Assembly (NCBI GenBank): GCA_030693145.1
Contig: JAUYBI010000056.1
Span: 1-39,433 of the forward strand
Length of the DNA: 39,433 nucleotides
Direction of reading: 5' to 3'
DNA from: Candidatus Omnitrophota bacterium
Lineage (GTDB): Bacteria; Omnitrophota; Gorgyraeia; Gygaellales; Profunditerraquicolaceae
Shown: positions 1-39,433 of the stretch, piece after piece
How the letters are laid out: every line of letters starts with the position of its first letter
Position numbering within the stretch: position 1 is the stretch's first letter
Position numbers and translations under genes: made by a program
Notes under the pieces: model-generated
What the model saw: only the letters and a program-made list of their open reading frames with translations
Told to the model about the DNA's origin: nothing
Databases searched by the model: none

Positions 1-3
1 AAG

Positions 4-999
4 TTGTTACTAAGGTTTATATTTACCTTCAAATATGCCACTAGAAAGCAGCTGGATATGTTTATTCAAACGATAATGAATATGACATATACTCGTAGGC
101 TTATCGCTTATTCTCTAATTGGCTGGTATGTCGGCTTAAGCTACGGAAGAAAGGGTGTCATTTTGGGGCCCTATCCGGATATTCCTGTGGTAATGAAGAC
201 TAAGCTTTTAGGCTCTTCGCTTGAGGATATCTCTGGCAGCAATGCGTTGGTTATGGTTGTGCCGCCAGGAGAGGTGGCTAAATCTGATCAAGATTCAACT
301 TATTTTAAGATAACCGGATATTTTGAGGTTCCCGGAACTTGGGATTTCGATTTTATGCCTTCCGTTGCCGACACTAGTTTTAAGAAGGTCTTTATTCTAA
401 CCGGAAGCTATTCCCGCGCCATAGCCCATGAGTTCAAGAATCCTAGACGAAGTTTAGGAAACCTGTCAGTAAGTCAGCTTAATGATTTTCTTAAAGCAGC
501 CGGAAGAATCAATGATATGGAAAAGCTAAAGCCTTATCTTTTTCTTGCAAGGCTGGAAGAAGAATATCCTTGGCTGTATTCTGATACGGTACTTTTATCA
601 AAGGCAATGGGAAACATCCTTAACAATAGTATGATCCCCTATGACATCTTGGGTTTAACAGGCTTATTGGTTTTATTTATCGCTTTAAGCATAAGGAGTA
701 TTTGGCTATGGATGTATTACTTGTTTTGGGTATTTGCTTATTGGCTGGGGAGGATTGGCTATCACGACCCGAATCTCATCATGAGTAGTAGTGGCTGGCA
801 GGTAATTCTCTGGAGCCTTTGGCACGGCTTTATCCAGAAAGAAGGCAGGCTATTTTTGGTGATTGCTATTGGTGGTTCGGTAGTCTTCTTTGGGGCAGCC
901 GGACTTGTACATATAATCAGATATATTTTTAATAAAAATGAAAATAGGAGATTTTTAAATCTTAGAGGAAACTTAAAACATGCAAATGCAGAATCTTAG
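4..999 (+). CDS. Hypothetical multi-pass membrane protein; the true start may be internal and the 5' end may lie outside the window
   Basis: Long ORF with hydrophobic segments near the N-terminus and C-terminus; no family recognised. Confidence 0.6.
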   Translation: MLLRFIFTFKYATRKQLDMFIQTIMNMTYTRRLIAYSLIGWYVGLSYGRKGVILGPYPDIPVVMKTKLLGSSLEDISGSNALVMVVPPGEVAKSDQDSTYFKITGYFEVPGTWDFDFMPSVADTSFKKVFILTGSYSRAIAHEFKNPRRSLGNLSVSQLNDFLKAAGRINDMEKLKPYLFLARLEEEYPWLYSDTVLLSKAMGNILNNSMIPYDILGLTGLLVLFIALSIRSIWLWMYYLFWVFAYWLGRIGYHDPNLIMSSSGWQVILWSLWHGFIQKEGRLFLVIAIGGSVVFFGAAGLVHIIRYIFNKNENRRFLNLRGNLKHANAES

Positions 1000-1174
1000 C
1001 TTAACAGAAATAGGATTAATAATTATTGTCATCTTTGGTTTGTATCTACTGCCCGCATTAATTTCCTTTCTACGGCGGAATAAAAACTGGATGGCAGTAT
1101 TTTTACTTAATCTTTTCTTAGGATGGACTGGTATTGGTTGGGTAGTTGCTTTGGTTTGGTCTGTAATACGGTAA
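980..1174 (+). CDS. Superinfection immunity-like small membrane protein (Imm_superinfect type)
   Basis: 64 aa with LYLLPALISFLRRNKNWMAVFLLNLFLGWTGIGWVVALVWS, the typical two-TM 'NLFLGWT.IGWVVALVW' pattern. Confidence 0.8.
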   Translation: MQMQNLSLTEIGLIIIVIFGLYLLPALISFLRRNKNWMAVFLLNLFLGWTGIGWVVALVWSVIR

Positions 1175-1246
1175 TCCTTCCTTTTCTCATCTTCTTTAGG
1201 CTTTAGCCTCCCTTAGTGGTTTTGAGTGATTTTTTTGTGTCTGACA

Positions 1247-1297
1247 TGCGGTTGCCTTCGCAAGGTTTGTTGGAAGGATTGCGCGAAGGCTACCGCA
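1247..1297. repeat. Imperfect inverted repeat (TGCGGTTGCCTTCGC ... GCGAAGGCTACCGCA)
   Basis: 15-nt arms with one mismatch, 21-nt spacer. Confidence 0.6.
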
Positions 1298-1337
1298 GGC
1301 AAATACCTTTAAGTGCTTGACAAACCACATAATTGAT

Positions 1338-1365
1338 TTGACATCGTTTCATTACCTAGTATAAT
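1338..1365 (+). promoter_or_regulatory. Consensus sigma70-type promoter (TTGACA-N16-TATAAT) upstream of a 3-gene cassette
   Basis: TTGACA at 1338-1343, TATAAT at 1360-1365; first ORF of the cassette starts at 1455. Confidence 0.7.
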
Positions 1366-1454
1366 TAATAAAAGAGAGGAACAAAGTCGGTACCATCTTT
1401 ACTATAATTATCTTATTTTAGTAATTTCCAATCTATAAAATAGTATAAATTAAT

Positions 1455-1658
1455 ATGCCTGCCCAAGAAAATAGAGAAAAATTTCTGAGAGCTTATGCAA
1501 ATCTTCCGTTGAATACGCGTAAAGAAATTATCCTTGTTTTAGAAGAAAAGGGAATAAAGCAACCTATTACCTGGGAAGTTGCTTTTTTTGAGGTAAAAAA
1601 TAACACAACAAACAGTGAGAAAATTTTAAAAAAATTGGAAGAACTAGGGATAATTTAA
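1455..1658 (+). CDS. Hypothetical small protein, first gene of the caspase-like cassette
   Basis: 67 aa; stop TAA immediately followed by ATG of the next gene (TAAATG). Confidence 0.65.
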   Translation: MPAQENREKFLRAYANLPLNTRKEIILVLEEKGIKQPITWEVAFFEVKNNTTNSEKILKKLEELGII

Positions 1659-1913
1659 ATGGCAGAAGAAATAAAGCAAAAAAAAGAAGGAATTCCTGAA
1701 GATTTAAAAGATCTTGTTATTGCACGCCTCGATATTCTTTCCCCGCATAAAAGAATCCATATCGGTTCTGTAGGAGAATTCACTAAGGATGAGCTTATCG
1801 AACGAGTAAAAATTGGAGACGAAATTGGTCAGAAGATTGCTAAGATAGAGATCTCCTTCTTAAGAGCTTTAACAAAAGGTACTTTACTAGAAGAGCTTAA
1901 TTTAGAAAATTAA
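1659..1913 (+). CDS. Hypothetical small protein, second gene of the caspase-like cassette
   Basis: 84 aa, directly abuts the upstream ORF and lies 5 nt from the downstream ORF. Confidence 0.65.
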   Translation: MAEEIKQKKEGIPEDLKDLVIARLDILSPHKRIHIGSVGEFTKDELIERVKIGDEIGQKIAKIEISFLRALTKGTLLEELNLEN

Positions 1914-1918
1914 ATTGC

Positions 1919-2566
1919 ATGGGAAGAAAGCTGCTCATTACCAGGCCAGAACACGATGCTGGAACTAATTATCTTTCCAAGTGGAGTAAAAAAATAATAG
2001 ATTTAGCTGTGGACAGGGGCATAAAAGTTATAGACCTCCACCGTGAAAAGGCAAGTAGGAATAGAGTTATCGGAACTTTAGAAAAAACTGGTACAAAATT
2101 AGTCATCTTAAATGGGCATGGTAGTGATAATTCTGTTCACGGTCATAATAATGAAGTTATTTTAAAGGAAGACGATTCTAAGGCTGTAAAAGATAAAATT
2201 ATTTACGCACGTTCTTGTAGATCGGCAAAAAGTTTAGGAAAAAATTCTATAGCACAAGGCGCACTTGCTTATTTAGGATATGAAGAGGATTTTATAATGT
2301 TATCCGATGAAACAAGCGCAGGGAAGCCACTTGAAGATAAAACAGCAGAATTATTTTTAGAACCCTCAAATTATATCCCAGTTTCTTTAGTGAAAGGGCA
2401 TACTGCCGGAGATGCAAATAATAGATCTAAAACATTATTTAAAAAGAACATTGAGAGGTTAGTAATTGAGGGGCCATCATCGGATAATTATACTGCTATC
2501 AGATATTTGCTATGGGATATGGATAATCAAGTTTGTCTGGGTAACGAAAACGCAATTTTTACGTAA
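1919..2566 (+). CDS. Caspase/C25/CHAT-like cysteine peptidase-fold protein (putative)
   Basis: LVILNGHGSDNSVHGH... (His-Gly strand end) followed by KIIYARSCRSAKSLG (Cys after a hydrophobic strand), the usual His/Cys dyad spacing of clan CD peptidases. Confidence 0.55.
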   Translation: MGRKLLITRPEHDAGTNYLSKWSKKIIDLAVDRGIKVIDLHREKASRNRVIGTLEKTGTKLVILNGHGSDNSVHGHNNEVILKEDDSKAVKDKIIYARSCRSAKSLGKNSIAQGALAYLGYEEDFIMLSDETSAGKPLEDKTAELFLEPSNYIPVSLVKGHTAGDANNRSKTLFKKNIERLVIEGPSSDNYTAIRYLLWDMDNQVCLGNENAIFT

Positions 2567-2753
2567 TTTTTAAGATTGAATTCTAATTGTCTGTTTAAAA
2601 TTAAACAACCTTACCCAATAATACTTAATCACCAAGGCGTAATAATGGATTACAGGATAGGTAAGTTTAAGGCAATTTCTGCAAAGGAGTTGTCTTTTTT
2701 TATTATATGGAAGCGGAGGACCAATGAAAATAATTACACTTATTTAACGAATA

Positions 2754-3008
2754 TTAGTCTCCGTAAACAGTAGTCGTGTACTTGCCGTAGATGTCGAGAG
2801 TATTCTTGGCATCATAATCCACATATTTGATCGTTTTAATACCACCATTGGCAGCAGCAGTTTTAATGTTACAGTCACCTGTGGCAACCATACCTAAAAT
2901 TGAGGTAGACTTGGCTGTACCAACCTTGCTGTAAGTCATTCCACCATCCCCTGCTGCACTGGGGATTTTTTGGTTGTTTCTTGGGATATCTCTGATATAA
3001 TATGGCAT
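2754..3008 (-). pseudogene. TRL-like family protein, 5'-truncated
   Basis: SKVGTAKSTSILGMVATGDCNIKTAAANGGIKTIKYVDYDAKNTLDIYGKYTTTVYGD matches the TRL domain; the lipoprotein/signal-peptide N-terminus expected for the family is missing. Confidence 0.6.
2974..3001 (+). promoter_or_regulatory. Putative extended -10 promoter (TTGTTT-N16-TATAAT with TGn) for the HTH-DUF1016 cassette
   Basis: TGATATAAT at 2993-3001; TTGTTT at 2974-2979. Confidence 0.5.
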
Positions 3009-3030
3009 AAAATGTAACAGAGGAGCCCTA

Positions 3031-3267
3031 ATGAAAGAATTGTCTGAAGCTTATACCGCAGAAGATGTCGCTCAATATCTTAAACTTCATCCTTACACTG
3101 TACGCCGTCTAGCCCGTGAGAAAAAAATACCGGCGTTTCGCGTCGGTGGCCAATGGCGCTTCAGAAAAGATGAGATCGATCAATGGTCGCGGTCATATCC
3201 ATTTTCCGATAAGCCAGAAGGCTATGGTTTGGCCTCCAATAGCCAAAGCCATAAGAAAGGGAAGTAA
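3031..3267 (+). CDS. Excisionase-family (HTH_17) DNA-binding protein
   Basis: YTAEDVAQYLKLHPYTVRRLAREKKIPAFRVGGQWRFRKDEIDQW. Confidence 0.85.
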   Translation: MKELSEAYTAEDVAQYLKLHPYTVRRLAREKKIPAFRVGGQWRFRKDEIDQWSRSYPFSDKPEGYGLASNSQSHKKGK

Positions 3268-3269
3268 CG

Positions 3270-4325
3270 ATGAAAGATAAAAAAATAAAGAATGGCGGGT
3301 TAATCAAGGCAGATCGGCAGTCACAAGGAATCTATCTCCGCATAAGAAAAATTATTGAAAACGCCCGGGGGAATGTTGCGCGAGCCATCAATGCGGAAAT
3401 GGTTGTGGCGTATTGGCAAATCGGTAAAGAAATTGTTGATGAGGAACAAAGGGGTAAATCGCGCGCGGAATACGGCAAGAAGATTCTTGAAAATCTATCC
3501 AAGCGTTTATTGGATGAGTTTGGTAAAGGTTTTGACGACAGTAATCTGTGGAATATGCGCAAATTTTATCTAACGTATCCGATTCTCGACGCAGTGCGTC
3601 GAGAATTAAGCTGGACGCATTACCGAATCTTGATGCGGGTCGAAAAACCGGAAGCCCGCTCTTTCTATGAGATTGAGTGTATTAATAACAATTGGTCAGC
3701 GCGCGAACTTGAGCGGCAAAAAGGCTCGCTTCTTTTTGAGCGACTGGCTTTGAGCAAAGACAAAAAAGGCCTTTTGAGGTTAGCTCGGAAAGGCCAAGAG
3801 ATTGTCTCATATGAAGACATGATTAAAGATCCGTATGTTCTTGAATTCACCGGATTATCTCCCCAATCAAAGCTCTATGAAAGCAAATTAGAACAGGCTC
3901 TTATAGATAATCTCTCTAAGTTTCTGCTTGAGCTGGGTAAAGGTTTTACCTTTGTTGCCCGGCAAAAGAGAATTTCATTGGATGGAGACCACTTCTATAT
4001 TGATCTTGTATTCTACAATACAATGCTGAAATGCTATGTGATCATCGATTTAAAGATTGGCAGACTTGTTCATCAGGACATCGGACAGATGCAGATGTAT
4101 GTGAACTATTATGACCGCGAAGTCAGGCAATTGGATGATAATCCGACTGTTGGACTTATCTTATGCGAAGACAAAAAGGAAGCGGTGGTTCGGTATACGT
4201 TGTCTAAGAATAACAGGCAGATATTTGCATCGCGCTATAAATTGTATTTGCCAACCGAAGATGAACTAAGACGGGAGTTGAGGCGCGAGCATCTGCTTCT
4301 TGACATGGTTAAACGTAATAAATAA
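3270..4325 (+). CDS. DUF1016 / YhcG-type PDDEXK nuclease domain protein (copy 1)
   Basis: VVAYWQIGKEIVDEEQRG...YGKKILENLSKRL...NLWNMRKFYL...ELSWTHYRILM...LELGKGFTFVARQKRISLDGDHFYIDLVFYN...LKCYVIIDLKIG. Confidence 0.92.
   Translation: MKDKKIKNGGLIKADRQSQGIYLRIRKIIENARGNVARAINAEMVVAYWQIGKEIVDEEQRGKSRAEYGKKILENLSKRLLDEFGKGFDDSNLWNMRKFYLTYPILDAVRRELSWTHYRILMRVEKPEARSFYEIECINNNWSARELERQKGSLLFERLALSKDKKGLLRLARKGQEIVSYEDMIKDPYVLEFTGLSPQSKLYESKLEQALIDNLSKFLLELGKGFTFVARQKRISLDGDHFYIDLVFYNTMLKCYVIIDLKIGRLVHQDIGQMQMYVNYYDREVRQLDDNPTVGLILCEDKKEAVVRYTLSKNNRQIFASRYKLYLPTEDELRRELRREHLLLDMVKRNK
3582..3606. repeat. 25-nt perfect palindrome inside DUF1016 copy 1 (ATTCTCGACGCA-G-TGCGTCGAGAAT)
   Basis: 12-bp perfect arms around a single centre base, at the inter-domain linker. 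Confidence 0.9.
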
Positions 4326-4399
4326 GACGACGCGTTGAATGGAGTCGAAAAGCGGGTCGCTGAAAAGGTCACTGAAGATCAACGGTTGAGCTTCCCTTT

Positions 4400-4693
4400 T
4401 TGAGGGGATTAAATGAGGGATTAAAATCACTGCTGGAGGTTATAAAAGTAACCTCTGGAGTTAAAGCGAAAGATTTAAGTCCGCGTTTGAATGGAAGACC
4501 CATAAAAACAATAGAACGGCAGATAAAGGCTATAAAACTTATTAAAGAAAAAGGGGTAATTAGTCTTTCTGATATTCAAGTTTTCTATGTAACAACTACA
4601 CGGAAAACTTTGTATCGTGATTTACAAAACCTTGTTGACAAGGGGCTCGTTAAGGCTCAAGGTGATCGAAAAGGACGAAAATACGCCCTCTAA
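4400..4693 (+). pseudogene. wHTH-containing C-terminal fragment (possibly of a RecG/AlbA_2-like or Fic-type protein)
   Basis: GLNEGLKSLLEVIKVTSGVKAKDLSPRLNGRPIKTIERQIKAIK...TTTRKTLYRDLQNLVDKGLVKAQG; looks like the tail of a larger protein. Confidence 0.4.
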
Positions 4694-4736
4694 GATATGG
4701 GACATTTATGGGACATATGGGACAGGCTATAAAATA

Positions 4737-5042
4737 ATTAACGAAATTAGCAATTGTCATTTTTGGTTAGATAAACAAATACAGGCTCTCAAGCCAAAAC
4801 TTATCGTAAGTCTTGGGAATGTTGCTTTGAAATCTTTAAAACTTTATTTTAAAGATTCAGTTTCGCTTAAGAAGTTTTCCTTAAAGGAAAATGTTGGCGA
4901 CACAATCAAAGATACCACGCCTTGGATTTATCCTCTTTATCATACGTCAAAAAGAGCCCAGATGACTAGGAGTGTTGAGGAACAAAAGCGGGATTGGCTT
5001 AAGATTAAAGACATCTTATTGGAGTTAGCTATCCCGAAATAA
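4737..5042 (+). pseudogene. Uracil-DNA glycosylase superfamily C-terminal fragment
   Basis: NCHFWLDKQIQALKPKLIVSLGNVALKSL...WIYPLYHTSKRAQMTRSVEEQKRDWLKIKDIL; N-terminal half absent. Confidence 0.55.
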
Positions 5043-5127
5043 TTAGACACTTTCCGTTCCAATAATATGAGAAAGAATAGGATCGTTTCTATTTTTCAGA
5101 AACACATTGCTTAAAAATCTCCCCGTT

Positions 5128-5148
5128 CCCCTCTTTTTCAAAGAGGGG
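5128..5148. repeat. Short perfect hairpin CCCCTCTTT-TTC-AAAGAGGGG
   Basis: 9-bp perfect arms, 3-nt loop; no clear U-tract after it. Confidence 0.6.
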
Positions 5149-5183
5149 TGATTGTTTGAAAATGTTTCCTGTTGTGTGTTAGT

Positions 5184-5260
5184 GATAAATTTTTGGTTAG
5201 ATTTTAGGCTTTCTTGCGTCTGTTATAGCAGGATGAAAATAATAATAACGTAGGAGGAGA
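5184..5260 (+). repeat. Leader repeat copy A upstream of the Bro-N gene
   Basis: GATAAATTTTTGGTTAGATTTTAGGCTTTCTTGCGTCTGTTATAGCAGGATGAAAATAATAATAACGTAGGAGGAGAG; matches copies at ~11450 and 16956. Confidence 0.75.
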
Positions 5261-5264
5261 GTAT

Positions 5265-6092
5265 ATGGATACAAAAATAGCGGTATTTAAAGGACAAGGG
5301 ATACGAAAAATCATTTATAATAATGAATGGTGGTTTTCGGCCGTGGACGTTATAGCGGTTTTAACAGATAGTAACAATCCACGCGTTTATTGGAACGCTA
5401 TGAAAGCTCGTGTAAAAAGTGACGATGGATTTCAGTTATCTACAATTTGTAGACAACTGAAATTGGAGGCTTCTGACGGTAAGAAATATGAGACTGACTG
5501 CGCTAATACAGAGGGAATGTTTAGGATAGTTCAATCTATTCCATCTCCAAAAGCTGAGCCACTAAAGCGTTGGCTGGCAAAAGTAGGTTATGAGCGCGTG
5601 CAGGAAATTGAAAATCCGGAGTTGGCAACCAAACGAACAAGGATGCTCTATAAGCTCAAAGGGTATTCTGACAATTGGATTGAAAAACGGATACGCGGAA
5701 TTGCTATTCGCGAGGAGCTGACTGATGAGTGGAAGAAGCACGGCGTTGAAAAAAACAAAGAATATGAAATTCTGACCGCGGAGATATCCAAAGCCGCCTT
5801 TGGCCTGACGCCGAGCCAATACAAAAAACTTAAAGGTTTGAAGCGGCAGAATCTTAGGGATCATATGACTGATCTTGAGCTTATTTTTTCTATGCTTGGC
5901 GAAGCGTCCACAACTCAAATTACTAAAGTAGAACATCCCAGTGGTTTTGAGGAAAATAAGGATGTCTCTCGCCGTGGTGGCAATGTCGCGGGAGTGGCGC
6001 GAAAAAAACTGGAGCAAGAAACAAAGAAAAAGGTTGTAAGCCGGGATAATTATCTGGCAAAGCCTCAAAATAAACTGCTGAAAAATGAATAA
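5265..6092 (+). CDS. Bro-N / phage antirepressor-like domain protein
   Basis: KIAVFKGQGIRKIIYNNEWWFSAVDVIAVLTDSNNPRVYWNAMKAR...; strong SD (aggaggag). Confidence 0.8.
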   Translation: MDTKIAVFKGQGIRKIIYNNEWWFSAVDVIAVLTDSNNPRVYWNAMKARVKSDDGFQLSTICRQLKLEASDGKKYETDCANTEGMFRIVQSIPSPKAEPLKRWLAKVGYERVQEIENPELATKRTRMLYKLKGYSDNWIEKRIRGIAIREELTDEWKKHGVEKNKEYEILTAEISKAAFGLTPSQYKKLKGLKRQNLRDHMTDLELIFSMLGEASTTQITKVEHPSGFEENKDVSRRGGNVAGVARKKLEQETKKKVVSRDNYLAKPQNKLLKNE

Positions 6093-6114
6093 ATACGGTG
6101 CCGTGAATTCATAG

Positions 6115-6284
6115 GAGAAACTTTGGTCTAAGAGAGAGCAACAGATTAAGAAAGTAGTTATTAGTACGGCGAGGATGTATGGAGATATGCAGGGAATAAT
6201 TGGCGCATCTTTGCCAGAGATAAAGAGTTTTGAGTTAAAGTCTTTAACTGATGAAACAGAAGTGATAAAAGCAGAAGAAATTTA
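6115..6284 (+). pseudogene. DUF2130 C-terminal fragment (duplicate of 10299-10446)
   Basis: Frame gives EKLWSKREQQIKKVVISTARMYGDMQGIIGASLPEIKSFELKSLTDETEVIKAEEI*, nearly identical to the end of the ORF at 9906-10463. Confidence 0.8.
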
Positions 6285-6324
6285 AAAAATCGTTACATGG
6301 AAAAAAGAAATAGACTTCATATCT

Positions 6325-7857
6325 ATGGATAAAACAGTCCCAAGGTGTGTTATCTGTGGCAGGAAGCCGCGGGGAATCTGCCCGGCTTTGGAAAAGATAA
6401 TCTGTCCGGCCTGTTGTGGCTCAGGACGCGGGAGCAAGATACGCTGTATCCTGTCTTGTGGCTACTTTCCTTTTAGCATACCAGGATACGATTTATGGTT
6501 GAAGGTGGATGAAGGGTTGGTGCGCAAAAAGCTTGATTACCTTAAGTCTTACTATAACTACCGTGAATTTGAGGAAATGGTTGAACAGATGCGTTTTGCC
6601 AGCGGTATATCAGAAGAGGATGTTGGAACGGCAGAGGGCGCGGCGGTGTATCATCTGTTTTTTGTCAAGCGCGATGCCGACGGCCGCACTTTAGCCCAGA
6701 AGTGGCAGATGCAAGGGTGGGTTGGCCTTAATAATGACGAACGTATTATGATGGAGCACCGCTTTAGTTGCCGGGCTACAGTTATTGAAATAGAAAAAGT
6801 ATTGGATCATCAGAGCATGGAATGTATTGATTTATTAGAGCCGGAAAAAGGGAATTTCGTATTAATTGATCGCGCCACTGCCGCAAGGTCAGTGCGTTGG
6901 ACGCGGATGTTAACCTGGCTGGCGCACTACCCTTATTTTAGCCGCATCGCTAATAATGGTGTAGAGCTTTCGGATTCTGCGTTTGCCGAGTTTATGGATA
7001 GCTTACGCGATGCGTTTAGGAAAGAAAACCGCAAACACAAGGAACTAGTAATAAAAGACTACCTTTCAGAGAACTTCGGCGTATTTGGCAGCCTGATTTA
7101 TGACTTAAGCCGTGAGAGAAGTATTGCGGTATTGAAGAGGATGGATCTGCATCAATGCCGGGCAATATATAAAATTAAGGGGAATTATGGGGAGATTAAG
7201 GCAATCCTGGATAAAAATCCGGATTTTGAGCAGCGTGAAAGGCATCCGGACGAGCAGGATCTCCCGGGGGTGTATTATTACAGTTGGTTGCGCCGCGGCC
7301 AATCCAAAGCCTTAGAAAAAAATATGCCGGCGCATTTTCGGCATGGGCAGGAAAAGGATGAAGGCGTGGGCACCGTAGGAAATATCAGCCTTTTTCCGGA
7401 TAAACTCATTGTAGAGGCCTTTACTAAGCAAAAACATTCCTTTGCTAAAAGAATGGTTAGGAAGTTTTTCGGAGAGAATCTTTTATTACAGAATGAAGTG
7501 GTGGTGGATCTGGCCAAACAGCAGGCCGGGAAAATGGAGAATGATTATGAAGGTTATGCTCGGGAGATAATTTCAAATAAAGAGAAGAGTGGTACTAAAG
7601 ACATCCCGCCAGAAGTAGAGCGCGAGCTTATGCAAAAATTCTACAAGCGGCATTATACTATATTTCTTGAAGATAAAATCCCGGCCTTAGATGAGATGAC
7701 TCCCCGCGCCGCGGCAGCTGATCCGCAAATGCGGCCAAAGCTAATTGAGCTGATGAAGCAACATCTAAAGGGCATCGAGCAGCAGAATAAGGATAGAGGG
7801 TTAGATTTAAATATTGATTGGGTGTTGGATGAATTGTCCCTGCCGGAATTGAAGTAG
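6325..7857 (+). CDS. Hypothetical protein with N-terminal Cys-rich (zinc-binding-like) motif and C-terminal 'IPALDEMTPRAAA' motif
   Basis: CVICGRKPRGICPALEKIICPACCGSGRGSKIRCILSCGYFPF at the N-terminus; C-terminal segment as in SEC-C-associated proteins. Confidence 0.7.
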   Translation: MDKTVPRCVICGRKPRGICPALEKIICPACCGSGRGSKIRCILSCGYFPFSIPGYDLWLKVDEGLVRKKLDYLKSYYNYREFEEMVEQMRFASGISEEDVGTAEGAAVYHLFFVKRDADGRTLAQKWQMQGWVGLNNDERIMMEHRFSCRATVIEIEKVLDHQSMECIDLLEPEKGNFVLIDRATAARSVRWTRMLTWLAHYPYFSRIANNGVELSDSAFAEFMDSLRDAFRKENRKHKELVIKDYLSENFGVFGSLIYDLSRERSIAVLKRMDLHQCRAIYKIKGNYGEIKAILDKNPDFEQRERHPDEQDLPGVYYYSWLRRGQSKALEKNMPAHFRHGQEKDEGVGTVGNISLFPDKLIVEAFTKQKHSFAKRMVRKFFGENLLLQNEVVVDLAKQQAGKMENDYEGYAREIISNKEKSGTKDIPPEVERELMQKFYKRHYTIFLEDKIPALDEMTPRAAAADPQMRPKLIELMKQHLKGIEQQNKDRGLDLNIDWVLDELSLPELK

Positions 7858-8007
7858 TAAAAGAGCCGGGATGGTTTTGTTTTTATCCAGCATAACCCTT
7901 TTAGGCAATTTTTCCTGGCAGTGAGTATGTGGCTGACCGCATTGTTGGGAGGAATAAAAAATATATTGGCAAAAAATGGGACCGTTTCTGTTTTAATAGA
8001 AAAAACC

Positions 8008-8062
8008 AAGGGACGCGTCTATTTTTCTTGAGATGGGTATGAGAAAAATAGAAACGTCCCCT
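8008..8062. repeat. Hairpin element, GTTTC-arm type (intergenic)
   Basis: AAGGGACGCGTCTATTTTTCT ... AGAAAAATAGAAACGTCCCCT, 18/21 complementary; same 55-nt layout as 18244-18298. Confidence 0.8.
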
Positions 8063-8113
8063 AGTCACTCAGAATGAAGAGAGGGCGAGGATAGAATAAT
8101 GAGAGTGATTTAA

Positions 8114-8530
8114 ATGGCCGTATACATCTATTGCCTTAGAGAAAATTACAGTCATCAATCCGCAATAACCGGACGGGAGTTTGAGAATGAGTGGTTTAAA
8201 CTGGCTGCGGACGGCCTGATTTTGATCAAAGGAACAAATCACAAGGGGTATGCTTGGGATGGCTGCAGCCCCAAGTTTAAAATAAAAGACATCTATATCG
8301 GTGTTCCCGAGGCAGTGTTGAATTTTACCACTGGCCAAAGCAAAACTTATTATGCCTCTTTAGTCCACGATGTCTTCTATCAATTCAGCAAAAAAGTCAG
8401 GCCATTTATTCAGCGCAAAGAAGTTGACCGGGAATTCTACGCGATTCTAAAAAGAGATAATTTCAGGTTCGCTGCGCTTTATTACTTTTTCGTGCGGATA
8501 CTTGGCTGGATATGGTGGGATAGAAGATAA
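8114..8530 (+). CDS. DUF1353-like protein
   Basis: LILIKGTNHKGYAWDGCSPKFK...ASLVHDVFYQFS, typical DUF1353 'HD' pattern. Confidence 0.55.
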   Translation: MAVYIYCLRENYSHQSAITGREFENEWFKLAADGLILIKGTNHKGYAWDGCSPKFKIKDIYIGVPEAVLNFTTGQSKTYYASLVHDVFYQFSKKVRPFIQRKEVDREFYAILKRDNFRFAALYYFFVRILGWIWWDRR

Positions 8531-8532
8531 GT

Positions 8533-8625
8533 ATAGAGGAAGTTTTGCTGGCGCGGATAAAGAAAGAAAAGGCCAAGCTGGATGCCGGAGAGAAATCAAA
8601 GAGGAAAAATTATGAAGAAAAATAG
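8533..8625 (+). pseudogene. Possible HsdS (type I restriction specificity subunit) C-terminal tail remnant
   Basis: Frame IEEVLLARIKKEKAKLDAGEKSKRKNYEEK*, resembles HsdS C-termini. Confidence 0.35.
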
Positions 8626-8702
8626 AAAACTACCCGATAGGGAAAAAGAGCTTGCTGAAAAGGCAACTACCGAGGATTTCTCGGTGGGCAAGGAGTTGGC
8701 CA

Positions 8703-9749
8703 ATGGAAAGTAAAGAAAATAAGTCTGAATTGATAATCTATCAGGCTGAAGACGGAAAAATTAAAATCGATGTTCGTTTTCAAAATGAGACGGTCTGGCT
8801 GACTCAGCAGTTGATGGCGGAACTGTTTCAGACGACTCAGCAGAATATAAGTTTGCATATTCAGAATATACTTGAAGAAGGCGAACTGACCGATTCGGCA
8901 ACTCACAAGGAATTCTTGTCAGTTCAACAAGAAGGAAACCGCAGTGTTAAGCGTAGTCGTGATTTCTATAATCTGGATATGATCATTTCTGTGGGATACC
9001 GGGTAAAATCTAATATTGCCACGCGTTTTCGTCAGTGGGCTACCCAGCATTTGCGGGAATATATTGTAAAGGGTTTTGTGCTTGATGACGAACGGCTCAA
9101 AAATCCCGATCAACCATTTGATTATTTTGATGAGGTTGTCCGGCGTATTCAGGATATTCGCACGTCTGAGCGCCGGTTCTATCAGAAGATAACGGACATT
9201 TATGCTACCAGCGTAGATTACGATCCTACATTGGAAATTAGCATTGACTTCTTTAAAACGGTGCAGAATAAAATGCATTGGGCAATCAGCGGCAAAACAG
9301 CCGCGGAAATTATACGCGAACGCGCTGACAGCTCAAAGATGAACATGGGGCTTACCGGCTGGCGCGGGGCTAAAGTCCGCAAACACGATGTCGCCATCGC
9401 GAAGAATTATCTTTCTGAACAAGAACTCTTGGCGCTCAACAATCTCGTAGAGCAATATCTGATTTTCGCTGAGGGCCAGGCGATGCGCCGTACCCCGATG
9501 CATATGAAGGACTGGATTAAAAAACTTGACGGATTTTTGTCGCTTAATGAGCGGGAAATTCTTGCTCATGCAGGCAAGATATCTCATGAGCTTGCGCTTG
9601 GGCATGCGGAAGCGCAATATGATAAATTTAATCTCAAAAGGATCAAAGCCTGCGATGCAAAAGACAGCGATTTTGATCGCTCGGTAAAAATGATTGAGCG
9701 GAAAGCCGCCAAACGCCTATCAGAGAAAAAGGGACGCAAGAATGGCTGA
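8703..9749 (+). CDS. RhuM family protein
   Basis: ELIIYQAEDGKIKIDVRFQNETVWLTQQLMAELFQTTQQNISLHIQNI...NLDMIISVGYRVKSNIATRFRQWATQHLREYIVKGFVLDDERL. Confidence 0.93.
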   Translation: MESKENKSELIIYQAEDGKIKIDVRFQNETVWLTQQLMAELFQTTQQNISLHIQNILEEGELTDSATHKEFLSVQQEGNRSVKRSRDFYNLDMIISVGYRVKSNIATRFRQWATQHLREYIVKGFVLDDERLKNPDQPFDYFDEVVRRIQDIRTSERRFYQKITDIYATSVDYDPTLEISIDFFKTVQNKMHWAISGKTAAEIIRERADSSKMNMGLTGWRGAKVRKHDVAIAKNYLSEQELLALNNLVEQYLIFAEGQAMRRTPMHMKDWIKKLDGFLSLNEREILAHAGKISHELALGHAEAQYDKFNLKRIKACDAKDSDFDRSVKMIERKAAKRLSEKKGRKNG

Positions 9750-10463
9750 ACAAACTATAATATGTCCATTTTGTAAGAAAGAAGACCTTGAGTCTGAAGA
9801 TAAGAAACTTCAGGAAACTCAACAAAACGAGCTCAACACGATATTATAGAGCCTGTTCCTAAAGGGATTAAAGGAGCTGATGTTTTACAGAAGGTTAATA
9901 ATCCCATGGGGCAGTATTGTGGAAGTATTATTTGGGAGTCTAAGCGCACAAGAAACTGGAGTGATGGCTGGATTGATAAATTAAAGGATGATCAGAGAGA
10001 AGTAAAGGCGGATATCGCAGTTTTAATGAGTATCGCTTTGCCTAAAGAAATAAATGGATTCTCTCAAGTTAAGGGAATATGGGTTACAAGTTTTCCTCTT
10101 GCTATGGGGCTTGCTTTGGCTTTGCGGGAAAATCTCTTGGAAGTTGCGAGCGCCAAACAGGCGGCAGTCGGAAAAGCCGAGAAAATGGAGGCAATCTATA
10201 ATTACTTTTCTGGAACAGAATTTAAGCAAAAGGTGGAGGCTATTGTAGAGGCATTTGTTACCATGAATACTGATTTAACTAAAGAGAAGGTAGCCATGGA
10301 GAAACTTTGGTCAAAGAGAGAGCAGCAGATTAAGAAAGTAGTTATTAGTACGGCGAGGATGTATGGAGATATGCAGGGGATAATTGGCGCATCTTTGCCA
10401 GAGATAAAGAGCCTTGAGTTAAAGTCTTTAACTGATGAAACAGAGGAAATAAGAGAAGGATGA
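9742..10463 (+). pseudogene. DUF2130 gene with internal deletion and frameshift
   Basis: N-terminal piece MAEQTIICPFCKKEDLESEDKKLQETQQNELNTIL* (9742-9849), then frame change to HDIIEPVPKGIKGADVLQKVNNPMGQYCGSIIWESKRTRNWSDGWIDKLKDDQREVKADIAV...; central coiled coil missing. Confidence 0.8.
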
Positions 10464-10669
10464 GAAAATGAATTTGCCTTTTGGAATTAATTTAAAAGAT
10501 GCGATTGATTCTTTAAAAACGGAGCACCAGCGGGGGTCCCCTCAATCTTTTTTCAGTGGATCGGGAAAAAACACCTTAAAAAAGAATTAATAGACAAAAA
10601 TTATAAGTTCTGAAAATCTTGTAAAAAATGGGACTGCTGCTTCTAATTTTTGAAAAATAGAAACGCCAC

Positions 10670-10692
10670 GAATTTACGCCAGAAGTAAATTC
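10670..10692. repeat. Hairpin GAATTTAC-GCCAGAA-GTAAATTC directly upstream of a CDS
   Basis: 8-bp perfect arms, 7-nt loop. Confidence 0.6.
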
Positions 10693-10704
10693 ATGGAGGA
10701 ATAT

Positions 10705-11388
10705 ATGTCTCAAGGAAAACAATCGAAAGGAAAGTGCGCTTATTGCGGACAAGAAATCGCCAAGAACGCGGTAGCTAAACATCTGGGGGTTTGTGCGCAA
10801 CGCCAAGAAGCTATCGCAAAAGCTGAGGGCAAGAAAGGGGAAGCCGAGGCGCTTTATCACCTTCGTATACAGGCTGTCGGCCTAAATCAATTCTGGTTGG
10901 ACCTGGAAATGCGCGGTTCAGCTACCCTCAAGGATTTGGATAGCTATTTGAGAGCTATCTGGCTTGAGTGTTGTGGGCATTTGAGTAAGTTTTCGCTTGG
11001 AGGCTGGCAAGGCAATGAGATACCCAAGAACCGGAGCGCCGATGAAATTTTTGAGCCAGGCGTAGAATTGACGCACATTTATGATTTTGGGACATCGTCG
11101 TTTACGCTTATTAAGATGATAGGCACACGAAAAGGGAAGCCAACTGGTTCTTGGCCAATTGCCCTTATGGCGCGTAATTTGATGCCGGAATACGAATGTA
11201 TAAAATGTAAACAACCAGCCATTTGGCTATGTATAGAGTGTTTGATTGAAGAAAATATATGGGGAACCTTGTGCGACGAGCATGCAGAAACGCACCCCCA
11301 TGATAACTATGGTGAACCAATAAAGGTGGTTAACTCACCGCGTTTAGGCCTGTGTGGTTACACAGGGCCGGCAGAGCCGCCGTATTAA
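10705..11388 (+). CDS. Zinc-finger plus plasmid pRiA4b ORF-3-like domain protein
   Basis: CAYCGQEIAKNAVAKHLGVCAQR; LRIQAVGLNQFWLDLEMRGSATLKDLDSYLRAIWLECCGHLSKF...YDFGTSSFTLIK. Confidence 0.7.
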   Translation: MSQGKQSKGKCAYCGQEIAKNAVAKHLGVCAQRQEAIAKAEGKKGEAEALYHLRIQAVGLNQFWLDLEMRGSATLKDLDSYLRAIWLECCGHLSKFSLGGWQGNEIPKNRSADEIFEPGVELTHIYDFGTSSFTLIKMIGTRKGKPTGSWPIALMARNLMPEYECIKCKQPAIWLCIECLIEENIWGTLCDEHAETHPHDNYGEPIKVVNSPRLGLCGYTGPAEPPY

Positions 11389-11449
11389 ATAGCGACAAGC
11401 GACAATACAAAAGAGACTAGGTGACGTTTCTGGGATTTTTACAGAAGCA

Positions 11450-11514
11450 TAAAATAATTTTAGTTAGATTTTGCTCTTTTCTTCGTCTGTTATAGAAAGC
11501 AGAAAGAAAAGAAC
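11450..11514 (+). repeat. Leader repeat copy B upstream of DUF1016 copy 2
   Basis: ATAAAATAATTTTAGTTAGATTTTGCTCTTTTCTTCGTCTGTTATAG; aligns with copies A and C, especially TTAGATTTT...TTTCTT.CGTCTGTTATAG. Confidence 0.6.
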
Positions 11515-11554
11515 TTGAAGGCGAGATTGTAAGGTTATTGAACGAGGTGACAAA

Positions 11555-12694
11555 ATGAAAAAACAGATGAAACCTGCCAAACAAAATACTTCTGCTAACA
11601 CAGCGTTGTTTAGAGAAATCCGCGAGCTAATTCTTTCAGCGAGAAGCGCTGTTGTCAGAAATATTAATGCCATTCAGGTGGTGACTAGCTTTGAAATTGG
11701 CCGCAGGATTGTGGAGTATGAGCAAAAGGGTTCTAATCGCGCCGCCTATGGGAAGCAAATACTAAAAGAGCTATCTGAGCAGTTATTTAATGAGTTTGGA
11801 GCGGGTTTTTCAGAGCGAAACTTACGAAATATGCGTAAATTTTATCTAGTTTATCAGGGTCGTTTGGGTCAGATTCGGCAGACGCCGTCTGCCAAATTGA
11901 CCAGTAGGCAAAAAAGCCAGACGCCGTCTGATAAATTAGGGGTGATAGAAAAAACAAAAAGTTTATCCGCGAAATTCAGCCTTAGTTGGTCGCAATATAT
12001 TTTTCTTATCGGGATTAAAGACGAGGACGCGCGTAGTTTTTACGAAATAGAAGCGGTAAGCAATAGCTGGACTCTGCCGGAACTCACCCGGCAATTTAAC
12101 TCCGGGCTATATGAGCGTTTGGCGTTGAGCCGCGATAAGGACGGTGTTCGAAAACTGGCAAAGGAAGGCCAGGTTATTTCTAAACAAGAAGATTTACTGA
12201 AAGAGCCGTATGTTCTGGAGTTTCTTGGAATTGATGAAAAGGCGAAATATTCGGAATCTGATTTAGAATCAGCCATCATTGATAAACTCGAACATTTTTT
12301 ACTTGAGCTGGGCAAAGGATTTCTCTTTGAAGCGCGTCAAAAGCGGTTTACTTTTGATGAAGAGCATTTTTTTGTAGATCTGGTTTTTTATAACCGTTTG
12401 CTGAGGTGTTATGTCTTGATTGATCTTAAGATCGGTAAATTAACGCATCAGGACTTGGGACAAATGCAGATGTATGTTAATTATTTTGACTGGTATGTGA
12501 AAACGAGAAAAGAATCTTCAACTATTGGTATTATCCTTTGCCGGGAAAAACATGATGCACTTGTTAAGATTACGCTTTCTAAAGATGCTAATATTCACGC
12601 GAAAGAATACCGGCTCTACCTGCCGTCAAAAGAAGAATTGAAGCGTAAACTGCTTGACTGGACCAGCGGGCAAGAGGCAGGCGATGAGAAGTAA
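11555..12694 (+). CDS. DUF1016 / YhcG-type PDDEXK nuclease domain protein (copy 2)
   Basis: Same domain pattern as 3270-4325 with an expanded linker SAKLTSRQKSQTPSDKLGVIEKTKSLSAKFSLSWSQY. Confidence 0.92.
   Translation: MKKQMKPAKQNTSANTALFREIRELILSARSAVVRNINAIQVVTSFEIGRRIVEYEQKGSNRAAYGKQILKELSEQLFNEFGAGFSERNLRNMRKFYLVYQGRLGQIRQTPSAKLTSRQKSQTPSDKLGVIEKTKSLSAKFSLSWSQYIFLIGIKDEDARSFYEIEAVSNSWTLPELTRQFNSGLYERLALSRDKDGVRKLAKEGQVISKQEDLLKEPYVLEFLGIDEKAKYSESDLESAIIDKLEHFLLELGKGFLFEARQKRFTFDEEHFFVDLVFYNRLLRCYVLIDLKIGKLTHQDLGQMQMYVNYFDWYVKTRKESSTIGIILCREKHDALVKITLSKDANIHAKEYRLYLPSKEELKRKLLDWTSGQEAGDEK
11877..11930. repeat. Two copies of palindrome CAGACGCCGTCTG in the DUF1016 copy 2 linker
   Basis: GGCAGACG-C-CGTCTGCC (11877-11893) and CAGACG-C-CGTCTG (11918-11930), encoding repeated QTPS(A/D)KL. 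Confidence 0.9.
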
Positions 12695-12761
12695 CTCGCG
12701 CTGCGATGATTTTTGCGAGGGGAGCAATAGGGCATAAATACAAAATTTTAGGAGTTGATAA

Positions 12762-13007
12762 ATGAGCGAAATAGCAAGAAAATCAGAAATTATTATTTAT
12801 CAGACTAAAGACGGGAAAACAAAGCTGGAAAGTTCCGGGGTCACATTACATAATTCAGAATTAAGTATGATGTCCCCAGAATTGCCCCCAGAATTGCCAG
12901 AATTGCAGAATTGCAGAATTGCCAGAATTGCCCAGAATTGGTCAGATTATACAGCAGTATGCCTATCGCTATGCTTAATATTGCTGTCAATATATATATC
13001 GTCGTAA
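12762..13007 (+). pseudogene. RhuM N-terminal fragment fused to low-complexity sequence
   Basis: KSEIIIYQTKDGKTKLES matches the RhuM start (cf. SELIIYQAEDGKIKIDV), then diverges. Confidence 0.6.
12877..12940. repeat. Imperfect tandem repeat of (C)CAGAATTGCC units
   Basis: ccagaattgccccc agaattgccagaattgcagaattgcagaattgccagaattgcccagaattg. Confidence 0.85.
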
Positions 13008-13135
13008 CATTCGGCATCTTAAAAAGCTCCTTGTAGAAAACTTAACTAAAACAAAACCGATGTGATTATATCACTTTTTAAAAAAAATAGTAAGCACTTT
13101 GGTATCTCCGGTGTAGCTGTAGAATATCGAACTTC

Positions 13136-13513
13136 CTATTTATTTTCTAGAGCATGTTCTATTGCAGTAATGAGATCTTTATTTTCTATGGGTTTTACCA
13201 AATAATCAATAATACCTTTTTTATAAGCAGCATATCTATCTTGATCCTTACCCAAAGCAGAAACAATAATAATAGGTATATTCTTGCCTAAGGAATCATT
13301 ATTTAACATTTCACAGGCATCTAATCCTCCTGTTGAAGGCATGAGCATATCGAGCAGGATAACATCGGGCTTAAAAGAATGTACCTCGGGTATAATATCT
13401 TTCGCAGTTGACAAAGTCATCACCTCGTAATTACCTGTTTCTTCCAAATTCAATTTTATTACCTTAATAAAATCTGGCTCATCATCAACAACCATAACCT
13501 TCCTCTTTTCCAT
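13136..13513 (-). CDS. Response regulator receiver-domain protein
   Basis: KVMVVDDEPDFIKVI...PDVILLDMLMPSTGG...PIIIVSALGKD...DYLVKPI. Confidence 0.93.
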   Translation of the reverse strand: MEKRKVMVVDDEPDFIKVIKLNLEETGNYEVMTLSTAKDIIPEVHSFKPDVILLDMLMPSTGGLDACEMLNNDSLGKNIPIIIVSALGKDQDRYAAYKKGIIDYLVKPIENKDLITAIEHALENK

Positions 13514-13526
13514 ACAACCTCCCTGG

Positions 13527-15206
13527 CTATGCTATCCTTAGGATAATGCTCACCTTGGTACCTTTGCCAACTTTACTTTCTATGTCTATAATCCCTTTAT
13601 GCATATCAATTATATTCTTTGTAACCGCAAGGCCTAATCCCACCCCATTCTTTGGGCCCTTGGTCGTGAAGAATGGGTCGAAGACCTTTCTCAAATTCTC
13701 TTCTAGAATGCCATTACCTGTATCTTCTATCTGCACAACAACTGCCTTTTCCGTAAGTTTAAAATAATTACCATTCCTTCTGCCAAGATCGTTCTTCGAA
13801 TCATGCAACTGAATTGGATATGAACGCATAAAGAGCTTTCCGCCTCTCGGCATGGCATCAACGGCATTTAAAAGTAAGTTTATGAATACCTGTTCCATCT
13901 TATTACTGTCGATTGAAACCTTGGGTAAGTCCGAAGCTAATTCCTTAAATATTTCTATATCTGGGGGGTTAATCTTATATCGTACTAAACTCAAAGAGCT
14001 CTCTAATATGCTATTTATGTCTTCGGCTTTTAAATTTAATTCTCCTGCCCTGGAAAATTCCAGGAGTGCACACACAATATTATCAGCCCTTTTGATGTTG
14101 TTCTTCATCATCTGAACGATTTCAAACATATCCTTCTCTTCCGAAGAAATCTTCCCCTCTAAATAATTAACTCCCTGCAAAATTATCCCCAGTGGATTCT
14201 TCACTTCATGCGCAACACCGCTCGCCAGTCTACCAATCACTTCCATCTTTTCAGCCTGGATAAGTTGAGCCTGTGTTTCTTTAAGCTCAGTGCATGCTTC
14301 TTGTAATACCTCTTCTGCTTGTTTGCGTTCGGTGATGTCACGGTAAACACTCAGAAATAAATTGCGCCCATTATAAGAGATTAAAGATGAAAATATAGAG
14401 ACATTTCTAAATTGACCACTTTTTGTAGTAATTATTATTTCTATCTCTCGGCTTGTTCTTTTTTCTAAAAGCTCCACAATCCCTTTTAATGCCATCTGCC
14501 GATTTTTTGGATCGGGATACAGAAGGCTGATAAAATCTGGACATGCATTGGCTTCTTTCATGGAATAGCCTGTAAGTTTCTCCATTGCTAGATTATAAAC
14601 ATAGAAATAGCCTGTTTCGTTACTAAAAGTAACGCTCTCCTGGATTGTCGAAAGAACGCTTTGTAATCGATTCTCGCTCTCCCGCAACGCCTCCTCTGCC
14701 TTTTTACGCTCGGTGATATCGCGAAAATACCAGACCCTGCCATAGTATTCTCCTTCGGCATCAAACATCGAGACAGAGTAACGGTCGAAGACCCTGCCGT
14801 CTTTCAAAACTACCTCATCATTACATATTTCATCCCGGGTTTCGTAGAGATGTTTCACCTTACGGGCGAATTCTTCAGGAGATGCCAGTTTATCCATCAC
14901 CGACTGTTGCACACGCTCATCGGATCTTAATTCTATTACGTCCAAAGGAATACCCCATATATTAACAAAACGCTGATTGAAGAATAATATTTTGCCCTTT
15001 TCATCCACTACAAGTATTCCATCGATGGATAATTCCTGCTGTGTGCGGAGGATGATATTATTGAATATCAGTACCTCCTCGGCCTTCTTGCGCGCGCTAT
15101 CCGATATCTCAAGTTCCACTATCCGCTTTTGTAGTAATCCTATCTCTTTAACAAGCTCTTCTTTAGTTTTGTTTTTTTGTGCCATAGTTCGCTTTCTTAA
15201 GATCAT
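13527..15206 (-). CDS. PAS-domain sensor histidine kinase
   Basis: Repeated PAS/PAC, IGRLASGVAHEVKNPLGIILQG, FINLLLNAVDAM, IEDTGNGI, DPFFTTKGPKNGVGLGL. Confidence 0.95.
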   Translation of the reverse strand: MILRKRTMAQKNKTKEELVKEIGLLQKRIVELEISDSARKKAEEVLIFNNIILRTQQELSIDGILVVDEKGKILFFNQRFVNIWGIPLDVIELRSDERVQQSVMDKLASPEEFARKVKHLYETRDEICNDEVVLKDGRVFDRYSVSMFDAEGEYYGRVWYFRDITERKKAEEALRESENRLQSVLSTIQESVTFSNETGYFYVYNLAMEKLTGYSMKEANACPDFISLLYPDPKNRQMALKGIVELLEKRTSREIEIIITTKSGQFRNVSIFSSLISYNGRNLFLSVYRDITERKQAEEVLQEACTELKETQAQLIQAEKMEVIGRLASGVAHEVKNPLGIILQGVNYLEGKISSEEKDMFEIVQMMKNNIKRADNIVCALLEFSRAGELNLKAEDINSILESSLSLVRYKINPPDIEIFKELASDLPKVSIDSNKMEQVFINLLLNAVDAMPRGGKLFMRSYPIQLHDSKNDLGRRNGNYFKLTEKAVVVQIEDTGNGILEENLRKVFDPFFTTKGPKNGVGLGLAVTKNIIDMHKGIIDIESKVGKGTKVSIILRIA

Positions 15207-15704
15207 CTACTACTATAGCCATCTGAATCTTATCCGCCTGAAATCTTGCAATAGTTCATTAACACACATATTTTCCAGCAAATACTCCCATTACATTTTG
15301 CTATATTGTACCACTATTTTGGATATTTGATATAAAAAGTTGGGCTAAAAAAATCGTTCTATATTGAGGATACTGCTACTGCTTAAAAATATAATCGGAG
15401 AAGCAGGTAAATTGAACCCTCCCCACGGTAGACTTAAAACAGTACACGAGAATCAAACCAGGACTTAATTCCTTTTGTCTAATCTTAACCAAACTTAACT
15501 AAATTCATCTCTTTTTTTCGAAATATGCATGCCGGATCTGGTTGGACGAATTTAGAACTGTTCTATTAAGCCTATCCGATAAAGAACTGGCTGAAATCCT
15601 AATATAGCCTAGCTCGGTGAGATGATTTTAGTCATCTTCTTCTAACATCTTCCTAAAGTTATATGACTTTGATTATTACTTTTTTAGACAAGGCTTAAGA
15701 AATA

Positions 15705-15737
15705 AATCAGCCCGGTAAGAAAAGAACCGGGCTGATT
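15705..15737 (-). terminator. Stem-loop terminator downstream of the 15786-16262 gene
   Basis: AATCAGCCCGGT-AAGAAAAGA-ACCGGGCTGATT, 12-bp perfect arms. Confidence 0.7.
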
Positions 15738-15785
15738 CTTGATTCCCCACATTGAAATCGTGAATGTAGCTTATGTTTTATTCCA

Positions 15786-16262
15786 CTAATCTGCTGACAC
15801 TTTAATGGACTTGGCAGTTTTGATGCCGTCTTGATTCGTAATGTATTCTATGTTAACTTTATCATCCTTGCCTATCCAAGTCAAGGTAGTCGAATTCCCG
15901 TCTTTGTCAATGATAGTAGCGTCACTTGCTACCATAAAGATCGTCCCCTGTCCCTTATCGTCTTTGACGGTAATCTGCGGATTTACCCCACTTATACCAC
16001 TCCCGCTCGATACAAAATCGACCTTACCGGTAAAAATAGCAGTTCCAGCTGAGGCTGTAGAAGTGGTGTTGGCAGGTAGTTGGGTTGAAGCAACAGTAGT
16101 GCTGGGAACTTGCGCTGGAGCAGCAACATTGCTAGAAGCTTGAGCAGAATCAGTGCTATTATGTTCGCTATCTAGAACTGATGCCTCTTCGGCAAAACAC
16201 ATAGAAGTGACAAACGCAACAGCAAATAATACAAGAAGTACCTTCTTCATATCTTTTTTCAC
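15786..16262 (-). CDS. Secreted/periplasmic hypothetical protein (Ser/Thr/Ala-rich, signal peptide)
   Basis: MKKDMKKVLLVLFAVAFVTSMCFAEE signal peptide; SD ggaggtg upstream on the minus strand. Confidence 0.75.
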   Translation of the reverse strand: MKKDMKKVLLVLFAVAFVTSMCFAEEASVLDSEHNSTDSAQASSNVAAPAQVPSTTVASTQLPANTTSTASAGTAIFTGKVDFVSSGSGISGVNPQITVKDDKGQGTIFMVASDATIIDKDGNSTTLTWIGKDDKVNIEYITNQDGIKTAKSIKVSAD

Positions 16263-16274
16263 CTCCCTTACTTT

Positions 16275-16533
16275 TGAAATTATTCTTGCTGATGAAAGAA
16301 ATGTAAGAGAAATAAGGAAACATGGGGATAATTGCCCAGACTTAGGAGAACTCGGTGGTATGAGTGGTGGCCCCGTCTTTATTAAAAGAAATAATAAGCA
16401 TGAACTAATAGGGATTATACGTGGTGCAGATAGTGGTCCGCATGCTACAATATTTGCTGCGCCACTTTACTACATAAAACCGGATGGGACATTGGATTTT
16501 ATTCATAGACCTAGATTTAACTTCGTGAAGTAA
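16275..16533 (+). pseudogene. Trypsin-like serine protease C-terminal fragment
   Basis: DLGELGGMSGGPVFIKRNNKHELIGIIRGADSG: GxSGGPVF Ser motif without the His/Asp half. Confidence 0.6.
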
Positions 16534-16691
16534 AGCTTAACTTGATATTCTAATGAGGCACATTCTGGGCACAAGTCGGGATATAGTTATTATAACCAGT
16601 TGTATTGAATGAATTAGAATAGATTGAGTTAGAACAGGTAGTTCTAACTCGCGTAATTGTTGGTTTAATAAGATGAAACAGGAGGTTTTCT

Positions 16692-16850
16692 ATGTCCGAA
16701 GGCGGATTTTTAGTTAAGTTTGATGGGAAAGAGGTTGCTCGTTGCTATGCGGTGGCGTTTGATTATGATGATCGGCAATATACAATTAATGAGACAGAAA
16801 AGAAGGAATTACCAGTCGTAAAGAAGATAACTATTGAAGTAGAAGAATAA
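16692..16850 (+). CDS. Small hypothetical protein (52 aa; below the ORF-track cutoff)
   Basis: ATG at 16692 with upstream aggaggt SD; MSEGGFLVKFDGKEVARCYAVAFDYDDRQYTINETEKKELPVVKKITIEVEE*. Confidence 0.55.
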   Translation: MSEGGFLVKFDGKEVARCYAVAFDYDDRQYTINETEKKELPVVKKITIEVEE

Positions 16851-16862
16851 GATTTTAAAAAC

Positions 16863-16949
16863 GAGATCCTTCGGGCCTGCGGCCCTCAGGATGACGAGGG
16901 GGGATGGGCCCTCAGAATGACAGGGATTTTACGCTTCGTTCAGAATGAC
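16863..16949. repeat. Cluster of three related dispersed-repeat units (..CTTCG..CTCAGAATGAC)
   Basis: gagatccttcgggcctgcggccctcaggatgac / ggatgggccctcagaatgac / ggattttacgcttcgttcagaatgac. Confidence 0.6.
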
Positions 16950-16955
16950 GGAAAC

Positions 16956-17040
16956 GATAAATTTTTTGTTAGATTTTGCCTTTTCTTGCGTCAATTGCAG
17001 TAGGAAGGAAATAATAATAACGCAGGAAAAGGAGGAGATA
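16956..17040 (+). repeat. Leader repeat copy C upstream of the truncated DinD-like gene
   Basis: GATAAATTTTTTGTTAGATTTTGCCTTTTCTTGCGTC...GGAAATAATAATAACGCAGGAAAAGGAGGAGA. Confidence 0.75.
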
Positions 17041-17044
17041 ACTC

Positions 17045-17308
17045 ATGAATCAATTAAGCAATGCAGGGCATAGTTCTGTTTTTGAGAGTATTAAGAAAAT
17101 CAATGAACAAAAAATGGAGTATTGGTCTGCCAGAGAGTTATCAAAAATATTTGAATATTCTGAGTATAGGCATTTTGGCCCGGTAATTGCCAAAGCAAAA
17201 GATGCCTGTAATAATAGCGGCCATGCGGTTAGTGACCATTTCGAGGATATCCTCGGAATGGTAGATATCGGATCAGGCGCTAAAAGAAATAAGGCGAGTA
17301 GAAAATAA
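17045..17308 (+). pseudogene. dinD: DinD-like protein, N-terminal ~80 aa only
   Basis: YWSARELSKIFEYSEYRHFGPVIAKAKDACNNSGHAVSDHFEDILGMVDIGSGAKR aligns with the DinD N-terminus; ends at the conserved GSGAKR. Confidence 0.75.
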
Positions 17309-17311
17309 AAA

Positions 17312-18895
17312 ATGAAAAGATATTTAGCAGTTTTTATAATATCCCTTGCTGTGTTAGGAATAACGGCAAGGGCTTATTGTTATCAGGCTGAAGCGATAGA
17401 TATTAACGGGACTAAATACTTTCCTGCGGTGAAAGAGGCTTTGGCAAAAGCAAAAGAATCAATAAATCTTGTAATGTTCGTAATAGAGTTGTCTCAATAC
17501 AGAGAAGATTCAGAAATTAATCAACTTGTTAATGGGCTTATAGAGGCAAAACAAAGGGGAGTGGATGTAGAAGTTATCTTGGATCAAAATGTGGACTTCG
17601 TCCAACGAAGGCATACAAGCGATTGGGAAGCCAAAATTAGAAGCATCAGGGCTTACAAGCGCCTCAGAGATGCTGGGATAAGGGTGTATTATGATGAGCC
17701 GGTAAGATACACTCATGCTAAAGCCATTGTTATAGATAAAAGCGTGGTCGTGCTAGGAAGCACGAATTGGACTGAGTCTTCATTTAATAAAAGTAATGAA
17801 GTAAATGTTTTGATTGATTCAAAAGGATTAGCGGAAGATATCTTAAGTTATTTCAAGACGATCAAGATAGACAGTGAGATAGAGAAATACCTTGATTTTA
17901 TCGGCCCTTCTACGCCTATCAGCTGGGAGTTTATGGAAAATCCAAAGCTTGCGCCTTTGATGATAAAAGCGCAAGATGCGCGGGCTTTTGATATTTATTT
18001 GTATCTGCTTTGGAAGTTTAGCGAAAAACAAGGGGACAGTCCCCAAAAGGCGGGGACAGTCCCCGTTTTATTGCTTTCCTATGATGATCTTGCCAAGCAT
18101 CTTGGGATTTATGAAGGGTGGACAACCACAGATTATAGAAGGCAGATTATAAAAGTGCTTAGAAGATTGGAACAGAAATATAAACTAATAAAATTTGAAC
18201 CGCATTATGCGAAAGAAGCGGAGGTGACGCTGATTGAAAAACCAGGGGACGCGTCTATTTTCCCTGAGCTTAGTACGAGAAAAATAGAAACGTCCCCTAT
18301 TTTCACTGCCCGCAATGGCACTGAAGGTTACTTCGAACTTCCTAATGACTACTTTGATTTTGGCTGGAATAAGATTTTATTTCTTAGGGCTAAGTTTTGT
18401 TATTTTATAAATCTTGCCTATTCTAGCATTAGCGATACAAAGCCATATTGGTCAAGAAGCGTAGCCGCAATAACTGAACAATTCGGCGGGATAGGCGAGG
18501 GAATCGTATATAAAGGAATGGCTGAATTAAGAAGGGAAAAATTAATAGATGTAAAATATGACTCGTTAACTGATAAGCCTTATGAAAAAAGAATGCCGAA
18601 GATGTATAAAATCTTAAGGCTCTATAATCCAAAGGAACTGGAATTAAAGCTAAAAGAAATAGAAGGAAAATATGGTAAAGAGGCATATGCTCAGGCAAGA
18701 AAATACGCGGGAATAGTCTTTGAAGAGAATAATCCTGAAGTAATTGAAGATATAATTTTAAAGTCAAAGCAATATGGAGAGAAAAAGGTAAAAAAAGCTT
18801 TTGGCATAGCTGCTCAGAAAAATCCAGATAATCCTAAGAGGATATATAGTTATGTGGTGGGGATAATAGAGAATTTGAATTCCCTTTCACAGTAG
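17312..18895 (+). CDS. Phospholipase D-like (single HKD) protein with C-terminal replication-initiator/wHTH-like region
   Basis: Signal peptide; YTHAKAIVIDKSVVVLGSTNWTESSFNKSNE HKD motif. Confidence 0.85.
   Translation: MKRYLAVFIISLAVLGITARAYCYQAEAIDINGTKYFPAVKEALAKAKESINLVMFVIELSQYREDSEINQLVNGLIEAKQRGVDVEVILDQNVDFVQRRHTSDWEAKIRSIRAYKRLRDAGIRVYYDEPVRYTHAKAIVIDKSVVVLGSTNWTESSFNKSNEVNVLIDSKGLAEDILSYFKTIKIDSEIEKYLDFIGPSTPISWEFMENPKLAPLMIKAQDARAFDIYLYLLWKFSEKQGDSPQKAGTVPVLLLSYDDLAKHLGIYEGWTTTDYRRQIIKVLRRLEQKYKLIKFEPHYAKEAEVTLIEKPGDASIFPELSTRKIETSPIFTARNGTEGYFELPNDYFDFGWNKILFLRAKFCYFINLAYSSISDTKPYWSRSVAAITEQFGGIGEGIVYKGMAELRREKLIDVKYDSLTDKPYEKRMPKMYKILRLYNPKELELKLKEIEGKYGKEAYAQARKYAGIVFEENNPEVIEDIILKSKQYGEKKVKKAFGIAAQKNPDNPKRIYSYVVGIIENLNSLSQ
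18032..18064. repeat. Two copies of palindrome GGGGACAGTCCCC in the PLD coding sequence
   Basis: 18032-18044 and 18052-18064, encoding KQGDSPQKAGTVPV. Confidence 0.92.
18244..18298. repeat. Hairpin element, GTTTC-arm type, inside the PLD CDS
   Basis: AGGGGACGCGTCTATTTTCCCTGAGCTTAGTACGAGAAAAATAGAAACGTCCCCT; homologous to 8008-8062. Confidence 0.9.
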
Positions 18896-18942
18896 TTTGT
18901 GGTAAAATTCTTCTATGTTTTGGCCTAAAAGGATAGGTCAGG

Positions 18943-19341
18943 CCCCGTAAAATGCTTCGCATTAAACGGGGCAGGCAAAATTTTGCCCGCACCAAAATTT
19001 TGCCAGTCGGCTTTAAAGTGTTGTTCGCCAGAGGCGCGGCATTGCCGCGTTTGTGTAGGTTTTAGGAAGTAGTAGCGGCAAGCGGACGAACCCTTATAAA
19101 CTTTGGTTTTTACTTGCAATAACTGCTCAGTGAGGACGCGCAGACTGGCGGCTGTCCCCACCCAGCCGCCAGTCTGCGCCGAGCCGCACACGTATTGCAT
19201 TAGCAAGAAGGCCGCCGGCCAAGGCGGCCGCCAAACGAGGCCTGCGCCCACGCAGGCCGAGTGGTAAATCGGGAGATGTGGGAGCGCCGACAGGCGCGGT
19301 GGATTAAACAAAGATCGTTCGAACAGTATCAAAGAACCACC
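18943..19341. other. GC-rich multi-hairpin island (candidate structured RNA or DNA)
   Basis: Serial inverted repeats: 18974-19004 (12 bp), 19035-19049 (6 bp), 19138-19179 (17 bp), 19210-19229 (7 bp), 19239-19258 (8 bp), 19284-19297 (5 bp). Confidence 0.7.
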
Positions 19342-19703
19342 GATTTACTTTTTACGGTATTTCGGAATCATCGTCTTAAGCCTGCCGGAAGTATCCTCTA
19401 GAAATAAGAATACATACAACAGTTTTAATCTTTATCAATATTGTTCAACTTTAATCTATATAGTTCATCTCTTGAAGATAAAAAGGTCAAAAAAGTCGCA
19501 GTAAACCATTTTAATTTACAGTTTTTCTAGTCAATATTATTCTTGACTTTTTTGTTCCATTAGTTAAACTATATACCTGGGCTGAATCTATATAAAAAAC
19601 CTCAAAATTGATAAAATCCACGTATCGAATAGTAGCATTGCAATGTTAATAAAAATATTATATCCTTATAAAAGGGAAAAATATTGTTTATTTTAATCTC
19701 AAA

Positions 19704-20447
19704 ATGATAAAAATAGGGAAAACAGAATTAGGTAAGATTCCGAGAATAGCTATAGCTATTAATGATCGGGAAGATAGTAAGCTGATTAAATCTGCTTTTG
19801 TTGATATACTTGAAATTAGGGTAGATGAATTCAAGAAAACAGATCCTCTTTATGTAGGGAATATTGTTAAAACAAGTAGAAAAATCGGGGCCCCTTTAAT
19901 TTTAACAGTTCGTAGTAAAGAGGAAGGCGGACAAAAAGATATTTCTAATGAGTTAAAACTAAATATATTTAAAGAATGTATGCCATTAGTTGATGCTATT
20001 GATATAGAATTAAGATCACCGATTCTGTCGAAAGTTATAAAGATTGCAAGAAAAAATAAGAAAGTAGCCATTGTATCTTGGCACAATTTTAAGATGACGC
20101 CGAATGATAAAATGCTAAAGGATATTCTCAATAAAGCGAAAAAAAGCGGTGCTAATTTAGTTAAAATTGCAGTTAAAGCCAATAAAGCAGAAGATCTTCA
20201 TAGGCTTATGAGGTTTACGATAGAAAATAAATCTAAAAATATAATTACCATTTCCTTGGGCGAAATAGGCAGTATTTCCCGCTTAACTTTTCCAGGGTTT
20301 GGTTCATTGATTACTTATGCCTATATTAATAGACCATCAGGATTAGGTCAAAGAGCATTGAGTGAGCTACGGGAACATTTACGAGCATATTATCCTAAGT
20401 ATAATGAATACTATATAATAAAGTCACGTACCATTGAGTATGCTTGA
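19704..20447 (+). CDS. aroD: Type I 3-dehydroquinate dehydratase
   Basis: ILEIRVDEF...PLILTVRSKEEGG...AIDIELRS...VSWHNFKMTP...LVKIAV...ITISLGEIGSISRLTFPGFGSLITYAYINRPSGLGQ. Confidence 0.93.
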   Translation: MIKIGKTELGKIPRIAIAINDREDSKLIKSAFVDILEIRVDEFKKTDPLYVGNIVKTSRKIGAPLILTVRSKEEGGQKDISNELKLNIFKECMPLVDAIDIELRSPILSKVIKIARKNKKVAIVSWHNFKMTPNDKMLKDILNKAKKSGANLVKIAVKANKAEDLHRLMRFTIENKSKNIITISLGEIGSISRLTFPGFGSLITYAYINRPSGLGQRALSELREHLRAYYPKYNEYYIIKSRTIEYA

Positions 20448-20472
20448 TAGTTTCAATTGAGATTCTTCAGGG

Positions 20473-20505
20473 ATAAGGGCAACCCTTAATAAAGGTTGCC
20501 CTTAT
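20473..20505 (+). terminator. Rho-independent terminator after aroD
   Basis: ATAAGGGCAACC-CTTAATAAA-GGTTGCCCTTAT then TTATT. Confidence 0.75.
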
Positions 20506-20631
20506 TTATTGCTCGACGAACAGGAATCACATAGAGGCGGACATGCTGGATGAGGAGTCGATTATCTCTAAAGTCCAAATTCTATTCGGAAAGCATGGGC
20601 GTTGAAGCTAAAGAGCAGAAGATGACAGAAA

Positions 20632-20696
20632 CCGCTGTATACGGAACCGTACGTACAGTGGCGTGAGAAGACGGCGGGAGTAATCCCGCCTTTTTT
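20632..20696 (+). other. Group II intron domain V-like hairpin followed by a domain VI/terminator-like hairpin (remnant)
   Basis: CCGCTGTA-TACGG-AA-CCGTA-(CG)-TACAGTGG with 2-nt 3'-side bulge; then GGCGGGA-GTAA-TCCCGCC-TTTTTT. Confidence 0.45.
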
Positions 20697-20793
20697 GTTT
20701 GCTTGTATTTTTGGCAATTGTGATAGAATATGGAGTAGATAGTTTTTGCTTGGGTTATAATAAACTAAACCTATAATTTAGGGAAGGATAAGA

Positions 20794-21540
20794 ATGGCTT
20801 TAAGAGAAGATATGGAAAAGCAGGGGAATTGGTTATTTAGATGGAGAAGTTATTTGCCGCTTTTAGGTATTCCGATTTTCATTATTGCCATAAGACAATC
20901 GGGAATATTAGAAAAGAAATTTGGTGATGATGTGGGTGATCTTTGGGGGGTTTTTGCAATTATAGTATCTTTTTTAGGCCTTATCGTCCGTTGTATTACT
21001 GCGGGGTATGCTCCACGTGGTACATCAGGGAGAAACACAAAGTCGCAAGTAGCCGAAAGGCTTAACACAACCGGAATGTACTCTATATCGAGAAATCCAC
21101 TTTACCTTGGTAATTTTATCATTGTTTTAGGGGTTACCTTGTTTATCCAAGTATGGTGGTTAGCGTTATTAGTTTGGTTTGGATTCTGGCTCTACTATGA
21201 ACGGATTATTTTTACCGAAGAAGAGTTTTTAAGAAGCAAATTTAAGGAGCAGTTTATGGAGTGGGCTAAAAACACGCCCATCGTTATACCCCGTTTTAGA
21301 AATTGGAAGAAACCCGAGTTAGAGTTTTCATTCAAAACTGTTTTGAGAAGGGAATTTTCATCGTTTCTATCTATTGTCGCAACATTTTTTTTCTTGGAAG
21401 TGGCAATCAATTTCTTAACTAAAGAACGTTTTACGTTGCGTATTTCGTGGGTAATATTTTTTGCTATAAGCGTAGGTATATATTTGACCTTCTTTATTTT
21501 AAAAAAGAAAACAAAACTACTAAATGTTTCCGGTAGATGA
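20794..21540 (+). CDS. Isoprenylcysteine carboxyl methyltransferase (ICMT/PEMT)-family membrane protein
   Basis: LNTTGMYSISRNPLYLGNFIIVLGV...YYERIIFTEEEFLRSKFKEQFMEW. Confidence 0.85.
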   Translation: MALREDMEKQGNWLFRWRSYLPLLGIPIFIIAIRQSGILEKKFGDDVGDLWGVFAIIVSFLGLIVRCITAGYAPRGTSGRNTKSQVAERLNTTGMYSISRNPLYLGNFIIVLGVTLFIQVWWLALLVWFGFWLYYERIIFTEEEFLRSKFKEQFMEWAKNTPIVIPRFRNWKKPELEFSFKTVLRREFSSFLSIVATFFFLEVAINFLTKERFTLRISWVIFFAISVGIYLTFFILKKKTKLLNVSGR

Positions 21541-21641
21541 TTCCTAAAGGAGTTAAATTCCGCGAAGATCAAGTCCTTCATTGGTTAGAAAAAAGAAAAA
21601 TCAAAGGCAGAAGTACAGCCAGAATTAAACATGATATTTAG
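21537..21641 (+). pseudogene. Excisionase-family C-terminal remnant (34 aa)
   Basis: MIPKGVKFREDQVLHWLEKRKIKGRSTARIKHDI*; ATG overlaps the upstream stop. Confidence 0.4.
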
Positions 21642-21675
21642 GAACATATTTGAAGGAAGGTTTAAACAGATACTA

Positions 21676-21876
21676 TTAATCAATAAATTTAGGATAATAT
21701 AATTTCCATTCTTTTGAATATTTTTTTTCAGGCATTTCTCGCTCTAAGTAGAAGTCGTATTTAAAACCTAAATTTTTCAATTCATCTATTTCCCTCTGAT
21801 TATATACACCACTTTTTTCAAGGAGGAATCTTATTGCTTGATGGTATGGATAAACAAGAGCCAGCTTATAGCTTTC
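21676..21876 (-). pseudogene. 5'-truncated gene fragment, no start codon
   Basis: Minus-strand open frame ESYKLALVYPYHQAIRFLLEKSGVYNQREIDELKNLGFKYDFYLEREMPEKKYSKEWKLYYPKFID*, preceded by an in-frame stop. Confidence 0.45.
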
Positions 21877-21893
21877 TTATTCATCTTACTATT

Positions 21894-22037
21894 ATTATAC
21901 CTTATAGGGTATAATAATTATTACTATTTAATAAAATATTATAAATTTTACCCGATAGGGGTTATTTGTTTATAATTGAACCCTATAAGGTATAATAATT
22001 AAAATAATACTTGCAATTATACCCGAAAGGTGGTATA
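21894..22037 (+). promoter_or_regulatory. HipB-type operator array and promoter
   Basis: ATTATACC-N6-GGTATAAT (21894-21915), inverted partial copy (21975-21996), TACCCGATAGG (21949-21959) and TATACC-N8-GGTATA (22018-22037); -35 TTGCAA 22011, -10 TATATT 22034. Confidence 0.65.
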
Positions 22038-22045
22038 TTCTTACC

Positions 22046-22291
22046 ATGACACATTTACCAATTAATATACAGATTAAGAAGCTACGAAAGAAACTTGGCT
22101 TAACTCAAGTTGATTTTGCAAAGAGAGCAGGGGTAGGATTGCGTTTTTTAAGAGAATTGGAAGAAGGCAAGCCTACCGTGCGATTAGATAAGATTAATCA
22201 AGTTTTAGATTTTTTAGGTATGCATATAGAAATAATGCGTAATGAAAACATAAAATCTGAATTCACAGATAACAACTCAAGCTCGAAGTAG
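22046..22291 (+). CDS. hipB: HipB-like XRE-family antitoxin component
   Basis: IQIKKLRKKLGLTQVDFAKRAGVGLRFLRELEEGKPTVRLDKINQVLDFLGMHI. Confidence 0.9.
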   Translation: MTHLPINIQIKKLRKKLGLTQVDFAKRAGVGLRFLRELEEGKPTVRLDKINQVLDFLGMHIEIMRNENIKSEFTDNNSSSK

Positions 22292-22295
22292 AATT

Positions 22296-22619
22296 ATGAA
22301 AGAACTTAGAAAAGGACAGGTTTTTTTCGATAAGGACTTGGCTGGATATATTAGCGAAACAAAAGATGGCTATATTTTTGAATATAATAAAGAATTTTTA
22401 AAAAATAAAATTCCTATTTCCATATCGTTACCTCTTAGAGAAGAGCCTTACGAATCTAAAGAATTATTTCCTTTTTTTAAGGGCCTTTTGCCTGAGGGTT
22501 GGTATTTAGATATTGTTACTGCTACCCAAAAAGTTGACAGGGAAGATTCATTTAGTGTTCTTCTTTGCACTGCGAGTGGTGATACAATTGGAGCTGTAAC
22601 TGTTCGAAAACTGGAGTGA
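22296..22619 (+). CDS. hipS: HipS-like (HipA N-terminal subdomain as separate protein)
   Basis: YEFNKEFL-type Couple_hipA pattern: IPISISLPLREEPYESKELFPFFKGLLPEGWYLD. Confidence 0.8.
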   Translation: MKELRKGQVFFDKDLAGYISETKDGYIFEYNKEFLKNKIPISISLPLREEPYESKELFPFFKGLLPEGWYLDIVTATQKVDREDSFSVLLCTASGDTIGAVTVRKLE

Positions 22620-23494
22620 ACATTAGAATGAATGAGAAAATTATTAAAAAGATGTTTAATACTTCTGAACTACCAATAATAGACTTTAACTTACAAGATG
22701 TTTCTCAAAAAGCACAGAAATCAACGGGGAAACTATCTATTTCTGGGGTTCAGCCTAAATTATCAATGAAGCTTGATAAGAAAAATAATTCGTTAATTTC
22801 TGTTGCTGAGGGTGGTGAGTATATTTTAAAACCTCAAACTGCGGCTTTTTCGAATATCCCTGAAAATGAGCAGTGTTGTATGGATATAGCGGCAGAGTTT
22901 GATATAAATGTTCCACCCCATTGCCTGCTGCCTTTAAAAGACAGAAGTTGGGCATATATTGTGAAAAGATTCGATAGAGAATCAGGCTTGAAAATTCATC
23001 AGGAAGATTTTTTTCAAATATTAGAATCAGGAGATAAGTATAAAGGATCCGTTGAACAAATTGGACGTAAACTAAAAGAAATATCTACAGCACCTGGATA
23101 TGACGTGCAATTATTTTTTGAGAGAGTTGTTTTTAATTTTATTATTGGAAATGGAGATGCCCATTTAAAAAATTATGCGATTGCTTACAGGGATAAAGAA
23201 ACAATCCGTTTAACGCCAGCTTATGATATTGTCTGTTCAAAATTGGTGATTCCAGATGAGGAAGATTCTGCTTTATCTATCAACTCTAAAAAGAATGGAT
23301 TAAAAAGAGATGATTTTGATAAGTTGGCAGAGTATCTAAATATACCAATAAAAATTCGATATGAAAAATTCGAAAAAAGCTTAACTTTAATGGAAACAAT
23401 AATTAAAAATTCTGAAATTAAGAAAGAAATCCAAGAGCAATTTATTAATATTATTAATGAGCGCCTATCGCGTATGGGTATTGCGGCAAAATAA
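22616..23494 (+). CDS. hipT: HipT-like kinase toxin (HipA C-terminal kinase as separate protein)
   Basis: GKLSISGVQPKLSMK Gly-rich loop with SIS motif; NFIIGNGDAHLKNYAI; LTPAYDIVCS; GTGA overlap with the upstream gene. Confidence 0.85.
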   Translation: MNIRMNEKIIKKMFNTSELPIIDFNLQDVSQKAQKSTGKLSISGVQPKLSMKLDKKNNSLISVAEGGEYILKPQTAAFSNIPENEQCCMDIAAEFDINVPPHCLLPLKDRSWAYIVKRFDRESGLKIHQEDFFQILESGDKYKGSVEQIGRKLKEISTAPGYDVQLFFERVVFNFIIGNGDAHLKNYAIAYRDKETIRLTPAYDIVCSKLVIPDEEDSALSINSKKNGLKRDDFDKLAEYLNIPIKIRYEKFEKSLTLMETIIKNSEIKKEIQEQFINIINERLSRMGIAAK

Positions 23495-23685
23495 GAAACT
23501 TAATACTTTTGTGCCCAAAATGTGCCCATCCAAGTGAAAAACATCGGGTAATAAAGGGAACAATTGGGTAACATCCAGACTCAAAGTTGCCCTTGCAATA
23601 AAGTTGCGTAGTCATAAGTTATTGAGTATAATAGCGTTGGAAGCGGTAGGGTTTATTTCTCTGCGCCCCCGTTAGCCTTATTATT

Positions 23686-25158
23686 ATGGTTATCACTATT
23701 TTTATTATTTTATTTACTTTGATTGGTTTGGCGCTTGGTTACACCATGGCAATTGAGCGCCAGCAGAAGAAGCCGCCTCAGGAACTCCCGAAACAGAATC
23801 CCTGGCCGCCGCAGGCACCGTCATATTTAGAAGATAAAATATGGTATGAAGCAGAACTGAATTTCTTGTTCAAGTTCAATGAAAAGCTGTCTTTGAGCCT
23901 TAGTTTTCAGAATGTGTCACAGTGTATTACCGAGGCCGCGCATAATTTCTTACCGATTGAGCGCGCCGTGCTGCTTACATATGATAAAAATTCACAAAAT
24001 TTTACGCTTGCCTGCGCAATTGGGTGGGAATATGACCGCAAGCAGGAATCTTTGGTAATGGGCAAAGACAGCATATCCGGATTTGTGATACGCAACAGAG
24101 AAGTATTGGTTGTATCCGATCTGGCGCAGGAGTTGTATCTGAATAAACTGAAAAAAGAAGAGTATTTACGGAAAGCATTTATTAGCGCGCCGCTTATATT
24201 TAAAAATGAAATTCTAGGCGTGTTGCACGTTTGCGATAAGAAAACAGCCGGGCCTTTTACGCAGCGGGAGGTGTCCGTAGTGATGAATATTGCCCGTATG
24301 GGCGCGATCGCCCTGCAGAACGTCCGGCTGTACGAGCAGGCGACTAAGAGAGCGGTAGAATTAAAAATGGCCTATGATGAATTGAAAGAAACGCAAGATA
24401 AGTTAATCCAATCGGAGAAACTCAAGGCGATCGGCCAATTGGCAAGCGGCGTAGCCCATGAGATGAGAAATCCTCTGGGAATCATAATGCAGGGAGTTAC
24501 TTATTTGGAACAGATAACCTCTCCGGAGGCAAAAGAGCCGCGCGAGACTATCTCTATGGTTAAGGAGAGCGCGCAAAGGGCAGATAGGATTGTAACCTCG
24601 CTTTTGGATTTCTCCAGAGCTACGAAGCTAGAATTGCATCCGGAATCCATTGATTTTATACTAGAGAGTTCTTTAAATTTGGTAAAAACAGAATTAAAGA
24701 GTATCGCAGTGGTCAGGGAGGCCCAGGGAGGACTGCCCGAGGTTTTAGTAGATAAAAACAAACTAACGCAGGTATTTATTAATCTGTTCATGAATGCAAT
24801 CCAGGCAATGCCTGAGACAGGGAGGCTCACCATTCGCAGTTTTGTTAAGCAACTAGAAGAAACAAACAAGGGTGTGGATGCCAGGCTAGATGCTTCTTTC
24901 ACAGCTGGAGGAAAGGCTATTGTGGTTGAAATTGAGGATAGCGGAACGGGGATTTCTAAAGAAAACCTGGAAAAAATATTCGATCCTTTCTTTACTACAA
25001 AAGGCCTGGGCAAAGGGACCGGCCTGGGGTTATCTATAAGCCGAAATATTATTATTATGCACAAAGGGTTAATCGAGGTAAAAAGCCAGGTGAATAAAGG
25101 AACCAGGGTAATTATTACTTTAATAATTTCCAAGGAGGAGGGAGGAGTAAATGTATAA
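23686..25158 (+). CDS. GAF-domain sensor histidine kinase
   Basis: N-terminal TM, GAF, IGQLASGVAHEMRNPLGIIMQGVTYL, FINLFMNAIQAMP, IEDSGTGI, DPFFTTKGLGKGTGLGLS. Confidence 0.95.
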   Translation: MVITIFIILFTLIGLALGYTMAIERQQKKPPQELPKQNPWPPQAPSYLEDKIWYEAELNFLFKFNEKLSLSLSFQNVSQCITEAAHNFLPIERAVLLTYDKNSQNFTLACAIGWEYDRKQESLVMGKDSISGFVIRNREVLVVSDLAQELYLNKLKKEEYLRKAFISAPLIFKNEILGVLHVCDKKTAGPFTQREVSVVMNIARMGAIALQNVRLYEQATKRAVELKMAYDELKETQDKLIQSEKLKAIGQLASGVAHEMRNPLGIIMQGVTYLEQITSPEAKEPRETISMVKESAQRADRIVTSLLDFSRATKLELHPESIDFILESSLNLVKTELKSIAVVREAQGGLPEVLVDKNKLTQVFINLFMNAIQAMPETGRLTIRSFVKQLEETNKGVDARLDASFTAGGKAIVVEIEDSGTGISKENLEKIFDPFFTTKGLGKGTGLGLSISRNIIIMHKGLIEVKSQVNKGTRVIITLIISKEEGGVNV

Positions 25159-25528
25159 AAAGAGGGTATTAATTATTGATGATGAGGAAAATTTTTGTAA
25201 GCTGGTTAAGAAAAATATAGAACAGACAGGTGAGTTTGAGGTACATATGGCAATAAATGGTGCCGACGGTATTAAGTTAGCCAGAGAGATAAAACCGGAT
25301 TTGATATTGCTGGATGTAGTAATGCCGGAGATGGATGGCGGCGACGTTGTTGCCCTAATAAGGAATGATAAGAGCATAAAAGATACCCCGATTGTATTTT
25401 TAACGGCAATAGTAAGAGAAGAAGAGGCCAGTGCCCAAGCAAGTTTTACTAAGGGATATTCGCTTTTATCCAAGACAGTAACTGTGGGGGGACTTATAGC
25501 GTGTATTAAAAAAAATATTAGAAGATAA
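25151..25528 (+). CDS. Response regulator receiver-domain protein
   Basis: RVLIIDDEENFCKLV...PDLILLDVVMPEMDG; overlaps the HK stop. Confidence 0.93.
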   Translation: MYKKRVLIIDDEENFCKLVKKNIEQTGEFEVHMAINGADGIKLAREIKPDLILLDVVMPEMDGGDVVALIRNDKSIKDTPIVFLTAIVREEEASAQASFTKGYSLLSKTVTVGGLIACIKKNIRR

Positions 25529-25568
25529 GCCCAGTTTTAAAGGTGAAACGGCCCCGAGTGCGTTGCCC

Positions 25569-25634
25569 TTGACAGGGTGATTTTTTTATGGCATATTGTT
25601 AATGGAGTTAATATTTAATATAGTTGAATATTAA
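25569..25634 (+). promoter_or_regulatory. Promoter (TTGACA-N17-CATATT) and palindromic operator TTAATATT-N11-AATATTAA of the efflux operon
   Basis: TTGACA 25569-25574, CATATT 25592-25597; inverted repeat 25608-25634 just upstream of marR. Confidence 0.6.
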
Positions 25635-25645
25635 GGGGATTTAAT

Positions 25646-26095
25646 ATGACCGGTATGGCGATTGCTGATTTCGCGCGAAAGATGAATCAAATTATACCCG
25701 AAATTATGAAAGGGTTTGCCCGCAGGCAGAATAATGAGGTATATAAAGGTAAGATTACTTTACCGCAATTACTTATTTTAGAGTTATTGAGCCGTCAGGG
25801 CGCATCCAAAATGACGGATTTGGCTAAGTATATGCAGGTAACTACTGCTGCTTCGACCGGGATTGTGGAGCGCCTTGTGCGTCAGGGTTATGTGCAAAGG
25901 GCCTATGATCAGAATGATCGCAGGATAGTCAGGATTAAGCTTAATGCCAAAGGAACAGAACTTTTAAAAAAAATCAGCCAACAGCGCACGCAGTCAGTTA
26001 CCAAGATTTTTAGTCAAATATCCGAAGATGATCGCGCGGAATACCTACGCATACTTATGCAGGTAAAAGATATCTTGGATAAGGAAGAAAGTTAA
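25646..26095 (+). CDS. MarR-family transcriptional regulator
   Basis: LLILELLSRQGASKMTDLAKYMQVTTAASTGIVERLVRQGYVQRAYDQNDRRIVRIKLNAKG. Confidence 0.93.
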   Translation: MTGMAIADFARKMNQIIPEIMKGFARRQNNEVYKGKITLPQLLILELLSRQGASKMTDLAKYMQVTTAASTGIVERLVRQGYVQRAYDQNDRRIVRIKLNAKGTELLKKISQQRTQSVTKIFSQISEDDRAEYLRILMQVKDILDKEES

Positions 26096-26097
26096 TC

Positions 26098-27438
26098 ATG
26101 AAAAACACGGGGACGGTTCTGTTTTTCACTGTTTTTAAATTAAAAAAAATAGAACCGTCCCCTTTATTTATTTTATTTTTTATAGTATTATTTTTTAGTT
26201 CAATGATCATTTTTGGGCATGCCGAAGAAATTACGCTTACCTTTAATGAGGCGGTGGCGATTGGTTTAAGGGATAATCGTGATATCCTGCTTAAAACGCA
26301 GGATGTAGAAAAAGCCAAGTTAAAAATTGCCGCAGCCCAAGCGGGGATTTTTCCTACGCTTACCTATACCGGCAGCTGGTTTTATACCACGGGCCTGTAT
26401 ACGAAAGATATAAGCCAGAGCTCTTCGCAAATTAGCTTAAAACAGTATCTTTATAGAGGGGGCAGAGTCATCAACAGTATAAAGTATAATGATTATAAAC
26501 TGGAGGTAGCGCAGTCACTTTTAGATAAAACAAAACTGGAGATGATTTTTGATTTTTCCCGGGCTTATTATACATTATCGCTTTCGAATTTTTTTGCCGG
26601 TTTAAATAAAGCAATACTGGACAATAGCCGCCAACACCTGGATTATATTAATGCGCGCTATAAAAATGGCCAGACCTCAGAAACCGACATTCTGCAGGCA
26701 CAGGCTTCCTTATCTTTGGTGGAGCAGGCTTATGAGGCTTCCGGAGCGCAGCAGGAGGCAGCGCAGGCTTTATTGAATAATCTATTATCTTTAGATAAGG
26801 ATGTTTTGGTGTTGCCGAGCACAGAAATAAAATTTGCGCCCAAAGATATTGCCTTTGATCAAGGTTTTCTAAAAGCCATGCAAACCCGCCCGGAAATAAG
26901 GCAGTTTGAAGCGCAGCTTAAAGCGGATAAGAGCGCAATCCAAGTGCAGCGGGCAGGAAATCTCCCGGATATTTACGCCTCTTGGGATTATTACACACGC
27001 TCGCACTCCGTTTCTACGGCCGTAAATACCAGGAATTGGAATGATTATAAAGTTATTGGCGTGACTTTTTCCTGGCCGATCTTTGACGGATGGAAGACCA
27101 AGTCTTTGGTGGAACAGGCCATCGTAGATTTAAAACAGACGCAATTAGGCAAAACTAAATTAATCCAGGATATTGCCCTGGAGGTAAAAAACGCGTATTT
27201 ATCTTTAAAGAATTCCATCGATCAGATAAAAGCCAGCCAGGCAGATACTTTATTTTATAAGCAGAATCTTTCGACGGCAGAGGAAAAATTCGCCCAGGGA
27301 TTGATCAGTTCATTAGATAGAAATGACGCGCAGTTAAAATACGCGGTTGCAGTTTTTAATCAACAGCAGGCAGTTTACGATTATTTTATTGCTAAATTCG
27401 GTTTTGATAAGGCTACAGGAGGTTTTAATGAAGTCTAA
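26098..27438 (+). CDS. tolC: TolC-family outer membrane efflux protein
   Basis: LTFNEAVAIGLRDNRDILLKTQDVEKAKLKIAAAQAGIFPTL; DILQAQASLSLVEQAYE. Confidence 0.93.
   Translation: MKNTGTVLFFTVFKLKKIEPSPLFILFFIVLFFSSMIIFGHAEEITLTFNEAVAIGLRDNRDILLKTQDVEKAKLKIAAAQAGIFPTLTYTGSWFYTTGLYTKDISQSSSQISLKQYLYRGGRVINSIKYNDYKLEVAQSLLDKTKLEMIFDFSRAYYTLSLSNFFAGLNKAILDNSRQHLDYINARYKNGQTSETDILQAQASLSLVEQAYEASGAQQEAAQALLNNLLSLDKDVLVLPSTEIKFAPKDIAFDQGFLKAMQTRPEIRQFEAQLKADKSAIQVQRAGNLPDIYASWDYYTRSHSVSTAVNTRNWNDYKVIGVTFSWPIFDGWKTKSLVEQAIVDLKQTQLGKTKLIQDIALEVKNAYLSLKNSIDQIKASQADTLFYKQNLSTAEEKFAQGLISSLDRNDAQLKYAVAVFNQQQAVYDYFIAKFGFDKATGGFNEV
26109..26162. repeat. Hairpin element, GGTTC-arm type, in the tolC N-terminal coding region
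   Basis: GGGGACGGTTCTGTTTTT ... AAAAATAGAACCGTCCCC, 54 nt, one arm mismatch. Confidence 0.95.
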
Positions 27439-28378
27439 GAAAATAATGAAGAAACTAGGGGACGGTTCTATTTTTCTGGCATTTAAACTCAGGAAAAATA
27501 GAACCGTCCCCTTGATTTTAATTTTGATTGGTTGCTTGTTTTTATTAAATGGCTGTACTTCGGGAAAGGCCAAAGAGCAGTTTCCGGAAGCTATTCCGGT
27601 TAAGGTGGATAAGGTTAAATTACAGGAGCTTTATGAGAGCTTAGACTATACCGGAGATATTAAGGCCCAGGATGAAGCAATAATTTATCCGAAAGTAAGC
27701 GGGAAAATTATTGAGAAAGTAAAAGAGGATGGCGCTTTGATTAATAAGGGAGAAGTTATTTGTTATATTGATCGCGATGAAGTCGGCCTCAAATTTCAGA
27801 AAGCTCCGGTTGAAAGCACGCTTACCGGTATTTTAGGCAGAGTGTATGTTGATATCGGCCAGAATGTTACAGCCAATACCCCGGTGGCTCTGGTGGTAAG
27901 CGTGGATAAGGTAAAGATCGGGTTAGATATTCCGGAAAGATATTTACCCAAGATTAATCTTGGCCAACAGGCCAAGATTAGCGTGGATAGTTGTCCGGAT
28001 GAGGAGTTTACGGGCAGTGTAACTAAGATCAGCCCGGTGATTGATCTGTCTACGCGTACTGCTCCGGTTGAGATAACCGCGCAGAACAAAGAGTACCGTT
28101 TAAAATCCGGGATGTTTGCTAAAGTGCGGCTGGTGATTGAAGCCAGAAAGAATGTTCCGGTAATTTTAAGAGAAGCGATTATGGGGCATGATCCGGATAA
28201 TTATGTTTTCCTGATTCAGGACAAAAAAGCAGTATTTAAAAAAATAAGTTTGGGCATCCGCCAGGGGCCATATTTTGAAGTTCGCCAGGGTTTAGCCGAG
28301 GGGGATTTAGTGGTGATCATGGGCCAACAGCTGCTTGCTGATGGCGTTAGTGTTGAGCCGGAGGAGGCAGAAGAATGA
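27428..28378 (+). CDS. RND efflux periplasmic adaptor (MFP) lipoprotein
   Basis: Lipobox LLNGC; DGALINKGEVICYIDRDEV...TGILGRVYVDIGQNV; start at 27428. Confidence 0.92.
   Translation: MKSKKIMKKLGDGSIFLAFKLRKNRTVPLILILIGCLFLLNGCTSGKAKEQFPEAIPVKVDKVKLQELYESLDYTGDIKAQDEAIIYPKVSGKIIEKVKEDGALINKGEVICYIDRDEVGLKFQKAPVESTLTGILGRVYVDIGQNVTANTPVALVVSVDKVKIGLDIPERYLPKINLGQQAKISVDSCPDEEFTGSVTKISPVIDLSTRTAPVEITAQNKEYRLKSGMFAKVRLVIEARKNVPVILREAIMGHDPDNYVFLIQDKKAVFKKISLGIRQGPYFEVRQGLAEGDLVVIMGQQLLADGVSVEPEEAEE
27457..27512. repeat. Hairpin element, GGTTC-arm type, in the adaptor N-terminal coding region
   Basis: AGGGGACGGTTCTATTTTT ... AAAAATAGAACCGTCCCCT, 19-bp perfect arms. Confidence 0.97.
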
Positions 28379-31300
28379 GTTTACCGGAATTTGGCGTAAA
28401 GAAGCCGGTTACTAACCTGATGATTTTCTTGGCGATTATTATTATCGCCCTCTATTCCTTAAGCCGCCTGGGGATAGATATGATGCCGGAAATTGAGCCA
28501 CCCTCAATAACCGTAATCTCAACTTATCCCGGCGCCGGAAGCGAGGATGTAGAAGTAAATGTAACCGAGGAGCTGGAAAACCAGTTAGGGACTACTCCGG
28601 GTTTGGAGAAGATTACCTCAAATTCTTCGGAAGGCAGCTCTTTAATTACTCTAAAGTTTGTCTGGGGCACAAATCTTGACGAGGCTTCTAATGATGTCCG
28701 CGACCGCATTGAATTAGCCAAACGATTCTTGCCGAATATTCCGGATGAGATGGACAATCCTTTTATCTTCAAATTTAATACCGCTAATATCCCGATCATT
28801 TATTTTGGTATTACTGCCCAACAGACCTATCCTGACCTTTACGATTTAGTCGACAAAAGGATCGGAGATGCCTTAAGGCAATTACCGGGGGTGGGCACGG
28901 TGCAGATTAACGGCGGCGGCTTGCAGCGCCAGATCAATATCTGGATTGACCGGCAGCGCTTGGAAGGCTATGGATTTTCTGTCCTGGATATAGAAAACAA
29001 ATTAAAACAGGAAAATATTACCCAGCCGGTGGGGAGTTTAAAAACCGGGCTTACCGATTATCTTATCCGCCTTCCCGGGGAATTTGCCCGTCCTGAAGAA
29101 ATTAATCTTTTAATCTTGGGTAAGCGTAATGGGAATCCCGTGTATTTAAAGGATGTCGCCCGGATAGAGGATAGCTTTAAAGAAGTCACCAGCATAGTGC
29201 GTTTTAATAAACAACCGGGAATTATGGTGATGGTTCAAAAACAGAGCGGTACGAACTCCGTAGAAGTTGCCAATAAAGTAAAGAAAAAAATGGCGCAGTT
29301 GATGAAAACTTTACCTCCGGATGTTAAGGTTAATACCATCTTTGACACTTCCCAGGATATTATTAATTCATTGAATTCCTTAAAATTTTCCGTTTGGCTG
29401 GGCATCGTCCTGGTGATTATGGTGGCTTGGTTTTTCTTCAGGTCTTTTGCGCCAAGCTTGATTGTGGCTTTAACCATTCCTTTTTCCCTGTTAATTGCTT
29501 TTATCTATCTATTTTTAAGTAAAGGTACGATTAATACCATCAGCTTATCTTCCTTAGCCATTGCTACCGGGATGGTAGTCGATAACGCGATTGTAATCGT
29601 GGATAATATTTTAAGGAGGCTGGAGAGGGGTAACCGGCCTTCGGAGGCGGCGATCTTTGGAACTTCAGAGATATATCTTGCTGTTGCGGCGTCAACACTA
29701 ACTACGGTAGTAGTTTTTATGCCAATGTTATTTATTCCGGGAGTAGTGGGGATAATTTTCGGAGGCCTGGCGATAATTATTATTGTAACCTTGGCTGCTT
29801 CTTTATTTACGGCGACCACCTTTACTCCTATGCTTTGCGCTCAATGGCTGCGTTTAAATAATAATAAAAATAAAAAATCTGATTTTTTTATTAAATTTTA
29901 CGCGATTTCTGAGAGATGGTTTAGGAGCTGGGAAAATTTTTACAGCCGGGCTTTGGGATATTCCTTAAAACATAAAAAATTAATTTTAATCGGATTTATT
30001 GCTGTTTTTATTCTAAGTTTACTGCTTGTACCGTTTGTGGGCAATGAATTTATGCCGGAGGAGGATTCCGGAGATCTGCGTATTACCATTAATTTACCGA
30101 TTGGAACGCGTATTGAGGAATCCGATAAAGTGGCTAAAAGAATAGAGGAGATTTTAGGTAAATTTGTTCCGGAAGCAAAATATTATTATGCCCGCTGTGG
30201 ACAGGTGACCGGAATTGGCAGAATGATCGGCGGAGCCAGCGGCACGCATATAATTTCCGCGGGAGCAAAACTTGTGGCTAAAGATCAAAGAAAGCGTTCG
30301 GTGAAAGAAGTGGGCCAGGCGGTAAGGAATAAGATTAAGCTCATTCCCGGGGTATTAAGGACGGATATTTCTACCGGAAATCCTCTGGGTAATTTGATTA
30401 TCGGCGCAGGCGGTAAAGCTGTGCAGTTGGAAATAATCGGGAATTCTTTTGCGGACACCAATGCCTTGGCGCGAAAAATAAAAGCAATTATGGAAAAAAT
30501 TCCCGGGGCTGTAGATGTGAGTATTTCGCGGGAAGCTAACAGCCCGGAATTAAAGATTGATGTGGACAGGGAAAAGGCAGCTAGCCTGGGGTTGGATATG
30601 AATACCATCGCCACTACTTTAAAGTCTTTTATCCAGGGGACGACTGCTACAAAATACCGCGAAAACGGCAAGACTTATGATATTTATGTCAGGCTCCAAG
30701 AATCCTCGCGTACAAAGTTAGAGGACATAGAGAATTTAATGATTATGGCGCCGCTGCCGGCGGATAATGCTCCTTTTGTGGGACTGGAGGCTTTAGCCGG
30801 CAGGCAAGGCGTAAAGCGGGCTCAGATTAAGCTAAGCAACATCGCTAAAATTTACGAGGCCAGCGGGCCGGATAGAATTGAGCGTAAGAACCGGGAAAGA
30901 ATGGTCAGGGTTCAGTGTAATGCTTATAAACGGTCTAGCGGAAAGATCGTAGAGGATTTAAACAGCCAAATCAGCAGGCTTGCGTTACCGGCAGGTATTA
31001 CTATAAATATAGGCGGAGAGGCGGAGGAGCAGAAAAAAGCTTTTGGCGACCTGACACTTTTGCTTATTCTGGGTATCGCGCTGGTATATATGGTTATGGC
31101 GGCGCAGTTTGAGTCGTTGCTGGATCCTTTTATTATTATGTTTGCCATACCTTTTACTTTTATCGGCGTGATCTTAAGTTTTGTTTTAACCGGGACTACC
31201 TTAAGTATCAACACTTTCTTAGGGATCGTTATGCTCATGGGTATAGTCGTGAATAATGCCATCGTCTTAGTGAGTTATATTATTATGCTGCGGGCGCGGG

Positions 31301-31536
31301 GATTTTCGATGCAGGAAGCGGTAACTACCGCCGGCAGCAATCGGCTGCGCCCGATACTGATGACTACCATTACGACTATTGCCGGCCTTTTGCCTTTGGC
31401 GCTTTCCCGCGGTGAAGGCTCGGAGGTTTGGCAGCCTTTAGGCATTACCATGATCGGAGGTTTGACGGTTTCTACTTTAGTTACTTTATTATTTGTCCCT
31501 ACGCTTTATGCGGTGTTCCACAGGAAATCAGTTTGA
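28375..31536 (+). CDS. RND (AcrB/HAE1-type) efflux transporter
   Basis: 1053 aa; PEIEPPSITVISTYPGAGSEDVEVNVTEELENQL; VVDNAIVIVDNILRRLERG; MLMGIVVNNAIVLV. Confidence 0.96.
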   Translation: MSLPEFGVKKPVTNLMIFLAIIIIALYSLSRLGIDMMPEIEPPSITVISTYPGAGSEDVEVNVTEELENQLGTTPGLEKITSNSSEGSSLITLKFVWGTNLDEASNDVRDRIELAKRFLPNIPDEMDNPFIFKFNTANIPIIYFGITAQQTYPDLYDLVDKRIGDALRQLPGVGTVQINGGGLQRQINIWIDRQRLEGYGFSVLDIENKLKQENITQPVGSLKTGLTDYLIRLPGEFARPEEINLLILGKRNGNPVYLKDVARIEDSFKEVTSIVRFNKQPGIMVMVQKQSGTNSVEVANKVKKKMAQLMKTLPPDVKVNTIFDTSQDIINSLNSLKFSVWLGIVLVIMVAWFFFRSFAPSLIVALTIPFSLLIAFIYLFLSKGTINTISLSSLAIATGMVVDNAIVIVDNILRRLERGNRPSEAAIFGTSEIYLAVAASTLTTVVVFMPMLFIPGVVGIIFGGLAIIIIVTLAASLFTATTFTPMLCAQWLRLNNNKNKKSDFFIKFYAISERWFRSWENFYSRALGYSLKHKKLILIGFIAVFILSLLLVPFVGNEFMPEEDSGDLRITINLPIGTRIEESDKVAKRIEEILGKFVPEAKYYYARCGQVTGIGRMIGGASGTHIISAGAKLVAKDQRKRSVKEVGQAVRNKIKLIPGVLRTDISTGNPLGNLIIGAGGKAVQLEIIGNSFADTNALARKIKAIMEKIPGAVDVSISREANSPELKIDVDREKAASLGLDMNTIATTLKSFIQGTTATKYRENGKTYDIYVRLQESSRTKLEDIENLMIMAPLPADNAPFVGLEALAGRQGVKRAQIKLSNIAKIYEASGPDRIERKNRERMVRVQCNAYKRSSGKIVEDLNSQISRLALPAGITINIGGEAEEQKKAFGDLTLLLILGIALVYMVMAAQFESLLDPFIIMFAIPFTFIGVILSFVLTGTTLSINTFLGIVMLMGIVVNNAIVLVSYIIMLRARGFSMQEAVTTAGSNRLRPILMTTITTIAGLLPLALSRGEGSEVWQPLGITMIGGLTVSTLVTLLFVPTLYAVFHRKSV

Positions 31537-31541
31537 AACAT

Positions 31542-31622
31542 GGGAACGGTTCTATTTTTTATCCAAAGAGTAGCTGACGTTTAAACCTCCCCTACTGTAA
31601 TGAAAAAATAGAACCGTCCTCT
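31542..31622. repeat. Composite hairpin element (GGTTC arms plus inner GTTTAAAC element)
   Basis: GGGAACGGTTCTATTTTTT ... AAAAAATAGAACCGTCCT with inner AGTAGCTGACGTTTAAACCTCCCCTACT (31569-31596). Confidence 0.9.
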
Positions 31623-31682
31623 GGTTTTATCTTTACTTTTAAGGTATACTTTAATACAGGGTAGATATAACCAGGAGAGACG

Positions 31683-32054
31683 ATGAAATTAACGCGTAGA
31701 GGGTTTTCATTAATTGAAACGATGCTTAGTGTTTCAATTCTATTAGTTGTGATTATCGCGGCCATGCTGGCGATTACCAATGTTATGTTTCTAAATGAAT
31801 CCAGCAGAAACCTGGTTACCGCGTCCAATGACGCGCAATATGTGCTGGAACAGATAAAAACAAAAAGTTTTAGCGATATTCCAGGCTTTGTTGGGGGCTA
31901 TCCTTCCGGTGAATTCAATAACTTACCGCAAGAAAATGTCAGTTTCCCGAATCCCGTATATACCGCGAATTTAGATACCATAACCGTTCAGATTAGCTGG
32001 AGTGAGAGAGATGCCACGAGAACATTTTCGATTACTACCTGTTTTGCGCAATAA
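31683..32054 (+). CDS. Prepilin-type N-terminal cleavage/methylation protein (PilV-like)
   Basis: RRGFSLIETMLSVSILLVVIIAAMLA. Confidence 0.85.
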   Translation: MKLTRRGFSLIETMLSVSILLVVIIAAMLAITNVMFLNESSRNLVTASNDAQYVLEQIKTKSFSDIPGFVGGYPSGEFNNLPQENVSFPNPVYTANLDTITVQISWSERDATRTFSITTCFAQ

Positions 32055-32607
32055 GCTCAGGGGCTTTAGTTTGGTAGAAGTGCTCCTGGTTGTCGTTATC
32101 TTAAGCGTGATTATTGGGGTATGCCTTTACGCCCTGAACGCGGCGCAGGTTGCATTTAATTTAACTTTGGCCCAGAGAAACCTTCAGTCAGAAGTAGGGC
32201 GGACAATCGGCTGGATAGTAAAAGATACCCGCCAGGCGGTTAGTTGGGATATAGCCGACAATAATCCTACTCCGGATTATATTAAATTTAGGCAGGTTAC
32301 CGGATGGGATACCGTTAATAATACTTTTTCATTAAGCAGTAATCATATAGAATATACTTATAATGCCGTTGCCCATACAATCACCCGCAGGGATATCGGC
32401 GGTACCACCAGAGAATGGATTCTGAATAATGTATTCGCTTCGCCTTTTTTTACCATTGATTCTTCCGGGGGTATTGTTGCATTGAATGCGGTCGATTTAC
32501 GTACTAGCAAACAGTTAGTGATTACTATTTTCGGCCAAAGCAGTGTGCTAAATTTACCGGATACAACTTATAGTTTAACCGAAAGGGTGCAGATAAGAAA
32601 TGGCTAA
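32011..32607 (+). CDS. Prepilin-type protein (PilW-like)
   Basis: LRGFSLVEVLLVVVILSVIIGVCLYAL. Confidence 0.85.
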   Translation: MPREHFRLLPVLRNKLRGFSLVEVLLVVVILSVIIGVCLYALNAAQVAFNLTLAQRNLQSEVGRTIGWIVKDTRQAVSWDIADNNPTPDYIKFRQVTGWDTVNNTFSLSSNHIEYTYNAVAHTITRRDIGGTTREWILNNVFASPFFTIDSSGGIVALNAVDLRTSKQLVITIFGQSSVLNLPDTTYSLTERVQIRNG

Positions 32608-33490
32608 TAATCGAGGCGTAGTTTTAGTTTTTTCACTGCTATTAACTCTGATTTTATCTTCTGTGCTGGGGGCGTTGTATCTTAGCGTTACCAGCGAAAA
32701 CCAGCAGGTTAACCAAAACGTAAATTCCACGCGTGCTTTTTGGCTGGCGGAAGCGGGGATTGCTACCGTGAAAGCTAATCCGGGGCTTGGGGCGGTAAGC
32801 GGCAATCTTGGAGGCTCTAATTATACTTATAATGTGCCTGCGCCTCAGGTTGTACCGGGTACGAATAATGTATATTGGATTGTAAATTCTACAGGTACTG
32901 TTAACTTGCCGAGCGGTTCTAGCGTAAGCAGGACGTTGACGGCTACCATAAAAACAGCGGGCGCGGATTCTTCCAAGTTTCCCTATGCCATAGACACAAC
33001 TGCCGAACTGGAAATTAAGGGCAACGCTGTTACTATAAATGGCACTCCAAAACAAAGTGATAATACCATTAATTTTACCAACATGTTTGGTATTTCAAAA
33101 ACAACGATGGAGGCTAGCGCAAATCATCTTTATACCAATAGTAATTTTAGCGCGCCGGTTGACGGCATAACTTGGGTAAATGTGGCTTCAGGCGGTACTC
33201 TGAATATATCCGGCAATCTTACCGGAAGCGGTATTTTGGTTATAAACGGCAATGCGAAGTTTTCCGGCACAGTGGTATTTAACGGTATAATTTACGTTAT
33301 AGGCACATTGACGATGACAGGTAATGTGACCACTAACGGCAGCATTGTTGCCGAGAGCTCTGCAGAAGCAGATACTACCTTAACCGGGAGTGTTACCATA
33401 AACTTTAATCTTCTCCAGATAGAGAATGCGTTGGCTAATGTAGAGTTTTTAAACAAGCAGATAGTCGCCTGGCGGGAGCAACAAGTTTAG
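32600..33490 (+). CDS. PilX-like pilus assembly protein
   Basis: NNRGVVLVFSLLLTLILSSVLGALYLSVTSENQ; overlaps the upstream gene. Confidence 0.75.
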   Translation: MANNRGVVLVFSLLLTLILSSVLGALYLSVTSENQQVNQNVNSTRAFWLAEAGIATVKANPGLGAVSGNLGGSNYTYNVPAPQVVPGTNNVYWIVNSTGTVNLPSGSSVSRTLTATIKTAGADSSKFPYAIDTTAELEIKGNAVTINGTPKQSDNTINFTNMFGISKTTMEASANHLYTNSNFSAPVDGITWVNVASGGTLNISGNLTGSGILVINGNAKFSGTVVFNGIIYVIGTLTMTGNVTTNGSIVAESSAEADTTLTGSVTINFNLLQIENALANVEFLNKQIVAWREQQV

Positions 33491-33508
33491 AATAAAGGGA
33501 CCGTTTTA

Positions 33509-33607
33509 GAATAAAGGGACCGTTTCTATTTTTTATTATGACTCAGTAGCTGACGTTTAAACGTCAGCTACTCTTTAGATAAAAAATAGAAACGGCCCCT
33601 TTATTCT
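33509..33607. repeat. Composite hairpin element (GTTTC arms plus inner GTTTAAAC palindrome)
   Basis: AGAATAAAGGGACCGTTTCTATTTTTT ... AAAAAATAGAAACGGCCCCTTTATTCT (26/27), inner AGTAGCTGACGTTTAAACGTCAGCTACT (33545-33572) perfect. Confidence 0.95.
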
Positions 33608-33683
33608 TGACAATAAAACAGTTATGTTATAGGATGTCATAGCGACGAGAATTAAGAAGCGGGGGATCAACCAGGGGGGTCAG

Positions 33684-34346
33684 ATGAACATATTCGTAGG
33701 TAATTTATCTTTTGAAGCCAAGGAAATAGATGTGCAGAGGGCTTTTATGGCTTTTGGCGTAGTTACTTCGGTGGCGATTGTGATGGAGAAAAAAGGCAAA
33801 AAATCCCGGGGGTTTGGGTTTGTCGAGATGCCTGATGAGCAGGAGGCGCTGGCGGCGATTGCTCAGCTGCAGGGCAAAGAAATATTGGGCAGGCCGCTTA
33901 ATGTTACCTCTGCTGTATCGAAGGGGCCAAAAAGTGAACCTAGCGGCAAAAGAAATAAGCATTCAGCGACAGTTGCTTCCAGGCTTGATCCTTCTTTTAA
34001 GCGGACAGGAAAATATAAAGAAGGCAGGCGTTCGCTGAGTTATGTCAAACAAAGAACGGATGCCGGAATTACTGCCCCGGTTCCTGAACGTAGATATAAA
34101 TCTAATCCTATGCGTTGGCTCAAGAAGCCAAGAACGCAAGCACGTTTCGCGAAACCTGAAGGTGAGCTTAAGCCCTGGAAGCGGCCTCAAACTGAATCCA
34201 AGCCATGGAAAAAACCTGAAAGCGCCGCCGCACCCAGGCCTTGGAAAAAGTCTGCCAGCGCGGCTAAGCCTTGGCGTAAAAGCAGCGCTGATCGTCAGCA
34301 ATCCGGATTCAAAAAACCTAGCCGCTTTAGCAAGTCCTATAAATGA
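33684..34346 (+). CDS. RRM RNA-binding protein with K/P/W-rich C-terminal tail
   Basis: NIFVGNLSFEAKEIDVQRAF...KSRGFGFVEMPD (RNP2/RNP1); repeated KPWKKP-type tail. Confidence 0.93.
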   Translation: MNIFVGNLSFEAKEIDVQRAFMAFGVVTSVAIVMEKKGKKSRGFGFVEMPDEQEALAAIAQLQGKEILGRPLNVTSAVSKGPKSEPSGKRNKHSATVASRLDPSFKRTGKYKEGRRSLSYVKQRTDAGITAPVPERRYKSNPMRWLKKPRTQARFAKPEGELKPWKRPQTESKPWKKPESAAAPRPWKKSASAAKPWRKSSADRQQSGFKKPSRFSKSYK

Positions 34347-34588
34347 AATTAAAACTTAATCTTTTTCCGGTAGTCCCGGATATGGAAGACAAGATTGCCT
34401 CTATCCTGCAGGAGGCGGTAGATGGCCGCGCCAGTATCGTGGAGATTGCTTACGGAACCGCCGCGGAAAGCGTAAAGAAGCGCATCCTTAACTTTTTAAA
34501 CAAAAAAGAGAACCGCCGGCTTTATTCCAGATTAGAGAAAACCGATAAAGGTTGGGGAAGAATTTACCTGCATTTCAGATGGAAATGA
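34343..34588 (+). CDS. Smr-domain-like small protein
   Basis: DGRASIVEIAYGTAAESVKKRILNFLNKKENRRLYSRLEKTDKGWGRIYLHFRWK; ATGA overlap with the RRM gene. Confidence 0.6.
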   Translation: MKLKLNLFPVVPDMEDKIASILQEAVDGRASIVEIAYGTAAESVKKRILNFLNKKENRRLYSRLEKTDKGWGRIYLHFRWK

Positions 34589-34593
34589 GTAAA

Positions 34594-34696
34594 TCAAGGG
34601 GGCGGTTCTATTTTTTAGAATTATAAGAAAAGTAGCGGAGGTTTAAACCTCCGCTACTAAGACATCTGTATGAAAAAAATAGAACCGTCACCTTGA
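34594..34696. repeat. Composite hairpin element (GGTTC arms plus inner GTTTAAAC palindrome)
   Basis: TCAAGGGGGCGGTTCTATTTTTT ... AAAAAATAGAACCGTCACCTTGA, inner AGTAGCGGAGGTTTAAACCTCCGCTACT (34631-34658) perfect. Confidence 0.95.
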
Positions 34697-34706
34697 ATCT
34701 AAACTT

Positions 34707-36716
34707 ATGGAAAAAAATAATCTCATTGACGAATTTTACGCATTAGTGCAGGTTGATGACGCCGACGGCCATTACGCTCAGGATATAAAAGACAGCGATT
34801 ATTTTGGCATGCCGCTTAAGGCGATTGTTAAAGCGGAAAAAAGATTGCGCTTAAAATCAGAGCGCTGTATTGCTTATTTTTCGATGGAGTATGGCTTAGC
34901 CACCAGCTGTTACAATAAATTATCCAGCCAATTACCCCTTAATCCTTCTAACCGGGTTCCGGAAAACGCGGTTTTTTCAAATTTTCGCGTGGCGGATTAT
35001 TTCTTTGCTTTGCACCAGGATAATATTATTGACCTGCCGATTTACAGCGGAGGCTTAGGTGTTTTAGCGGGGGATACGGTGAAGACCATGGCGGACTATA
35101 AGCTTCCGGTGGCGGCCATCGGGATACTTTGGAGCTCAGGCTATTTTAGGCAGAAGTTCTGGTTTAAATATGGCCAGGCTCCCGAAAAAATGCGCTGGGA
35201 TCCGCATACCTACCCGGGGTTAATCCCTTTAAAAAACAGAATTAAGATTTCCCTTAAATCTGAAGATGTTTACTTGAGATTGTGGAAATATTATGTTTAT
35301 AGCCAGGCTCTGGATGCGGTTGTGCCTTTGATCTTGTTAGATTCTAATATCGAACCGAATAGCCAGAACGCCAGGAATTTAACGGATCAGCTTTACCGCA
35401 GTGACAATATATTCCTAAAGTTATTACAGAGGGTGATGCTGGGTTTCGGAGGAGTAAGCGCCCTAAAGGATTTAGGTTATCATATCGACACTTATCATCT
35501 GAATGAAGGGCATGCGGTTTTTGCTTTTATTGCCCAGGCCAGAGGCATGAGTAAAGATGAATTGGAAAACTTAAAAAGCAAATTTGTTTACACCTGCCAT
35601 ACTCCGGTTGAGGCCGGCCATGACCGGTTCTCTTTTGAGGATTTGAATAAAGTGCTTAAGCCGGAAGACACCGAGATTATCGAAAAATTCGGGAAAGAAC
35701 GTTCAGGGGCGGCTAATCTTACGTTGCTTTCGATGAACATTTCTTCGGCGATAAACGCGGTTTCTCACAGCCATCAGAAAGTAATGCATATTCAATTTCC
35801 GGATTATAAAGATCAAATACAATATGTGACTAACGGCGTGCACGCGTATACCTGGATGTCGCGGGGATTCCAGGAGCTTTTTAATAAATTTCCGGCAACC
35901 TTTCCTGATTTTAAAAGCAATCCGATGATCTTATCCCGGGCCACAGAACTTAAGGCGGATGCTGATTTTCGCGCGCGGTTATGGCAGGCGCATCAATCCA
36001 ATAAAACTGATTTGTGTAAATTCTTAGAGAAGTGGAAGCTGGATAAAAATATCTTTACTATCTGTTGGGCCAGGAGAATGGCGGCGTATAAGCGGCCGAG
36101 CCTTATTTTGTATGATATTAGCAGGTTAGCGCGGATTGCCGATAAAATCGGGCCTTTGCAGATTATTTTGGCCGGTAAGGCGCATCCGAATGATAATTTA
36201 GGCTTTACTTATATTAATGAGATGTTGGACAAAGTGGATAAGTTAAATGTAGATTACGATAAATTAAAAATTATTGTGCTGGAGAATTATGATATCTTTT
36301 TGGGTAAGTTACTTAGTTCCAGCGTTGATGTTTGGCTGAATAATCCTCTGCCGCCCTTTGAGGCTTCGGGGACCAGCGGAATGAAAGCGATCTTAAATGG
36401 AGTTTTACAGATGAGCACAGTTGATGGCTGGGTAGCTGAGGCAACGGACAGAAAGATGGGCGCTTTTTTTGGATATAAGAATAGCGAAGGCAGTGTAGGC
36501 AATGAATCGGATTTACATATGCCTGATGATTCCGAAGAGTTGTATCGCGCCCTGGAGGGGATGGTTAGCCTATATTATAAAACCAATAGCCGGGGGAAAG
36601 TTGATATTAACTCCGGTTGGATAGATATGATGATTGAGTGTGTTTGTGTTGCTGGGCAGTTTAACACCTATCGCATGGTTGATGAATATAAGCAGAAAAT
36701 CTGGAAGATTGCTTAG
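34707..36716 (+). CDS. glgP: Alpha-glucan (glycogen) phosphorylase, short bacterial type
   Basis: IAYFSMEYGLA...YSGGLGVLAGDTVKTMADYKLP...HLNEGHAVFAFIAQARG...FEASGTSGMKAILNGVLQMSTVDGW. Confidence 0.95.
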   Translation: MEKNNLIDEFYALVQVDDADGHYAQDIKDSDYFGMPLKAIVKAEKRLRLKSERCIAYFSMEYGLATSCYNKLSSQLPLNPSNRVPENAVFSNFRVADYFFALHQDNIIDLPIYSGGLGVLAGDTVKTMADYKLPVAAIGILWSSGYFRQKFWFKYGQAPEKMRWDPHTYPGLIPLKNRIKISLKSEDVYLRLWKYYVYSQALDAVVPLILLDSNIEPNSQNARNLTDQLYRSDNIFLKLLQRVMLGFGGVSALKDLGYHIDTYHLNEGHAVFAFIAQARGMSKDELENLKSKFVYTCHTPVEAGHDRFSFEDLNKVLKPEDTEIIEKFGKERSGAANLTLLSMNISSAINAVSHSHQKVMHIQFPDYKDQIQYVTNGVHAYTWMSRGFQELFNKFPATFPDFKSNPMILSRATELKADADFRARLWQAHQSNKTDLCKFLEKWKLDKNIFTICWARRMAAYKRPSLILYDISRLARIADKIGPLQIILAGKAHPNDNLGFTYINEMLDKVDKLNVDYDKLKIIVLENYDIFLGKLLSSSVDVWLNNPLPPFEASGTSGMKAILNGVLQMSTVDGWVAEATDRKMGAFFGYKNSEGSVGNESDLHMPDDSEELYRALEGMVSLYYKTNSRGKVDINSGWIDMMIECVCVAGQFNTYRMVDEYKQKIWKIA

Positions 36717-36769
36717 GGCCTGCCTTGACTGCCGTCAGGCAGGCGACAGGCAGGAACTTCCCCTATAGC

Positions 36770-36819
36770 TTATTAACAATAGTAGGGTGGGTTTAAACCC
36801 ACCCTACTATTGTTAATAA
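36770..36819. repeat. 50-nt perfect palindrome centred on GTTTAAAC
   Basis: TTATTAACAATAGTAGGGTGGGTTT|AAACCCACCCTACTATTGTTAATAA. Confidence 0.97.
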
Positions 36820-36856
36820 AAGTCAGCAGAGTTTATTGCAATGTCGAGGAGAAGCC

Positions 36857-37261
36857 ATGGAAGATAAGCATAGTGATCAAAACCGCCGCAAGTCTGAACG
36901 TTTGGACACGGCATTTACCCTGATCTATAGGGTAGAGAAGCCGTTGGCTTTACGCATCCAGTTGGGTTTTGCTGTTGATATTGACGCATTAATGCTTAAT
37001 TTAAGCGATTTGGGCATGGCCATTATTACCAAGCATGACCTTCCCGCGGGGACACAGCTATTCATTAAATTTAATATTATTGATTTATGTTTACAGGGTG
37101 ATGAGCGCTGGCGGCATATGGAGATGGCCGGCGAGATCGTTTCTAATACTCTCCTGCCGGATGCAAGCCATAGAATAGGCATACGGTTTGAGAGGATTTC
37201 AGATGCCGACAGGCTGGCCATAAGTAATTTTGTAAAGCGTAATAAGCTGCTCCCCGCTTAA
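36857..37261 (+). CDS. PilZ-domain protein
   Basis: RRKSERLDTAFTLIY...LMLNLSDLGMAIIT. Confidence 0.85.
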   Translation: MEDKHSDQNRRKSERLDTAFTLIYRVEKPLALRIQLGFAVDIDALMLNLSDLGMAIITKHDLPAGTQLFIKFNIIDLCLQGDERWRHMEMAGEIVSNTLLPDASHRIGIRFERISDADRLAISNFVKRNKLLPA

Positions 37262-37382
37262 CCGTTATTTGAATCAATCAATTCTTCTTCTTATATTTTT
37301 ATTGTCTTCTCATTAGAATCCGTGTATAATCTTTATTTAAGGCTGGTTTAATAAGCTTTATTTTCAATAACTTATGTATTCG

Positions 37383-37414
37383 CGCCCATGGTTCGACAGG
37401 CTCACCATCGGGCG
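37383..37414. repeat. Hairpin CGCCCATGGT-TCGACAGGCTC-ACCAT(C)GGGCG upstream of the tRNA
   Basis: 10-bp arms with one bulge. Confidence 0.7.
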
Positions 37415-37430
37415 GTTGATATTAAAATTG

Positions 37431-37504
37431 GCGCCCATAGCTCAATTGGATAGAGCACCAGCCTACGGAGCTGGTTGTTGCTGGTTCGACCCCAGCTGGG
37501 CGCA
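37431..37504 (+). tRNA. tRNA-Arg (anticodon ACG)
   Basis: Acceptor GCGCCCA/TGGGCGC, anticodon stem CCAGC-CTACGGA-GCTGG, T arm GCTGG-TTCGACC-CCAGC. Confidence 0.93.
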
Positions 37505-37524
37505 TTTTTTTTGAGGAGGCAAAA

Positions 37525-38718
37525 ATGCGCAAGCATGTTTTAATTGATTTCATGATTATGGCCATAATATTTAGCTCAGGCTGTACGCATAAAGAGATGT
37601 ATAATTCGAGCACAAACGGCGTTACGGATAATGAGATTGTCATTGGTTCTTCGGCGGCCTTAGAAGGAGAGGCGGGTTTTTTGGGTACTCAGCTAATTCA
37701 TGGCTCTTTAGCGTATCTAAATGAAATTAATGCGCAAGGGGGTATTCACGGGAGGAAGATTAGGCTGATTAGCTATGATGACCAATATGATCCGTCAAAA
37801 ACAGTTACCAATACCCAGCATTTGATCAATACAGATAAAGTTTTTGCTTTGTTTGATTATGTGGGGACCCCGACTACTGTCAAGATAATTGATCTTGTGC
37901 ACCAGGCAGAGATACCTTTGCTGGGCCTTTTCACGGGGGCCGAAGACCTAAGAACGCCGTTTAGGCCGTATATATTTAACATCAGAGATTCTTATTATGC
38001 TGAGGCAGAAGCCGCGGTCAGCTATTTTGTGGATACATTGGGCTTTAAAAAAATAGCGGTGATGTATCAGGAGGATGATTTTGGTTTAGCGGTTCTTTCG
38101 GGAATTCAGCTGGCGCTGGAAAGAAGAAATATGGCGTTGGCGGCGACAGAGACCTATGTCCGGGGGACGACGGATGTAGAAAACGCGATGCGCGCGATTA
38201 AACCCAGCGGCGCTGAAGCGGTGATGATGGTGGGGACATATCGGCCGCTGGCAAAGTTTATCAAGATAGCGCAAGATGAGGGGTTTAGCCCTTATTTTCA
38301 CTCCGTATCATTTGTTGGCCTGGAGCCATTTGCTAAAGAGCTTACGGATAAACAAAAAATAAATCCATCGGTATTGAATAAAATTATTGTCACTCAGGTG
38401 GTTCCTTCTCCTTTTTCGTTAAATTTGCCGTGCGTGAAAGAATATAGAGAATTGATAAAAAAATATTATCCGCTTGATGAGCCGAACTCCGTTGCCCTGG
38501 AAGGTTTTATAAACGCCAAAGTCATGGTCGAGGCGTTAGAAAGAGCGGGAAAGAGCTTAAGTAGAGAAAAATTTATGGGGGCACTGGAAGGAATGCATAA
38601 TTTTGATATCGGTATCGGAAAGCAGTTATCATTTGACACGCTAAATCATCAGGGTTTAAAAGGTGTTTACTACATAATCATTACGGAAAACGGGTCCTAT
38701 ATCATGGTGGGCTCCTAA
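37525..38718 (+). CDS. ABC transporter substrate-binding lipoprotein (branched-chain amino-acid/Peripla_BP_6 type)
   Basis: IVIGSSAALEGEAGFLGTQLIHGSLAYLNEINAQGGIHGRKIRLISYDDQYDPSKTVTNTQ. Confidence 0.92.
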   Translation: MRKHVLIDFMIMAIIFSSGCTHKEMYNSSTNGVTDNEIVIGSSAALEGEAGFLGTQLIHGSLAYLNEINAQGGIHGRKIRLISYDDQYDPSKTVTNTQHLINTDKVFALFDYVGTPTTVKIIDLVHQAEIPLLGLFTGAEDLRTPFRPYIFNIRDSYYAEAEAAVSYFVDTLGFKKIAVMYQEDDFGLAVLSGIQLALERRNMALAATETYVRGTTDVENAMRAIKPSGAEAVMMVGTYRPLAKFIKIAQDEGFSPYFHSVSFVGLEPFAKELTDKQKINPSVLNKIIVTQVVPSPFSLNLPCVKEYRELIKKYYPLDEPNSVALEGFINAKVMVEALERAGKSLSREKFMGALEGMHNFDIGIGKQLSFDTLNHQGLKGVYYIIITENGSYIMVGS

Positions 38719-38736
38719 AAATACGGGATAGCGAAG

Positions 38737-39433
38737 ATGAAATTATGGCTTAAAATTTTCTTAGGTATTGTTGCGGTTATACTTTTCTTATCCGCAATAA
38801 ATATATTCTTTTCCTATAAGGTGGCGGAAAATAGCCGTGTCCGGGATATGAAAACCACGGAAGTCTTATTTGCCAAAAGCCTTGCCCTTCGTTTCTTCAG
38901 GGATATAGCGGAAAATAGAAATATTAAGCTGACCGATGCTTTGTTCGAGGAAAAAAGATTAAGAGAAGAAAAAGTAGAATATATCCTGGTTTTTGACAAG
39001 AAAGGGTATTTGCTGGCTTATACTTATTTGGGTGAGATGCCTAAACAGCTCTTAAGATTGAACAATGTTTTTGACGCTAAAAATAAATACAGAATAGAGC
39101 GAATAGAAAATAAGGAAGTTAGTGTTTATGATGTAGCTGTCCCGGTAATGGAGGGTATTGCGCAGGTCGGTACTATTCATGTAGGTGTTAGACTTTCTTT
39201 CCTGCGGAGAGCTGCTAAAGCAACAGCTGAGGCATTAATTATTATATTGTTGATTTCTTCCCTCCTGGGAATCTTGGTTGCTTTGATAATAGCTAGTTTC
39301 ATCGTCAGGCCGATCAATAAACTCACAAAAGCTGCTCTGGAAATTAGCAGAGGCAATTTATCCGCAAGGATAGAGGTTAGTTCTAAAGATGAAGTAGGCA
39401 GTTTAGGGGTTGCCTTTAACCAAATGGCCCAGG
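38737..39433 (+). CDS. HAMP-containing membrane sensor (partial, runs off the window)
   Basis: MKLWLKIFLGIVAVILFLSAINIFFSY...; RPINKLTKAALEISRGNLSARIEVSSKDEVGSLGVAFNQMAQ; no stop before 39433. Confidence 0.85.
   Translation, partial: MKLWLKIFLGIVAVILFLSAINIFFSYKVAENSRVRDMKTTEVLFAKSLALRFFRDIAENRNIKLTDALFEEKRLREEKVEYILVFDKKGYLLAYTYLGEMPKQLLRLNNVFDAKNKYRIERIENKEVSVYDVAVPVMEGIAQVGTIHVGVRLSFLRRAAKATAEALIIILLISSLLGILVALIIASFIVRPINKLTKAALEISRGNLSARIEVSSKDEVGSLGVAFNQMAQ

Follow-up and report, generated by a model that had tools for sequence, protein, structure and literature searches.

The window, the whole 39,433-nt stretch analysed here, is contig JAUYBI010000056.1 of a 94%-complete, 1.8-Mb Candidatus Omnitrophota MAG (GCA_030693145.1). 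It holds exactly four matches to a 28-bp palindrome, starting at positions 31569, 33545, 34631 and 36781; the search tolerated three mismatches, all four matched with none, and dinucleotide shuffles gave an expectation of 0.02. These are the four copies located by the first-pass annotation, and reading of the sequence bears out the two-layer arrangement that it described: the copies at 31569, 33545 and 34631 lie within GGGAC..GTCCC hairpins, and the fourth is the core of a perfect 50-nt palindrome (25 + 25 nt). The features, with the basis for each in brackets, are as follows.

31542–31560, no strand: left arm of the outer GGGAC-type hairpin of the 31569 copy (sequence)
31569–31596, no strand: chimeric double-foot REP, left half of CTGAC type and right half of CTCCC type, junction GTTTAAAC, without a fold (sequence search, folding)
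31603–31621, no strand: right arm of the outer hairpin of the 31569 copy (sequence)
33508–33536, no strand: left arm of the outer hairpin of the 33545 copy (inverted repeat, folding)
33545–33572, no strand: perfect double-foot REP, CTGAC/GTCAG stem (sequence search, folding)
33579–33607, no strand: right arm of the outer hairpin of the 33545 copy (inverted repeat, folding)
34598–34616, no strand: left arm of the outer hairpin of the 34631 copy (sequence)
34631–34658, no strand: perfect double-foot REP, CGGAG/CTCCG stem (sequence search)
34674–34692, no strand: right arm of the outer hairpin of the 34631 copy (sequence)
36770–36819, no strand: perfect 50-nt palindrome enclosing the 36781 copy (inverted repeat, folding)
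36781–36808, no strand: perfect double-foot REP, GGTGG/CCACC stem (sequence search, orthologue comparison)
36809–36845, no strand: right arm of a MITE-like context (ATTGTTAATAAAAGTCAGCAGAGTTTATTGCAATGTC), common to other copies (sequence comparison)

The unit has the form GTAG-N7-TTAA-N7-CTAC, a symmetric 'double foot' in which GTAG, at the hairpin base, pairs with a complementary CTAC. Further copies, on which the earlier claim of a repeat family depended, do exist: the whole genome contains 151 exact matches, and the reversed control gave 0. In a detailed sample of 737 kb of this 1.8-Mb genome, a relaxed definition recovered 112 copies, 93 of them perfect across all 14 pairs. The ends and core, previously described as fixed, are invariant in the four window copies, but the outermost base pair is either A..T or C..G, and outside this genome the core can be CTTAAG besides TTTAAA. 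Genes make up 91% of the sampled DNA, yet only 6 of the 112 copies fall inside ORF calls, in line with the high copy number and mainly extragenic location of GTAG-type REPs. Rickettsia palindromic elements are likewise short palindromes inserted in frame within protein genes, as are some copies here; they are longer than the double-foot REPs, we know of no RAYT or GTAG foot associated with them, and intragenic copies such as these six are exceptional in our family. Because most copies are single and the unit is itself symmetric, the family departs from classical BIMEs and REPINs, which are built of one-footed asymmetric REPs paired in opposite orientation. The proposed likeness to REP/BIME units thus stands for REP and falls for the classical one-footed form.

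Folding was computed as single-stranded DNA. Two perfect 28-mers yielded −12.5 and −13.2 kcal/mol, the 50-mer at 36770–36819 yielded −23.2 kcal/mol and the nested structure at 33508–33607 reached −36.4 kcal/mol (z = −11.3), whereas the mixed copy at 31569 (−0.1 kcal/mol) does not fold. Across 44 distinct units, covariation was found at all seven variable stem pairs: paired cells made up 95.0% versus 76.8% when shuffled, and the covariation score was 0.423 versus 0.110, a level reached in 0 of 500 shuffles. The compensatory variation read from the window copies therefore extends to a larger set, in which a lack of covariation had been named beforehand as counting against it, and the copies form subfamilies with complementary stem changes, as GTAG-type REPs do. 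Perfect symmetry, fixed ends and core, and many dispersed copies are also what one might expect of duplex sites bound by a protein dimer of nucleoid or partition-like type, their symmetry deriving from the protein. However, a sequence-specific dimer does not predict a stem interior that varies freely provided that it stays paired, and together with the flanking of RAYT genes and the patchy distribution described below this makes such sites highly improbable.

The placement of the copies bears on whether they could instead be host regulatory hairpins under selection, that is, bidirectional transcription terminators or mRNA stabilisers. Most are perfect, RNA-capable hairpins between co-directional genes, and orthologous copies are well conserved. 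Yet their placement simply follows the available intergenic space, with neighbouring genes co-directional, divergent or convergent in 82, 11 and 2 cases against 82, 9 and 4 expected, so convergent gene ends are not preferred. No T-run lies 3′ of the stem in the copies that were read, some copies lie inside ORFs, Rfam returned no match, the palindrome is patchily present among species of one genus, and the association with RAYT genes would be left unexplained. With the placement test negative and Rfam empty we rejected a terminator or RNA element, and consider a regulatory origin improbable. A match in Metabacillus (L037) was also set aside as chance, as only three of its seven stem pairs agreed.

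In related Omnitrophota, the palindrome bounds a RAYT gene on both sides (L021, L032, L033, L034 and L098), and the same flanking was seen for RAYT members found independently by protein profile. The relatives' proteins score 111–117 bits against NCBIfam NF047646 (REP_Tyr_transpos; cut-off 80), carry the HUH and Y..NP catalytic motifs, and have PDB entry 4ER8 as their best match both by sequence (E = 3e-9) and by fold; the relatives keep the gene next to comM. The RAYT clade and the palindrome co-occurred in 8 of 11 genomes versus 14 of 275 (P = 5e-8). Since the palindrome is a GTAG-tagged double-foot REP that flanks RAYT genes in relatives and co-occurs with their clade, the REP/RAYT reading of the first-pass annotation holds, resting on the GTAG foot, more than 150 copies that are almost always intergenic, the stem covariation and the two-sided RAYT flanking.

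The RAYT gene flanked by its own REP, the hallmark of a REPtron, is thus a feature of relatives that the genome of the window lacks: this 94%-complete assembly, the richest in copies, yielded no RAYT of the cognate clade. The suggested look elsewhere in the genome for a Y1 or RAYT transposase did return four other Y1 transposases, none of which is flanked by the palindrome and all of which fall outside the flanked clade. One of them (C28) has two copies about 350 bp away, and another (C43), which lies next to comM, carries its own TCTAACCTGGTTAGA repeats; neither was retained as the cognate gene. The cognate RAYT is likewise absent from KR13_N1.mb.50 (70 copies) and bin S2.101 (47 copies), and within this group copy number therefore does not track RAYT presence. 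Accordingly, RAYT-driven movement is deduced from the relatives and not seen in this genome. The absence of the cognate RAYT from the places where most copies are found, and the position of C28 near two copies, would suit movement by one of the four Y1 enzymes or by another, unseen one, with the double-foot clade never involved. We regard this as unlikely, given that none of the four genes is palindrome-flanked, that RAYTs of the clade are present in same-genus genomes, and that the box typical of RAYT ends occurs beside copies in this genome above expectation.

This box, TTATCCACA, is an exact match to the quoted high-affinity DnaA consensus TT[AT]TNCACA (PMC6006769). At nearly all RAYT ends it lies 1–4 nt from GTAG and is directed towards the palindrome; at both ends of the unit it is on the gene side, and it persists where the stem sequence changes. 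It adjoins 13 of the 15 copies near RAYT genes, as well as some free copies; away from RAYT genes the counts are 5 of 109 copies (0.010 expected) and 8 of 93 (0.032 expected), statistics computed after the box had already been noticed. The box keeps a fixed position and orientation relative to the hairpin and is conserved at RAYT ends, in many cases together with an additional AG; it could equally be a subterminal inverted repeat belonging to the sequence that the RAYT itself recognises, and not a DnaA site. The exact consensus match and the precedent of a DnaA site at the ends of Tn5 (PMC3347997) argue against this, and we give it an even chance; were it correct, the double-foot REP explanation would otherwise be left intact. 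Tentatively, and on the side of doubt, RAYT–REP ends may include a functional DnaA box through which the initiator would help to load, open or time single-strand transposition of a symmetric hairpin usable on either strand. In the searchable literature we found no description of a double-foot REP combined with RAYT flanking and an adjacent perfect DnaA box, and no paper combining Omnitrophota with 'repetitive extragenic palindromic'.

In this genome, many copies sit inside repeats of two further families, GGGGAC-type TIR hairpins and one MITE-like repeat; such contexts account for roughly half of the sampled copies, or more. The outer GGGAC arms appear to be a repeat class separate from the REP and recall the terminal repeats (GGGGWSAS) of TIRYT transposases (PMC3733652; subclass 2.1 in PMC6006769): the likeness lies in the GGGGACGG/GGGGACAG arms, although GGGGACGG differs from the consensus at one position and the REP here adds a second element inside the loop between them. 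GGGGACAG ends flank one Y1 gene of this genome (L019), and no gene with GGGGACGGTTCTATTTTT ends was identified among the Y1 genes examined. Judged from these contexts, the copies seem to have spread partly as passengers inside the outer-arm repeats.

Orthologous sites in KR13_N1.mb.50 differ in their contents. At the 33545 site, the orthologous outer hairpin holds a GGGAG/CTCCC unit instead of CTGAC/GTCAG, a loop swap; at 34631, the orthologous hairpin lacks the palindrome, giving a filled and an unfilled outer hairpin; and at 36781 the GGTGG/CCACC stem is identical. A compensatory change separates another orthologous pair (L130:11278 versus L083). The compensatory change and the loop swap, the box beside the palindrome and the chimera joined at the core are newly seen here. 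The empty-site comparison with related genomes proposed earlier produced no clean 28-bp filled/empty pair: in between-genome comparisons we found no 28-bp insertion with an empty site or target duplication, the differences spanning about 50–130 bp, and one of them (L067:3630 versus L200) being flanked by a 13-bp direct repeat.

We consider it probable that the palindromes are non-autonomous, GTAG-class double-foot REP elements founded by a RAYT that is gone from this genome, and that the copies are now passengers in two repeat families, reshuffled by recombination. The founder would be the RAYT, an HUH/Y1 single-strand nuclease, whose gene is bounded by two hairpins in related Omnitrophota. 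Replication is believed to supply single-strand transposases with their substrate. Once single-stranded, whether at a replication fork or at a site opened with the help of DnaA, the palindrome would fold into a hairpin with a 12-bp stem and a 4-nt loop, and the RAYT would recognise the GTAG foot and cut and rejoin there; because the same GTAG hairpin forms on both strands, either could serve. In this genome, the copies would ride in the loops of the GGGGAC-type TIR hairpins and in the MITE-like repeat, recombination between copies would reshuffle them, and the arms might stay complementary because the hairpin is under selection or because one arm templates correction of the other within the strand. 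The nesting suggests that REPs can ride other mobile elements. More than 150 mostly perfect copies without a cognate RAYT make this genome well suited to studying how REP hairpins stay perfect after transposase loss, and a conserved box 1–4 nt from the hairpin, kept despite stem change, would be a direct, testable link between RAYTs and single-stranded DNA.

Among known systems, the double-foot REPs of TnpA-REP subclass 2.4 (Quentin et al. 2018, PMC6006769) share a GT[AG]G end matched by a complementary C[TC]AC end, flanking of the RAYT gene, frame-keeping insertions, and the WQ and Y..NNP motifs, a likeness by motifs only, with which subclass 2.6 is also compatible. They differ in that no adjacent DnaA box is reported there; our proteins have 163 aa against a median of 194, we found no REPs inside intact RAYT genes, and Omnitrophota is a phylum new to such elements. 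In Tn5/IS50, the DnaA box also lies in the transposon end (PMC3347997), but it is part of the site of an unrelated DDE transposase with double-strand chemistry. GTAG-tagged REPs and REPtrons (Di Nocera et al. 2013, PMC3733652) have in common with our family the tag, the high copy number, subfamilies whose stems differ by complementary substitutions, REP-flanked RAYT genes and occasional intragenic copies; their GTAG is unpaired and at one end only, whereas here it is paired with CTAC in a symmetric unit.

The first-pass annotation had described four copies of a 28-bp palindrome (AGTAG..CTACT) in the window and read compensatory variation in their stems. All four lie exactly where it placed them, against 0.02 matches expected by chance. 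Three occupy the loops of GGGAC-type hairpins, and a perfect 50-nt palindrome is centred on the fourth. The family extends far beyond them: in the 1.8-Mb genome (75 contigs, the window being C29), AGTAGN5GTTTAAACN5CTACT has 151 exact matches and its reversed control has none. Named relatives and the phylum-wide search point to an Omnitrophota MAG as the source. A relaxed definition yielded 112 copies in 737 kb sampled from this genome, 93 of them perfect over 14 pairs. In that sample the commonest stems are GGGAG/CTCCC (n = 49) and GGTGG/CCACC (n = 42), and nearly all the rarer ones (AGGAG, TGGAG, CGGAG, CTGAC, GTGAC, GGCAG and others) have their complement on the opposite side. With only GTAG, TTAA and CTAC held fixed, a wider pattern matched 241 sites in the loci collected, representing 44 distinct units, and 220 of these sites pair perfectly over the seven free positions. 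Among the 44 units, 95.0% of cells are paired, compared with 76.8% when shuffled and at most 47% when slid; two-sided changes occur at all seven free pairs, and the covariation score is 0.423 versus 0.110. The stem pairs thus covary in this larger set, where a failure to do so would have refuted the compensation that the annotation read in three of the four copies.

The same annotation likened the palindromes to REP elements moved by REP-associated tyrosine transposases (RAYTs). In relatives, five loci (L021, L032, L033, L034 and L098) carry a short ORF with the palindrome on both sides. L033 has a broken copy of this gene; the intact genes encode 163-aa proteins that match Pfam Y1_Tnp, and both proteins tested exceed the NCBIfam equivalog cut-off for the REP-associated tyrosine transposase. 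The best PDB match of the RAYT profile is 4ER8, the structure of E. coli TnpA-REP together with a REP hairpin, and the HUH, WQ and Y..NP motifs align between the two; 4ER8 is likewise the best match of the predicted RAYT fold, at modest confidence (pLDDT 67). A protein profile search of 286 genomes recovered more members of the clade, with the same type of palindrome at their ends, in some cases with a different stem and core (for example, GTAGGTCACCCTTAAGGGTGACCTAC). Nearly all Y1 genes examined above 119 bits have both a palindrome and a DnaA box at their ends, whereas none of those examined below 119 bits has either. The exceptions above this score are L141, with neither; L138, without the box; and L137, in which the box adjoins a palindrome falling outside the search definition. 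A single 100/100 group (16 rows) contains all the flanked genes along with three unflanked ones, and the clade and the palindrome co-occur across genomes (8/11 versus 14/275, P = 5e-8). In L021, L032, L034 and L098 the RAYT gene is close to comM (recognized by Pfam Mg_chelatase domains in L032 and in this genome's copy, and by sequence similarity in the others); this shared neighbourhood suggests that the gene is inherited vertically at a fixed position.

The box, TTATCCACA, mostly as AGTTATCCACA, adjoins the palindrome 1–4 nt from GTAG and, with few exceptions, is oriented toward it. It is present at 13 of the 15 palindrome copies near RAYT genes; away from them it accompanies 5/109 copies in this genome (0.010 expected) and 8/93 in other genomes (0.032 expected), the expected numbers deriving from box frequency in the same DNA. 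The box probabilities are post hoc because the box was noticed before testing; loci later found by protein profile provide an independent check. The box is also kept where the palindrome stem and core differ (L137, L139, L142 and L167). TTATCCACA is identical to the high-affinity DnaA consensus as quoted in PMC6006769, the authors of which describe related transposases with a DnaA-like domain and consider their GGGG-type repeats unlike that consensus. Tn5 provides a precedent for transposon ends that contain a DnaA site (PMC3347997, citing Yin and Reznikoff 1987); here the putative DnaA box adjoins the palindrome. TTATCCACA may be bound by DnaA or could instead be a RAYT recognition element.

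The REP/RAYT reading thus holds in that the palindromes bound RAYT genes in relatives. In this genome, where copies are most numerous, Y1 genes are present but the cognate RAYT (the clade flanked by the palindrome in relatives) was not found. By a loose motif test, about 41 of the 112 copies lie in a MITE-like repeat whose arms resemble GACATTATATTAAACTCTGCTGACTTT, about 22 lie inside or adjoin GGGGAC-type hairpins and about 39 have no recognized context; the remainder have a DnaA-box-like neighbour as sole context. The GGGGAC arms depart once from the GGGGWSAS sequence of TIRYT transposase repeats (PMC3733652) and otherwise match it. Given the missing cognate RAYT where copies are most numerous, carriage by MITE-like and GGGGAC-type elements is a reasonable candidate cause of the expansion. 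Two other Y1 transposase genes of this genome were noted. One forms a TIRYT-like unit with GGGGACAGCTACCATAATTAT..GGTAGCTGTCCCC ends (GGGGACAG) at L019 1187–1941 (contig C60); the other, at L129 6540–7190 (contig C43), has TCTAACCTGGTTAGA-type repeats on both sides and adjoins comM, the place at which relatives keep the double-foot RAYT.

The palindrome is patchily distributed, being present in 22 of 286 Omnitrophota genomes at 1 to 151 copies each and absent from the majority of genomes in the genus to which the window belongs. Among the matches listed in a named survey, nearly all were Omnitrophota; the others were one Elusimicrobia, one Endomicrobia and one Metabacillus record, the last of which we attribute to chance. 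PMC6006769 has already reported double-foot REPs in TnpA-REP subclass 2.4, and the association of GTAG REPs with RAYTs has long been established (PMC3733652). In the literature searched we found no description of a DnaA box at REP element ends, REP nesting in TIR hairpins, Omnitrophota as host of double-foot REPs or REP expansion without a cognate RAYT.

Orthologous sites were compared with other genomes, among them KR13_N1.mb.50 (JAHIKK), which is roughly 90–96% identical to this genome in larger syntenic stretches. One site shows a compensatory change, AGGAG/CTCCT at L130:11278 in this genome versus GGGAG/CTCCC in L083. At window 33545 the outer hairpin is the same in both genomes, but the unit in its loop is of the CTGAC type here and of the GGGAG type in the relative, a loop swap. 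The outer hairpin at 34631 contains the palindrome here, and its counterpart in the relative does not. The copy at 31569 is a chimera, its left and right halves, with their flanks, resembling different subfamilies joined at the core. Across 12 orthologous palindrome pairs, not all independent, 6/336 positions differ, compared with about 51 predicted from the flank rate. Ascertainment accounts for part of this deficit, since the fixed positions served to find the loci; two pairs that are not the same copy, L090/L128 and the loop swap, were left out. These changes are compatible with any of recombination among copies, selection and templated hairpin correction. In KR13_N1.mb.50, a short extra gene (L074, about 7170–7560) adjoins the orthologue of window 31569; the window lacks it, and the relative is about 430 bp longer at this place.

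Palindrome placement tracks intergenic space with no preference for gene orientation, which argues against a role as terminator. Of the 112 copies of this genome, 6 fall within ORF calls. One of these is an insertion in frame with an rfbB-like gene (NAD-dependent epimerase/dehydratase), in which it encodes RRGGLNLPY:

L130 13072–13099 and L083 4438–4465, in-frame palindrome in the rfbB-like gene, common to two species

The window holds other repeats. A 161-nt direct repeat (94% identity) occupies 6114–6274 and 10298–10458, and an inverted pair of AT-rich repeats surrounds TACCTTATAGGGTATAATAAT at 21890–22001. Members of a 72-nt family at 5184, 11451 and 16956 resemble the sequence flanking the L017 Y1 gene upstream and so, on this likeness, may be an element family of their own.
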